Shown here in pieces: positions 1-51,249 of a DNA stretch of 51,249 nt. Below the pieces are notes generated by a model that made no database searches, was not told the DNA's origin, and saw nothing but the letters and a program-made list of their open reading frames with translations. Position 1 is the first letter of the stretch. The number at the start of each line of letters is the position of its first letter. Source of the stretch: an uncultured Bacteroidota bacterium (GTDB lineage Bacteria > Bacteroidota > Bacteroidia > Bacteroidales > VadinHA17); contig CALMJY010000018.1 of the NCBI GenBank assembly GCA_937864815.1, positions 1 through 51,249 of the forward strand. Direction: 5' to 3'. The position numbers were made by a program, and so were the translations under genes.

Positions 1-1082
1 CTCAGGTTGCAGAAGAAAAAAAGGAAGAGCCTGCTCCGGAGCCTCAGCCGGCACCGCAACCTGAGCCTGTTGCTGAGGCAAAAGAAGAACCAGTTGTACA
101 GCAGGAACCAGTAGCAGAAAAGAAAGAAGAACCTGTTTCCCAACCGGCACCTGTAAAGGAAGAAAGTAAAGTTGAAGCAGCAGTAGTTGAAGCAGCTGTT
201 GTGACCGAAGCAGTTGTCACAGAACCAAAAGCTGAACCAAGAACTAGTACAATACAGCAAAGTAAACCTGAAACACAACAGAGTCAACCTGCTACTAAAT
301 CAGAGACTCCTCAGCCAGCTCCTCCAAAACAGGAATCAAAACCATCTCAGCCAACTCAACAAGCCCCTGCAGGTCAGCCTGAAACAACAACACAGAGTGG
401 CCAGCAGCAGCCGGCTCCAGTCAAAAAGGAGACTCCTGCAAGTCAGCCTGCTCCAAAAACAACTCAACCGGCTCCTAAGCCCTCTCAGCCCGAATCCAGG
501 CCATCCCAACCGTCTCAGGCTCCACCAACCACACGATATCCATCACCAGGAACAGGCTCTTCAGTTAATATTTTCACAAAAAGGAGTGATGGTTCAAGGA
601 TCTTTCACGGAATAATTGAAACCGGCTATGGTTTTAAGGTAAGTGAATATGGGATAAACAATTACAGGATCAACTTCATTGGCAGTTTCAGTCTTGGTCA
701 GCATTTTATGATTGGTCTTGGCCTCGGTTACAGAAATTACTTTGATAAACCGGAGAAGCATACTGACTGGTATCTGGTGTCAGGTAAGAGTCAGGTACCT
801 GTCTTCCTTGATCTGCGTTACCTTTTTACAAAGAAGAAATTGACTCCCTTTGTGGCTCTGGGTATAGGAAGTACCACAGAAAAGAGTAAGTCCGATACTA
901 CTTCATATGGCTCATTTATAAATCCCTCGGCAGGAATCTGGTACAGGCTTTCAAAAAACACAGCACTTTTTGCTGACATAGCCTATGAAGGAATTAAGAT
1001 GGAATATGCCAAACCTGTTGACAATATTCCCTTCAGGAGGAAGAACAACTCAATCAGTCTGAACATTGGGATCCAGTTTTAA
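1..1082 (+). CDS. Outer-membrane beta-barrel protein with Pro/Gln/Glu-rich linker, 5' end missing
   Basis: The reading frame is open from the window edge (first whole codon at base 3), so the true start lies outside. A GTG at 201 is in frame but is unlikely to be the start, because the same low-complexity composition runs through it. The first ~180 codons are a linker rich in Pro, Gln, Glu, Lys and Ala with repeated QPAP/SQP/EEP units. The last ~165 residues look like a small beta-barrel: alternating hydrophobic strands, GLGLGYRNYF, PFVALGIG, and a C-terminal Phe after NIGIQF, a typical outer-membrane insertion signal. The linker may span periplasm or peptidoglycan; that is inference. The upstream part, possibly a signal peptide or a further domain, cannot be seen. 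It overlaps the convergent downstream gene by 4 bp. Confidence 0.75.
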   Translation, partial: QVAEEKKEEPAPEPQPAPQPEPVAEAKEEPVVQQEPVAEKKEEPVSQPAPVKEESKVEAAVVEAAVVTEAVVTEPKAEPRTSTIQQSKPETQQSQPATKSETPQPAPPKQESKPSQPTQQAPAGQPETTTQSGQQQPAPVKKETPASQPAPKTTQPAPKPSQPESRPSQPSQAPPTTRYPSPGTGSSVNIFTKRSDGSRIFHGIIETGYGFKVSEYGINNYRINFIGSFSLGQHFMIGLGLGYRNYFDKPEKHTDWYLVSGKSQVPVFLDLRYLFTKKKLTPFVALGIGSTTEKSKSDTTSYGSFINPSAGIWYRLSKNTALFADIAYEGIKMEYAKPVDNIPFRRKNNSISLNIGIQF

Positions 1083-1534
1083 AATACCAGTCCGGTCAGC
1101 CATCCCCAGATCACATAGCGTATAAATTTTCCGGCAAGCATAGCAAAAGCTGTTATCACTATATTGGCACGGAGAAGCCCAAGTCCGACTGCAATAATAT
1201 CGCCTACAGCCGGTAACCAGCAAAAGAAAGCGAATATAGCCCCTCTTTTATAAAGGGTGTTGTGCCATTTTTCAATTTTAGTCCGTTCTATCCTAAGGTA
1301 TTTTTCTATCCATTCCCATTTGCCAAGATATCCCAGGGCAAAGCTGCTCATTCCTCCCAGCCAGTTTCCAGCCGTAGCCACAAGAACAGCAGAATAGGCA
1401 TCTGTACCATTGACGATCAGGAAGGTAAGTAATGCTTCGGAACTGAAAGGCACAACAGTTGCAGCCAGAAAGCTGGCCAGAAATAATCCCCACAGGTTGT
1501 AATCAAATAGTCCCTCTGTCAAATATAAAATCAA
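1079..1534 (-). CDS. YqaA/DedA-family (SNARE-associated) membrane protein
   Basis: A 151-residue polytopic inner-membrane protein. The N-terminal stretch LFLASFLAATVVPFSSEALL matches the YqaA branch of the DedA/VTT superfamily: a re-entrant helix with Pro-Phe-Ser-Ser-Glu. It is followed by GNWLGGMSSFALGYLGK and the C-terminal LPAVGDIIAVGLGLLR segment. DedA-type proteins act in membrane lipid homeostasis, but the substrate of the YqaA branch is not settled. No ATG lies between the upstream in-frame stop and the conserved region, so a TTG at 1534 is the best start; another TTG four codons later is possible. The gene ends tail-to-tail with the outer-membrane protein gene and shares 4 bp with it. 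Length is normal for YqaA. Confidence 0.8.
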   Translation of the reverse strand: MILYLTEGLFDYNLWGLFLASFLAATVVPFSSEALLTFLIVNGTDAYSAVLVATAGNWLGGMSSFALGYLGKWEWIEKYLRIERTKIEKWHNTLYKRGAIFAFFCWLPAVGDIIAVGLGLLRANIVITAFAMLAGKFIRYVIWGWLTGLVF

Positions 1535-2130
1535 TTTAACTGCTAACTTAAATAAAATTTATGATTGAATCCTGATCGGATATGTGACAACCTGTCCGAT
1601 CTGATAATTAAATTTTCCAAGTTAGATCCTACCTCAGGAAACAGACTCAATTGCAAAAATTCACTTATTAATTTATAGCTCACTTTTTGTGATGAAGTTA
1701 TTCAGGATCTTGTTTTTCAATGATTAATGAGCAGAATGGTTTAGTTGGATTTTAGGAAAAAATAGTATTAGAGGATTATTTGAGTTATTTAATAATATTC
1801 ATAGATCACTTGATTTTAGATAATATTGTTTAACTATTTTTAAAAAAAAATTTCAGATGAGCAATAATATAAAATAAATCACATAATTTATCAATCATTG
1901 AAATATAATACTATATTTGAATGCATCGTTTATCAAGAAAATCTGGCTATTTGTAATTGCTTTATATATAATTAATTATACGGCTATTTTATTTTGTTAA
2001 TGTTTAAGGTATATTAATTACATTGGTTTGTATATAGCTGATGTTCAGGCAATCAATGTATTGTTATTAATTCAGGAATGCTTGCTTACGTTTCGGAAAT
2101 TAAATTAACAATAAATAAAAGGAATTGAAT
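1535..2130. other. Long AT-rich intergenic region between divergent genes
   Basis: About 600 bp with no convincing reading frame on either strand and very high A+T, especially at 1790-2000. It must hold the divergent promoters of the membrane protein gene and of the condensing-enzyme operon. I found no full TTTG/TAnnTTTG pair. The only distinct structure is an inverted repeat at 1574-1601, listed separately. Confidence 0.5.
1574..1601. repeat. Inverted repeat GATCGGA / TCCGATC
   Basis: A perfect 7-bp inverted repeat with a 14-nt spacer, 40 bp upstream of the YqaA-family start. No U-run follows, so it is not a convincing terminator. It may be an operator or the 5' leader hairpin of the minus-strand gene. 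Confidence 0.35.
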
Positions 2131-3540
2131 ATGAGCAATGCGATTAAACCCCACCCTCTGGTAAACTCAACGGAACCAAATCTTCTTCATGAAACATTCG
2201 ATTACAGTCTTCCTCCAAAGATAAAATTCGATGGGCCTATTATTGAATATATAGACGGAAAATCTGTAGAATTTGATACCAAATCTCTCATAAAGAGAGA
2301 TATTTTCATAACAGATACAACTTTCAGGGATGGGCAGCAATCACGTCCGCCATATTCTGTGGAACAGATGGTTAGGATTTATGATTTATTGTCTAAACTT
2401 GGCGGGCCAAACGGTGTTATACGCCAGACGGAGTTTTTTCTATATACAAAAAATGACAGGGATGCACTTGACAAATGCAGAAGTCTTGGGCACAAATATC
2501 CAGAATGTACAGGATGGATAAGAGCTAACAAAGGCGATTTCCGCTTAGTGCGGGAGGCAGGTCTAAAAGAAACAGGAATGCTTACAAGCTGTTCTGACTT
2601 TCACATATTTCACAAGCTTAAGTTTAAGGACAGAAAGGAGTGCATGGATTCTTATTGTGAGGTTGTTGAGGCTGCTTTTGAGGCTGGTGTCAGGCCCAGA
2701 TGTCACCTTGAAGATATAACGAGAGCTGATATCGAAGGATTTGTTCTTCCGTTTGCCGAGAGGCTTATGAGAATGAGTGAACAGGTACCTGAAGAGTTAT
2801 CAGCAAAAATCAGGCTTTGTGATACAATGGGTTTTGGAATAAGTTATCCCGGAGTTGAATTACCAAGAAGTATTCCAAAGCTGATATATAAACTCAATAA
2901 AGAATGTGGCGTCCCAAGCAACAGGCTTGAATGGCATGGACATAATGATTTTCACAAGGTCCTGATCAACGGGGGTACTGCATGGCTTTACGGATGCGAT
3001 GCTCTGAATACTACATTATTCGGACTTGGAGAGAGAACAGGTAATCCACCTCTTGAAGGAGCAATAATTGAATATATTTCAATTAAAGGAGAAATGTGCG
3101 ATATTGATACTACAATGATTACAGCAATTGCTGAATATATGGATTCTATTGGAGTAACAATAGCAGAAAACTATCCATTCGTTGGGAAACATTTCAACAC
3201 CACACGTGCAGGAATTCATGCAGGAGGTCTGAGACAATCGGAGCAGATCTATAATATATTCGATACTTCAAAGCTGCTTAGCAGGTCACCCAGGGTAGCT
3301 ATTACAGACAAGAGCGGAGTTGATGGCATCTCCATATGGGTTAATGAGTATTTTGGACTTAAAGGTGATGACAGGATCAGCAAGATTAAGGTGCACAGGG
3401 TTGCCCAGTGGGTAATGGATCAGTATGAAAAGGAAGGCCGTCTTTCAACTATTACAGATGAAGAACTAGAATCAAAAGTCAAAGAATATATGCCCGATTT
3501 TTGTACAAGGTACAATGGTAGTCTGAAGAATCTGAAGTAG
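2131..3540 (+). CDS. Isopropylmalate/homocitrate synthase-superfamily condensing enzyme (DRE-TIM metallolyase)
   Basis: A 469-residue HMGL-like TIM-barrel enzyme. DTTFRDGQQ at residues 62-70 supplies the metal-binding Asp and catalytic Arg of the superfamily. WHGHND holds the metal-binding His269 and His271, and AGIHAGG near His363 corresponds to the SGIHQDG region of Claisen-type members. That region separates condensing enzymes (acetyl-CoA plus 2-oxo acid) from HMG-CoA lyases. The ATG at 2131 is preferred over an in-frame TTG at 2125 because AAAGGA lies just upstream. The ~55-residue N-terminal extension before the barrel and the absence of a long LeuA-type regulatory C-terminus set it apart from LeuA. 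No other leu or lys genes are nearby. Instead it heads a same-strand run with an acyl carrier protein, a glucosamine-6-phosphate deaminase and a DUF4954 protein. The true 2-oxo acid substrate cannot be read from sequence. Confidence 0.8.
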   Translation: MSNAIKPHPLVNSTEPNLLHETFDYSLPPKIKFDGPIIEYIDGKSVEFDTKSLIKRDIFITDTTFRDGQQSRPPYSVEQMVRIYDLLSKLGGPNGVIRQTEFFLYTKNDRDALDKCRSLGHKYPECTGWIRANKGDFRLVREAGLKETGMLTSCSDFHIFHKLKFKDRKECMDSYCEVVEAAFEAGVRPRCHLEDITRADIEGFVLPFAERLMRMSEQVPEELSAKIRLCDTMGFGISYPGVELPRSIPKLIYKLNKECGVPSNRLEWHGHNDFHKVLINGGTAWLYGCDALNTTLFGLGERTGNPPLEGAIIEYISIKGEMCDIDTTMITAIAEYMDSIGVTIAENYPFVGKHFNTTRAGIHAGGLRQSEQIYNIFDTSKLLSRSPRVAITDKSGVDGISIWVNEYFGLKGDDRISKIKVHRVAQWVMDQYEKEGRLSTITDEELESKVKEYMPDFCTRYNGSLKNLK

Positions 3541-3615
3541 GAAAGAAAATTGAAGCAGATATTAATTACTTTCAGTATATATTATTTAAACATCATTTAA
3601 CCAAGAAATTTAAAT

Positions 3616-3855
3616 ATGAATAGAGAAGAAGTAAATAACAGGGTAAAAAAAGTAATAGCAGCAGTACTTGAAAAGAATGTATCTGATATAAACGATGGTG
3701 CAAATTTTGTTACTGACCTGGGTGCATCATCAATACAAAGTATAAGACTAGTTGCAGGATTCGAAGAAGAGTTCAGCATTGAGATGGATGAAGAGAAGTC
3801 GTTGCAGGTTCAAACTGTTTCCGGAGCTGTTGATTTCATCAGTGCCTATCTGTAA
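3616..3855 (+). CDS. Acyl carrier protein, stand-alone
   Basis: A 79-residue acidic four-helix protein. LGASSIQSIRL aligns with the LGADSLDTVEL region of ACPs. The second Ser, at the phosphopantetheine site, is kept, while the preceding Asp is replaced by Ser and the following Leu by Ile. The variant site suggests a dedicated carrier rather than the housekeeping AcpP of fatty-acid synthesis; that is inference, and no fab genes are near. It starts with ATG 75 bp after the condensing enzyme and lies 126 bp before the deaminase. Family recognition is firm; its cargo is unknown. Confidence 0.85.
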   Translation: MNREEVNNRVKKVIAAVLEKNVSDINDGANFVTDLGASSIQSIRLVAGFEEEFSIEMDEEKSLQVQTVSGAVDFISAYL

Positions 3856-3981
3856 CTTAATTATACTTTAGTTTCTGAATATGCTGCCATGGGAGCATGC
3901 CGTATGTTTGTATTCTGATAACAGGCATAGGCTTTCCTGAATTTGAGAAATACAAATACTAACTTTTGAAATTTTATATCT

Positions 3982-4785
3982 ATGAGAATTATTATCAAAA
4001 AAGATCCGGGTGAAGTAGGCGATTGGGTTACAACTTATGTAATTGACAAAATAAAAAAGGCAAATCCCACAAAGCAAAAACCTTTTATTCTTGGTTTGCC
4101 AACTGGATCATCTCCACTGCCGGTTTACAGAGAACTTATTAAAAGGCACAAGTCAGGTAAGATATCCTTTAAAAATGTTGTTACATTCAACATGGATGAA
4201 TATGTGGGTCTTCCAGACAATCATAAGGAGAGCTATCATTATTTCATGTATGATAATCTGTTCAACCATATTGATATACCAAAGGAGAATATAAATATTC
4301 TTAACGGGAATTCAAAAAATCTTGAAAAAGAATGCACTGAATATGAGAAGAAAATCAAACACTACGGAGGCATAGATCTTTTTCTTGGAGGAATCGGGCC
4401 TGATGGTCACATTGCCTTTAATGAGCCAGGATCTTCACTCAGATCAAGGACAAGGATTAAAACACTTAGTTATGATACAATCCTGGCAAACTCAAGGTTT
4501 TTCGACGGTGATATAAAGAAAGTGCCAACCCAGGCTCTCACTGTGGGTGTAGGTACTGTAATGGATGCCAAGGAGGTTCTTATCATAATTACAGGTTTCA
4601 ACAAAGCCCGTGCAGTCAGAGAAGCAGTTGAGGGAGGTATAAGCCATATGTGGACTGTTTCAATGTTGCAGATGCATCCGAAGGCAATTTTCGTGTGTGA
4701 TGAACCTGCAACCATGGAACTTCAGGTTGAAACAGTAAAATATTTTAATAATCTGGAGGGTGTAAATGAACATACGCTTCCTTAA
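3982..4785 (+). CDS. nagB: Glucosamine-6-phosphate deaminase
   Basis: A 267-residue protein, matching the usual ~266 of NagB. It converts glucosamine-6-phosphate to fructose-6-phosphate and ammonia. Visible signatures are the sugar-phosphate loop GLPTGSSP, the MDEYVGLP segment with the proton-transfer Asp, and the catalytic [17 protein letters not shown] containing the Asp-Gly-His and the downstream Glu. All key residues are present, so it should be active. It is cytoplasmic. What is unusual is the setting: no nagA or transporter lies beside it, and it sits between an ACP and a DUF4954 protein, 18 bp from the latter. In this context it may work in the amination direction or supply an amino-sugar precursor, which is inference. 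Confidence 0.9.
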
Positions 4786-4803
4786 TAAATCTATTTTTTA
4801 AAT

Positions 4804-6789
4804 ATGTCTTACAGACCATTGACAGAAAAGGAAATCAATTTATTGGTTTCTCAGGGCTGTATTTCGGAAGGCTGGAAAGAAATATCAGTCCATAAAGATT
4901 TCACCACAACAAATATTATTAATACCCGATTTGAAGGTAAAATAAAGCTTGGAGTCATTTCACGTACAATTTCTGATGTTGAAGGAATTACAAGAAAATG
5001 CGGAATTTACAATAGCTATATCCGTAATTGTGAGATTTCTGATAATGTGTGTATTAGCAATGTTAAAAACCTGGCAAACTACTCTGTTGGCGATCATGTG
5101 TTAATTGAAAATGTAGGATCGCTGGTTACTGACAGTGAAACAACCTTTGGAAATGGGATTGAGGTTGATTCTCTGAATGAAGGCGGAGGAAGAGGATTGC
5201 CAATTTTTGACAAGCTGACCTCCCAGGTGGCGTATATGGCTGTTTTATATCGTCATGATAAAGAATTTACCTCCAGACTCATGGATATGATTGGGGAATA
5301 TACCAATTCGAAACGATCATCAATGGGAAGGATTGATTCATATGCAAGCATACGAGATACACTGATAATAAGGGATGTTTCAATAGGATCCTATACTGTA
5401 ATTTCCGGTTCATCCCTTCTTGAAAATGGAACTATAGTAAGTTGCAAGGATGCCCAGACCTTTATAGGCGAGGGAGTTATTGCAAGAAAGTTCATTATTC
5501 TGTCAGGATCAGTAGTTGACGGGAATGCTCTAATTGAAAAGACTTTTGTAGGACAGGGTGTAAAAATCGGTAAGCAATTTTCTTCAGAAAACTCATTATT
5601 CTTTGCGAACAGTGAGGCATTTCACGGGGAGGGATGCAGCATATTTGCAGGTCCATATACCGTAAGTCACCATAAATCAACTCTGCTGATTGCTTGTCTC
5701 TTTTCGTTTTATAATGCTGGCAGCGGAACAAACCAGAGTAATCACATGTATAAACTAGGACCTGTTCATCAGGGAATCCTTGAACGTGGTTCGAAAACCG
5801 GATCTTTTGCCTACTTGTTATTACCCTGCAGAATTGGATCATATTCAGTTGTTATGGGGAAGCATTATACCAATTTTGACTCCTCAGATTTTCCTTTTTC
5901 GTATATAACAGAAGAAAAAGGTAAAAGCGAACTTACTCCTGCAATGAATATTTTCACTGTAGGTACCCGCAGAGATAGTGAGAAATGGTCATTAAGAGAC
6001 AGAAGAAAAGATCCGGAAAAACTTGATTTGATCCACTTTGATTTGTATAATCCGTATATAGTCGGCAAAATTTTGAATGGCATTGGTATACTTAATGAAC
6101 TTGCTGATAAGACTCCTAAAACACAGGATTTTATAAACCATAAAGGGATTAATATACATCGACTTCTTCTGAAGACTTCGAGGAAGTATTATGAGATGGC
6201 ATTAAAATCATATTTAGGAAATGAAATAATTAAGCGATTGGGCAAAATTGATATCATTACATCAGCCCATGACCTCAGGGAAAGATTACGGGCAGGAGGA
6301 ACAGATGGAATCGACAGGTGGGTTGATGTCTGCGGTATGTTTGCCCCTGCTTCAAAGATAGAAACAATTATAAACGATGTCAGATCAGGAAAAATAGGTT
6401 CAATAAAGGGTTTAACAGAGAGGTTAAAAGAAGTCTATCAAAACTATGAGCAATATTCATGGGAGTGGTGTTCAGATCTTATCAACAGGCATACAGGTAT
6501 GAGTTTTGATGATATTACGACGGATAAAATTATTGAAATATTAGAGGACTGGAAACTTAACAGGGTAAAACTTAACAATATGATACTCAAAGATGCTGAG
6601 AAGGATTTTGATGAGAGCACTAGACTGGGATTCGGTATCGATGGGAATTCAGATATAAGGGATAAGGACTTTCATGCAGTCCGCGGAGAATATCATGAAA
6701 ATAAATTCATAATTGGCTTACAGAAGGAAACTGCAGCAATCGAAAAAACTGCTGACATGGTCATATCATTTCTCAAAAAACTTACTTAA
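4804..6789 (+). CDS. DUF4954-family protein with left-handed beta-helix-like repeats
   Basis: A 661-residue protein of the DUF4954 type found in Bacteroidota and some other phyla; its function is not established. Residues ~55-115 and ~180-265 show short repeats with small or hydrophobic residues at fixed spacing (IYNSYIRNCEISDNVCISN; LIIRDVSIGSYTVISGSS). This resembles the hexapeptide coils of GlmU and LpxA-type sugar acyltransferases. A conserved-looking central block contains CSIFAGPYTVSHHKSTLLIA and GPVHQGILERGSKTGS. The C-terminal ~230 residues are helical, with no signal peptide or membrane segment, so it is cytoplasmic. LpxA-like enzymes use acyl-ACP donors, which makes the adjacent ACP suggestive. 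It is the last gene of the cluster and converges on the ROK kinase gene. Confidence 0.75.
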   Translation: MSYRPLTEKEINLLVSQGCISEGWKEISVHKDFTTTNIINTRFEGKIKLGVISRTISDVEGITRKCGIYNSYIRNCEISDNVCISNVKNLANYSVGDHVLIENVGSLVTDSETTFGNGIEVDSLNEGGGRGLPIFDKLTSQVAYMAVLYRHDKEFTSRLMDMIGEYTNSKRSSMGRIDSYASIRDTLIIRDVSIGSYTVISGSSLLENGTIVSCKDAQTFIGEGVIARKFIILSGSVVDGNALIEKTFVGQGVKIGKQFSSENSLFFANSEAFHGEGCSIFAGPYTVSHHKSTLLIACLFSFYNAGSGTNQSNHMYKLGPVHQGILERGSKTGSFAYLLLPCRIGSYSVVMGKHYTNFDSSDFPFSYITEEKGKSELTPAMNIFTVGTRRDSEKWSLRDRRKDPEKLDLIHFDLYNPYIVGKILNGIGILNELADKTPKTQDFINHKGINIHRLLLKTSRKYYEMALKSYLGNEIIKRLGKIDIITSAHDLRERLRAGGTDGIDRWVDVCGMFAPASKIETIINDVRSGKIGSIKGLTERLKEVYQNYEQYSWEWCSDLINRHTGMSFDDITTDKIIEILEDWKLNRVKLNNMILKDAEKDFDESTRLGFGIDGNSDIRDKDFHAVRGEYHENKFIIGLQKETAAIEKTADMVISFLKKLT

Positions 6790-6827
6790 GAGATTGAATT
6801 TTCAAAATTAAAAGGCAGAATACCGAT

Positions 6828-7796
6828 TTATCCTTTTACAGACCATACCAAAGAACTCGCTCCAAGAACTGCAGCATTCTGAGTGCTCAGTTCTGAAGCA
6901 AGTAATTTAACTTTTCCTTTATAAATACTTAGCAGGTTTTCTTCCATATATTCCTTTGCGGGCTCGAAGATTAGATCTTTTGCAAGGGCAAGGCCGCCAA
7001 AAAGAAAAATAGCCTCTGGATTTGTATGTGCTACCACATCGGCAAGCTTAAAACCAAGCATGCTGCCTGTATGCCTGAATGCTCTTTTGGCAAGGTAATC
7101 TCCTCTCACAGCAGCATCATGAATCATTTCCGCATCAAGCTCTTCAAAGCTATATTTTCTAAGTTCGCTGGGTTGAGTGCTGTCAGCCATAATTTTAAGC
7201 AAGGATCGTTTAAGTCCGGTTGCTGAAACATATGTTTCAAGACATCCTTTTCTCCCACAACCACATTCTCTGTTGGAAGGACCCGGACGAATTGCTGTAT
7301 GGCCTATTTCACCCGCAAAACCATCATTTCCATATACAAGCTTGCCATCTATTACAAATCCGCTGCCAAGGCCGGTTCCAAGAGTTATCACTACGAAGTT
7401 CTTCATGTCTTTGGCCCCGCCGTATATCATCTCACCAACTGCAGCTGCATTAGCATCATTGGTTACAATTACAGGCAGCTTGGTATGTCTGTTAAAAACG
7501 TCTGAAATTGGTACAATACCTTTCCATGGCAAACCAGCTGCATGTTCAATGGTTCCTTTATTTATATTGCCCATTGGAGCCCCGATACCATAACCAATAA
7601 TATTTATTCCATTTCCTATTTGCTTTGCAGTTACCATTATCTTTTCATATAAGGCTGCAACGAAAACCTCAATTTCATCGTAATGTGTAGTTTTAATCTT
7701 GTCTTCACCAAGAATATTGCCTTGTCTGTCAACAAAACCGAAAACGGTATTTGTTCCACCTAAGTCAATACCAACAGCCACAGATTTTTTTGTCAT
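6828..7796 (-). CDS. ROK-family sugar kinase (glucokinase-like)
   Basis: A 322-residue protein. The N-terminal phosphate loop VGIDLGGTNTVFGFVD, the second phosphate motif VVITLGTGLGSGFVIDG, GEIGHTAIRP and the zinc-binding CGCGRKGCLETY are the standard ROK signatures. No N-terminal helix-turn-helix is present, so it is an enzyme rather than a NagC/XylR-type repressor. ROK kinases phosphorylate glucose, N-acetylglucosamine, N-acetylmannosamine or fructose with ATP; the sequence alone does not choose. The convergent neighbour is the cluster with glucosamine-6-phosphate deaminase, so an amino sugar is plausible but unproven. The ATG at 7796 gives the expected N-terminus. Confidence 0.85.
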   Translation of the reverse strand: MTKKSVAVGIDLGGTNTVFGFVDRQGNILGEDKIKTTHYDEIEVFVAALYEKIMVTAKQIGNGINIIGYGIGAPMGNINKGTIEHAAGLPWKGIVPISDVFNRHTKLPVIVTNDANAAAVGEMIYGGAKDMKNFVVITLGTGLGSGFVIDGKLVYGNDGFAGEIGHTAIRPGPSNRECGCGRKGCLETYVSATGLKRSLLKIMADSTQPSELRKYSFEELDAEMIHDAAVRGDYLAKRAFRHTGSMLGFKLADVVAHTNPEAIFLFGGLALAKDLIFEPAKEYMEENLLSIYKGKVKLLASELSTQNAAVLGASSLVWSVKG

Positions 7797-8061
7797 GTCA
7801 ATTGTTTTAAAATATCAGAAGAAAACTAAACAAATTCATGAATTATAATAAGATATCATTTAGAGAAATCTCCCTAAAACATCTTTTAAATACCTTTTAT
7901 GCAAATTATGATATTGCTTTCAATACCTTCTGATTTCCATTATGATATTTATCACTATGCAAATCTGTATGAAATATCTTTTGGAATGATATCAATTTTT
8001 TTTTGAAGCTTAATTAGCAGGTATAAAATTATGATTTCAAACAGGATCCAGTATTTTATAA

Positions 8062-8823
8062 CTAAATTTCAATTCCCACAGGACAATGATCAGAACCAGT
8101 TATTTCTTCCATGATAAAAGCATTTTTTACTTCCTTGAGATAGGACTCACTTACAAGGAAATAGTCAATTCTCCATCCAATGTTCTTTGACCTTGCACCA
8201 GCCCTGTAACTCCACCAGGTATACCTTTGAGTCGCATCTGGATTTAAACGCCGAAAAGTATCAGCCAATCCGCCGCCTGTAAGCCTGTCCATTCCGTCTA
8301 TTTCCTCCTGCATATATCCGGCACTTTTATTGTAATTATCTTTTGGACGTGCCAGATCAACAGGTTTATGGGCAACATTTAAATCACCGCAAACAATTAC
8401 CGGTTTGATGTTTTCAAGATTTTTCAGATAATTATAAAAGGCTTTATCCCATTCCTGTCGGTACCCTAACCTTTTAAGCTCACTGCCCGAATTCGGAACA
8501 TATACATTTACAAGGAACCAGGAATTAAATTCGAGGCATAATACGCGGCCCTCAGTGTCATGTTCCTGAATATTGATACCCTTTGTTGCATTCAGTGGCT
8601 TTATTTTTGAGATTATGGCAGTTCCTGAATAACCAGGTTTATCTGCAGAATTTGAAAAAATATGATATCCATTAAGCGGTTTAAGGGTTTCAGAAACCTG
8701 ATTTTCAAGTGCTTTTATTTCCTGAAGACAAAGAATATCACTTCCCAGACTTTCTATATCATTATAAAAGGTTTTTTTGGCAATGGCACGAATTCCATTT
8801 ACGTTCCATGATACAATTTTCAT
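8062..8823 (-). CDS. xth: Exodeoxyribonuclease III (AP endonuclease)
   Basis: A 253-residue member of the ExoIII/AP endonuclease family, which acts in base-excision repair by cutting 5' of abasic sites and by 3'-5' exonuclease activity. MKIVSWNVNGIRA is the classic N-terminus, so I chose the ATG at 8823 rather than the TTG 90 bp upstream, whose extension looks non-coding. Visible residues are LQEIK with metal-binding Glu35, CGDLNVAH with the Asp/Asn pair, WWSYRAGARSKNIGWRIDYF, and the terminal GSDHCPV with the catalytic Asp-His. Length is normal. It is divergent from the lipoprotein gene at 8920. Confidence 0.93.
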   Translation of the reverse strand: MKIVSWNVNGIRAIAKKTFYNDIESLGSDILCLQEIKALENQVSETLKPLNGYHIFSNSADKPGYSGTAIISKIKPLNATKGINIQEHDTEGRVLCLEFNSWFLVNVYVPNSGSELKRLGYRQEWDKAFYNYLKNLENIKPVIVCGDLNVAHKPVDLARPKDNYNKSAGYMQEEIDGMDRLTGGGLADTFRRLNPDATQRYTWWSYRAGARSKNIGWRIDYFLVSESYLKEVKNAFIMEEITGSDHCPVGIEI

Positions 8824-8874
8824 ATTACCCGGTTGATAAATTGCTAAATTAGTGAAGAATCCGGACCAAAAGCT

Positions 8875-8882
8875 TACATTTG
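8875..8882 (+). promoter_or_regulatory. Candidate Bacteroidota -7 box TACATTTG
   Basis: TACATTTG fits the TAnnTTTG consensus of the primary sigma factor in this phylum and lies 37 bp before the lipoprotein ATG at 8920. No clear TTTG is found 19-21 bp upstream, so the call is tentative. Confidence 0.35.
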
Positions 8883-8919
8883 GCCGGATAAAACGATTAA
8901 ACATACATAACATTAAAAT

Positions 8920-9576
8920 ATGAAAACAGATCAGAGATTAATTTTGTTTATTGCATTATCAATAATTTTGGCTGGCTGTTATACTACAACTCAATTGAGA
9001 AAGAGCTGGTCAGATCCTTCACTTAAAACGAATCCTGTTGCACCATTCAAAAAGGTACTGATTATGGTTAACTCTAAAAATGAGGCTAGCAGGATAGCAG
9101 CCGAAGACAAACTTGCTTCCCTTATCAAAAAGGGAATTGCCATTCAATCATATACTTATGTAACACCGGCTGACACATCACAGAAAGAACTTGCTGAAAG
9201 GTTAATAAAAGACGGATTTGATGGTGCAATAACCTTTCGTGTAAAAGCTGTGGTACAAACAAAAACAAAAACCAAAGAAAACACAGGAACCACATATTCA
9301 AGCTGGTATGGATACGGACCCTATGGAGGGTATAGTTATGGAGTAACTATTACTCCCGGCGCAAGGCAGGATAATTCGACCGGCAACGTAGATATTAACA
9401 GTGACAAGGATTATATTATTGAAACGAACATTTATTCCCTTGAGAGAAAAATGCTTCTCTGGTCCGGAGTAACTGCATCAATGGGTGCAAAGCAAATCGA
9501 TCCTGCTATGACCGGCATTGTTAATACTATAAGAAAGGAACTGGATAAAAAGGGTTTTATTAGGAAGGAAGACTAA
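8920..9576 (+). CDS. Lipoprotein of DUF4136-like type
   Basis: A 218-residue predicted lipoprotein: LSIILAGC places the lipobox Cys at residue 20. The mature part opens with RKSWSDPS and KKVLIMVNSKNEASRI, similar in layout to DUF4136 lipoproteins (a W-x-D-P motif, then a beta-alpha fold). A Gly/Tyr-rich loop (SSWYGYGPYGGYSYG) sits near residue 130. Function is unknown in the family. It is probably anchored in the periplasm or outer membrane. It stands alone between divergent xth and the MBL-fold gene 41 bp downstream, with which it may be cotranscribed. Confidence 0.65.
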   Translation: MKTDQRLILFIALSIILAGCYTTTQLRKSWSDPSLKTNPVAPFKKVLIMVNSKNEASRIAAEDKLASLIKKGIAIQSYTYVTPADTSQKELAERLIKDGFDGAITFRVKAVVQTKTKTKENTGTTYSSWYGYGPYGGYSYGVTITPGARQDNSTGNVDINSDKDYIIETNIYSLERKMLLWSGVTASMGAKQIDPAMTGIVNTIRKELDKKGFIRKED

Positions 9577-9617
9577 TCTTTTAGCTGATAGGGCAGCTAA
9601 CATACATTCCAGTTCAG

Positions 9618-10412
9618 ATGAGATTGAATTTTTGCAGTCTTAGCAGCGGAAGCAGCGGAAATTGTTACTACATAGGAAATGAAATCCATGGAATTCTGAT
9701 AGATGCCGGGATTTCTGCAACATCCATAAGAAAGTTTTTAAGGGACAGGAATATATCCATGCAGTCTATAATGGGTGTCCTGATTACACATAATCATATT
9801 GATCATGTGAAAGGGCTGGAATTACTTATCAGGAAAAACAACCTGCCTGCATTTACAACCCAAAGAATCTGGAATAGTATTCTCCTGCATCAAAAGAAAA
9901 TTTCTGCTGATTGTATCCGTGAAATCCCATTGCAGAAAAAATTTCATCTTGCAGGGTTTGATATTGAGGCATTTCCTGTTTGTCATGATGCTCCGGAAAC
10001 CATAGGATTCCATATTTGCTCCGGAGATAAGAAGATTACAATTGTAACTGATCTTGGACATATCTGCCAGACAGCATCGCGCTATATAAGAGATGCAAAC
10101 TTTCTTGTAATAGAATCGAATTACGATGAACAAATGCTGGATAATGGACGATATCCTCATTTTCTTAAGGCCAGGATAAAATCAGATCACGGTCATTTAG
10201 CGAATCATCAAACTGCGGATTTTCTTGCTGAAAACTTTAATGAAAATCTTAATTATATCTTTCTTGCCCATCTGAGTAAAAACAATAACACACCTGAACT
10301 GGCTCTTAGTACGATTATAAACACATTTAGAAAGAAGGGAATAAAACTTAATAAGCGGCAGGGCATTTCAGTTCTGAACCGGACCACCCCGACAGAAATG
10401 GTAATTATTTAA
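9618..10412 (+). CDS. MBL-fold metallo-hydrolase, YycJ/WalJ-like
   Basis: A 264-residue metallo-beta-lactamase-fold protein. THNHIDH at residues 57-63 is the HxHxDH metal motif, and further metal ligands are visible in CHDAP, VTDLGH and FLAHLSKNN. The N-terminus LNFCSLSSGSSGNCYYIG is characteristic of the YycJ/WalJ branch. In Firmicutes that branch is linked to coordinating cell division or DNA replication and shows exonuclease-like features; the role in Bacteroidota is unclear. No signal peptide, so cytoplasmic. Its end overlaps the convergent methylglyoxal synthase gene by 4 bp. Confidence 0.85.
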   Translation: MRLNFCSLSSGSSGNCYYIGNEIHGILIDAGISATSIRKFLRDRNISMQSIMGVLITHNHIDHVKGLELLIRKNNLPAFTTQRIWNSILLHQKKISADCIREIPLQKKFHLAGFDIEAFPVCHDAPETIGFHICSGDKKITIVTDLGHICQTASRYIRDANFLVIESNYDEQMLDNGRYPHFLKARIKSDHGHLANHQTADFLAENFNENLNYIFLAHLSKNNNTPELALSTIINTFRKKGIKLNKRQGISVLNRTTPTEMVII

Positions 10413-10879
10413 TACACTTTTCCCCTGTCAAACTTCCTGTAAATCGGAGTAGTTGGTTTGTAATCCTTAAACCATAAATCGGACGTTATCATCAGATCAG
10501 CCGAATGCCTGTTACAGGCGACAGGAATATTATGGATCCGGCATTGCCGGAGTAGCATCATTATATCAGCCTCATGAGGGTTTGCGGATAAATCATCAAT
10601 CAGGAATATACACAAATGTACTTTGCCTTCAACAACCATAGCTGCAATCTGTGCGTCACCTCCCATTGGACCAGATTTCATTTTTATCAGGTTGTATGGA
10701 TTAGTTATGTTTTTTTCCTTTGCATATTCTGCAAGAGTTTTTTCAACTAAGCCACCGGTGGTACCTGTGCATACCAATATGTTTTTAAATAATGTTTCAA
10801 CATTATGCTTTACCCATTCTATCATATCTGCTTTCCTGGCATCGTGTGCTATTAAAGCAATTGTTTTATCTTTTATCAT
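10409..10879 (-). CDS. mgsA: Methylglyoxal synthase
   Basis: A 156-residue enzyme that converts dihydroxyacetone phosphate to methylglyoxal and phosphate, a bypass of lower glycolysis under phosphate limitation. Visible are LIAHD at residues 9-13, CTGTTG at 37-42 for phosphate binding, SGPMGGDAQ with Asp75 (equivalent to the E. coli catalytic Asp71), and PHEAD with His102 and Asp105 (E. coli His98 and Asp101). All catalytic positions are intact. The ATG at 10879 gives the expected N-terminus. It is a single gene converging on the MBL-fold gene. Confidence 0.95.
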   Translation of the reverse strand: MIKDKTIALIAHDARKADMIEWVKHNVETLFKNILVCTGTTGGLVEKTLAEYAKEKNITNPYNLIKMKSGPMGGDAQIAAMVVEGKVHLCIFLIDDLSANPHEADIMMLLRQCRIHNIPVACNRHSADLMITSDLWFKDYKPTTPIYRKFDRGKVY

Positions 10880-10974
10880 CTTAAATATTTAATAGCTGAT
10901 AAATATACATTATTTATTTTCAAAGAATTAATATGTTTTAACACTAAACTGAGGTAATATCCTTTCTCTTTTTC

Positions 10975-10982
10975 TAATTTTG
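10975..10982 (+). promoter_or_regulatory. Candidate -7 box TAATTTTG for the PLP enzyme gene
   Basis: TAATTTTG matches TAnnTTTG and lies 27 bp upstream of the ATG at 11010. A matching -33 TTTG was not found. Confidence 0.35.
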
Positions 10983-11009
10983 TTTACCAACCCAATAACA
11001 AAACAAACT

Positions 11010-12686
11010 ATGAAACGCAGAGAGATCATAAAGACTTTATCAGCAATTCCAGTTGCAGGAGGTATAATGTCGATCGAACCTTTTGTTGAGTCAGTTACAC
11101 AGAAAAAGCCTGTTAGCGATGCCGGTCTTTTATCCAATCCGGCGCCGGGAGCACTGGCTCTCGGACCTCAGATTTACCAGTCAATTGGTGTGGAGCCTGT
11201 AATTAACTGTAAAGGAACCTTTACCGCTATTGGGGGGTCTGTAGAACTTCCTGAGGTGAGGAAAGCTGTTGATTTCGCTTCAATGAACTATGTTTTTATA
11301 GATGAGCTGGCAATGGCTGTCGGCAAGCGGCTGGGTGAGATTACAGGAGCTGAATGGGGAATGGTGTCTTCAGGATGTGCTGCCGGGATGAAGCATGTTA
11401 CAGTTGCCTGCATCACTGACGGAGATCCGGAAAAGCTTGTCAGAGTTCCTGATCTTACAGGCTTTACCAAGACTGAAGTGATAGCTCCTGCATATTCCCG
11501 TAACCAGTATGATGCTGCAATAAGAAACGCAGGAGTAAAACTGGTCACTGTCGAAACGATGGAAGAGCTTAAAGATGCAATAAGCAGCCATACAGCTATG
11601 ATATATCTCTTTTCTGCGCCCCAGGCATACGATAACGGGCCATTGTCGATAGATAATATTGCTGATGTTGCAAAAGAAAAGAACATACCCATACTTGTTG
11701 ATGCAGCGGCTGAAGTGCTTACAATTCCGAATATCCACCTGAAACGGGGAGCAACCATAGTTGCTTACAGTGGGGGAAAGGCAATCAAAGGTCCACAATG
11801 CGCAGGATTATTACTCGGCAATAAGGATCTTCTGTTCTCAGCCTGGCAGGCCAGTTCTCCTCATCATGGTCCGGGAAGGGATAATAAGGTTGGCAAGGAG
11901 GAGCATATTGGTATGCTTGCTGCAGTTGAAACCTGGGTAAAGCGGAATCATCAGGAAGAGGAAAAAACATGGAACTTATGGCTTGAGTATATTGCAAAGA
12001 AGGTAAGTTCAATAAGCGGTGTAATCACTAAAATAACAGAACCACAAGGTGTTGATAATCGTACTTCCAGACTTTCAATTTCCTGGGATCCCCAAGCACT
12101 TAATATAACAGGGGAAGAAGTTGCAGCGGATCTTGCTGATAACAAACCAAGGATAATAACAGGGGGAGGACGGACAAATCAGAGGGAGGGCACAACATCA
12201 ATTTCTCTCAGCGCTCACATGATGCAGCCCGGTGATGAAAAAATTGTTGCTGACCGTATCTATAAGATACTTTCCCGGAAAAATGAAAAGAAGAATGTTG
12301 TTGTTGAACCGCCTGCCGCAAATCTTACCGGCCAATGGAATGTAGATGTCAGTTTTTATTCCGGCAAAGGAGAACATAAGCTGTTTCTTGCAAAGCAGGA
12401 AGGGAATGATATAAGCGGTACCCATAGAAGTACTTTCTCATTGCTGGATATGGCAGGAAGAGTTGAAGGTAATACGGTCAGGCTTCAAAGTAATTACCGC
12501 GAAAATGCCCAGTCGATTCCTTATATTTTTGATGGCGTTATCGAAGGAGATACTTTCTCGGGAGTACTTTATCTCGGGGAATACCGGACTGCAAATTTCA
12601 CCGCTAAAAGGGCAGAAACAAGGCAAAGAGCTGTTAATAATATAACAGTGCCATCTCACGGAGGAAGGAAAAGCGATTCCTGGTAG
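11010..12686 (+). CDS. Tat-exported SelA/DgaE-like PLP enzyme with fused C-terminal beta domain
   Basis: A 558-residue protein; the ATG at 11010 (MKRREIIKTLSAIP) is preferred over a TTG at 10980. The N-terminus KRREIIK followed by a hydrophobic stretch resembles a twin-arginine signal. Residues ~55-430 are a fold-type I PLP domain of the SelA / D-glucosaminate-6-phosphate ammonia-lyase type. Asp231 in VDAAAE should contact the pyridine nitrogen, and Lys257 in YSGGKAIKGPQ is the likely Schiff-base lysine. Residues ~445-545 form an extra beta-rich domain (LTGQWNVDVSFYSGKGEHKL, GEYRTANFTAKR) not found in SelA. Relatives act on 2-amino acids or 2-aminosugar acids by elimination; the substrate here is unknown. 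Exporting a PLP enzyme folded with its cofactor fits Tat use. It converges on the PQQ-like gene with a 15-bp gap. Confidence 0.75.
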   Translation: MKRREIIKTLSAIPVAGGIMSIEPFVESVTQKKPVSDAGLLSNPAPGALALGPQIYQSIGVEPVINCKGTFTAIGGSVELPEVRKAVDFASMNYVFIDELAMAVGKRLGEITGAEWGMVSSGCAAGMKHVTVACITDGDPEKLVRVPDLTGFTKTEVIAPAYSRNQYDAAIRNAGVKLVTVETMEELKDAISSHTAMIYLFSAPQAYDNGPLSIDNIADVAKEKNIPILVDAAAEVLTIPNIHLKRGATIVAYSGGKAIKGPQCAGLLLGNKDLLFSAWQASSPHHGPGRDNKVGKEEHIGMLAAVETWVKRNHQEEEKTWNLWLEYIAKKVSSISGVITKITEPQGVDNRTSRLSISWDPQALNITGEEVAADLADNKPRIITGGGRTNQREGTTSISLSAHMMQPGDEKIVADRIYKILSRKNEKKNVVVEPPAANLTGQWNVDVSFYSGKGEHKLFLAKQEGNDISGTHRSTFSLLDMAGRVEGNTVRLQSNYRENAQSIPYIFDGVIEGDTFSGVLYLGEYRTANFTAKRAETRQRAVNNITVPSHGGRKSDSW

Positions 12687-12701
12687 GAACTGGGATCTGG
12701 G

Positions 12702-14009
12702 TTATTCCCCAAGATATGCACAAACCAGCCTGTTATCATTCCTGATAAATACATGCCTGTTTGCAAAAGCCGGGTGAGTCCATGTAACGCCGGTACCATT
12801 TCGGTTCAGCTGTCCTGTTGTAGGCTCGATAAGCGTGGCGCGGCTTATTATTTTTAGTCCCAGCGAGGATAGTTCAGTAATCAGAAGCTCTCCGTGTTCA
12901 TTAAACATCCATGTTTGTTTTTCATGTTCAATGAAGTGGATATTTGCCCATCTGTTCTTGTTGACAGCAGACAGATCTTCCCAAACCCTGTCTCCTGATT
13001 TCAGCTTCAGACAACGCATTTCTCCGTAACTGTCCACCCCGTAAATAAAATCATCTTTAATTACAGGTGTATTTATTACACAATGCAGAGCATCGGTCTT
13101 TTGCTCATTTTCTCCGGCGCGCAACCATACTTTTTCAGCTGAGACAGTTTCATTATTCAGTTTTACCAGAAGTGAACCACTGAAGAAGCAGCTTACAAAA
13201 AGGTAATCTTTATACTTTACAGGGGTTGAAATGCCCATCCCCATCCTGATGTTAAAAGGTATTTTCCAGAAAATCTTACCTGTTACAGGGTCAAGGCCAT
13301 TAAGATTTTCAGCTGTCCATACCACAACAATGGGTTTGCCGGCCTGCCGGATCAGTATCGGGGCAGAATAAGAGATCTTATCATCAGAGGCACGCCATAG
13401 TTCCTTACCTGAATTTTTATCAAGAGCGAGAATGGAAGCACCGTCACTTCCGCCTATATGAAGGATTATTTTGTTTTCAAATATCAGAGGTGTTGCAGCG
13501 ATACCCCAGGTCGGCATTCTGATATTGTATTTAATCTTTAGGTCAATCTGCCATTTAACAGATCCTGTCTGAGCATCGAAGCAGAAAAGATTACCCATTG
13601 TTCCCAGCGAATAGGCTTTACCTTCACTGATTACCACTGATGCACGCGGACCATCAGGATAACTTACATTGCCATAGGGACATGCATAAGTATGGCTCCA
13701 TATAATCTTGCCATCGGCTGCATTAAAACACAAAACCCGCTCTGATTCCTCAGGCTTTTCCAGACGGTCGGTCAGATATACTTTTCCTCCTGCCACAGTA
13801 GGACCGCTGTAACCGGATCCGCATGGGACACTCCATTTAGCTGGTATATTTCCCGATTTGAAATTTGAGATTATCCCGCTTTCTTTCCATACACCATCAC
13901 GGTTAATGCCCCTCCAGTCGGGCCACTCCTGTGATAGCAGACCGGTGAAAATAAATAAGTATAACAATGCCGCAGACAGCTTCCTGAGATTATGTTCATT
14001 CTTTTTCAT
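12702..14009 (-). CDS. Secreted PQQ-like beta-propeller protein
   Basis: A 435-residue protein starting at the ATG at 14009; a TTG-led extension is less likely. A signal peptide is followed by DWRGINRDGVW, a common opening of PQQ-like propeller proteins in Bacteroidota. The body contains repeated blades ending in a Trp-containing strand: GKIIWSHTY, GSVKWQIDL, GKELWRASD, GKIFWKIPF, GDRVWEDLS. Such proteins resemble the propeller of quinoprotein dehydrogenases or BamB, but no dehydrogenase active-site pattern was recognised, so binding or scaffolding is equally possible. It lies head-to-tail 24 bp after a lipoprotein gene on the same strand and is probably cotranscribed with it. Confidence 0.75.
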   Translation of the reverse strand: MKKNEHNLRKLSAALLYLFIFTGLLSQEWPDWRGINRDGVWKESGIISNFKSGNIPAKWSVPCGSGYSGPTVAGGKVYLTDRLEKPEESERVLCFNAADGKIIWSHTYACPYGNVSYPDGPRASVVISEGKAYSLGTMGNLFCFDAQTGSVKWQIDLKIKYNIRMPTWGIAATPLIFENKIILHIGGSDGASILALDKNSGKELWRASDDKISYSAPILIRQAGKPIVVVWTAENLNGLDPVTGKIFWKIPFNIRMGMGISTPVKYKDYLFVSCFFSGSLLVKLNNETVSAEKVWLRAGENEQKTDALHCVINTPVIKDDFIYGVDSYGEMRCLKLKSGDRVWEDLSAVNKNRWANIHFIEHEKQTWMFNEHGELLITELSSLGLKIISRATLIEPTTGQLNRNGTGVTWTHPAFANRHVFIRNDNRLVCAYLGE

Positions 14010-14033
14010 TTCAATAAAACACAAAATTATTTA

Positions 14034-14612
14034 TCAAAGCTGACTCAGAGCATCTCCGAATCCTGTTGAAACAATATTAAAGTTATATACAGCTGATGAT
14101 TCATCCCTGATCTCACCGGAAACCACTCCCTCACTTTGCATCATAAAGATCCTGAACTGGCTGTAGTCGTTGTTGTTCTGTTCAATCAGAATGCCACCTG
14201 ATTTATTCCATCCCCTGGATGAAATCATTTCGAGTTCTGTTCCTGAGGAGTTTTTCATTTTTATCCTGACCGTCCCGGTATGTTTTTCAACAGGATTGGA
14301 CTTTTTCAACTTGCGAAGCAGGATGCCTGCATTCTCCTTATTAAGCATGATCATAACACTCAGATAAGCATTTGATACTGAAGAATCCGAAAAAGTTCCC
14401 TCAGCATCAAACCGTGCATATTTTCTGTCGGTGGTATTACCGTTTGCATCAGTATAATTCTTAACCACCCATGGATTTGGAGCAGGTTTCGGAGCAGCTG
14501 GTTTTGGTTTGGCAGTTGATTTGGGCTTGACAGTGCTAGCCGGTGGTTCAGGTGAATTGCAGCTTACCAGCAACAGTACCATGGATAAAGGAAAAAGTAT
14601 CTTTCGGATCAT
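14034..14612 (-). CDS. Hypothetical lipoprotein with Lys/Pro/Ala-rich linker
   Basis: A 192-residue lipoprotein; LLLVSC puts the lipid-bearing Cys at residue 18. A linker of KPKPAAPKPAP type (residues ~22-48) is followed by a ~140-residue beta-rich domain (YARFDAEGTFSDSSVSNAYL, FRIFMMQSEGVVSGEIRD). I do not recognise the family. The gene lies between the multi-spanning membrane protein (12 bp upstream) and the PQQ-like protein (24 bp downstream) on the same strand, so it is probably part of one operon led by the winged-helix regulator. Confidence 0.6.
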   Translation of the reverse strand: MIRKILFPLSMVLLLVSCNSPEPPASTVKPKSTAKPKPAAPKPAPNPWVVKNYTDANGNTTDRKYARFDAEGTFSDSSVSNAYLSVMIMLNKENAGILLRKLKKSNPVEKHTGTVRIKMKNSSGTELEMISSRGWNKSGGILIEQNNNDYSQFRIFMMQSEGVVSGEIRDESSAVYNFNIVSTGFGDALSQL

Positions 14613-14624
14613 GTAATGATTATT

Positions 14625-15881
14625 TTATTTCATACCAAAAATAAATGGGAAACACAACACTACAAAAAGAATCCATAAAAAGTAAACAGGAAGGTATTTT
14701 GCAATAGTTAATTCAACCTCCCCGATAAGGGATTTTCTGAAATTTAGCTTATATAAATCAATGATCAGCAATACAAGGTTACCCAATATCAGGATATTTG
14801 ATCCGAGAACTGCAAGCCTGTTTGGTGTTATGCCGAATGTACCCAGACGATAAAAAATTGCCGATAAGGCAATTAAATCAATTATGACTGTTATAATCGA
14901 CAGAATGAACAGGATCATTTCATTGAATTTCTGTTTTCTGATAGTTGAAGTTTCGGAAATTGAGAAAGCTATTACAGCCATTACGCCTATGAGCATTACA
15001 TTAAATATCAGAAGAAAGTCCCTATCGCTGTATGGATCTTTTCCCGAAATCACAAGTGCAATAAGAAATGCAACAGCGGTCAGTAAGACCAGCGGGCTGA
15101 AAATACTGGCTATTACCGGGGCTATTTTATTAGTTAATATTGTATAATTCTTTATAATAAAAGTAGCAACAACCGGCACTGAAACTGCTCCCACAATTAC
15201 AACATTTTCCATGTAGAAAGTTTCAATGTTAATACCTATTGCATTAAATAAACCAATTGTAATTCCGGTCAGGATACCACCGGAAATGACTATTAATGCC
15301 ATAAGAATTGCCAGGTCGCCATTATATCTTATGAACTCAATTCGTTTTATTTTATCATTCAGGTTAAAACCAATAAATACAAGTCCATAGAGGCACCACA
15401 AAAGCAGTGGCAAATGAATGCAGGCAAGATTAATTGAGTCGCTGTCTGTTATGGAAGGCAAAAGATTAACATATACAGTAAGAATTATAAAGGCACCAAG
15501 TATCAGAATAAGTTTCTTCATGTCAAAGACCCTGTTAGTCCAGATCATGTTAAGTGTGAGTCCGAGGAAAACAATTATTCCGGCATTCCTGGTATAGAAT
15601 ATTTCATCCTGGGAGATATTAAAAATATAGGGTATTTTAATCAGAAATCCGGCTATAAAACAAGATATCAGTAATACTGCAATATCCGGAAGGTTGATTT
15701 TTCCTGCCGTTTCCGCTTGTTTTTTATAATCCAGTCTTATCTTCCAGTATTTTGCAAGTTCTGATTTTTCGATATCCGGAAAAACTTCTTTAAAGCCTGC
15801 TTCAAAGGATGTTTTATCATCATGAAATAATTGCTCAAGTTTTTCAGGATCGTTAATGTGTTCTCTGATTTTATTTTTCAT
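14625..15881 (-). CDS. Multi-spanning membrane protein, DUF4153-like
   Basis: A 418-residue protein with a ~65-residue cytosolic N-terminal head (DPEKLEQLFHDDKTSFEAGF) and about 11-12 hydrophobic segments. The overall layout resembles DUF4153 membrane proteins often found beside winged-helix regulators in Bacteroidota; function is not known. The ATG at 15881 overlaps the end of the regulator gene by 11 bp, so the two are translationally coupled. A TTG at 15896 would add five residues. No catalytic motif was seen. Confidence 0.6.
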   Translation of the reverse strand: MKNKIREHINDPEKLEQLFHDDKTSFEAGFKEVFPDIEKSELAKYWKIRLDYKKQAETAGKINLPDIAVLLISCFIAGFLIKIPYIFNISQDEIFYTRNAGIIVFLGLTLNMIWTNRVFDMKKLILILGAFIILTVYVNLLPSITDSDSINLACIHLPLLLWCLYGLVFIGFNLNDKIKRIEFIRYNGDLAILMALIVISGGILTGITIGLFNAIGINIETFYMENVVIVGAVSVPVVATFIIKNYTILTNKIAPVIASIFSPLVLLTAVAFLIALVISGKDPYSDRDFLLIFNVMLIGVMAVIAFSISETSTIRKQKFNEMILFILSIITVIIDLIALSAIFYRLGTFGITPNRLAVLGSNILILGNLVLLIIDLYKLNFRKSLIGEVELTIAKYLPVYFLWILFVVLCFPFIFGMK

Positions 15882-16167
15882 ATATAAGTTTTTCAAGAGC
15901 TTTCAGGTGTTGACGGAACTCCGATATTCCGGTTTCAGTTGCAGAATAGCTTGTATTCGGTTTCCGGCAAATGAATTGTTTATTTACCTTTATCATTCCT
16001 TTTTCCTCAAGGGCTTTCAGATGGCTGGCAAGATTTCCGTCAGTTACATCAAGGGTCTCCTTAAGACTGTTGAAATCATAGGAGTCGTTTTCCATAAGGA
16101 CTGACATGATACCAAGTCTTATCCTGCTTTCAAAAACCTTGTTTAAATTAGAAATAAGATCTTTCAT
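15871..16167 (-). CDS. Winged-helix transcriptional regulator, HTH_34 type
   Basis: A 98-residue regulator. LNKVFESRIRLGIMSVLM opens the winged helix, DFNSLKETLDVTDGNLASHLKALEEKGMI is the helix-turn-helix with recognition helix, and CRKPNTSYSATETG forms the wing. This matches the small HTH_34 family (MarR/PadR-like). These regulators usually pair with a membrane protein gene and repress their own operon. The ATG at 16167 is preferred over a TTG at 16191. The start overlaps the tail of the decayed membrane-protein gene upstream, and a palindrome likely to be its operator lies at 16364-16382. Confidence 0.85.
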   Translation of the reverse strand: MKDLISNLNKVFESRIRLGIMSVLMENDSYDFNSLKETLDVTDGNLASHLKALEEKGMIKVNKQFICRKPNTSYSATETGISEFRQHLKALEKLIYEK

Positions 16168-16354
16168 GTTTCGTATATCTGTGCATTTCAAGTCCTGTAA
16201 TTATTTCGGGAATTCCCAATTAGAAAAGCTCACTGAAAGTTAACATCCCTGTATTTACGAGGGGAAGGCCGCTTAGAGAAAGAAACCTTGTAGATTCTTC
16301 CATTATTTTCCTGATGGCCTTTATATCCTCTATTGATTTTAAATCGCTACCCAT
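16148..16354 (-). pseudogene. Remnant of a small membrane-protein gene upstream of the HTH_34 regulator
   Basis: From the ATG at 16354 the frame encodes IKAIRKIMEESTRFLSLSG and then ends at a stop (16220-16222) after 44 codons. This resembles the N-terminus of the membrane proteins that commonly precede HTH_34 regulators in Bacteroidota, where IMERS-RFLSLSGLSG leads into the first membrane span. Here the spans are missing. Past the stop the same frame continues with LGIPEIITGLEMHRYTKHE and ends at 16148, overlapping the regulator start as an operon partner would. The simplest reading is an internal deletion that removed the membrane core. I rely on recalled family sequences, so the call is moderate. 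Confidence 0.5.
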
Positions 16355-16363
16355 ATTTAAAAG

Positions 16364-16382
16364 TACTTTGAATTACAAAGTA
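16364..16382. promoter_or_regulatory. Palindromic operator TACTTTG-N5-CAAAGTA
   Basis: A perfect 7-bp inverted repeat around AATTA, 9 bp upstream of the ATG of the decayed gene that leads the HTH_34 operon. Its position over the start of the transcription unit suggests autorepression by the regulator encoded 200 bp downstream. Confidence 0.6.
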
Positions 16383-16557
16383 AAACAATATTTCTTTGCC
16401 AACAAAATTTTCAGGGAAATAATTGTTTTGAGCAAAGGAATTGTCCTGCAAAATAAATTTGATTTTTGATAAATCAATGTTTAATTTTGATAAAGCATTC
16501 AACAAAACGGCTGAAAACTAAATTCTTAGAAGGGTCATTTAAATTATATTTCAGTAC

Positions 16558-16573
16558 TATAAAGTACTTTATA
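16558..16573. promoter_or_regulatory. 16-bp perfect palindrome TATAAAGTACTTTATA
   Basis: A self-complementary 16-mer that shares the core AGTACTTT with the region around the operator at 16364. It lies 54 bp before the secreted-protein gene at 16628. It may be a second binding site for the HTH_34 regulator, controlling the divergent unit with the SpoIIE phosphatase. Confidence 0.5.
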
Positions 16574-16627
16574 AAGTTTACATTATCCGGTATTTGTTCA
16601 ATTATGAAATATTAAAAAAGCCATGCT

Positions 16628-17080
16628 ATGAAAAAAATCATTTCACTTTCAACAGTAATTTTGTTATTAGTATTTCTCCTGTTAAATTGGGGTTGTTGCC
16701 CCTCTGTAAAAAGCCAAAACCATAATGAGGTTACTATTCAATTACAAGCAGTAACAATAAATGGTAAAAAACATCTTAAATTATCCGATTCAAATGGGAA
16801 TGTAGCTACTGATCATCTTGTAACGCAGGTTAGTAAAGGGGGCACAGTTACTTGGAAACTAAAATCATCCAGCAAAATAGTCAGCATTGAAAGAATATAT
16901 TCAACAGAAGCAGAAAGTAAAATATTCAAGGGAGATGCTCAGCGACAGGGTAATAGCAATGTATTTAAACTTAAGGTACCAGATAATGTAGCCTCCGAAA
17001 CTATGGAAAAATATAATATTATATATATTCATAAGGATGGAAGTAAAGTGGAAGTTGATCCTTACATAAGGATTGAGTAA
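16628..17080 (+). CDS. Hypothetical lipoprotein or secreted protein
   Basis: A 150-residue protein with an N-terminal signal ending in LLLNWGCC; Cys23 or Cys24 could be lipidated. The remaining ~125 residues are beta-rich, with no family I recognise (VTIQLQAVTINGKKHLKLSD, KGGTVTWKLKSSSKIVSIE, YNIIYIHKDGSKVEVDPYIRI); an Ig-like sandwich is possible. It lies 3 bp before the TPR/SpoIIE phosphatase gene, so the two are almost certainly one operon and this protein may feed a signal to that phosphatase. Confidence 0.55.
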   Translation: MKKIISLSTVILLLVFLLLNWGCCPSVKSQNHNEVTIQLQAVTINGKKHLKLSDSNGNVATDHLVTQVSKGGTVTWKLKSSSKIVSIERIYSTEAESKIFKGDAQRQGNSNVFKLKVPDNVASETMEKYNIIYIHKDGSKVEVDPYIRIE

Positions 17081-17083
17081 TAA

Positions 17084-19135
17084 TTGACCCGAATAGTGTA
17101 TTATCGTTTTATTTCAGTTTTATTAGTTGCTTTTTTTACAGCAATTAATTCATCATCTGTGATAATGGGCCAGTCCAGAGATAGTCTGCTGTATTTACTT
17201 GATAACAACCTTTTTAAGAACGATTCAGCAAAGTTCATTATACTGAGAAAGATAATCCGCAGCACGCCAGACTTTGAAAGCAGGCTGAAGTATTGTGAAC
17301 AGGCCATAGAACTTGCTGAAAAACGGGATATTATGCTTCCTGATGCATATATTCTAAAAGGAACCTGCTATTTGGATTCAGGAGATCTTCCATCAGCCCT
17401 GGAATGGTTTATCAGGTCAGCAAACCTATACAAGGAACAAGGTAATAACAGGGGCCTGGCAAAAACATATACCTATATTGCAGAAGCATACAATAAGCAG
17501 GAAAATCCCGAAAATGAAAAATCTTATCTCCGGAATGCCATTGAAATCTATAAGCAGGAAAAGGATTCCGTTAATCTGGCAATAACACTCACAAACCTTG
17601 GATATGCTAATTTAAGCATGGATAAGTACGACACAGCTTTGGTGATATTTTCTGAAACAAGTGATATCTTTCAAAAACTTGGATATACTTCTCAATATGC
17701 CTATTGCATAGGAAACTCTGGTATGGCATATTCCCGGTTGTCGGTATATGATAAAGCTGAAGAGAAACTTCTTCAGGCTATTGAAATACTTGCTGGATTG
17801 GGAGATGAACGGGCCATTTTAGAGTACACAATTGAATACGCCAATATCCTTCAGCATAAGGGAGAAATTAAGAAAGCAATTGCCGTAGCAACGGAGGCAT
17901 TTAACAGTGCTGTGAAGAATGATTTTAAAGATTATGAACGTGATGCAGCAAAGTGTCTCGCCCAGTTGTATCATGAATCAGGGAATCATGAAAGCGCCTT
18001 TCATTTTCAGTCATTATTCATAAGTGCGAATGACAGTATTAATAACATCGTGACCATACAGAAAATGGCCGATCTGCGTACGAAATTTGAAGTGTCCAAA
18101 AAGCAGACCGAGGTTGAGATCTTAGAGAAAAACAAGGTAATTCAGCGTATTGTTATTTTTGGGATGGCAGTCATTCTGTTGATGGCTGTTATCATTATAT
18201 TGCTCTATTATGTAAACCTGAAACGCACCAAAAAGCTCATGGCAGACCTTGATGAACGTCGGTTACTGCTTGAAAAACAGAGCTCGGAACTGAAAGAAAA
18301 AAATGACACAATTATTAAGACACATGAAGAACTGAAACAATTGTATGAGATCACAAGTGCTCAAAAGGAAGAAATAATAGGCAGCATTAACTATGCTGAA
18401 AGAATCCAGAAGGCAGTCCTGCCGCCAGAAGCTTACATAACGGAGTTAATTAATGAACATTTCATTTTCTATAAACCAAAAGAAATCGTCAGCGGTGATT
18501 TCTACTGGATAAAGCAGATTAATCAGTATATCATTCTGGTTTGTGCAGACTGCACCGGGCATGGAGTTCCCGGGGCTTTTATGAGCATGCTCGGAATAAG
18601 TTATTTAAATGAGATTGTACAAAGAAAAGAGATAACCCAGGCAAACCAGGTTTTGAATGAGTTGAGGAAGGGAATTAAACATTCGCTCCGGCAGACCGGG
18701 AAAAAAGAAGAATCAAGAGAAGGAATAGATATGGCTATTTGTGTTATTGATACCAACACAAACGTTATGCAATATTCCGGTGCTTTTATTCCGGTGTACA
18801 TTATCAGCCACAATAACGGACAAGCGGAACTGAATGAAATTAAAGCGGACAGGATGCCTGTTGGTGTACATTTTTCAATGGACCAATCCTTTACATATCA
18901 TGAAATCCAGCTTAAAATAGGCGATACTTTTTACATATCCACTGATGGTTTCATTGATCAGACAGGAGGCAGCAACAACACCAGGTTCGGAAGTAATAGT
19001 TTTAAAAAGATGCTTATGGAGATCTATGACAAACCTTTGTATGAACAAAAGGAAAGTTTACAACATACTCTTAAAACCTGGATGGGTGAGAATGAACAGA
19101 GAGATGATATTCTTGTAATAGGTGCAAGGCTATAG
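17084..19135 (+). CDS. TPR-containing, membrane-anchored SpoIIE-family phosphatase
   Basis: A 683-residue signalling protein. A signal peptide is followed by about six tetratricopeptide repeats (residues ~45-320), a membrane span near residues 353-376, a coiled coil (ERRLLLEKQSSELKEKN) and a cytosolic SpoIIE/PP2C serine phosphatase from ~435. Metal-site acids are visible in VSGDFYWI, CADCTGHGVPGAF, STDGFIDQTGG and RDDILVIG. In Bacteroidota such proteins are thought to control partner-switching systems, but no anti-sigma kinase or STAS antagonist is nearby. The start is a TTG at 17084; a GTG at 17096 is an alternative. It is cotranscribed with the small secreted protein before it. Confidence 0.8.
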   Translation: MTRIVYYRFISVLLVAFFTAINSSSVIMGQSRDSLLYLLDNNLFKNDSAKFIILRKIIRSTPDFESRLKYCEQAIELAEKRDIMLPDAYILKGTCYLDSGDLPSALEWFIRSANLYKEQGNNRGLAKTYTYIAEAYNKQENPENEKSYLRNAIEIYKQEKDSVNLAITLTNLGYANLSMDKYDTALVIFSETSDIFQKLGYTSQYAYCIGNSGMAYSRLSVYDKAEEKLLQAIEILAGLGDERAILEYTIEYANILQHKGEIKKAIAVATEAFNSAVKNDFKDYERDAAKCLAQLYHESGNHESAFHFQSLFISANDSINNIVTIQKMADLRTKFEVSKKQTEVEILEKNKVIQRIVIFGMAVILLMAVIIILLYYVNLKRTKKLMADLDERRLLLEKQSSELKEKNDTIIKTHEELKQLYEITSAQKEEIIGSINYAERIQKAVLPPEAYITELINEHFIFYKPKEIVSGDFYWIKQINQYIILVCADCTGHGVPGAFMSMLGISYLNEIVQRKEITQANQVLNELRKGIKHSLRQTGKKEESREGIDMAICVIDTNTNVMQYSGAFIPVYIISHNNGQAELNEIKADRMPVGVHFSMDQSFTYHEIQLKIGDTFYISTDGFIDQTGGSNNTRFGSNSFKKMLMEIYDKPLYEQKESLQHTLKTWMGENEQRDDILVIGARL

Positions 19136-19447
19136 CCATTGTATCAATTTCAATAGCCGGCTTTATCTCCATTTTTTTAGACATTCCAAAACCGAAAATC
19201 CGTAAATCCCTATAGCGGAGATGAATGAATGACTGGTATTGTTATTTAAGTCAATTTTGAATAAGTCAAACAGGACAATTCTGCAGGTTATAACGGGTAA
19301 TTGGGAACGGATTAACTTACTATTAACCTTCTTTTCCTGATGAAAATACTAATTTTGAAAGGAATATATCTGCAATTAAGCAAACTTTAATACAGAAAAG
19401 CCAGACTGGCATTATTATTGATCCATCCTGAGAATAATTATTTCAAA
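19136..19447 (+). promoter_or_regulatory. Intergenic region with candidate ABC-operon promoter
   Basis: 312 bp without a gene. A -7 box candidate TAATTTTG sits at 19350-19357, about 90 bp before the ATPase ATG. A good -33 TTTG is not present, and no terminator hairpin was seen after the phosphatase gene. Confidence 0.35.
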
Positions 19448-20140
19448 ATGATCCGGCTAAAAAATATACATAAGACATACTATATCGGACAGAATGGCCT
19501 TCATGTTCTGAAAGGGGTTGACATGAATATTGAAAAAGGGGAGATGATTTCCATTATGGGTTCATCAGGTTCAGGGAAGTCAACTCTTCTTAATGTTATA
19601 GGCATCCTTGACAATTATGATGATGGTGAATTCTTCCTTGACGGTAGACTTATAAGGGATTTGAATGAAACCCAGGCCGCAAAACTCAGAAATAAAACAC
19701 TTGGTTTTGTTTTCCAGAGTTTCAACCTTATTGCATTTAAAAATGCCCTTGAAAATGTTGCTCTGCCTTTATATTATCAGGGAATAAACCGCAGGAAAAG
19801 GAATATCATTGCAATGGAATATCTTGATAAGGTTGGTTTACGGGAGTGGGCAAATCATCTTCCAAGCGAACTGTCGGGCGGTCAGAAGCAGAGGGTTGCC
19901 ATTGCACGTGCACTGATAGCCCAGCCAAAAGTAATCCTGGCTGATGAACCAACAGGAGCACTTGATTCCCAGACTTCTCTGGAAGTTATGGAGATACTTC
20001 GCGAAGTGAACCAGACTGGTATAACGATTATAATCGTTACTCACGAACATGACATATCAATGCTTACCGACAGAATTATCAGGATAAGGGACGGAGTGAT
20101 CGGGGAAAATATCATAGTTAAGGAGATTAACAGTAATTAG
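19448..20140 (+). CDS. ABC transporter ATP-binding protein, MacB/LolD type
   Basis: A 230-residue ATPase. Walker A GSSGSGKST at residues 38-46, the Q-loop in FVFQSFNLI, the ABC signature LSGGQKQRVAIARAL, Walker B VILADEPTGAL and the H-loop VTHEHD are all intact. The layout matches LolD/MacB-type ATPases that power mechanotransmission through the periplasm rather than substrate passage. The ATG at 19448 is preferred over a TTG at 19418. It is followed after 18 bp by two permeases and then by an adaptor, so the ATPase is separate from the permease, unlike E. coli MacB where the two are fused. Confidence 0.92.
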   Translation: MIRLKNIHKTYYIGQNGLHVLKGVDMNIEKGEMISIMGSSGSGKSTLLNVIGILDNYDDGEFFLDGRLIRDLNETQAAKLRNKTLGFVFQSFNLIAFKNALENVALPLYYQGINRRKRNIIAMEYLDKVGLREWANHLPSELSGGQKQRVAIARALIAQPKVILADEPTGALDSQTSLEVMEILREVNQTGITIIIVTHEHDISMLTDRIIRIRDGVIGENIIVKEINSN

Positions 20141-20158
20141 CCATTTAACAGAACAGGT

Positions 20159-21388
20159 ATGTTTGATATTGATAAATGGCAGGAAATCTTTGCAACCATT
20201 AGGAAGAACAAGCTTCGGACATTCCTTACAGGATTCAGCGTTGCCTGGGGGATCTTTATGCTTATCATTTTACTCGGTTCAGGAAATGGTCTGCAGAATG
20301 GTGTTGAATACCAGTTCAAGGCAGATGCAACCAATACAATCTGGTTATATCCGGGATCAACAACAATGGCTTATCAGGGTATGAAACCCGGAAGGCAGAT
20401 AAATTTCACAAATGAAGACTATTCTTTTGTTAAGGAAAATTTTCCGGACATTGAAGAAATAGCTGCCAGGTATTATTTCTGGCAGAACCGTATTATCTCA
20501 TATAAAAAGCAATTTGGTTCATTTGACCTGATTTGTGTACATCCTGCTATGCAACAGATTGAAAATATCACTGTTACACAGGGCAGGTTGATTAATGAGG
20601 TTGATCTTCAAAGGCACAGAAAGGTCGTAATAATCGGTCAACCGGTCAGGGATGCTTTGTTTAAAAACGGGGAGAATCCACTTGGAGAATATATCAAAGT
20701 GAATGGTGTGCCTTTCCTGGTTGTCGGGGTATTTACTGACCGGAACGACAGGGATCAGCAAAGGTTATATCTCCCTATTTCAACTGCACAGATGATATTT
20801 AACGGAGGAAACAGGATTAATAATCTGACTATTACCACGAATATTTCAGTTGAGGAGAGTGAAATCCTGGAACAATCACTCCGAACAAAACTGGCAAAAA
20901 GACACCGTTTTAACAGTGAAGATAAATCTGCACTTTATATTGGAAATACCATCCGTGAATTTAAGCAGTTCCAGAACTTGTTTATGGGAATAAAAATATT
21001 TGTTATAGTAATTGGTCTTTTTACAATAATTGCAGGAGTAGTGGGAGTAAGCAATATTATGATCATTGTGGTTAATGAGAGAACCAAGGAAATAGGTATC
21101 CGTAAGGCTATCGGTGCAACACCCTGGTCAATAATTTTTCTCATAATATTCGAATCCGTTATTATAACAGCATTTGCCGGTTATATAGGTCTGGTAGGGG
21201 GTATAGGTTTGCTTGAGCTTGTCAGTAAGTTTATGCCGGCGAGTGAATTCTTCAGGAATCCTGAAGTTGATTTCACCATAGCAGTCTCTGCAACCCTTGT
21301 TCTTGTCTTTGCAGGAGTACTGGCAGGTCTGTTCCCTGCTGTAAAGGCTGCCAGGATCAGACCGGTTATTGCATTACGTGATGAATAA
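20159..21388 (+). CDS. MacB-like ABC transporter permease, first paralog
   Basis: A 409-residue permease: one N-terminal span (WGIFMLIILLGSGNGL), a large periplasmic MacB_PCD-type domain (residues ~45-270) and three C-terminal spans of the FtsX type beginning at GIKIFVIVIGLFTIIAG. The conserved coupling segment MIIVVNERTKEIGIRKAIGATP lies between the second and third spans. The C-terminus ends with the usual P-V-x-A-L-R-x-E. It is closely related to the next gene, and both start with MFD-DKWQEI, so they probably form a heterodimer with the ATPase upstream. Substrate is unknown. Confidence 0.88.
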   Translation: MFDIDKWQEIFATIRKNKLRTFLTGFSVAWGIFMLIILLGSGNGLQNGVEYQFKADATNTIWLYPGSTTMAYQGMKPGRQINFTNEDYSFVKENFPDIEEIAARYYFWQNRIISYKKQFGSFDLICVHPAMQQIENITVTQGRLINEVDLQRHRKVVIIGQPVRDALFKNGENPLGEYIKVNGVPFLVVGVFTDRNDRDQQRLYLPISTAQMIFNGGNRINNLTITTNISVEESEILEQSLRTKLAKRHRFNSEDKSALYIGNTIREFKQFQNLFMGIKIFVIVIGLFTIIAGVVGVSNIMIIVVNERTKEIGIRKAIGATPWSIIFLIIFESVIITAFAGYIGLVGGIGLLELVSKFMPASEFFRNPEVDFTIAVSATLVLVFAGVLAGLFPAVKAARIRPVIALRDE

Positions 21389-21403
21389 TAAATAAAGTCA
21401 GGT

Positions 21404-22669
21404 ATGTTCGACAGAGATAAGTGGCAGGAAATATACAGCTCTTTAAAGAGCAACAAGCTGCGGACATTTTTCACGGCATTTGGTGTCTTCTGGGGAATCT
21501 TCATGCTTATTATAATGCTTGGTTCAGGTAACGGCCTTCGCAATGCTGTATTTGAAGGGATGGGTGATTTTGCTACCAACAGCGCCATAATATTCACCCG
21601 CCAGACGACTATTCCATACAAAGGATTTCCCAGGGGAAGAAACTGGTTGTTTCGTACATCTGATATGGAAGCACTTCTGGAGAACATTCCGGAGATTGAT
21701 CAGCTTGCTCCCAGATTACAACCCTGGGGAGGAAACGGAGGCAACAATGTTGTTTACGGACTCAAAACCGGGGCTTATAATATTACAGGAGATTATCCGG
21801 CAATCAATAAAATAGATCCTGTGCTGATGCTGGAAGGACGATTCTTAAATGAAATAGATATTTTATATAAAAGAAAAGTTGCGGTTATTGGAAACCGTGT
21901 GAGGGATGAGCTCTTTAAAAACGGAGAGGCTGTTATTGGTGAATATATAAGGATCAACGGGGTTTACTACCAGGTTGTTGGAGTTTTTGAGCCAAAGAAC
22001 AAGAATATAAATATCGGCGGGGATAAAGATAAGACTGTATTCATACCCTTTACGACAATGCAGGTAAGCTATAACCTTGGAGATGATGTCCATTATTTCC
22101 TTGTTACAGCAAAACCTGATAAATCGGCATCGGTGGTTGAAGAGAAATGTTTGAAGCTTCTTGCTGAAAGGAACCATGTTGCTCCGGAGGATGAACAGGC
22201 ATTCGGACATTTTAACCTTGAGAAAGAGTTTAAAAAGATGAACGGACTTTTCCTCGGAATCCGCGTCCTGATCTGGATCGTGGGTACAGGCACTCTTCTT
22301 GCAGGTGTTATCGGAGTAAGCAATATCATGCTGATTATAATTAAAGAACGAACTAAGGAAATAGGAATTCAGCGTGCTATTGGTGCAACTCCATGGAAAA
22401 TCATTTCACAGATAATAACAGAATCGGTAACTCTGACTGCAATAGCAGGAAGTTTTGGCCTCGTGCTTGGGGTATTCCTCCTGGAGATGCTGAATAATAT
22501 GCTGGAATCCTCAGCTGAAAAAAGTGAAATGTTCAGCCACCCGGAGGTGGATATCCAGGTGGCAGTAACAGCATTGATTGTGCTGATAATATCAGGTGTT
22601 GTGGCAGGTCTGATTCCTGCCCGAAAAGCTGTGAGCATGAAACCTGTTGACGCTCTGAGATATGAATGA
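21404..22669 (+). CDS. MacB-like ABC transporter permease, second paralog
   Basis: A 421-residue permease with the same domain order as its neighbour: an N-terminal span with WGIFMLIIMLGSGNGLRNA, a periplasmic domain, the coupling motif MLIIIKERTKEIGIQRAIGATP and a terminal PVDALRYE. It starts 15 bp after the first paralog, so the pair arose by tandem duplication and likely assembles as a heterodimer. The periplasmic domains have diverged more than the membrane segments, which suggests the two halves contact different parts of the adaptor or substrate; that is inference. Confidence 0.88.
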   Translation: MFDRDKWQEIYSSLKSNKLRTFFTAFGVFWGIFMLIIMLGSGNGLRNAVFEGMGDFATNSAIIFTRQTTIPYKGFPRGRNWLFRTSDMEALLENIPEIDQLAPRLQPWGGNGGNNVVYGLKTGAYNITGDYPAINKIDPVLMLEGRFLNEIDILYKRKVAVIGNRVRDELFKNGEAVIGEYIRINGVYYQVVGVFEPKNKNINIGGDKDKTVFIPFTTMQVSYNLGDDVHYFLVTAKPDKSASVVEEKCLKLLAERNHVAPEDEQAFGHFNLEKEFKKMNGLFLGIRVLIWIVGTGTLLAGVIGVSNIMLIIIKERTKEIGIQRAIGATPWKIISQIITESVTLTAIAGSFGLVLGVFLLEMLNNMLESSAEKSEMFSHPEVDIQVAVTALIVLIISGVVAGLIPARKAVSMKPVDALRYE

Positions 22670-22700
22670 TACTAACTTTATTATAGTAAACTGAATAAAA

Positions 22701-23825
22701 ATGAAAAAATTTTTTCGGATCAGCCTGCTGGTACTATTTCTGGCAGCTATTTTAGCCACATTCGGTTATTTATACAATAAATCACGGAAAAAACCAGTCG
22801 TATATGAACTGAAAAGTCCGACAGTAATGAATATTATCAAAAAAACTGTTGCAACCGGATCAGTTGTACCGCGGAAGGAAATTGCCATAAAACCGCAGGT
22901 ATCGGGCATTATAGAGGAGCTTTATATTGAAGCCGGTAATAAAGTGGAGAAGGGAGACCTTATTGCAAAGGTCCGTATCATTCCCGATATGGTTAATCTG
23001 AATAATGCAGAGTCGCGTCTTAAAAGAGCAAAGCTGAATCTTGAAGATGCCAAAATAGTATATGAGCGCCAGAAAAAGATTTATGAACAGGGGGTTATCT
23101 CTGAAGCTGAATTCCTTCAGTTCAGGCTTAGCTATAATAATGCCATCGAAGAAATGGAATCAGCAGAGAATAACCTTCAGCTGATACGGGAGGGGGTTTC
23201 GAAGAAGTCTGGTAATGTTACCAATACACTTATCAGATCCACAATCAAGGGGATGATACTGGACGTACCTGTTGAGGTAGGTAATTCAGTTATTGAATCA
23301 AATAACTTCAATGAAGGTACCACAGTTGCCAGTGTGGCAGATATGGGTGAAATGATTTTCAAGGGAAAGGTTGATGAAACTGAGGTCGGGAAATTAAAAG
23401 AGGGTATGCCGCTGGTTTTGTCTATTGGTGCTATTGACAGCGCAAAATTTGATGCGGAACTTGAATATATAGCACCCAAGGGGAAGGAAGAAAACGGTGC
23501 AATACAGTTTGAGATAAGAGCTGCCGTCACACTGAAGGAAAGTATGTTTATAAGAGCAAATTATAGTGCCAATGCTGATATTGTCCTGGAACGTGCCGAC
23601 AGTGTTCTGAGCATTACAGAGTCACTTTTGAAGTTTAGTAATGATTCTGCTTATGTCGAAACAGAAACCTCCACACCACAGTTATTTGAGAAGACGTATA
23701 TTAAAACAGGTATATCTGACGGGATTAACATCCAGGTAAAGGAAGGGCTTACAAAGGAGAGCAAGATCAAGGGGGAGGAGAAAAAAGAGGAAAAGAAGAA
23801 GGAGCCTGAGAACAAACAGGGATAA
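22701..23825 (+). CDS. Periplasmic adaptor (MacA/HlyD family)
   Basis: A 374-residue membrane-fusion protein: an N-terminal anchor (residues ~5-22), a lipoyl half-motif (VVPRKEIAIKPQVSGIIEEL), an alpha-hairpin of ~75 residues (AKIVYERQKKIYEQGVISEAE), the second lipoyl half, and beta-barrel and membrane-proximal domains. The last ~25 residues are a charged Lys/Glu tail. It completes a MacAB-like system with the ATPase and two permeases upstream. No TolC-type gene lies in this operon, so the outer-membrane channel, if needed, comes from elsewhere. It converges on the GH3 gene with a 35-bp gap. Confidence 0.85.
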   Translation: MKKFFRISLLVLFLAAILATFGYLYNKSRKKPVVYELKSPTVMNIIKKTVATGSVVPRKEIAIKPQVSGIIEELYIEAGNKVEKGDLIAKVRIIPDMVNLNNAESRLKRAKLNLEDAKIVYERQKKIYEQGVISEAEFLQFRLSYNNAIEEMESAENNLQLIREGVSKKSGNVTNTLIRSTIKGMILDVPVEVGNSVIESNNFNEGTTVASVADMGEMIFKGKVDETEVGKLKEGMPLVLSIGAIDSAKFDAELEYIAPKGKEENGAIQFEIRAAVTLKESMFIRANYSANADIVLERADSVLSITESLLKFSNDSAYVETETSTPQLFEKTYIKTGISDGINIQVKEGLTKESKIKGEEKKEEKKKEPENKQG

Positions 23826-23860
23826 TCCTTATGACTTACCTGGTATAATACCCATGCAGG

Positions 23861-25846
23861 TTATTTATAACTAAGCCCGAATCCAAATGGGAATAAAGGG
23901 TTTTCTGAATCATATGGAAGGTCTTCTTTCTGATTTCTGACAGCCTCCATTGATGAGGCCAGTTCAACCGGAAGCCTGGCGGATGGATTTTTATTTCCAA
24001 AAATCACATCAAGCAGAGCCTCATCATTCGCTCCAAAATTTGCGAGCAATCCTGATGCCGCCTCAGTTATTTCCGGTATAACAGCAGGTCTGTCGAGATA
24101 TATGTCAACAACTGTGGGGACTTTCTTCATTAGATCAAGGATCTCATTAAGATCTGGTTCTTTGAAATCCAGATCACCGGAATTGAACAGCCTGCCAAGC
24201 GGACCGGATCCCTTTAGTGGTTGTGAAGGTGTCTTCAACCTGATGATTGCGACTTCTGCATCCCCGGGCTTGTTAACAACAGTTCCAAACTTAGTGACTA
24301 TATCAGGCCTGATATTTTTAATGAACACTTTTACACCCTTCTTTAATGGTAAAAAACCAGCACCATTTTGAGAAATGTTCTTAAGAAGAACAATCGATTT
24401 TCTCTGTGCAAGTTCTCCTTCCTTTATAAACTCGTCACACCCCACAGTTTTTTCAGCATTTCGAATATCCAGATATGGATTATCAAACAAACCAAGAGAG
24501 AACTGTACTTTCAGAATCCTTCTCAATGATGTATCAAGACGGGCTTCGCTTATTTTTCCATCCATTACAAGACTGACAAGCATTTCAGGAACCAATTCCC
24601 CTCCAAACTGGTCAATTCCTGCTTCGATACATTTCAACATTCGTTCTTCAGGTGTTGCTTTTTCCATTCCACGGGCTCTTGCGGGAAGGATTGTCATACC
24701 AAGCATTTTGGTATCGGTCAGTAATCCCCAGTCGGTGCAGACAACTCCGGCGAAATGATATTGATTCCTTAATAATCCGGTAATCATTTCCCTGTTAAAA
24801 GAGTAACCAACATCTTCTGAAGTAATTCCTGTTGGTACTCCATAGTAAGGCATAATTTCAGCAGTTCCTGCTTTAAATGCTGCTTCAAAAGGGATCAGGT
24901 GGTAGTTAAAATTATTACCTGGATATATCTGACCCTTGGCAACAGGGAAGTGAGGATCTATACCTTCCTTCTGGGGGCCACCACCCGAAAAATGCTTTGT
25001 CATGCAGGCAACACTATTGCCTGAGAGGCTGTCTCCCTGGAATCCTTTAATGTAAGCATAAGTAAGTTTTGCTGACAAGGCCGCATCTTCACCAAAGGTT
25101 CCGTTTATTCTTCCCCAGCGGGGTTCTGTAGCAAGGTCAGCCATTGGATGAAGGGCCACACGAATACCAGTGGCCAGATATTCCCGACGTGCAATATCTG
25201 CAAATCTGTAAACCAGTGCAGAATCTCCGATTGCTGCCAGGCCGAGAGGTTCAGGCCATTGCGAGAAATCGCCTGACAACATGCTTGCAAGAGGATTAGA
25301 GCTGAAATGATTACGGGGATCAGTGGCTATTACAACCGGAATTCCCAGACGGGTCTTTTCTGCCATTTTCTGGATGTTGTTATGCCACAGAGCGATTTCC
25401 CGTTTTCCGCTTCCGGCGAGAATATTGAAATGATTTAAGTGCTTTTGGTATATCATTGTTGATGTGCCAGGAACCGCAAAAGAGAAAGGGTCTTTTATTG
25501 AAGGTTTATCTGAGATCGATCCATCCTTATTCATGTTTATCATTGAAACAAACATCATCCCTGCTTTCTCCTCAAGAGTCATCTGTGAAATCAGATCCCC
25601 GGCTCTTGCTTCAGGTTTAAGCCTGGAATCCTCATATATATCAAGCTTTCCGTTTTTGTTAAGATCGCGGAAAGTGAAGCCATCAATCGTTAATGTTGGT
25701 GCTTCCGGACCTGCAAGAGACATGCTTATTTTGGCGTCTTTCCCTGCAGATCTTGATATTGAGAATATTGAGAAGGCTATAATACTGATGAAAACAGCCA
25801 ATACAGTGACAACAAGAAGAGCCAGGATTTTTAATATCTTTTTCAT
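23861..25846 (-). CDS. Glycoside hydrolase family 3 protein, membrane-anchored, with EF-hand-like loop
   Basis: A 661-residue GH3 enzyme (beta-glucosidase/xylosidase type). After an N-terminal hydrophobic anchor, residues 61-73 read DLNKNGKLDIYED, an EF-hand or dockerin-like calcium loop. The catalytic barrel includes MTLEEKAGMMF, EPRWGRINGTFGED, KH at 284-285 and the nucleophile Asp372 in VVCTDWG. A second alpha/beta domain ends with the short PFGFGLSYK. It is somewhat shorter than typical GH3 enzymes because the C-terminal domain is reduced and has no FnIII extension. Substrate cannot be read from sequence. It probably sits on the periplasmic face, and is a single gene with its own promoter. 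Confidence 0.87.
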   Translation of the reverse strand: MKKILKILALLVVTVLAVFISIIAFSIFSISRSAGKDAKISMSLAGPEAPTLTIDGFTFRDLNKNGKLDIYEDSRLKPEARAGDLISQMTLEEKAGMMFVSMINMNKDGSISDKPSIKDPFSFAVPGTSTMIYQKHLNHFNILAGSGKREIALWHNNIQKMAEKTRLGIPVVIATDPRNHFSSNPLASMLSGDFSQWPEPLGLAAIGDSALVYRFADIARREYLATGIRVALHPMADLATEPRWGRINGTFGEDAALSAKLTYAYIKGFQGDSLSGNSVACMTKHFSGGGPQKEGIDPHFPVAKGQIYPGNNFNYHLIPFEAAFKAGTAEIMPYYGVPTGITSEDVGYSFNREMITGLLRNQYHFAGVVCTDWGLLTDTKMLGMTILPARARGMEKATPEERMLKCIEAGIDQFGGELVPEMLVSLVMDGKISEARLDTSLRRILKVQFSLGLFDNPYLDIRNAEKTVGCDEFIKEGELAQRKSIVLLKNISQNGAGFLPLKKGVKVFIKNIRPDIVTKFGTVVNKPGDAEVAIIRLKTPSQPLKGSGPLGRLFNSGDLDFKEPDLNEILDLMKKVPTVVDIYLDRPAVIPEITEAASGLLANFGANDEALLDVIFGNKNPSARLPVELASSMEAVRNQKEDLPYDSENPLFPFGFGLSYK

Positions 25847-25897
25847 ATGAGAAAAGTATTATATCAATCAGCTATCCGAGAATGATAATCACAATAT

Positions 25898-25905
25898 CAA
25901 ATATA
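25898..25905 (-). promoter_or_regulatory. Candidate -7 box TATATTTG for the GH3 gene
   Basis: On the minus strand TATATTTG fits TAnnTTTG and lies about 50 bp before the GH3 ATG. No convincing -33 box was found at the right distance. Confidence 0.35.
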
Positions 25906-26302
25906 TGCAAATACAGAGAAAGTCTGTAACTATTACCATTTGAAGACGGATTATATTTACCATCCTTATCCGGAGTATATTCATTGATAAATTAACCAAT
26001 ATTGATTTTTTATAATGACAGGCTGAATGTGGTCAAGTTTCCTGTATTTTACATCATAGCAGATGACTTCAGTATATTTGAATAATCAATTTGGTAATTC
26101 AACTGGTTATAATCTCTCGGTTTTCTAAAACAGGTAGGGGACACCTTGATAGCCTGGCTGACAATTGAATGGATTATATGAGTGCACTTGATTTTTAGTG
26201 ATCAACTAATATCCTAAATGGCATCAAATTTTTAAAATGAATATTTTCAACTCTTGCTAAAAACCCTTATATTAGGGTCAGGAATAACTCTTTTATCCTC
26301 TT

Positions 26303-26503
26303 ATGGTTAAAATATATAAGTATAAAATTATTCCTATAGTAAACATAAGTATTTTATTTCGACCTTTCCGGAAAACCACGACAGTATCATTTGATAATAT
26401 TTCACTTACCGGATTTAAAGTTGAAAGTCATGGTGACTAACTTATTAAGTTTGGAATTGATCTGTCTTCAAGCAGAATTGTTCAAATAAAGAACAGCCAT
26501 TGA
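26303..26503 (+). pseudogene. Possible decayed reading frame leading into the glycosyltransferase pair
   Basis: The ATG at 26303 opens a frame of 45 codons (VNISILFRPFRKTTTVSFDN) that stops at 26438-26440 and then continues in the same frame for another 20 codons to 26503, ending just before the glycosyltransferase start. The composition looks coding, but I do not recognise a family. It could be the broken N-terminus of a polysaccharide-biosynthesis protein such as an acyltransferase. Low confidence. Confidence 0.2.
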
Positions 26504-26520
26504 CATTTCATAGGAAAACA

Positions 26521-27462
26521 ATGATTAATAAGAACTGTTTATCTCCCATCGTTTTGTTCACCTATGATCGGCAATACCATACCCGGCAGACCATTAATTA
26601 TTTAAAAGAAAATCAATTTGCTAAAGAAAGTATTTTAATTGTTTATTCCGATGCTCCGAAAAATGAGACAAAAGTGAATGGAGTTAGAGAAGTCAGAAAG
26701 TATCTTTCAACAGTTAACGGATTTAAAGAGAAAATAATAATAGAAAGAGATCGAAATCTGGGACTTACAGGATCAATAGAAACAAGCATCCCGGAAATCA
26801 TCAAAATCTATAAAAGAGCAATAATTCTGGAAGATGATTTAATTACTTCACCTTTCTTTTTAAGATATATGAATGAAGCTTTGGAGCTCTATCAGTCAGA
26901 AGAGAAAGTTGCATCTATTCACGGATACTGTTATCCGGTTCGGAGTGAACTGCCTGAAACTTTCTTTATAAAAGGTGCTGATTGCTGGGGTTGGGGAACA
27001 TGGGAGCGTGCCTGGAACTTTTACGAAAAGGATGCTGTAATACTTTGTAATGCCTTGAAGAAAGCCAATTTGGAAAAAGAGTTTAATTTTAATAATTCAT
27101 ACTTTTATACTAAGCTGTTAAAAGACCAGACAAAAGGGAAAAATCTTTCATGGGCTGTAAAATGGTATGCTTCAGCTTTTTTGGCTGATATGGTTACTTT
27201 ATATCCTTATCCTACTCTTATTCAGAATATAGGATTTGATAATACAGGTACAAATCCCAATCTTTCAAAAAGATGGAATAGTCCGGTAAATGAGGTTCCA
27301 TTCGTGCTTGAAAAGATTGATATTAGGGAAAATAAATTGGCAAGAGAAGCCTTTGAAGGGTTCTTCAAAAGTTTATGGAGCATTAGTAGTATCGCTGAAC
27401 GAATAATAAATAAAGTAAGATCAAAAATTATTAATTTTCGTATCTGTTTAAAGAATATATAA
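26521..27462 (+). CDS. GT-A-fold glycosyltransferase
   Basis: A 313-residue cytosolic protein starting at the ATG at 26521; a TTG at 26500 is weaker. The N-terminal half has a nucleotide-sugar-binding layout: PIVLFTYDRQYHTRQTINYL at the first strand, ERDRNLGLTGSIETSIPEI, and ILEDDLITSPFFLRYMNEAL with the acidic DxD-like Glu-Asp-Asp. GADCWGWGTWERAW follows and is typical of the GNT-I/family-2-like transferases found in polysaccharide loci. The acceptor is unknown. Its stop is 7 bp before the RGP-like gene, so the two are cotranscribed and likely act in one glycan pathway. Confidence 0.75.
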   Translation: MINKNCLSPIVLFTYDRQYHTRQTINYLKENQFAKESILIVYSDAPKNETKVNGVREVRKYLSTVNGFKEKIIIERDRNLGLTGSIETSIPEIIKIYKRAIILEDDLITSPFFLRYMNEALELYQSEEKVASIHGYCYPVRSELPETFFIKGADCWGWGTWERAWNFYEKDAVILCNALKKANLEKEFNFNNSYFYTKLLKDQTKGKNLSWAVKWYASAFLADMVTLYPYPTLIQNIGFDNTGTNPNLSKRWNSPVNEVPFVLEKIDIRENKLAREAFEGFFKSLWSISSIAERIINKVRSKIINFRICLKNI

Positions 27463-27469
27463 TGGTTTG

Positions 27470-28528
27470 ATGAAAGTTGTAATACCATCATCGAGAGCTA
27501 TAAACTTAAAATACCTTGAACCTTTAATTGAGTACGGGGCAGATTTTATTATCATTGATGACAGTGAAGGATCAATCAAATTTAAACATCCCGGATTCAG
27601 ATTTTTCAACAGGCGTGACATAAAGAAAATTCTTGGTAAATCGGAAGTTTCTATCCCCAGGAGAAATGGAGCTTGCAGAAATTTTGGGTTTTATATGGCC
27701 TGGAAGGAATGTGCTGATGATGAAATTATTATCGCTTTAGATGATGATTGTGAAATAACTGACAGCAGTTTTCCGGAATCAGTTGATGCAAACTTCTCTG
27801 CCCGTGAGAGAGCTGTAACTTCATTTAATGGGCTTCACTTCAACATTCTGGATTTATATCAGGAGATTCCTGAAAATCTGTTTCCGCGCGGATTTCCCTA
27901 TGCCGCAAGGTTAAATTACAAACCCTGGATATTCGGGAAAGCTGTAAAGGCTACCACCAAATTTAATTTAGGGTTGTGGAAGGGGGTATTCGATATCAAT
28001 GCAATTGATAAAATATACGGAGGGGAATGGAGTCATCCTCAGGCAAGGTTAAAATCTGAAAGTATTCTGGTCCCTGAGGGCACGTTAATTTCTGTCTGCT
28101 CAATGAATATGCATTTCAGGAAGGAAATTATCCCGGCAATCTATCAGCTGCCGATGCATGTTGAAGTCATTCCGGGCTGGCCGGTTGACAGGTATGGTGA
28201 TATCTGGGGTGGATTTATTCTTAAGACTCTGATGGACCTCAGAGGAGACAATATGACAGTCGGTGCACCAATGATTAATCATATTAAGGATGGTGACTTT
28301 CAAAGAAACATATGGCAGGAGCATCTTTGTCATTTATTGAATGAAGAATTTATTGATTTTCTCAGAAGCTCAACCGGATATATTGAGAAGTCGGATTATA
28401 TGAGCATGATGTTTCAGCTGAATGAATATTTTATAAAAAACAAGTCCCGGCTCAGTAAGCCTCTGAAACTGTATTTTGATCATTTGACTGTTTGTCTGGA
28501 TTCATGGTGCAGAATATTAAACTGCTAA
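27470..28528 (+). CDS. Reversibly glycosylated polypeptide / UDP-arabinopyranose mutase-like protein (GT75-like)
   Basis: A 352-residue protein resembling plant RGP/UAM proteins (GT75, PF03214). Corresponding blocks seen by eye are ALDDDCEI at residues 89-96 (plant IDDDCF), FPRGFPYAAR (RGYPFSLR), LGLWKGVFDINAID (GLWLNIPDYDA), VPEGTLISVCSMNMHFRKEI (PKGTLFPMCGMNLAFDRDL) and RYGDIWGG (RYDDMWAG). Plant members interconvert UDP-arabinopyranose and UDP-arabinofuranose and become glycosylated on an Arg. Whether the bacterial protein is a mutase or a transferase is unknown. The ATG at 27470 is preferred over the TTG directly before it. It is paired with the GT-A gene. Confidence 0.75.
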   Translation: MKVVIPSSRAINLKYLEPLIEYGADFIIIDDSEGSIKFKHPGFRFFNRRDIKKILGKSEVSIPRRNGACRNFGFYMAWKECADDEIIIALDDDCEITDSSFPESVDANFSARERAVTSFNGLHFNILDLYQEIPENLFPRGFPYAARLNYKPWIFGKAVKATTKFNLGLWKGVFDINAIDKIYGGEWSHPQARLKSESILVPEGTLISVCSMNMHFRKEIIPAIYQLPMHVEVIPGWPVDRYGDIWGGFILKTLMDLRGDNMTVGAPMINHIKDGDFQRNIWQEHLCHLLNEEFIDFLRSSTGYIEKSDYMSMMFQLNEYFIKNKSRLSKPLKLYFDHLTVCLDSWCRILNC

Positions 28529-28539
28529 AACCAAAGGGT

Positions 28540-28558
28540 TTGACCACATTTAGTCGGA
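28540..28558. repeat. Fragment matching the left end of the 138-bp mobile element
   Basis: TTGACCACATTTAGTCGGA here differs at one base from the inner left end of the element copy at 46436-46454. Only this piece is present, in the gap after the RGP-like gene, so it is a relic or a solo transposase-binding site. Confidence 0.45.
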
Positions 28559-28784
28559 CAGGTTTGGCTTAGCATTTATGTTTAGGAGATCTGGTATTCA
28601 GATCCGGTGTTTAGTGAGCAGTTTATTCCGGATCCTATTGACAAACCAGACTCCATTACCACATCATGCCGGTTCAGCCCCACTTGATTCGCTCATGCTA
28701 GTATTATATTGATTCCATGCCTGAAAACTATCAATACATCATATATGAATATTTCCCGCTGTGAATAATCCTGATTTTCATACT

Positions 28785-30881
28785 TCATCGGAGAGTTATT
28801 GGCCAGGTAACTTTCAGGTAGCCGATATATTTATTCTGAAACTTACCCACAGGATCGAGATATTCAGTATGATTGACTATAAAATACATGTAACCGAAGG
28901 GGGGCTTAAATCTCCATCCTAAAAGGCCATAAACATATATCTTCTCAATTGAGGTATTGTTCTGACAAATCAGTTTCACCCAGAGATCATTCGTGAAATT
29001 GTATGTCGCAGAAAGGCTGTTTATGAATGTGGTTTTATATGAACTAGTTTCAGGATTGAAATTTATATATTTTGGCTTTAGCTCAAGAGCAAGCCTGTTA
29101 AATGCCTTGAACTGTAATCCTGCTTCAATTGAATAGTATTCTGATCCAAAACTACGACCCTTCCTGAACATTACCCGTGCACTGTTATATGCTTCAGTAT
29201 TATACCCGATTGTTCCTGAATAATAGTGATTATAATAATCAGTACTATCAGTTTTGAGGAACCTGTATTCATTATTATATCTGAAACCAAAGTTCAGCTT
29301 GTTTTTCAGGAAAATATCAGCTGTTTCATTCACATTCCAGCTCATGAACCTGGTAAAGGTATCATTCCAATACCAGTTATTGGCGGTACCCAGCGAAATG
29401 TATTTTATTGCAGTGTTCTTAAACCACCATTTATAGGATAGATCCGAATCAAATTCATTTCTGTCGTCGTCAGTTAAATAGCCTGTCTCATTGAATATAT
29501 CTTTCAGGCCATCTCCCTGGGTATAGGAATATCTGATATGCCAGTGAAAGAAATTATTCTCTGCGGCGAATCTGACATAACCTGCATTTCTCAAAACACT
29601 CCAGTCATCAATAGCGGCAACATATTGTCCTGTCAGCTTCCAGAGAGGGCCCAGGTTAAGCACATAATCTGTACTTAAAGTAGATTTCATATTTTCATCA
29701 ACCAGTTTGTTGGTTGCAGTAAGTCCAAGGCTTGATGATTTAAGTATATCCCGCTTTATCCTTATTGCGGTGTACATGGGTTTATTTCCGGAAGTATCGG
29801 TCGCATGTTTATCAAAGACATTTATAAGATTAATATTAGTCTTTCCTGCCTTCCCTGTCAACTTAACACCAGCAGCAATATCCCCTATACGCCGCGAATA
29901 AAATGTCTTTAGTCTTGTACTGTACATTTCGTTACCCTCCTGGAAAAAGATGCGTTTCTCAGGATATTGGATCTCATATTTTGAAAGGTCAATTACATCC
30001 TCATCAGCTTCAACTGTTGCAAAATCCGGATTCACGGTTATGTTTGCTGTAAGATTTGAAACAGGCTGCCAGTTAATATCTCCGCCAAATTGTCCGGTAA
30101 AAACATGTTTTTGATTTTCGGCTGGGGAGTACGTATCCTTACCCATACCATATGGGATCACCATAAGTTTATTCCTGGTTTCGGGGGGAGCTATTTTCTG
30201 CATTATTCCTGATGATGAAATTTTGAATTCCTCGGACACTACATTTGCCCAGTATGATATTTCAGAATCCACCCTGACAATTCTCCTGAAATTTAACTGC
30301 CACTCATCCAGTCCTTTTTTGAATTTAATACTTTTGAAAGGGATTGCTATTTCAGTAAACCAGCCCCTGTCATTGATCACTGATTTTGAAAGCCATTCCG
30401 TATCCCAGTTATAATCAAGGGTGCGGCCATCATCTATAATTCTGAAATCAGCCTGAGTACCCAGCGGATTTACACCGAAGCAATATCCATTACGGTTGTC
30501 GTTAAAAGTGCCCAGAATAATAAAAAATCCGTCATCATTCTGAGCAAATTTATCACGGGACTGGATTTTAGCAGTCACCGGAGAATTCTGGATACAGGCA
30601 ATTGCAAAATACAGAGTATCCCTTGATTGCATGACTGCAATTCTTGTTTCAGAAGGGGAAGCAACGCCCCTTACCGGCTCAAGCCCGAAAAAATTATAAG
30701 GGGATAGCTGAGGAGAAATATCGTCTGACTTTCCGTCAATCGGAGGAATGGAAGATACAGGGATTACTGTTATTACCTTCTGACCTGACAGATGATTTAA
30801 CGGAAGGAGAAGCAGCAAAACAATAATACTCAATTTATGTCCTGCTGGTATTAAAATACTGCTGCCGGTAAACCTCTTCAA
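28785..30881 (-). CDS. CBM9-like/DUF5916 outer-membrane protein
   Basis: A 698-residue secreted protein. After a signal peptide there is a CBM9-like beta-sandwich (residues ~45-230: PPIDGKSDDISPQLSPY, SRDTLYFAIACIQN, WFTEIAIPFKSI), then a DUF5916 region with NPDFATVEADEDVIDLSKYE and PEKRIFFQEGNEMYSTRLKT, ending in a beta-barrel-like set of alternating strands. Proteins of this kind are widespread in Bacteroidota and unassigned in function. No ATG is available; a TTG at 30881 is used, and a later in-frame TTG would give a shorter signal peptide. It starts 24 bp after the methyltransferase gene, so the two form one operon. A second, divergent paralog lies at 40236-42392. Confidence 0.75.
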   Translation of the reverse strand: MKRFTGSSILIPAGHKLSIIVLLLLLPLNHLSGQKVITVIPVSSIPPIDGKSDDISPQLSPYNFFGLEPVRGVASPSETRIAVMQSRDTLYFAIACIQNSPVTAKIQSRDKFAQNDDGFFIILGTFNDNRNGYCFGVNPLGTQADFRIIDDGRTLDYNWDTEWLSKSVINDRGWFTEIAIPFKSIKFKKGLDEWQLNFRRIVRVDSEISYWANVVSEEFKISSSGIMQKIAPPETRNKLMVIPYGMGKDTYSPAENQKHVFTGQFGGDINWQPVSNLTANITVNPDFATVEADEDVIDLSKYEIQYPEKRIFFQEGNEMYSTRLKTFYSRRIGDIAAGVKLTGKAGKTNINLINVFDKHATDTSGNKPMYTAIRIKRDILKSSSLGLTATNKLVDENMKSTLSTDYVLNLGPLWKLTGQYVAAIDDWSVLRNAGYVRFAAENNFFHWHIRYSYTQGDGLKDIFNETGYLTDDDRNEFDSDLSYKWWFKNTAIKYISLGTANNWYWNDTFTRFMSWNVNETADIFLKNKLNFGFRYNNEYRFLKTDSTDYYNHYYSGTIGYNTEAYNSARVMFRKGRSFGSEYYSIEAGLQFKAFNRLALELKPKYINFNPETSSYKTTFINSLSATYNFTNDLWVKLICQNNTSIEKIYVYGLLGWRFKPPFGYMYFIVNHTEYLDPVGKFQNKYIGYLKVTWPITLR

Positions 30882-30905
30882 TTGTAAATTGTGATTGTCC
30901 CGGTT

Positions 30906-31580
30906 TTATTTGTTTCCGGTAACGAAAGATAATAATGATAATCCAATTAACCGAAACGGAAACCTTGATAAATTCAATCCGGAAAATCCTGCTGATTCCA
31001 TTAAGGGGAATAACTCTTTGAGATCGTGTTTAAACATAAAGCCCAGGAATACCTTCATAATTGATCTTGAGAATCCTCCCTGAGGCAGAGTGAGGTCAAG
31101 CACAAATAATCTTCCTCCCGGACGGAGAACTCTGTAAATTTCTTTAATCCCTTTTTGTCTTACCCCTTCTGACATATGGAAAATCATAAAACTGCAGATT
31201 ACTACATCAAACTGGCTATCAGGAAAAGGAATATTGTCAATGCTCCCTTCCTGAAAACCCGCATCAACTCCCTGTTCCGCAGCTTTCTGTTTACTGCGTT
31301 CAATCATCCCGGGAATAATGTCAATTCCAAATACCTTGCCAGTAGCCCCGGCTTTTCTTTTAATGGCAAGAGTGAGAGATCCGGTAGCGCATCCGATTTC
31401 AAGGACGGCATCTCCATTTTTTACCTGTGCAGTCCCGACAGTAAGTTCACGCAGTTTATTTTCCCTGCCGAAAGTCACTCTTTTCATATAATTGTCATAC
31501 GAATCAATCATTTTCCCCATCTGATTCTTTATCCGGAGATCATAATCCTCCTGTCCCTGTTTTACTTTTTCTGCTGACAT
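30906..31580 (-). CDS. SAM-dependent methyltransferase, UbiE-like
   Basis: A 224-residue class I methyltransferase. Motif I is VLEIGCATGSLTLAIK, then GIDIIPGMIERSKQKA (acidic loop), GSIDNIPFPDSQFDVVIC (motif II region) and LRPGGRLFVLDLTLP (motif III). The ~45-residue C-terminal part is hydrophobic and basic. Substrate is unknown; small-molecule or lipid methylation is possible. It heads an operon with the DUF5916 protein. A CCCCCC-A-GGGGGG palindrome 63 bp upstream resembles CsoR-family operators, and that links it to the metal-response unit. Confidence 0.8.
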   Translation of the reverse strand: MSAEKVKQGQEDYDLRIKNQMGKMIDSYDNYMKRVTFGRENKLRELTVGTAQVKNGDAVLEIGCATGSLTLAIKRKAGATGKVFGIDIIPGMIERSKQKAAEQGVDAGFQEGSIDNIPFPDSQFDVVICSFMIFHMSEGVRQKGIKEIYRVLRPGGRLFVLDLTLPQGGFSRSIMKVFLGFMFKHDLKELFPLMESAGFSGLNLSRFPFRLIGLSLLSFVTGNK

Positions 31581-31642
31581 AATGTTATTGCTTTTATGAT
31601 AAGTTGAAGAGTTTGTTTCATAAGTCCGATTTTACCCTCAAA

Positions 31643-31655
31643 CCCCCCAGGGGGG
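31643..31655. promoter_or_regulatory. C6-A-G6 palindrome, candidate CsoR-family operator
   Basis: CCCCCCAGGGGGG lies 63 bp upstream of the methyltransferase ATG at 31580. CsoR/RcnR/FrmR-family proteins bind G/C-run palindromes, and a similar site stands before the gene for such a regulator at 33669. In AT-rich intergenic DNA this run is conspicuous. Confidence 0.5.
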
Positions 31656-31745
31656 CTTTCAAATCCACTGACTTTCAATAAGTGCCGATTTAGTGGCATT
31701 TAGAGGTGGATACAGAGAAAGAGGCCAATGATACAGCCTCATCTT

Positions 31746-32450
31746 TTACTTAACTGCAACTATTAACCTCATTCTTATAAAGAAAAGTCGTGTTAATGGT
31801 TTCACAGTCAGAATCTTAAGTCCTGATTCTACAATCTGATTACGGAAGAGCGGTACTGGCAGATCTGCGATGGCAACTATACCTCCGGGTTTTACTACCC
31901 GACACATCTCGCTGATTGCCTTCGCGGAATCAGTTATATGATGCAGTGCCAGCGATGATGTTACAATGTCAAAACTGTTATCCGCGAAAGGCAGATTAAC
32001 AGCATCTCCGTCAGTTATTTCAGTTTTATCTCCAACTCCTTCTGCTTCAATGTTTGCTTCGGCCATCTTTCGGGTGTAGCTATATTCAAATGTGCTTTTC
32101 CAGTGGTCGAGTCCGACGACCTTTCCACCAGTAAGCCTCTTTGCAATCCCCATTGTCAGCAATCCTCTTCCACACCCGACATCAAGCACATTTTCAGATC
32201 CTGTAAGCTTAAGTTCATTGATGATCTTATCCCTCATTTTAAGCTTTCCTATCCTGCTGCTCCAAAAACCTGTAACTGCAAATGTACCAGAGATAAATGC
32301 CAGGCAGGCAAGAACTATTGACAGAACCGTGTTTTTGTATCCTGAAAAAATATAATAAATCAGGAACATCGAGGTCAGAAAGAACAGTATGGAAGTAATT
32401 ACCAGTAGTGGTATCATTTCCTGTCCATAATTTGGTTTTGTGTGTTTCAT
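31746..32450 (-). CDS. SAM-dependent methyltransferase with N-terminal membrane anchor
   Basis: A 234-residue protein: two hydrophobic segments at residues ~12-33 and ~38-60, then a class I methyltransferase domain with NVLDVGCGRGLLTMGIAKRL (motif I), GLDHWKS (acidic loop), GDAVNLPFADNSFDIVTSSL and VVKPGGIVAIADLPV. The anchor suggests a lipid or membrane-quinone substrate. It starts 10 bp after the CDF transporter in the regulator-led operon. It is distinct from the soluble methyltransferase at 30906. Confidence 0.78.
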   Translation of the reverse strand: MKHTKPNYGQEMIPLLVITSILFFLTSMFLIYYIFSGYKNTVLSIVLACLAFISGTFAVTGFWSSRIGKLKMRDKIINELKLTGSENVLDVGCGRGLLTMGIAKRLTGGKVVGLDHWKSTFEYSYTRKMAEANIEAEGVGDKTEITDGDAVNLPFADNSFDIVTSSLALHHITDSAKAISEMCRVVKPGGIVAIADLPVPLFRNQIVESGLKILTVKPLTRLFFIRMRLIVAVK

Positions 32451-32460
32451 AATATCTTTT

Positions 32461-33393
32461 TTAATCAGAATGGCCGGGTACTATCCGGACAACTACATTG
32501 GAAACATATTTTATGTGATCCATTATTTCATGCTCCGCATCTTCAGCAATCCTGTGAGCATCTGTAACACTGATATCCGGACTGACTCTTATATGAATCT
32601 CAGCCAGAAGCTGGTGACCCGACCACCTTGCCCTGATGTTAAGTATTTCATTTATTTCCTGAACATGAGTAAGTGAATGTCGGATTTCATCTAAATATTC
32701 AGGCTCCACCCCGTCAAGGAGTCTTGTAAAAACCTTTCTTACAGAATCCCAGACAATTTTCAGGATTGTCAGTGTTATCAGAAGTCCTATTATCGGATCT
32801 GCAATGGGGAATCCGATAATCACACCGATGGCTCCAAACAGGACTGCCAGGCTCGTGAATCCATCAATTCTTGCGTGATAACCATCTGCTACAAGGGCAG
32901 CGCTTCCTATTTCCTTCCCAACCTTAATTCTGAACATTGCAACGCCTTCGTTTCCAATAAATCCGATTATTGATGCAATAATAACAGCCCAGATATTGCG
33001 GATCGGAACAGGGTTTAGTATCCTTTCAACAGCCTGGTATCCGGCAACAATCGCACTGAACAGAATTATCATAACAATTATGACACCGGCAAGATCCTCG
33101 ACCCTTCCAAAACCATAGGTAAATCTTTTTGATGGTTTTCGAAGGGCAAACAAGAATGCAATACCAAGAGGAATTGCTGTAACGGCATCGCCCAGATTAT
33201 GGATTGTATCTGCAAGCAAGGCCACACTTCCGGTGAAAATCACAATAACAACCTGGATGAGGAAAGTTATCATCAGGATAATGAAGGACCATTTTACAGC
33301 CCATATACCCTTCCTGGTTGTGGCAATTGACGGGTCGATAGAACCATGTGAATGTCCGTGCGAACGGATTTCTTTTAAATTCTTTTTATCCAT
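32461..33393 (-). CDS. Cation diffusion facilitator (CDF) metal exporter
   Basis: A 310-residue inner-membrane antiporter with six spans and a C-terminal cytosolic domain of ferredoxin-like type. The transport site shows HxxxD in span 2 (ADTIHNLGDAV) and HxxxD in span 5 (ADGYHARIDGF), the pattern common in zinc-, cobalt- or nickel-type CDF proteins. The N-terminus SHGHSHGSID is His-rich. It is preceded by the CsoR/RcnR-type regulator gene (6-bp gap) and followed by the anchored methyltransferase. It exports divalent metal from the cytosol to the periplasm in exchange for protons; the metal is not fixed by sequence. Confidence 0.9.
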   Translation of the reverse strand: MDKKNLKEIRSHGHSHGSIDPSIATTRKGIWAVKWSFIILMITFLIQVVIVIFTGSVALLADTIHNLGDAVTAIPLGIAFLFALRKPSKRFTYGFGRVEDLAGVIIVMIILFSAIVAGYQAVERILNPVPIRNIWAVIIASIIGFIGNEGVAMFRIKVGKEIGSAALVADGYHARIDGFTSLAVLFGAIGVIIGFPIADPIIGLLITLTILKIVWDSVRKVFTRLLDGVEPEYLDEIRHSLTHVQEINEILNIRARWSGHQLLAEIHIRVSPDISVTDAHRIAEDAEHEIMDHIKYVSNVVVRIVPGHSD

Positions 33394-33399
33394 GCATTG

Positions 33400-33669
33400 T
33401 TAGTGTATATAACTGTCCAAAGCTTTCTTAAATTCAATTAATTCGGCCTCAAGAGCCTTGTCAGTAACTTTCCCCATGACGCAATGATCAAAATGATCTT
33501 CAAGCAGGATTTTCGAAGCATTCATCATTGCAGACTGAACTGCTGAGAATTGCAGGAGAATCTGGTCACATGGTTTTCCTTCCTCAAGCATTTTTTTGAT
33601 GCCTCTTACATGTCCTTCAATTTTAGAAAGCCTGTTAATGACTTCTTTAATGTGCTTATGTTCTTCCAT
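33400..33669 (-). CDS. CsoR/RcnR-family metal-sensing repressor
   Basis: An 89-residue all-helical regulator (DUF156 family). RLSKIEGHVRGIKKMLEEG is the signature helix. Candidate metal ligands are Cys34 (GKPCDQ), His59 and Cys63 (EDHFDHC). Their spacing matches the Cys-His-Cys set of copper sensor CsoR; His4 or His6 could add a fourth ligand as in nickel/cobalt-type members. The partner gene is a CDF exporter, which argues for a divalent metal, while the ligand set argues for copper; both are inference. It leads the operon and lies 17 bp from a palindrome likely to be its own operator. Confidence 0.88.
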   Translation of the reverse strand: MEEHKHIKEVINRLSKIEGHVRGIKKMLEEGKPCDQILLQFSAVQSAMMNASKILLEDHFDHCVMGKVTDKALEAELIEFKKALDSYIH

Positions 33670-33686
33670 AATAATTTGTTTTATCC

Positions 33687-33705
33687 TATCCCCCGGGAGG
33701 GGATA
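33687..33705. promoter_or_regulatory. Candidate CsoR-family operator TATCCCC-N5-GGGGATA
   Basis: A 7-bp inverted repeat with a 5-bp spacer, centred between the -7 box and the ATG of the regulator gene, so binding would block the promoter. The C-run/G-run form fits this repressor family. A shorter look-alike (ATCCCCCGGATAT) lies at about 33770-33782. Confidence 0.6.
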
Positions 33706-33707
33706 TG

Positions 33708-33738
33708 CAAATATATATTAATTTGTTTTAATTGCAAT
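33708..33738 (-). promoter_or_regulatory. Promoter of the regulator-CDF-methyltransferase operon
   Basis: On the minus strand ATTG (33735-33738, near-consensus TTTG) is followed after 19 bp by TATATTTG (33708-33715), matching TTTG-N19/21-TAnnTTTG. It lies directly upstream of the operator palindrome. Confidence 0.55.
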
Positions 33739-33787
33739 TTTTTTTAAGTTTTTTTTGGATAGTCATCAGATCCCCCGGATATGGTAC

Positions 33788-33820
33788 AAAAAAAAGCTGC
33801 CATCTTTTCAGATGACAGCT
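33788..33820 (-). terminator. Intrinsic terminator of the metal-efflux operon
   Basis: Read on the minus strand, an 11-bp near-perfect stem (AGCTGTCATCT pairing with AGATGGCAGCT) with a GAAA loop is followed by eight T residues. It stands 27 bp after the stop of the TolC-family gene and separates the efflux operon from the downstream regulator promoter. Confidence 0.8.
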
Positions 33821-33847
33821 GACTGAATTAATAAATATCAGAAATTC

Positions 33848-35020
33848 CTATAGCCCTGACAGCACATATAATTGCAGCTGTAAAGCAGAAGCTTTCAGAT
33901 TCAGATCCTCAACATACAATACCATTTGCTGATAATTCTCGTATTCGGTAAAAAATTCCGTATAGCTTATCTGGCCAGTTTTATATGCTTTTACCAGGAG
34001 GTCAGGTGTATTAAGAGTTTTGAAAACTTCATTAATACTTATTGCTGATTGTTGCACTGTCCTGTATTCTTCAATTAGTTGTGATACTTTGCTCTGAAGC
34101 TCGAGCCTGTATGCATCTGAAGCTTCCATTGCATACATTTGCCTCGCTTTAGCGGTCCTGACCATGTTTTTGTTCTCAAACAGAGGAATTGAGATACCTG
34201 CGTGAATACCATTATAGTTTTGCCCGGTATTCATGTCCTGACGATAACCTATTTCAAATTTAGGGTAGCTCAACGACCGTTGCAGATTAATGTTCATCTC
34301 CGTTATCTGAATTTCGGTTTCCCATTGTCTGACCTGGGGATTGCGGGTTAAAATAGTATTTGCAGAGGTATCAGTAATTGTAAAACCCGGCAGATCAGTG
34401 AAAGTTGTATCGGCAATCTCCATTGGTCTGCCACCATTGAGCTCTGATAATTTCAGGTTCAATGCATTTCTCCGGTTTTCTGTAATGCGGAGTTCACTAT
34501 GTGTTTTAGCCAGCTCGCTTCTTACACGGTTTGTCTCAAAAATGTTGGCATCGCCGGTTTGCAATCTTTTTTCTATCCCTGTCTGTAATTGCTGAGCAAT
34601 CATCTGACGCCTGGTAAGAATTGATATCTTACGGTTTGAATATACTATTTCAGCAAATACCCTGGCAAGCTCTGAACCAATTTCAAGTTTTGCCTGGCGA
34701 TATTGCTCATCGGCCTGAGATACCGTTAAGTTTGCAATTTTGCTCTTCTGAAAGTAAGCCGAGGGAAAATCGAAAGACTGTGATACTATCATTTCGGAAT
34801 AACTGCCGGCTGAATTGTTCAGCCTGTCATAAGAGACCGTTGGATTGGCAAGGTAAATTCCTGTCTTTGCATTCAGCTTCTGGGATTCGGTCATTTGACG
34901 ACCGGCAGACAATATCTTATTGTTAATCTCCACACTATCCAGCACTGCCTGAAAAGGCATCTGAGAAAAAGCAGGTTGAATAAGGAGTCCAAACAGAATT
35001 ATGTATATAATGCGGATCAT
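33848..35020 (-). CDS. TolC-family outer-membrane efflux channel (CusC-like)
   Basis: A 390-residue outer-membrane factor. A signal peptide (IILFGLLIQPAFSQ) is followed by two repeats of long alpha-helical coiled-coil segments with heptad patterning (SELARVFAEIVYSNRKIS, LQSKVSQLIEEYRTVQQ) and short strand segments including GIHAGISIPLFENKN. It is shorter than E. coli TolC, as is usual for Bacteroidota heavy-metal operon members. The start overlaps the stop of the RND gene by 4 bp (ATGA), and it is the last gene of the operon before the terminator. Confidence 0.85.
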   Translation of the reverse strand: MIRIIYIILFGLLIQPAFSQMPFQAVLDSVEINNKILSAGRQMTESQKLNAKTGIYLANPTVSYDRLNNSAGSYSEMIVSQSFDFPSAYFQKSKIANLTVSQADEQYRQAKLEIGSELARVFAEIVYSNRKISILTRRQMIAQQLQTGIEKRLQTGDANIFETNRVRSELAKTHSELRITENRRNALNLKLSELNGGRPMEIADTTFTDLPGFTITDTSANTILTRNPQVRQWETEIQITEMNINLQRSLSYPKFEIGYRQDMNTGQNYNGIHAGISIPLFENKNMVRTAKARQMYAMEASDAYRLELQSKVSQLIEEYRTVQQSAISINEVFKTLNTPDLLVKAYKTGQISYTEFFTEYENYQQMVLYVEDLNLKASALQLQLYVLSGL

Positions 35021-38000
35021 ACCATTTCAGTTTTTTGTTGATGTTTATTTCGGTTCACCAGGTAGTACACTATTGGCACTATAAAGATATTCAGCAGAGT
35101 AGAAGTAAGCAGACCGCCAAGGATCACTTTAGCCATAGGGCTCTGTATTTCGTTACCTGCCTTCTGACCGGATAGGGCCAGTGGTATCAGAGCCAGTGCA
35201 GCTGTCAGGGCTGTCATCAGGATAGGACTCAATCGCTCTCTGGAACCGGTTATTATAGTATCCATCAGATTATATCCCTGTTTTTCCAGAGTCTGGTAAT
35301 TAGAGACCAGCAAAATACCATTACGGGTAGCTATTCCAAAAAGGGTGATAAATCCAATAATTGCCGGAATACTCACAATACCGATGGTTAGCCATAGACT
35401 AAATACTCCGCCAATCAGAGCCAAAGGGAGGTTTAACAAAATAATAGCGGCAAGGCGGGTGTTCCTGAATTCCTGAAACAATATCAGGAAGATAATAAGT
35501 ACAGCAATCAGTGAGGTGATAAGTAAAAGCCTTGATGCTTTTTCAGCACTTTCGAACTGACCTCCATATTCCACTCTGTACCCTTCAGGCAAACTGATGT
35601 TCTGGTTTACCTTATCCTTTATATCCTGCACTACACTAGCCAGATCCCTTCCGGCCACGTTCGCGGAAACTACAATTTTGCGTTGCACATTTTCACGGTT
35701 TATGGTATTCGGACCGCTTGCAGAAACCACATCCGCTACATAATACAATGGAATCCTCGTACCATCTCCCGCATCTATCAGTGCATTACGCATGTTCTCA
35801 ATTGACCCTCGGTTAGTACTATCATACCTCACAATCAGGTCGAAACTGCGGTTGCCTTCAAAGACCTCTGAAACCTTTTCCCCGGCAAAAGCAACATCAA
35901 TGAATTCAGTAAAATCGTTAAGGGGTATACCATATCTGGCGAGCATATCCCTTTTAGGTTTTATCTGTACCTGGGGGATGGCGATTTGTTGCTCCACGCT
36001 TAAATCTACCAGTCCCTCCACACCTTCAATATTGGTTTTTATCAGATTTGCAATTGTAAACAACTGACCCAGATCCGTACCAAATAATTTGATCGCAATA
36101 TTAGCTCTTGTACCTGAAAGCATGTGGTCAATCCTATGGCTCAAAGGTCCTCCGATTGTGATGTTTACTCCGGAGATGCCTGCCATTTTTTTTCTTAAAT
36201 CGGCCATGAAATCTTCTTTCGACCGGCTGTCGAGACTGAATACGACCTCTATTTCAGCACCGTTCACACCTAATGCATGTTCATCCAGTTCAGCACGACC
36301 CTGACGTCGGGTTACAGATTTTATTTCGGGAATGGATAACAAAGTTTTATCAACTATTGAACCGATCTTGTTTGCCTCATCAAGTGAGATACCTGGCAAA
36401 CTTACAGTACCAATGTTCAATGAACCTTCGTTAAAATCAGGTAAGAAGCTCCTTCCCATGGAGAAGAACAAGATTGCTGCCAAAACAACGGTTAATCCTG
36501 TACCCCACAGTATCAGTCTTTTTGCTTTCATTGCACCACCCAGCAGGCGTTCATACTTTTCTCCCAGCCAGTTTACAACGGGGCTTCCTTTTTCGTTACG
36601 GGCAAGCATCTGAGGACTGGTAAGCAGCCAGGAAGACAAAACGGGTGTTATTGATACTGCCACAATCAATGAAGCAAAAAGGGAGACTATAAATGCAATC
36701 CCAAGCGGCTGCAACATCCTGCCTTCCATTCCTGAAAGAAAGAACAGGGGAATGAATGCAACAATGATAATAAGCGTAGCATTGAGAATTGAAGCCATTA
36801 TTTCGCGGGTGGCTTTGTAAATGACTTCTGTGTTGTCAGGTTTTTCCGGACCTACATTTCTGGCATTTAGTTTTAGCCTTCTGAAGGCATTATCCACAAC
36901 AATAATGGCATCATCCACAAGCACTCCTATTGCAATTGACATTCCTCCCAGGCTCATGGTGTTAATGTTATAGCCAAACAATCTGAGGGTGATAATGCTT
37001 ATAAGCAATGAAACCGGGATGGCAAGCAATGAAATTATTGTTGTGCGGAAATTCATCAGGAACACCAGAAGAACAATTATCACAAATACTGATCCTTCCA
37101 GAAGAGCTTTCTGCACGTTATTAATGGATGATTCAATAAAATCAGCCTGACGGAATATATTAGTATTTATATTAATATGGCCAGGAAAACTCTTTTTAAG
37201 GTTAGCAATATTATTGTCAATGGTTTTGGTCAGATCGAGAGTATTAGTGTTGGGCTGTTTTAATACTGTTAGAACCACTGCAGATATCCCGTTAAGTGAG
37301 CTGTAACCGATCTTGGGAGCCGGACCAATCCTAATTTCTGCAATATCTTCTATTTTAACAGGATAACTGCCTTTTAACTTAACCACAGTTTTACCCAGTT
37401 CAGAGAGGTTATTCGTTCTTACCATCCCCCTGATTATATATTCATTACCGTATTCATTCATTATCCCGCCGGTTGCATTCTGATTCATATTTTCACATGT
37501 TTCCATTAGTTCAGGGAGTGAAACCTGGAAATATTTCATTTTGACCGGGTCGGCAAGGATCTGATATTGTTTGTAATCACCTCCTATAATTGTAACCTGC
37601 GATACACCTCCGGTAGCCAGCAGTGCCGGGCGAATTGTCCATTCGGCAATAGTGCGCAGTTCCATCTGACTTGTTGAATCGGAGGTGAGTCCTATCAACA
37701 GGATCTCTCCCATAATCGACGATTGAGGTGCAAGAGTTGGCGACCCAACTCCGATGGGCATCGCAGTGCCGACAGGTATAAGTTTTTCGCTGACAATCTG
37801 ACGGGCTTTGAAAATATCAGTACCCCAGTCGAACTCCACCCATACTATGGAAAAACCTGCCGTTGAGGAAGAACGTACACGACGCACATTTGTAGCTCCG
37901 TTTACTGCAGTTTCGATGGGAAAGGTAACAAGGCGTTCTACTTCTTCCGGCGCCATTCCGTGAGCTTCAGTCATCACAACCACAGTAGGCGCTGTAAGAT

Positions 38001-38121
38001 CAGGGAACACATCAACCTCCATATCGAAAGCAATATATGCCCCGCAAAGCGTTAATAATGTTGCACAAAGCAACACCAGCAGCCTGTTATTTAATGAAAA
38101 TTCTATTATTCTATGTAACAT
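35017..38121 (-). CDS. CusA/CzcA-family heavy-metal efflux RND transporter
   Basis: A 1034-residue inner-membrane pump, full length for the HME subfamily, with twelve spans and two large periplasmic loops. Recognisable segments are the N-terminal FPDLTAPTVVVMTEAHGMAP, GVSQVTIIGGDYKQYQI, and the proton-relay acids in GVLVDDAIIVVDNAFRR of span 4. HME pumps export Cu(I)/Ag(I) (CusA) or Zn/Co/Cd (CzcA). I could not assign the metal-specificity methionines or acids by eye, so the substrate is open. It sits between adaptor (18 bp upstream) and channel (overlapping) in the classic tripartite order. Confidence 0.92.
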   Translation of the reverse strand: MLHRIIEFSLNNRLLVLLCATLLTLCGAYIAFDMEVDVFPDLTAPTVVVMTEAHGMAPEEVERLVTFPIETAVNGATNVRRVRSSSTAGFSIVWVEFDWGTDIFKARQIVSEKLIPVGTAMPIGVGSPTLAPQSSIMGEILLIGLTSDSTSQMELRTIAEWTIRPALLATGGVSQVTIIGGDYKQYQILADPVKMKYFQVSLPELMETCENMNQNATGGIMNEYGNEYIIRGMVRTNNLSELGKTVVKLKGSYPVKIEDIAEIRIGPAPKIGYSSLNGISAVVLTVLKQPNTNTLDLTKTIDNNIANLKKSFPGHININTNIFRQADFIESSINNVQKALLEGSVFVIIVLLVFLMNFRTTIISLLAIPVSLLISIITLRLFGYNINTMSLGGMSIAIGVLVDDAIIVVDNAFRRLKLNARNVGPEKPDNTEVIYKATREIMASILNATLIIIVAFIPLFFLSGMEGRMLQPLGIAFIVSLFASLIVAVSITPVLSSWLLTSPQMLARNEKGSPVVNWLGEKYERLLGGAMKAKRLILWGTGLTVVLAAILFFSMGRSFLPDFNEGSLNIGTVSLPGISLDEANKIGSIVDKTLLSIPEIKSVTRRQGRAELDEHALGVNGAEIEVVFSLDSRSKEDFMADLRKKMAGISGVNITIGGPLSHRIDHMLSGTRANIAIKLFGTDLGQLFTIANLIKTNIEGVEGLVDLSVEQQIAIPQVQIKPKRDMLARYGIPLNDFTEFIDVAFAGEKVSEVFEGNRSFDLIVRYDSTNRGSIENMRNALIDAGDGTRIPLYYVADVVSASGPNTINRENVQRKIVVSANVAGRDLASVVQDIKDKVNQNISLPEGYRVEYGGQFESAEKASRLLLITSLIAVLIIFLILFQEFRNTRLAAIILLNLPLALIGGVFSLWLTIGIVSIPAIIGFITLFGIATRNGILLVSNYQTLEKQGYNLMDTIITGSRERLSPILMTALTAALALIPLALSGQKAGNEIQSPMAKVILGGLLTSTLLNIFIVPIVYYLVNRNKHQQKTEMV

Positions 38122-38139
38122 ACCAGCTAAATTTAAAGA

Positions 38140-39642
38140 TTAATGAGCATGACCATGGGCAGGGATCACACCTGTAGCAGAAGCCAGTTTTATCTGATAA
38201 GCCCCTTTGGTAACGACACGATCACCGAAATTTAATCCTTTTAAAACCTGTATGTTGATTCCATCAGTACCTCCCAATGTAAGTTCACGTTTTACAAAAC
38301 TTTCGCCGGCAGTTTGTACATAGGCATAAAATAACCCCTGTTCCTCAATCAGTGCAGATACCGGTATCACCTTTGCATCTCCGTAAGGTTTCAATTTCAG
38401 GAAGACATCAGCAAATGTACCGGGTATGAAATTTCCTTTATTCTCAAATGTGAAGTTTACAGGGATGAATGATGCGTTTGAATCGCTGCTTTTCCCATAA
38501 GATAAAATCCTCCCGTTCATCGATTCAATGCTATAAGTTTTATTGTCATAAGCTGATCTGAAATTAGCCGAGGTAACTTCTCCAAGCCTAGAGAAATATT
38601 TTTGCGAAACTTCAGCTTTGAGGATTAAACTGTTGTTCCTGGAAACGGTTGCTAAAGGTTGACCAATAGTAACATACTGTCCTTCGGCAACAAGAACACT
38701 TTTCACATAGCCTGAAAGCGGTGATGTTATATTTTGACCGCCAGCTTTGTAATTCCGGGAAAGGTTTTCATAGTTAGCCTGTGCGGTTTCGTATTTTTCC
38801 TTTATTTCGAGGAAATCCTTCTGTGAAATAATATTGTCATTTGTCAGTTCTTTTGTCCTATCGTAATCAGCCCTGGCTTTTTCAAAGGCTGCTTTTGCTT
38901 TTCTAAACTCAATTTCAGCATTACCATCAGTCAGGTTACCTCCCGTAATGGCAAAAACTGTTTCTCCGCTAGTCACAACAGCGCCTGTAATACTTTTACC
39001 CCGGATGAACGTAACAATGCCTGAGGTATTGGCTGTAATCACCATTTCATCACCTTGTGCGGACAGTATTTCTCCTGATGTCTTAATCACCTCACTAAAA
39101 GGCATTGGTATAACCTCCATATTTGCAAATTCTATTTTCCATGCCTGTTCCTTAAAAAATGGGATTGCATTAGACTGAGGCTCTTCCGATATAGCGTTCA
39201 TTGCTTTTTTGACATCGGCATAAACCGAAATACTATCTATAACAAGCCTGTCTGTAAACTCATCATTTTTTATATCAAAAACAAGTTTTCCTGTACCGGC
39301 TCTGACAGGAACAAAGAAGAATCTGAAAATACCGGGCGAGCTTGAAACAGTTGCTGTTTGCGAAACAGTATTATCTTCCACGATTAAAGAGACAGTAATA
39401 GTTCCGTCAATAATCGCTTTAAAATATTCACCCAGCCTGGTAAAATGTGCACCTATTTTTACTGTATCGCCAACAACTAATGGTCTGAACTCAGCGAATA
39501 ATTCAACTTTTTCAGTATAATAAGTAACTGCTAAAGATTCAAGTGCATCATAATCAGAAACTGTTGAATCAGCATTTTTCTGATTCTTTTGGCATGACAT
39601 AAGAAATGCCAATGTAAATAGTAACAATAAAAATTTTTTCAT
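38140..39642 (-). CDS. Lipoprotein periplasmic adaptor (CusB-like)
   Basis: A 500-residue membrane-fusion protein. FLMSC makes Cys17 a lipidation site. An N-terminal ~150-residue beta domain (YTEKVELFAEFRPLVVGD) precedes the adaptor core: a barrel-lipoyl part with GEILSAQGDEMVITANTSG, an alpha-hairpin (residues ~240-300), then ITSPLSGYVKSVLVAEGQYV. The C-terminus ends with AHGHAH, a possible metal-binding tail. The extra N-terminal domain is seen in some Bacteroidota CusB-like proteins. It links the RND pump to the outer-membrane channel. Confidence 0.88.
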   Translation of the reverse strand: MKKFLLLLFTLAFLMSCQKNQKNADSTVSDYDALESLAVTYYTEKVELFAEFRPLVVGDTVKIGAHFTRLGEYFKAIIDGTITVSLIVEDNTVSQTATVSSSPGIFRFFFVPVRAGTGKLVFDIKNDEFTDRLVIDSISVYADVKKAMNAISEEPQSNAIPFFKEQAWKIEFANMEVIPMPFSEVIKTSGEILSAQGDEMVITANTSGIVTFIRGKSITGAVVTSGETVFAITGGNLTDGNAEIEFRKAKAAFEKARADYDRTKELTNDNIISQKDFLEIKEKYETAQANYENLSRNYKAGGQNITSPLSGYVKSVLVAEGQYVTIGQPLATVSRNNSLILKAEVSQKYFSRLGEVTSANFRSAYDNKTYSIESMNGRILSYGKSSDSNASFIPVNFTFENKGNFIPGTFADVFLKLKPYGDAKVIPVSALIEEQGLFYAYVQTAGESFVKRELTLGGTDGINIQVLKGLNFGDRVVTKGAYQIKLASATGVIPAHGHAH

Positions 39643-39726
39643 GTGTCTGAATAAATGAATTTATTAATCCTGAATATTTCAGGAGTTGAAATCACAACAA
39701 TTATCAGTGAGGAAAATCTTCCTGAT

Positions 39727-40134
39727 TCAGGAAATGACTGGAGAGCCCCTTGTAAGATTACAGGGGAGCATGCAGTTTTTATAATTTAAGGGTTCCTTAA
39801 TTTCGAGTATGGAACCTGCAATAAGCAGAAAAGTTTTAAACTCAATTATCGGGTAATGGATGCACCCGTATTCCTGATTAAGGTCTTTATAAATCTTGTT
39901 CAGCGACAAAGCACTTCGCTGAACAAGAAAATCATTGTCGGAAAATGCATGCTGATGCAGGGGAAGATGGTTCCTGTGGTTATGATTTGTTTTCCCGTGA
40001 TCGTGTTGATATGATAGATGACCTGAGAAAATCTCTTTATCGCCACTTTCATCGTGAAAATGAGGAATGATGTCATGAGTAATGATTATTACCATGGCCA
40101 TCAGGGACAAAATGATGATCCAGTTTCTTTTCAC
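39727..40134 (-). CDS. Small His-rich membrane-anchored protein at head of efflux operon
   Basis: A 135-residue protein with one N-terminal span (WIIILSLMAMVIIITHD) followed by a periplasmic segment crowded with His: HDIIPHFHDES, HLSYQHDHGKTNHNHRNH, LPLHQHAF. It starts with GTG; an internal ATG would shorten the span. His-rich single-span proteins often lead Cus/Czc operons in Bacteroidota, where they may buffer or deliver metal to the adaptor. Role here is inferred from composition and position 84 bp before the adaptor gene. Confidence 0.65.
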   Translation of the reverse strand: MKRNWIIILSLMAMVIIITHDIIPHFHDESGDKEIFSGHLSYQHDHGKTNHNHRNHLPLHQHAFSDNDFLVQRSALSLNKIYKDLNQEYGCIHYPIIEFKTFLLIAGSILEIKEPLNYKNCMLPCNLTRGSPVIS

Positions 40135-40235
40135 GGGGACAAATATATTGTTAAAGAATATTAATTCAAAGCATTGACAGATAAAATACAGAAACCAGAA
40201 TTTTAATACCAGGGTAAGATGAATTAAGGAAAGAT

Positions 40236-42392
40236 TCAGAACCTGACACTCATCTGAACCTTAAAAATGACCTGGTCTTCATATACCCTGAATCTTTGTT
40301 CAGGATCAAATTTGTTTGCGATGTTATTATTGTAAACAAGGAAGAGGGTATTCCCCGGACGGATCTGCCAGAAGAATTTACCGTTGTAACCAATTGTGTT
40401 GGTTATATCATCATACTGTGCATAATTTGTAATTCCCAGATCGGGTGTTAAATAAACATTAAGCCTTGTAAAATAGACATTTTCTGAAAACTTACCTTCA
40501 GGAAGATTGCCCCTGATTACATTGGCTCCGAGCTGTAATGTAGCATAACCATCAGCTTTAAGTGTGAGACCTGTTTCAATATCATTGAAATGTCCTCCAT
40601 AAAACTGACCGAACCGGTAGCTGAAATCGACCTGTACAATTCTGTAAGATGCTGTATTTACTTCAAACCGGTAATTTGTAAATGAGTAATCACCTTTGGG
40701 GATAACAACGCTGTCAGCCACTTCAAAGTCATTTGGCAGTACCTCCCTGTTAGGAATAATATTGAACTCAATGTGTTCTCCGCTTTCTGTTCTGAAATTT
40801 ACAGGAGCCGTAAATATCTGACGGCTTTCAAGGTTACCCTGTAAATTCCAATAGTTTGTCATTCTCAGTTCAAAGTACCACTGGCGAACAAGGTCCCCAA
40901 GCCATCCTTTCTCCGGTCTTGGCATATAACTGGCAGCTGTATAAAGTGAATGATACCCGTTTCTTGGCAGGAAACCCAATCCAGGATTAAGCGAATCGCC
41001 AAAGAAATTATATGTTACAGCAGCATCTATCAGATCGTTGGGATAATCAATTTTTATCCCGAATCCATTTTTATTTCCGCCATTCTTCTCATTCCAGTTC
41101 TTTATTCCCCACAAGTCTGCTGAAAAGTTATTATTCCCCATAAATCTGGAGGTTTTGTACCTGAAATCCACACCGGCAAGAGTGTTCTTTTCTCCTGACT
41201 GGCTTCCGTTTGTAATAATTACGCCGACTTTTGATTCATCAAAAATGTTCTGAGACACTCTACCGGCAAACATGTTTGTTGAAGGAGAAAAGGATGTATT
41301 ACCTGATTGAACATCGAGCACTGATAAATTTGTATTACCAACTTTCCCGTATAATTTGGTTCCCCAGTTAAGAGGAACCTGTTGTCCTTCAAGCAGTCCT
41401 ATTCTTCTGCTGAAAAATGGGAGGAAAGTTGTTGATGATGTGCTGCCGAACTCGAAAATGTCTGAACCCTCAAGAAAGAAGGTTCTTTTTTCCGGATAGT
41501 ATAATGGGAACCTTGTGATATTGAGTTTTCTCGCATCAACTTCTGTTTCAGCAAAGTCAGTGTTTACTGTTATTGCACCTACAAGGTTTGGAGTGATGTT
41601 TTTATATATATCGAAGCCGCCTTTAAGATTTTTCTCAGGGCTCAGGCCGTCATTTTTATCATCAGTTCGGGATACCTTTCCATAGGGTCTGAAGGTAACT
41701 CCCAAACCCTGTTTTATATCGGAAATCCCTTCCAGGATCCCTGCCTCTTTCGGATTGGAAAAGAAACTGTTCAGGCTTATGCCCGAGTACCTTATTACTT
41801 CCTGTTTTCTGGCAATATACCTTTCAATGTTAAGCCCCCACGAAGAAAGCTTAGGATTGAATGATATTGTTTTGAATGAAATAAAAATCTCTCCGCTCCA
41901 TCCCTCGGCATCTTTCCTGCACTTTGCTTCCCATAAACCATCCCATCCGAGACTATAATGTTCTCCGCTTGCAAAACCTTCACTTCTTGCACCTTTGGGA
42001 TTCACTATGAAAATATATGCGCTCCTTTTATCCTGAAAGGGATCAATCAGGATACTTACCTGATCTTCATTTCTCTCTTTAGATTTATCATGATCCATAG
42101 TATTGGCTGTAATTTTACCCGGCTCACTGTCGAAGCACCTGATACCAAAATAAATACCGTTCTGGGTGTAAATTACTCTGACTTCAGTTTTTTCTGATGG
42201 TGTATTGCCCGGATCCGGTTCAACCATCCTAAAGTCAGTGAACGGGGTCGCGCTTTGCCATTGTGGATCATTAAGGATTCCGTCTAACCCGGGAGAAATA
42301 TCGGACCGAAAGGCCTTAATACTACCATCCTGTCCTGATATCAGCTGCGAAGGAAATACAAAAGCAAAAAGTATAAAAACAAAAGATCTCAA
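40236..42392 (-). CDS. CBM9-like/DUF5916 outer-membrane protein, second copy
   Basis: A 718-residue secreted protein with the same architecture as 28785-30881: an N-terminal CBM9-like sandwich (SPGLDGILNDPQWQSATPF, NGIYFGIRCFDSEP, EIFISFKTISF), then NTDFAETEVDARKLNITRF and PEKRTFFLEGSDIFEF of the DUF5916 type, then barrel strands. The C-terminus ends QMSVRF, a typical outer-membrane signal. An in-frame stop lies two codons upstream of the TTG at 42392, so TTG is the likely start. It lies 101 bp upstream of the His-rich gene on the same strand and may be part of the same unit. Confidence 0.78.
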   Translation of the reverse strand: MRSFVFILFAFVFPSQLISGQDGSIKAFRSDISPGLDGILNDPQWQSATPFTDFRMVEPDPGNTPSEKTEVRVIYTQNGIYFGIRCFDSEPGKITANTMDHDKSKERNEDQVSILIDPFQDKRSAYIFIVNPKGARSEGFASGEHYSLGWDGLWEAKCRKDAEGWSGEIFISFKTISFNPKLSSWGLNIERYIARKQEVIRYSGISLNSFFSNPKEAGILEGISDIKQGLGVTFRPYGKVSRTDDKNDGLSPEKNLKGGFDIYKNITPNLVGAITVNTDFAETEVDARKLNITRFPLYYPEKRTFFLEGSDIFEFGSTSSTTFLPFFSRRIGLLEGQQVPLNWGTKLYGKVGNTNLSVLDVQSGNTSFSPSTNMFAGRVSQNIFDESKVGVIITNGSQSGEKNTLAGVDFRYKTSRFMGNNNFSADLWGIKNWNEKNGGNKNGFGIKIDYPNDLIDAAVTYNFFGDSLNPGLGFLPRNGYHSLYTAASYMPRPEKGWLGDLVRQWYFELRMTNYWNLQGNLESRQIFTAPVNFRTESGEHIEFNIIPNREVLPNDFEVADSVVIPKGDYSFTNYRFEVNTASYRIVQVDFSYRFGQFYGGHFNDIETGLTLKADGYATLQLGANVIRGNLPEGKFSENVYFTRLNVYLTPDLGITNYAQYDDITNTIGYNGKFFWQIRPGNTLFLVYNNNIANKFDPEQRFRVYEDQVIFKVQMSVRF

Positions 42393-42510
42393 TCTACCTT
42401 ATCTAAAAGGGCTGTAAGATAGCCATTAAATAAGATTCAGCACTTGTTATCTAATAGTAATTTATGAGAATTTAAAAAAATCATCAAACATGTGTTTGCA
42501 AAACAGAAGT

Positions 42511-43236
42511 CTATTTTACCAGCCTTACAGCTGAGTTAAGCCTGAAAGCAACATTATCCCAGTTGATGATTTTTATCAGCGCATCAACAAAATCAGCTCT
42601 CTTGTTTTTATACTTCAGATAATAGGCATGTTCCCATACATCGATTACAAGAAGCGGGATCACACCCCATTGTGTAAGTTTTTCGTGATTTTCGCATTGA
42701 AGAACAGTAAGACTGTCAGAATATGGCTGATACCCTAAAATTCCCCATCCATTGCCATCAATTGTCTTTGATGTACTGGCGATATAATTTAAAAGTTTAT
42801 CATAACTTCCAAAGCTTTTTTCAATTCTTTTAAGGAGATCCCCTTCAGGATTTGATTGTTTATTTGAAAGGTTTGTCCAGAAAATTGTATGCAGTATATG
42901 TGACGAAAAATGATATGAAAGTTTTTTAGTCCAGAAATCGACAGTCTCAAAATTGTTACTGTCAGTGGCTTCTTTGATTTTTTTTAAATCAGTGTTGGCA
43001 GCCTTTACCGCCCCTCCATGATGATAGGTATAATGTAATCTTACAGTCTCCGCATCCATATAAGGCTCAAGAAAATCATCAGGAAATGGCAGAGGCTGAA
43101 GAGCATAATTGCCTGAATTATCTGTCAGTACATCAATGCCGTTAGCGGCAGCAGTCTGACTGAATAAGGGACTATCCGGAATAAATGCTGATCCGCCAAT
43201 AAGTACACTATTACGTAAAAAGCTTCTTCTTTCCAT
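42511..43236 (-). CDS. Tat-exported Fe/Mn superoxide dismutase
   Basis: A 241-residue protein. ERRSFLRNSVLIGGSAF is a classic twin-arginine signal, so the enzyme is folded with its metal in the cytosol and exported. The mature enzyme has the family metal ligands: His in LHYTYHHGG, His in HILHTIFW, and Asp and His in DVWEHAYYLKYKN. It dismutates superoxide to oxygen and peroxide. Metal preference (Fe or Mn) cannot be fixed by eye. It starts 11 bp after the chromate transporter, so the two form one operon, a pairing that makes sense if chromate reduction generates superoxide. Confidence 0.9.
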   Translation of the reverse strand: MERRSFLRNSVLIGGSAFIPDSPLFSQTAAANGIDVLTDNSGNYALQPLPFPDDFLEPYMDAETVRLHYTYHHGGAVKAANTDLKKIKEATDSNNFETVDFWTKKLSYHFSSHILHTIFWTNLSNKQSNPEGDLLKRIEKSFGSYDKLLNYIASTSKTIDGNGWGILGYQPYSDSLTVLQCENHEKLTQWGVIPLLVIDVWEHAYYLKYKNKRADFVDALIKIINWDNVAFRLNSAVRLVK

Positions 43237-43247
43237 ATTGCTTAAGA

Positions 43248-44408
43248 TTAAATTATCATTTTAATCACCACACCAACTACCGCTGCCACAAGAATAATAT
43301 ATGGCTCTTTTATTTTCTTAACAAAGATTAATAATAAGACTGTGGATACAGCAATCAGCAAGGTAGTTAAATCAACTATACTGCGTGATCCGATTATCAC
43401 AACAGCTCCTACCAGAGCTCCGACAACTGCTGCAGTTATTCCATCAACAAATGCTCTGACCGGCTTATTTGCTGCAATTTGTTTAAAGTAAGGAGCTGCT
43501 GCTATGGTGATTATATAACACGGCAGGAAGGTAGCCAATGCAGCTACACAGGCACCCGGGAATCCGGCAACAAGATATCCTATGAATCCTACAGTAATTA
43601 CCACCGGCCCGGGAGTTATCATTGCCACTGCAACAGCATCAAGAAACTGTTTTTCATTGAGCCACTGAAAATCAGTTACAACACTTTGATGAAGAAAAGG
43701 AATGATTGCAAGTCCGCTGCCAAAAACAAATGCACCGGCCTTTGTGAAAAAGAGGGCAATTTTTGCGAGTGTCGGTAATTCGAAGCTCCAGAAACCGGCC
43801 CCTATGGTAAATACCACCCCTAAGCCTGGTTTAGAAAACCAATTGGGAGGAGCTTTTATTAACATATACAGTAGTCCGGCTCCTATAAATATAAGGACCT
43901 GTTCAGATCTGGTGATAACTGTTATAGCCAGTGCCGAGCAGAAAAACAACCATAGAATCCAGTTTTTCTTCATGGAAATTAAATCCAGCTTACTTACAGA
44001 TTTAACAGATAATTTGAAGGAACTGACTGCAATAATACCTATAACTGAAGCTCCTACCCCGTAAAATACCGACTGCATCCATGGCAATCCTTCAAAAAGT
44101 TTATAGGCCACCCCAATCGCAACCACCATGAGGAATGATGGCATTATAAAGGCCAGGCTTGCCAGAGTTGCGCCGATAAAGCGATAATGAACATAACCCA
44201 GATACATGCAAAGTTGTGCAGCAAGTGGTCCGGGAGCAAGCTGAGCAAGCGCCAGTCCGTCCCTGTATTCCTCTTCTGATATCCATTTGCGTTCTTCGAC
44301 AAGATCTCTGTGCATATAGCCCACAAGAGCTACCGGTCCTCCGAATCCGGAGTAGCCCAGCCTGAGGAAATACAGGATTAGTTGACGAAGAGAATAATCA
44401 CATGTCAT
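43248..44408 (-). CDS. chrA: Chromate transporter (CHR family, two-domain)
   Basis: A 386-residue inner-membrane protein made of two homologous halves. The first half has SGFGGPVALVGYMHRD and LAQLAPGPLAAQLCMYLGY. The second has GAFVFGSGLAIIPFLHQ and AMITPGPVVITVGFIGYLV. These are the CHR signature motifs (GGP/FGSG and PGP). It is a long-chain member, as in ChrA proteins that expel chromate; some homologs move other oxyanions. It is the first gene of the operon with superoxide dismutase. Confidence 0.9.
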   Translation of the reverse strand: MTCDYSLRQLILYFLRLGYSGFGGPVALVGYMHRDLVEERKWISEEEYRDGLALAQLAPGPLAAQLCMYLGYVHYRFIGATLASLAFIMPSFLMVVAIGVAYKLFEGLPWMQSVFYGVGASVIGIIAVSSFKLSVKSVSKLDLISMKKNWILWLFFCSALAITVITRSEQVLIFIGAGLLYMLIKAPPNWFSKPGLGVVFTIGAGFWSFELPTLAKIALFFTKAGAFVFGSGLAIIPFLHQSVVTDFQWLNEKQFLDAVAVAMITPGPVVITVGFIGYLVAGFPGACVAALATFLPCYIITIAAAPYFKQIAANKPVRAFVDGITAAVVGALVGAVVIIGSRSIVDLTTLLIAVSTVLLLIFVKKIKEPYIILVAAVVGVVIKMII

Positions 44409-45066
44409 CTGACAACTGGTTCGAATAATTAAGGTATTAATTGTAATAACAATTCAGAATGAATAATGTTTCATACCAGGAAAAGCCAGTGGTCAATGGC
44501 AACGGCTTTTGCAATGTATTGCAGGTTTTTTGTGTTTTCACGTCAATAGCACTGCCAGACTGGTGTTTACGAACGGTAGTTCTGCCGGTTTTGTTGGTTT
44601 TTGGGCGCAGCTTTCCCGGTTGCGCTTATTGCGCAAAATGGCAAGTTGATTATGAATGTGTTAGTGGTTTGTTCAGAGGGTTCCATGCCGGGGATCGTAT
44701 CCGCGGTAATTCCCTTAGTACCACCATCCTCCCGGTTCCCGGAGCACCGGGACAAGTCTTGCATACCGGACAAAGCCAAAATATTAGGTTCGTCTCAACT
44801 GTCAGATATTACGATGAATCCAATGAAATATAACCGTTCAGTTATTTATTTAGGGAAAATTTTGATCCGGGGTAATGTGATAAAATAGAAAAAACAGGTT
44901 GAAGTTTTTAAGCTCACAAATTCAATAAAAGAAAATATAGTAAGTTCATTTAGAGCTTTTACCAGCCCTGTTAACCTTTTGGGATTTCCCTGGCGAACAG
45001 GGAGGAAAAATCATTAACAGGTAAGTAATTAAAAAACAGGAATGGTTGCTTCAGTCAAATGTACAA
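44409..45066. other. Gene-free region with a mobile-element end and a GC-richer block
   Basis: No supported gene in ~660 bp. It carries a 26-bp end of the 138-bp element (44488-44513). From ~44540 to ~44790 the DNA is visibly richer in G+C than its surroundings and open in several frames on both strands, but none shows a family I recognise. It may be a decayed import. The rest is AT-rich. Confidence 0.4.
44488..44513 (+). repeat. Right-end fragment of the 138-bp mobile element
   Basis: These 26 bases are identical to the right end of the copy at 46531-46556 (AGTGGTCAATGG through TTTTGCA). The left part of the element is missing. Confidence 0.65.
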
Positions 45067-46293
45067 TTACACCCAATTCCCCATCAGTAAAAAGTCGGCA
45101 ATATATACATGTTTTACACCTTCAATATTGTCTTTCCGGAATTCGTCCATTGTAACCACATATTTGGGATGATTGTCTTTTATTTCCAGAAGCGGCTTAA
45201 ATTCCCGGTCGATGGTAGATTGTTCTGTGATTTTATAAGCTACCTGAACGTATATTTTGTTCTCATTTTTTTCAGCCACAAAATCAATTTCCCGCTCTCC
45301 CCATTTCCCGGTAAAAACTTTAAATCCCCTTCTTTTCAGTTCAAGCATTACAATGTTTTCAAGCACTCCTGAAATCATCGTGTCTTTGTAGCCTATTACA
45401 GAGTAAATAATCCCCTGGTCGCCTGAAAAATATTTTTCATATGTCTTTAAAATTTCTTTTCCCGCCAAATCGTATCGGGGAATCCGGTAGATGATAGATG
45501 CGCTTTCGAGTGCGTTGAGGTAATTATAAACTGTGTTCAGATCAATCTTTCGTTGCTGGCTTTTAAAATAATCTGCCACATTTTTTGCTGAAAACTTATT
45601 CCCCACATTATCAAATACAAATTTCACCACCCTTTCAAGGAGCTCCACATCGCGTATTTTGTTTCGTTGAATGGTGTCGCGCAAAATGGCTGAAGAATAG
45701 ATATCATATACAATTTTGTATGCTGATTCTATTGGATATTCAGCAATATGCAATACAGGGAACCCACCCATTCTGAGGAAGGTTTTAAATTCGACTTGAA
45801 TATTAAATTCATTAATACCGGTTCGTGCAGACTTAAATTGCAGGTATTCTGAAAAAGAAAGCGGATAAAGATGAATTTCCACGTAACGACCGCTAAGATA
45901 GGTTGCCAGTTCGGAGGATAAAAGCCGGGAGTTGGAACCTGTTAGATATATGTCAACATCAAAATCGGCCAGAAATGAATTGACAGCTTTTTCCCAGGAG
46001 TTAACTTCTTGTATCTCATCAAGAAGCAAATAGGTTCTTTTGTCTTTGACAATTCTGTCTTTAATATAAAAATAAAGTTTTTCTGCATTCGATATATCAG
46101 AAAACTCCAGACTCTCGAAATTCAGATAAATTATTTGATTCTCATCAATTTCCCTTTCAAGAAAATCTTCTTTTAGCAACTTCATTATTATCGATTTACC
46201 ACTTCTCCTGATGCCGGTAATTACTTTTATTAACGGTTTATCAATAAATGGTTTTATCTGTTTTAAGTACAGGTCTCTTTTATTCATATGCAT
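45067..46293 (-). CDS. AAA-type ATPase of the DUF4143 family
   Basis: A 408-residue protein. Walker A GIRRSGKS is at residues 27-34 and Walker B YLLLDEIQEV has Asp92-Glu93; SRLLSSELATYLSGRYVEIH is the sensor region. A winged-helix segment (FSAKNVADYFKSQQRKIDLN) and a C-terminal DUF4143 nuclease-like fold (GVLENIVMLELKRRGFKVFTG, REIDFVAEKNENKIYVQVAY) follow. The E-I-D-F-V and Y-V-Q-V positions resemble PD-(D/E)XK acids. The family is widespread, multi-copy and horizontally mobile in Bacteroidota and archaea, with no firm function. Two 10-bp palindromes sit just upstream. Confidence 0.82.
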   Translation of the reverse strand: MHMNKRDLYLKQIKPFIDKPLIKVITGIRRSGKSIIMKLLKEDFLEREIDENQIIYLNFESLEFSDISNAEKLYFYIKDRIVKDKRTYLLLDEIQEVNSWEKAVNSFLADFDVDIYLTGSNSRLLSSELATYLSGRYVEIHLYPLSFSEYLQFKSARTGINEFNIQVEFKTFLRMGGFPVLHIAEYPIESAYKIVYDIYSSAILRDTIQRNKIRDVELLERVVKFVFDNVGNKFSAKNVADYFKSQQRKIDLNTVYNYLNALESASIIYRIPRYDLAGKEILKTYEKYFSGDQGIIYSVIGYKDTMISGVLENIVMLELKRRGFKVFTGKWGEREIDFVAEKNENKIYVQVAYKITEQSTIDREFKPLLEIKDNHPKYVVTMDEFRKDNIEGVKHVYIADFLLMGNWV

Positions 46294-46300
46294 TTTTTAA

Positions 46301-46352
46301 GGTTGTAACCACAAATATAGTATCAAAATATTATATTATTAGGGTTATAACC
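46301..46352. promoter_or_regulatory. Paired palindromes GGTTGTAACC and GGTTATAACC before the DUF4143 gene
   Basis: GGTTGTAACC at 46301-46310 (one central mismatch) and the perfect palindrome GGTTATAACC at 46343-46352 start 42 bp apart, about four helical turns, directly upstream of the ATG at 46293. Same-face spacing suggests cooperative binding by one dimeric regulator, possibly the winged helix of the ATPase itself. Confidence 0.55.
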
Positions 46353-46418
46353 ATAAAAAACAATTGATGCAATGTTTTTATGTCCATAACTTTGAAATCG
46401 ATTTGAATGGAATATCGT

Positions 46419-46556
46419 TGCAAATGCCGGAAGCCTTGACCACATTTAGCCGGAATTTACTCAAAAACATACGATGCATTATAACAGTGATTTACGACCG
46501 GCCAGGGGTGGTCAATTCACTCTGGCGGGAAGTGGTCAATGGCAACGGCTTTTGCA
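46419..46556. mobile_element. 138-bp non-coding element with inverted ends, copy 1 (MITE-like)
   Basis: The left end TGCAAATGCC leads to TTGACCAC, and the right end is GTGGTCA...GTGGTCAATGG...TTTTGCA, giving imperfect terminal inverted repeats. It aligns over its whole length, without gaps, to the copy at 48067-48204 (117 of 138 bases identical by my count). It has no coding capacity. The repeated GTGGTCA blocks near the ends recall the multiple terminal repeats of IS21-family elements, so it may be mobilised by such a transposase. No clear target duplication was seen. Confidence 0.7.
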
Positions 46557-46569
46557 GTCAGAATTCGGA

Positions 46570-46743
46570 CAAACATTAAAAGGCAGCTTTTTTAATGTTT
46601 GACAATGGAGGCGAACTAGATATTAAGGTCAAAAATCTAACAGACATTAAAACGCGGTTATTTTAATGTTTGATAGTTGCGGGAGGCTGATTTTTAAGGT
46701 CAAAACTTGAGCAAACATTAAAAAACGACATTATTAATGTCTG
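46570..46743 (+). repeat. 71-bp tandem repeat of hairpins upstream of Fic gene 1
   Basis: Three inverted repeats of the form CAAACATTAAAA-N8-TTTTAATGTTTG start at 46570, 46641 and 46712, exactly 71 bp apart. Arms are perfect in the first, have one mismatch in the second and a few in the third. The stretch between them also repeats: TTAAGGTCAAAA occurs at 46623 and 46694, again 71 bp apart. Together they form about 2.5 copies of a 71-bp unit ending 63 bp before the Fic ATG. Confidence 0.8.
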
Positions 46744-46806
46744 GAATATTAAAAAATCGTAATTTTGAAGCCAGTATATTGAAAAACACTAAACATTAGT
46801 TATACC

Positions 46807-47937
46807 ATGACAGAATTACTTTATCCAATCAATCCAAACAGAGATATCCCCTGGAATAATATTCCGCCATTACCAATTAGAGAGGAGCTCCATCAAACAA
46901 TAGAAATATTGAGGATTCTTGGAGATGCAAAGGCCGCGTTAGGAAAGCTTCAGGGACGAAGTGTTGTAATTCCCAATCAAGGGTTACTTATTAATACAAT
47001 TAGTCTGCAAGAAGCAAAGATTTCCAGTGAGATAGAAAATATTTTTACGACAGATGATGAATTGTACAAGGCGTTTAGTGATAAAAGAAATGAGTCGAAT
47101 GGAGCATCAAAGGAGGTATTAAGATATAGAGAGGCTCTTTGGTCTGGCTTCAAGTATTTACAGAGTGCTAAAAAGTTTGATCTAAAATACTTTATTCAAG
47201 TATTTCAGGAAATTAAGCAAACATCTGATACAATTCGCCCAAGCTTTGTTCCAACAACCATAAAGCAAGGAGGGACAGGCTCCAATGCTGGTCAAGTAAT
47301 TTATACTCCTCCACGAGACTCTTCTGTAATTCAAAATAGATTAGAAAATCTGATAACCTTTGTCAATGATGATGAGCATTTTAAAATAGACCATCTTCTA
47401 AAAATGGCTATTGCTCATTATCAATTTGAAGCTATTCACCCATTTAGAGATGGAAATGGAAGGACAGGGAGAGTATTCAACATCAATTATTTGACGAATA
47501 AGGGCCTGCTCGATGTTCCGATATTATTTTTGAGTAGGTATATCTTAGATCATAAGAATGATTATTATTCAGGATTAATGGGGGTTTATCAGAGAGGAGA
47601 TTGGAAGAACTGGTTATTATTCATGTTGAGAGCTGTTGAAAATACTTCAAATCAAACATTCAATAAGATTAATGACATTGTCTCAGCCAAAGACTCAATC
47701 CTGGAACATATAAAGAAAGAAGATCCAAAATTGCGAAACCCCGAAAATCTGGTAGACGCTTTGTTCACACAACCGTTTACCAAAGTAAAGCACCTTACTG
47801 AATCTAAAATCTATGCTGAGAATACAGCAAGAGCATACTTAAATAAGCTGTGCGATTTGCAGGTTCTCGAAAAGAAAGAGCTTGACGGTCATCACTATTA
47901 TTTGAACCTTGAATTGTATCGAATTCTTTCGGAATAA
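46807..47937 (+). CDS. Fic-domain protein with C-terminal winged helix, copy 1
   Basis: A 376-residue protein. The Fic active site HPFRDGNGRTGR begins at His211; the His and the DGNGR loop are intact, so AMP transfer (or another nucleotidyl transfer) to a protein hydroxyl is expected. The inhibitory helix motif [S/T]xxxE[G/N] is present at Ser73-Asn78 (SSEIEN), placing it in the N-terminally autoinhibited class. An N-terminal DUF4172-like helical part precedes it. Residues ~305-376 form a winged helix (NTARAYLNKLCDLQVLEKKE). Such winged helices suggest DNA binding, and the hairpin array directly upstream is a natural target for autoregulation. Target protein is unknown. Confidence 0.88.
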   Translation: MTELLYPINPNRDIPWNNIPPLPIREELHQTIEILRILGDAKAALGKLQGRSVVIPNQGLLINTISLQEAKISSEIENIFTTDDELYKAFSDKRNESNGASKEVLRYREALWSGFKYLQSAKKFDLKYFIQVFQEIKQTSDTIRPSFVPTTIKQGGTGSNAGQVIYTPPRDSSVIQNRLENLITFVNDDEHFKIDHLLKMAIAHYQFEAIHPFRDGNGRTGRVFNINYLTNKGLLDVPILFLSRYILDHKNDYYSGLMGVYQRGDWKNWLLFMLRAVENTSNQTFNKINDIVSAKDSILEHIKKEDPKLRNPENLVDALFTQPFTKVKHLTESKIYAENTARAYLNKLCDLQVLEKKELDGHHYYLNLELYRILSE

Positions 47938-48469
47938 TTTATTGTAATCCAGCCAAGATTGAGAAACTGCAACAGGAGTAAACCAGTGGCTGCCCATAAA
48001 ATCATGTCCATTGTTCACAGAAGGACTGATTTGATTTCAAAAGTCCTCTCAGGATCTATCCTTGACTGCAAAAGCCGGAGGTCTTGACCATATTTGGCCG
48101 GTATTTACTCAAAAACAAAAGATGCATCATAACAGTGATTTACACCCGGTCAAAAGTGGTCATTTAACTCTGGCGGGAAGTGGTCAATGGTATCTTCTTT
48201 TGCATACATATTCAATGTGTTAGAATTAATGGTAAATCATGGTTGAACAGGGACTTTGGGAAGCTAAGGCATAAAGACTTAATCAGTAGAAGTAAGTTAA
48301 TATGTTCATGTTATTGGTATTAAGCGAAAAATCATTGAAAATCTGGTCCCCAAATCCCCGGGATTGCATAACTTGTATGCGAGAGTGAAAGTATAAGTCA
48401 GGTACAGGCAGGGAAAGAATTCTGTGACCAGTGTGTTTATTTGTTCCGGTAAATCATAAAAATATTAAT
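47938..48469. other. Intergenic region carrying element copy 2
   Basis: About 530 bp without a gene. It holds the 138-bp element at 48067-48204; nothing else was recognised. The region after the element presumably contains the promoter of the GH20-like gene. Confidence 0.45.
48067..48204. mobile_element. 138-bp non-coding element with inverted ends, copy 2 (MITE-like)
   Basis: Same length and order as copy 1, with cleaner ends: left TGCAAAAGCCGGAGG-TCTTGACCA and right TGGTCAATGGTATCTTCTTTTGCA pair as imperfect terminal repeats. Differences from copy 1 cluster near the right end and in the middle; the block ACTCTGGCGGGAAGTGGTCA is unchanged. Confidence 0.7.
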
Positions 48470-49693
48470 ATGAAAAATCTACTTGTCATCTTTATGTTTT
48501 TTACTCTTTCCGGGCAGATAATGGACCAGGATATGGTAAACAGCAACAATCCCTGCAATAAAAATGAGCCTGGTAATATTGAAAATCGCAGCGACCGGGA
48601 AAAACAAAATAAAACCTGGCTGGCAATGCACTTACAAACATCGGTTTATGCAGACCTGGATCTCTTAAAGAAATTCATTGATGAGGTACTGGTTCCTCAT
48701 AAATATAATGCTCTCATATTAACTGTCGATTATGAGTTTGATTTTAAATCTTACCCTGAGCTATCTCACCACAGAATAAATAAGACCCAGGCCCGTGACC
48801 TGACCGCCTTCTGCAGAGAAAGAGGCCTCCGTCTGGTTCCTATGTTTAATTGTGTCGGCCATCAATCCTGGTTAAATGTAAATGCTCCTTTACTGTTAAA
48901 ATTCCCCCAGTTCGATGAAACACCTCAAATAAATTATGATAACAAGGGAATTTATTGCAGGGAATGGTGTCCGTTGCATCCTGAAGTTAATAAAGTTGTC
49001 TTTGCCCTTATCGATGAAATAATCGATGCTTTCGACGCTGATGCATTTCACGTTGGCCTGGACGAGATCTTCCTTTGTGGTTATCCGCCGGTAAATGGTA
49101 CTCCATGGGAATTGCACACAAAATGGAAGCCGGGTGCTGATGGGAAACCTGAACCTTTTCCTGAGGGACCTCAATGCCCCCGTTGTAAAGGAAAAGATCC
49201 GGCAGAACTGATAGCAAAAGCTATAAACGATTACCATGAACACCTTGTTAAAAATAAAGGCCTGGAAATGATGATGTGGAGCGACCGGTTGCTTGATGCA
49301 GATAAAATGTCGTATGGTATAACAGAGGCAAGCAAAACAGGTTCACATAAAGCTATTGATATGATTCCAAAAGATATAATCATGTGCGACTGGCATTACG
49401 GAGCAAGAGATTCATATCCTTCAGTAGATTTCTTCCAGGAAAAAGGCTTCAGGGTTCTGCCAAGCGTCTGGAATAAACCTGAGGCTGCACTGGCTTTTAA
49501 AAAATATTCAGAAGAAACTGCCACGGAAAAGATGCTTGGCATTATAACCTGCGGCTGGTCTGCCAGTCCAAAGCAATTGCTGCAAGCTTCAGACAAAAAT
49601 TATTCGGGACGACTAAATAAAGATGCTGAAGGAATAATTAAAGCAATAAAAGCAATAACGGAAAACTCCCGGCAGATTGATCAGCCTGAATAA
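48470..49693 (+). CDS. GH20-like glycoside hydrolase, secreted
   Basis: A 407-residue protein with a signal peptide (LLVIFMFFTLSGQ); the ATG at 48470 is preferred over a GTG 39 bp upstream. The TIM-barrel body shows the GH20 hexosaminidase hallmark as FHVGLDEIF, with the catalytic Asp198-Glu199 pair, although the usual HxGGDE has Leu in place of the second Gly. NCVGHQSWLN and SYGITEASKTG are further barrel segments. A CPRC pair in an insert near residue 245 could bind metal. There is no GH20b N-terminal domain, so it is shorter than typical hexosaminidases. Substrate is probably an N-acetylhexosaminide, with moderate certainty. Confidence 0.75.
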   Translation: MKNLLVIFMFFTLSGQIMDQDMVNSNNPCNKNEPGNIENRSDREKQNKTWLAMHLQTSVYADLDLLKKFIDEVLVPHKYNALILTVDYEFDFKSYPELSHHRINKTQARDLTAFCRERGLRLVPMFNCVGHQSWLNVNAPLLLKFPQFDETPQINYDNKGIYCREWCPLHPEVNKVVFALIDEIIDAFDADAFHVGLDEIFLCGYPPVNGTPWELHTKWKPGADGKPEPFPEGPQCPRCKGKDPAELIAKAINDYHEHLVKNKGLEMMMWSDRLLDADKMSYGITEASKTGSHKAIDMIPKDIIMCDWHYGARDSYPSVDFFQEKGFRVLPSVWNKPEAALAFKKYSEETATEKMLGIITCGWSASPKQLLQASDKNYSGRLNKDAEGIIKAIKAITENSRQIDQPE

Positions 49694-49820
49694 ATAATAA
49701 ATATTATAAACTCTGGAAATATCCCTTATATAAATCCTGCATCTAATACCGATAGTGCTATGAATAACTTTTCATGATTTATCTGGAGAATCAAGGTACC
49801 TGCAAGCCCATAAATAGCTT

Positions 49821-49930
49821 TATCGTATCATAATTGAATATTATCGTATCATAACGTATCAAATAGATTAATTTCTATCGTATCATTATCGAATATTATC
49901 GTATCATAACGTATCATAATTTAAAAATGA
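49821..49930 (+). repeat. 55-bp tandem repeat with TATCGTATCATAA iterons upstream of Fic gene 2
   Basis: Two copies of a 55-bp unit (49821-49875, 49876-49930). Each contains TATCGTATCAT twice (starts 49821, 49842, 49876, 49897) plus a partial CGTATCA (49855, 49910). The first ~41 bases of each unit match with about two differences. The array ends 13 bp before the Fic ATG, over the expected promoter. Confidence 0.8.
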
Positions 49931-49943
49931 TTATATTTGGTCA

Positions 49944-50981
49944 ATGCACAAAGTACACACATTTAGAATTGAGATTGACTGGAAGCTGATTTCAGAAATA
50001 AGCATAATCGATAGATTTGATGCTTCGTGGATATCTATTGAAAAGCGAGAAGGACAAAGTTTAAAACAGTTGAAATCTGTTGCTACAGTAAAAAGTGTTG
50101 GGGCATCAACAAGAATAGAGGGATCTAAAATGAATGACGAGGAAGTTGATATCCTTCTACAGAATCTAAGTATTGAAAAACTTGTAAACAGAGATTCTCA
50201 GGAAGTCGCTGGCTATTACGATGTTCTTGACACAATTTCTGAATCTTATAATGTTATCAACATAACAGAGAACTCAATAATAAACTTACATAACCTGTTA
50301 ATGAGGTACAGTGAGGCAGATCAATGGCATAAAGGTAACTATAAACAGCACAAAAATAGTGTAGAAACAGGAATGCCAGATGGAAGTACCCAGGTTGTAT
50401 TTGTGACAACACCTCCAGGTATAGAAACTGAAGATGCAATGAGGAGTCTGATTGATTGGTACAATTCTGATAAATCTACTCATCCATTAGTGAAATGCGC
50501 TTTGTTTGCCTATGAATTTGTTAGCATTCATCCTTTTCAAGATGGAAATGGCAGACTTAGCAGATTGTTAACAACTCTTCTTCTTTTAAAAAATGGGTAT
50601 AAGTGGATAGAATATGTAAGTTTTGAAAGTGAAATTGAAGATAGAAAGACAGAATATTATAGAGAACTTAGAAGATGTCAGGCACAGAGACCCAATGAAA
50701 ATATCACAACGTGGATCTATTTCTTCTTTAGCGCATTAAAAAACATACAGGTTAAACTTGAAAAGAAACTAGAAACTACAGGGGCTCTATCAAAACTTGA
50801 TCCAAAAGAGAAATCAATTCTTGCATTTATTTCAGATCATCCTGGAACTAAGTCAGGAATAATTTCAGAAAAATTAGGGATTCCTATCCCTACAGTTAAA
50901 AGGCTGTTAAACAGCTTATTTACTAAAAATCTTATTGAAAGGTTTGGTACAGGACCCGGGACCAATTATTCGATAAAATAG
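49944..50981 (+). CDS. Fic-domain protein with C-terminal winged helix, copy 2
   Basis: A 345-residue protein. The active-site loop HPFQDGNGRLSR starts at His196 and is intact. The autoinhibitory motif STRIEG at residues 55-60 fits [S/T]xxxE[G/N], so this too is an N-terminally inhibited Fic enzyme. A basic helical linker is followed by a winged helix at ~280-345 (SGIISEKLGIPIPTVKRLLN, LIERFGTGPGTNYSI). It is clearly different from copy 1 in sequence outside the motifs, so the two are not a recent duplication. The iteron array upstream suggests self-regulation through the winged helix. Confidence 0.88.
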   Translation: MHKVHTFRIEIDWKLISEISIIDRFDASWISIEKREGQSLKQLKSVATVKSVGASTRIEGSKMNDEEVDILLQNLSIEKLVNRDSQEVAGYYDVLDTISESYNVINITENSIINLHNLLMRYSEADQWHKGNYKQHKNSVETGMPDGSTQVVFVTTPPGIETEDAMRSLIDWYNSDKSTHPLVKCALFAYEFVSIHPFQDGNGRLSRLLTTLLLLKNGYKWIEYVSFESEIEDRKTEYYRELRRCQAQRPNENITTWIYFFFSALKNIQVKLEKKLETTGALSKLDPKEKSILAFISDHPGTKSGIISEKLGIPIPTVKRLLNSLFTKNLIERFGTGPGTNYSIK

Positions 50982-51160
50982 GAGATAACATACCATTTAA
51001 ATAAGTGCTCAATGGCACCAGTATCTCCAGGATATTTTAAAATAACATAAAAAAGCTAATTATAACCATTAAAAATCTTAGTAAAATAAAGAGACTTATA
51101 GATTCCCTTTTGAATCCTTGTTATCTATTCGAATTATTAATCTAAGCTTAATCCAATACT

Positions 51161-51249
51161 ATGAGAAAAACTATTTTTATTATTGGTCTATTTTTAATTA
51201 TGCAATTATCATCCTCCGCACAGGACAATAAGAGCAAGATTAATGAACT
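51161..51249 (+). CDS. Start of a secreted protein gene, 3' end missing
   Basis: The ATG at 51161 begins RKTIFIIGLFLIMQLSSSAQ, a typical signal peptide with a likely signal peptidase I site before the Gln. Only about 29 codons are inside the window, so the mature protein and its function cannot be judged. Confidence 0.55.
   Translation, partial: MRKTIFIIGLFLIMQLSSSAQDNKSKINE

Follow-up and report, generated by a model that had tools for sequence, protein, structure and literature searches.

UDP-GlcNAc is required for peptidoglycan and lipid A, and LpxA and LpxD are the acyl-ACP-dependent acyltransferases of lipid A. Giardia makes hexosamines independently of GlmS through a glucosamine-6-phosphate (GlcN-6-P) isomerase, with acetylation by a GNAT-type enzyme. 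NagB is classically catabolic. A survey of 12,939 genomes reports that the UDP-GlcNAc pathway is absent from all organisms of Spirochaetes and of the FCB group, to which Bacteroidetes belong, describes loss of GlmS or GlmU in several of these organisms, and proposes loss or uptake from the surroundings (PMC7725333).

We analyzed a 51,249-nucleotide stretch of DNA (the window) from an uncultured Bacteroidota bacterium of the Bacteroidales lineage VadinHA17 (GCA_937864815.1, contig CALMJY010000018.1). The original prediction described four same-strand genes in this window, which the open reading frames at 2131-6789 and their family profile matches confirmed. The features are:

2131-3540, + strand: HMGL-like (Claisen-type) condensing enzyme (PF00682, 94.6 bits; alternative TTG start at 2125)
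3616-3855, + strand: acyl carrier protein, ACP (PP-binding, PF00550, 42.3 bits)
3982-4785, + strand: NagB, glucosamine-6-phosphate deaminase/isomerase (TIGR00502, 412.6 bits; cut-off 236.9)
4804-6789, + strand: DUF4954 + DUF6819 protein (PF16314, 602 bits; PF20683, 166 bits)
6828-7796, - strand: ROK-family sugar kinase, convergent to the four-gene cluster

The gaps within the cluster are 75, 126 and 18 bases. No leu, lys or further nag gene adjoined it in the open reading frame list and family profiles, as had been noted for the condensing enzyme (away from leu and lys genes) and for NagB (without nag partners). Rfam gave no match above gathering scores in the window.

A lack of recurrent linkage of DUF4954 to the ACP and the condensing enzyme had been named beforehand as a result that would refute the pathway idea. 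The idea survived this test, with ACP, condensing enzyme, NagB and DUF4954 co-occurring across phyla. For the condensing enzyme, 23 close relatives (56-78% identity; several phyla) were compared: 20 had the same type of ACP in the cluster, immediately adjacent in 19; in the remaining three loci, one flank ends at a contig end. NagB was present in 12 and DUF4954 in 11 of these 23 loci. An ADP-forming acyl-CoA synthetase (ACD) replaces the condensing enzyme in clusters of other Bacteroidota, and a GlmU-like protein with hexapeptide repeats precedes the ACP in eight planctomycete loci. In the DUF4954 tree, every one of the 20 module-linked rows fell, together with the window protein, into one clade of 22 rows (support 98). 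Because the linkage recurs in other phyla, the cluster is more than chance, and accident or mis-annotation was ruled out. We found no paper joining NagB, ACP and isopropylmalate synthase in one gene cluster. Two clusters (L039 and L075) also carried an acetate-kinase-like gene (named by eye), and NagB-like proteins of 730-785 aa were seen near L039, L042, L075 and L128.

Retrieval by DUF4954 alone gave 59 loci. GlmS lay within 4 kb in 11 of these, NagB in 10 and either in 20; the other 39 had neither within that distance. An HflX-like GTPase was near DUF4954 in 12 of the 59.

The ACP has 79 residues and the phosphopantetheine Ser site GASS; among 25 relatives aligned with it, this site reads GAES in 17 and GADS in 8. 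The attachment Ser was retained in all 26 aligned ACPs, in line with the predicted variant site. Against TIGR00517, the model for general ACPs, the score was below cut-off (57.5 vs 70.45 bits). NagB carries FNMDEYVGL and DGHIAFNEP, motifs that we take to be catalytic (FNMDEY and DGHIAFNEP).

The condensing enzyme contains TTFRDGQQ and HGHND, read from the sequence; the original prediction had described its catalytic and metal residues as kept. Eighteen NCBIfam families matched it, none above cut-off (best match NifV, 123.4 bits vs 462.9), and we rejected leuA, nifV and cimA (2-isopropylmalate, homocitrate and citramalate synthase) identities on these scores. The window genome has leu-like genes on contig C85 (named by eye). 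A sister group at 50-55% identity was identified as Re-citrate-synthase-like from its context and its taxa rather than from a match to a characterised enzyme. The condensing enzyme and this sister group have 121 conserved positions in common (one residue in >95% of 82 aligned HMGL sequences). By a 90% criterion, the close clade and its sister group differed at residues 365 and 398 only. Residue 365, near the conserved His363, was G in 23 of 24 close-clade sequences and D in 58 of 58 sister-group sequences; L050 retains D. Aconitase- and/or isocitrate-dehydrogenase-like genes were found at seven of the 58 sister-group loci (within available flanks) and at none of the 23 close-clade loci, some of which are on short contigs. 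The condensing enzyme is nearest to the Re-citrate-synthase-like sister group and belongs to an ACP-linked clade.

The predicted fold of the DUF4954 protein was the second refutation test named in the original prediction. The LbH_EIF2B profile matched all 12 aligned DUF4954 members (best E 4.3e-8), including the window protein at E 3.5e-7 and 30.6 bits, under the Pfam cut-off of 54. Weak matches were also seen to Hexapep_GlmU (2 of 12 members; best E 7.3e-4) and to the GlmU chain 2v0h (E 0.12), and profile comparison with the GlmU-like proteins gave 18.6% probability. Pfam found no nucleotidyltransferase domain in the window protein (DUF4954, DUF6819 and weak LbH/hexapeptide matches only), and no NCBIfam family matched it at E ≤ 0.001, neither TIGR01173 nor TIGR03991. 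Two AlphaFold models, from 12 sequences each, were of low confidence (mean pLDDT 68.3 and 43.2), and with these models Foldseek gave no match in the PDB at E ≤ 0.001. No DUF4954 relatives were found on viral contigs by tblastn (34 pattern matches). Judged from the profiles, DUF4954 is probably a left-handed beta-helix (LbH-type) protein.

Gene content was compared across 149 Bacteroidales genomes. DUF4954 alone was found in 32, the Bacteroidota-type GlmU (TIGR03991) alone in 94, both in 16 and neither in seven (Fisher p 3.4e-14 for complementarity, not corrected for kinship). TIGR03991 was thus present in 110 genomes; 39 lacked it, and 32 of these carried DUF4954. Canonical GlmU (TIGR01173) was above cut-off in none of 22 DUF4954-positive genomes and in none of 11 whose cluster contains DUF4954. 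The window genome matched neither GlmS nor GlmU in profile searches (two GlmU models). GlmS was also without a match in its congener G406 and, among six genomes tested from other loci whose cluster includes DUF4954, in four. Absence from a draft genome may reflect assembly loss. Eight genomes had only the uridylyltransferase half of GlmU (G120, G078, G243, G200, G449, G451, G453 and G456).

Despite the cluster or its NagB-DUF4954 part, GlmS was retained in G302, G419, G338, G267, G078, G120, G200, G216, G243, G449 and G451, and alt-GlmU in G302, G419, G338, G267, G120, G200, G216, G243, G449, G453 and G456. The cluster is therefore not a simple replacement in these genomes. The control Bacteroides ihuae matched DUF4954 (one of two matching controls, which one unspecified, was above cut-off). 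It was above the GlmS cut-off, like all 14 controls, and was not among the controls matching TIGR01173 (E ≤ 1e-20) or TIGR03991 (E ≤ 1e-30). A nucleotidyltransferase-like frame on contig C308 (986 aa from its start; GlmU model, 101.5 bits) was rejected as GlmU because the match spans model positions 4-239 only. Eukaryote-type UAP1 (UDPGP) was rejected as the pyrophosphorylase: 22 of 24 genomes had no match, and the two matches were short stretches of 1,113- and 1,116-aa frames. No pyrophosphorylase, and no UDPGP match, was found in the window genome.

With slightly better than even confidence, we favor the four-gene cluster as a hexosamine module in which DUF4954 is a glucosamine-phosphate N-acyltransferase, probably N-acetylating, supplied by NagB and with the ACP as acyl carrier. 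For this module we infer the reactions, the sense in which they run, the identity of the acyl group, direct donation by the ACP and what the HMGL-type enzyme does. NagB would form GlcN-6-P; in the window genome, which has no GlmS match, it would use fructose-6-phosphate and ammonia. DUF4954 would N-acylate glucosamine phosphate and would thereby stand in for the acetyltransferase domain of the absent GlmU. The acyl group, most likely acetyl, would be bound to the dedicated ACP, and the HMGL-type enzyme, or ACD in relatives, would act on the acyl thioester. The predicted role of DUF4954 as a beta-helix amino-sugar acyltransferase is supported by weak GlmU- and eIF2B-type helix profile matches, the GlmS and NagB neighbours, and the complementarity with GlmU. 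We regard the original prediction as partly supported; in place of its unusual acyl group, plain acetyl is the more economical choice where GlmU is absent. Acetyl supply does not explain the citrate-synthase-like enzyme of the cluster.

An alternative is an unusual-acyl pathway, close to the original prediction, in which HMGL would condense acetyl-ACP (or acetyl-CoA) with oxaloacetate to citryl-ACP, ACD would make citryl-ACP from citrate and ATP, and DUF4954 would acylate glucosamine phosphate with citryl. Such a pathway accounts for the dedicated ACP and for the interchange of HMGL and ACD at one cluster place. It is consistent with conserved positions near-identical to those of the sister group, with the D-to-G change at 365 near His363, and with ACP scores under general cut-offs. 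However, L050 keeps the D, and two models found no further GlmU-type acetyltransferase in the window genome, so DUF4954 there should make GlcNAc. We consider citryl transfer unlikely. A plain Re-citrate synthase, adjacent to ACP, NagB and DUF4954 for regulatory or accidental reasons, is very improbable: the 50-55% identity of the sister group and the TCA-type genes at seven of its 58 loci point that way, but such genes were at none of the 23 close-clade loci (some contigs short) and the ACP is in the cluster of 20.

The module could also run in the opposite sense, with DUF4954 transferring acetyl from GlcNAc-P to the ACP, NagB deaminating GlcN-6-P, and HMGL, ACD or acetate kinase removing the acetyl thioester. 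The classical catabolic role of NagB, the acetate-kinase-like gene in the L039 and L075 clusters, the 730-785 aa NagB-like proteins near four loci, and the retention of GlmS and alt-GlmU in many cluster genomes are all consistent with salvage. Amide-to-thioester transfer followed by ATP synthesis via ACD should nevertheless be energetically uphill, and the genomes without GlmS (the window genome and four of the six examined at other loci) better match a biosynthetic need. We regard this catabolic direction as quite unlikely.

Our data suggest that DUF4954 is a good candidate for the cell-wall-sugar enzyme seemingly lacking in many Bacteroidota. The unusual Bacteroidota GlmU (110 of 149 Bacteroidales genomes) probably accounts for part of the reported UDP-GlcNAc pathway gap. 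If the candidate role is true, DUF4954 would close the remaining part, being present in 32 of 39 Bacteroidales genomes that lack this GlmU. DUF4954 is listed in Treponema pallidum (WP_010882295.1; PMC6953169). Its presence there and in Bacteroides ihuae makes a documented missing-enzyme question testable in E. coli K-12 and laboratory Bacteroides. If true, the ACP branch would give carrier proteins a new part in sugar metabolism. More doubtful is a carrier-protein-based amino-sugar acylation system across several phyla, in which a citrate-synthase-like enzyme or ADP-forming synthetase would load an acyl group, possibly citryl, on the ACP, the new beta-helix family would transfer it to glucosamine phosphate, and an ACP-free branch of this family would supply the GlcN-P acetyltransferase that Bacteroidota and Spirochaetes are missing.

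Compared with known systems, DUF4954 shares with GlmU a weak beta-helix signal in sequence profiles, GlmS and NagB neighbours and phyletic complementarity. It differs in having no nucleotidyltransferase domain by Pfam and in its DUF6819 C-terminus, and its similarity to GlmU-like proteins is marginal. By description, the ACP gene and the beta-helix signal recall LpxA and LpxD, whereas the LpxA- and LpxD-like genes of the window genome lie elsewhere, on contig C342 (named by eye). The condensing enzyme shares TTFRDGQQ, HGHND and the 121 conserved positions with the Re-citrate-synthase-like sister group, but is ACP-linked, lacks TCA neighbours and is altered at residues 365 and 398. As in the Giardia-type route, a GlcN-6-P isomerase would form GlcN-6-P from fructose-6-phosphate and ammonia; in place of the GNAT-type enzyme, the window cluster has a probable beta-helix protein and an ACP.

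The four genes are as the original prediction described them, an HMGL-type condensing enzyme, an acyl carrier protein (ACP), NagB and a DUF4954 protein, as confirmed by open reading frames (ORFs) and family matches. Intergenic gaps are 75, 126 and 18 bases:

2131-3540, same strand as the other three, HMGL-type condensing enzyme
3616-3855, same strand as the other three, ACP of 79 residues
3982-4785, same strand as the other three, NagB
4804-6789, same strand as the other three, DUF4954+DUF6819 protein

The window is one entire contig of G000, a draft genome of 4.66 Mb in 348 contigs, estimated at 97% completeness. Convergent to the cluster is a ROK-family sugar kinase gene (6828-7796, minus strand; TIGR00744 202 bits, below the cut-off of 260), which could encode a GlcNAc or glucose kinase. 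Upstream, ~590 AT-rich bases (1535-2124) lack an ORF of at least 60 aa, and no Rfam match was found there.

When named genomes were scanned for the HMGL protein, 566 of 595 stretches encoded a relative, and the best 80 loci were kept. Among these, 23 close loci (L031-L051, L058, L075; 56-78% identity to the window HMGL) came from Planctomycetota, Gemmatimonadota, Latescibacterota, Bacteroidota, Ignavibacteriales, KSB1 and one further bacterium. The predicted linkage of condensing enzyme to ACP is real, as an ACP of the same type lies within the cluster in 20 of the 23 across several phyla, directly beside HMGL in 19 of them and, in L046, four genes off. In L031, L048 and L049 the ACP was not seen on the available side, and a contig end cuts the other. 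DUF4954 was found in 11 and NagB in 12 of the 23 loci. A GlmU-like protein (NTP_transf_4 match, one protein scanned) precedes the ACP in eight planctomycete loci. The remaining 57 loci (50-55% identity) had no ACP match; five carried weak stretches (25-27%) resembling ADP-forming acyl-CoA synthetase (ACD) and one an acetate-kinase-like gene. Among the matches listed, the nearest named relative of both window HMGL and DUF4954 is in Mariniphaga (L031), and on this basis the window genome is presumed to belong to Bacteroidota. At positions 2-712 of L036, upstream of GlmU-like, ACP and HMGL genes, lies a protein end with 22-24% identity to the C-terminal region (DUF6819) of DUF4954 proteins.

Five other Bacteroidota loci (L114, L118, L119, L120, L128) showed the order ACP, ACD, NagB, DUF4954, with an ACD of 707-716 aa (family match from one scanned protein); L155 reads ACP-ACD-DUF4954. 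Both HMGL and ACD occur in L046 and L036, and L154 pairs HMGL with a 923-aa ACD relative on the opposite strand. A quick-method tree of 71 DUF4954 proteins, with SH-aLRT as its only support measure and some long branches, placed the window protein in a 22-row clade (support 98) together with each of the 20 rows that have ACP, HMGL or ACD nearby; L129 (NagB only) and L156 (unlabelled) complete the clade. In this tree the HMGL-bearing window and L031 fall within ACD loci; one enzyme therefore seems to have taken the place of the other. Only G000 and G434, out of 149 genomes of the order, encode an HMGL relative at ~50% identity. The G434 gene adjoins an aconitase-like gene (named by eye) and an isocitrate-dehydrogenase (IDH)-family gene; none of the DUF4954 matches in the order comes from G434.

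Sequence comparison suggests a beta-helix fold for DUF4954. LbH_EIF2B matched all 12 aligned members (the window's match falls under the Pfam cut-off) and Hexapep_GlmU matched two. The best PDB profile match was eIF2B gamma (E 0.017), followed by GlmU (E 0.12) and two sugar-1-phosphate nucleotidylyltransferase chains (E 0.26, 0.27), none significant alone. When its profile was compared with that of the GlmU-like proteins from the clusters, the match had a probability of 18.6%. The AlphaFold model had a mean pLDDT of 68 (<50 in the conserved stretch 255-336) and that of the core alone 43; Foldseek with these low-confidence models returned nothing at E<=0.001. His 289, 290, 314, 322 and 354 are invariant in the 12 sequences and, by analogy with other LbH enzymes, are candidate catalytic residues.

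DUF4954 and the Bacteroidota-type GlmU (alt-GlmU, TIGR03991) were complementary in the order: 32 genomes had DUF4954 only, 94 alt-GlmU only, 16 both and seven, identified by elimination, neither (P = 3.4e-14, Fisher test treating genomes as independent, which they are not). Canonical GlmU (TIGR01173) over cut-off was found in none of 22 DUF4954-positive genomes tested, and alt-GlmU over cut-off was also not found in 10 of these, including G000 and its congener G406. In eleven further genomes, from other loci whose cluster includes DUF4954, no full canonical GlmU was found; alt-GlmU was over cut-off in three, weak and partial in two and not found in six. The uridylyltransferase half of GlmU was matched on its own in G120, G078, G243, G200, G449, G451, G453 and G456. 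No GlmS match was found in G000, G406 and G230, nor in G446, G447, G448 and G450 (genomes of L039, L042, L044 and L046); GlmS was present in G449 and G451 (L045, L075). Such absences are weaker in the named genomes because their completeness is not given. In the order, 14 of 149 genomes had no GlmS match at E<=1e-100: 9 of 48 with DUF4954 versus 5 of 101 without (lists compared by hand). GlmS matches were absent from both G436 and G323, of one genus; DUF4954 is present and alt-GlmU absent in G323, G436 apparently lacks both, and hexosamine synthesis may have been lost.

Within 4 kb of DUF4954, GlmS was present in 11 and NagB in 10 of 59 loci (20 together; 59 of 72 places fetched, the window's own left out). 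An ACP was counted in seven, or eight with L118, whose short ACP fell below the ORF limit. A divergent DUF4954 type also adjoins GlmS (L160-L163, L168). Two observations count against a glucosamine-phosphate role: 39 of 59 loci had neither GlmS nor NagB within 4 kb, and 12 share an HflX-like GTPase gene. In L113, L121, L139, L140 and L157, the HflX-like GTPase gene is followed by DUF4954 and then a close fumarase-family gene.

We consider it probable that DUF4954, taken by itself, is a GlcN-P N-acyltransferase. Most likely, NagB would convert Fru-6-P and NH3 to GlcN-6-P, DUF4954 would N-acylate this product, and the acyl group would be carried on the ACP, with HMGL or ACD acting on the thioester. 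That the ACP is the direct acyl donor is a more tentative proposal. With ATP, ACD could charge the carrier with acetate; an acetyl-supplying direction for HMGL is not obvious and is the weakest point of this mechanism. HMGL's role would be better accounted for by a rival that we hold less likely overall, in which it makes citryl-ACP and DUF4954 transfers that acyl group to glucosamine phosphate. An alignment of 82 HMGL sequences (24 close, 58 sister) had 121 positions >95% conserved over both groups, and only positions 365 and 398 split them at the 90% criterion. Position 365 is G in 23 of 24 close sequences (L050 keeps D) and D in 58 of 58 sister sequences; position 398 is D in 24 of 24 and A in 58 of 58. 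Aconitase and/or IDH neighbours occurred in 7 of 58 sister loci. We call the sister group Re-citrate-synthase-like, a tentative label given from gene context and taxa. Its taxa among the best 80 loci include Syntrophaceae and Brocadia, which we presume to be linked to Re-citrate synthase. The cluster NagB of Gemmatimonadota and Latescibacterota (L039 8300-9058, L040, L042, L043, L044) has NGH in place of DGH in a conserved motif; the RTRIK Lys found in most others is missing from it.

Pfam, in the version consulted (most recent models from 2025), still lists DUF4954 as a DUF, and no functional paper on it was found in a literature search that missed most subscription journals and preprints. 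PMC12016533 describes the Re-citrate synthase type as unrelated to Si-citrate synthase and as having been wrongly annotated as homocitrate or isopropylmalate synthase. The UDP-GlcNAc pathway is reported in PMC7725333 as not found in Bacteroidetes and Spirochaetes, and the gap that DUF4954 would fill is already in print.
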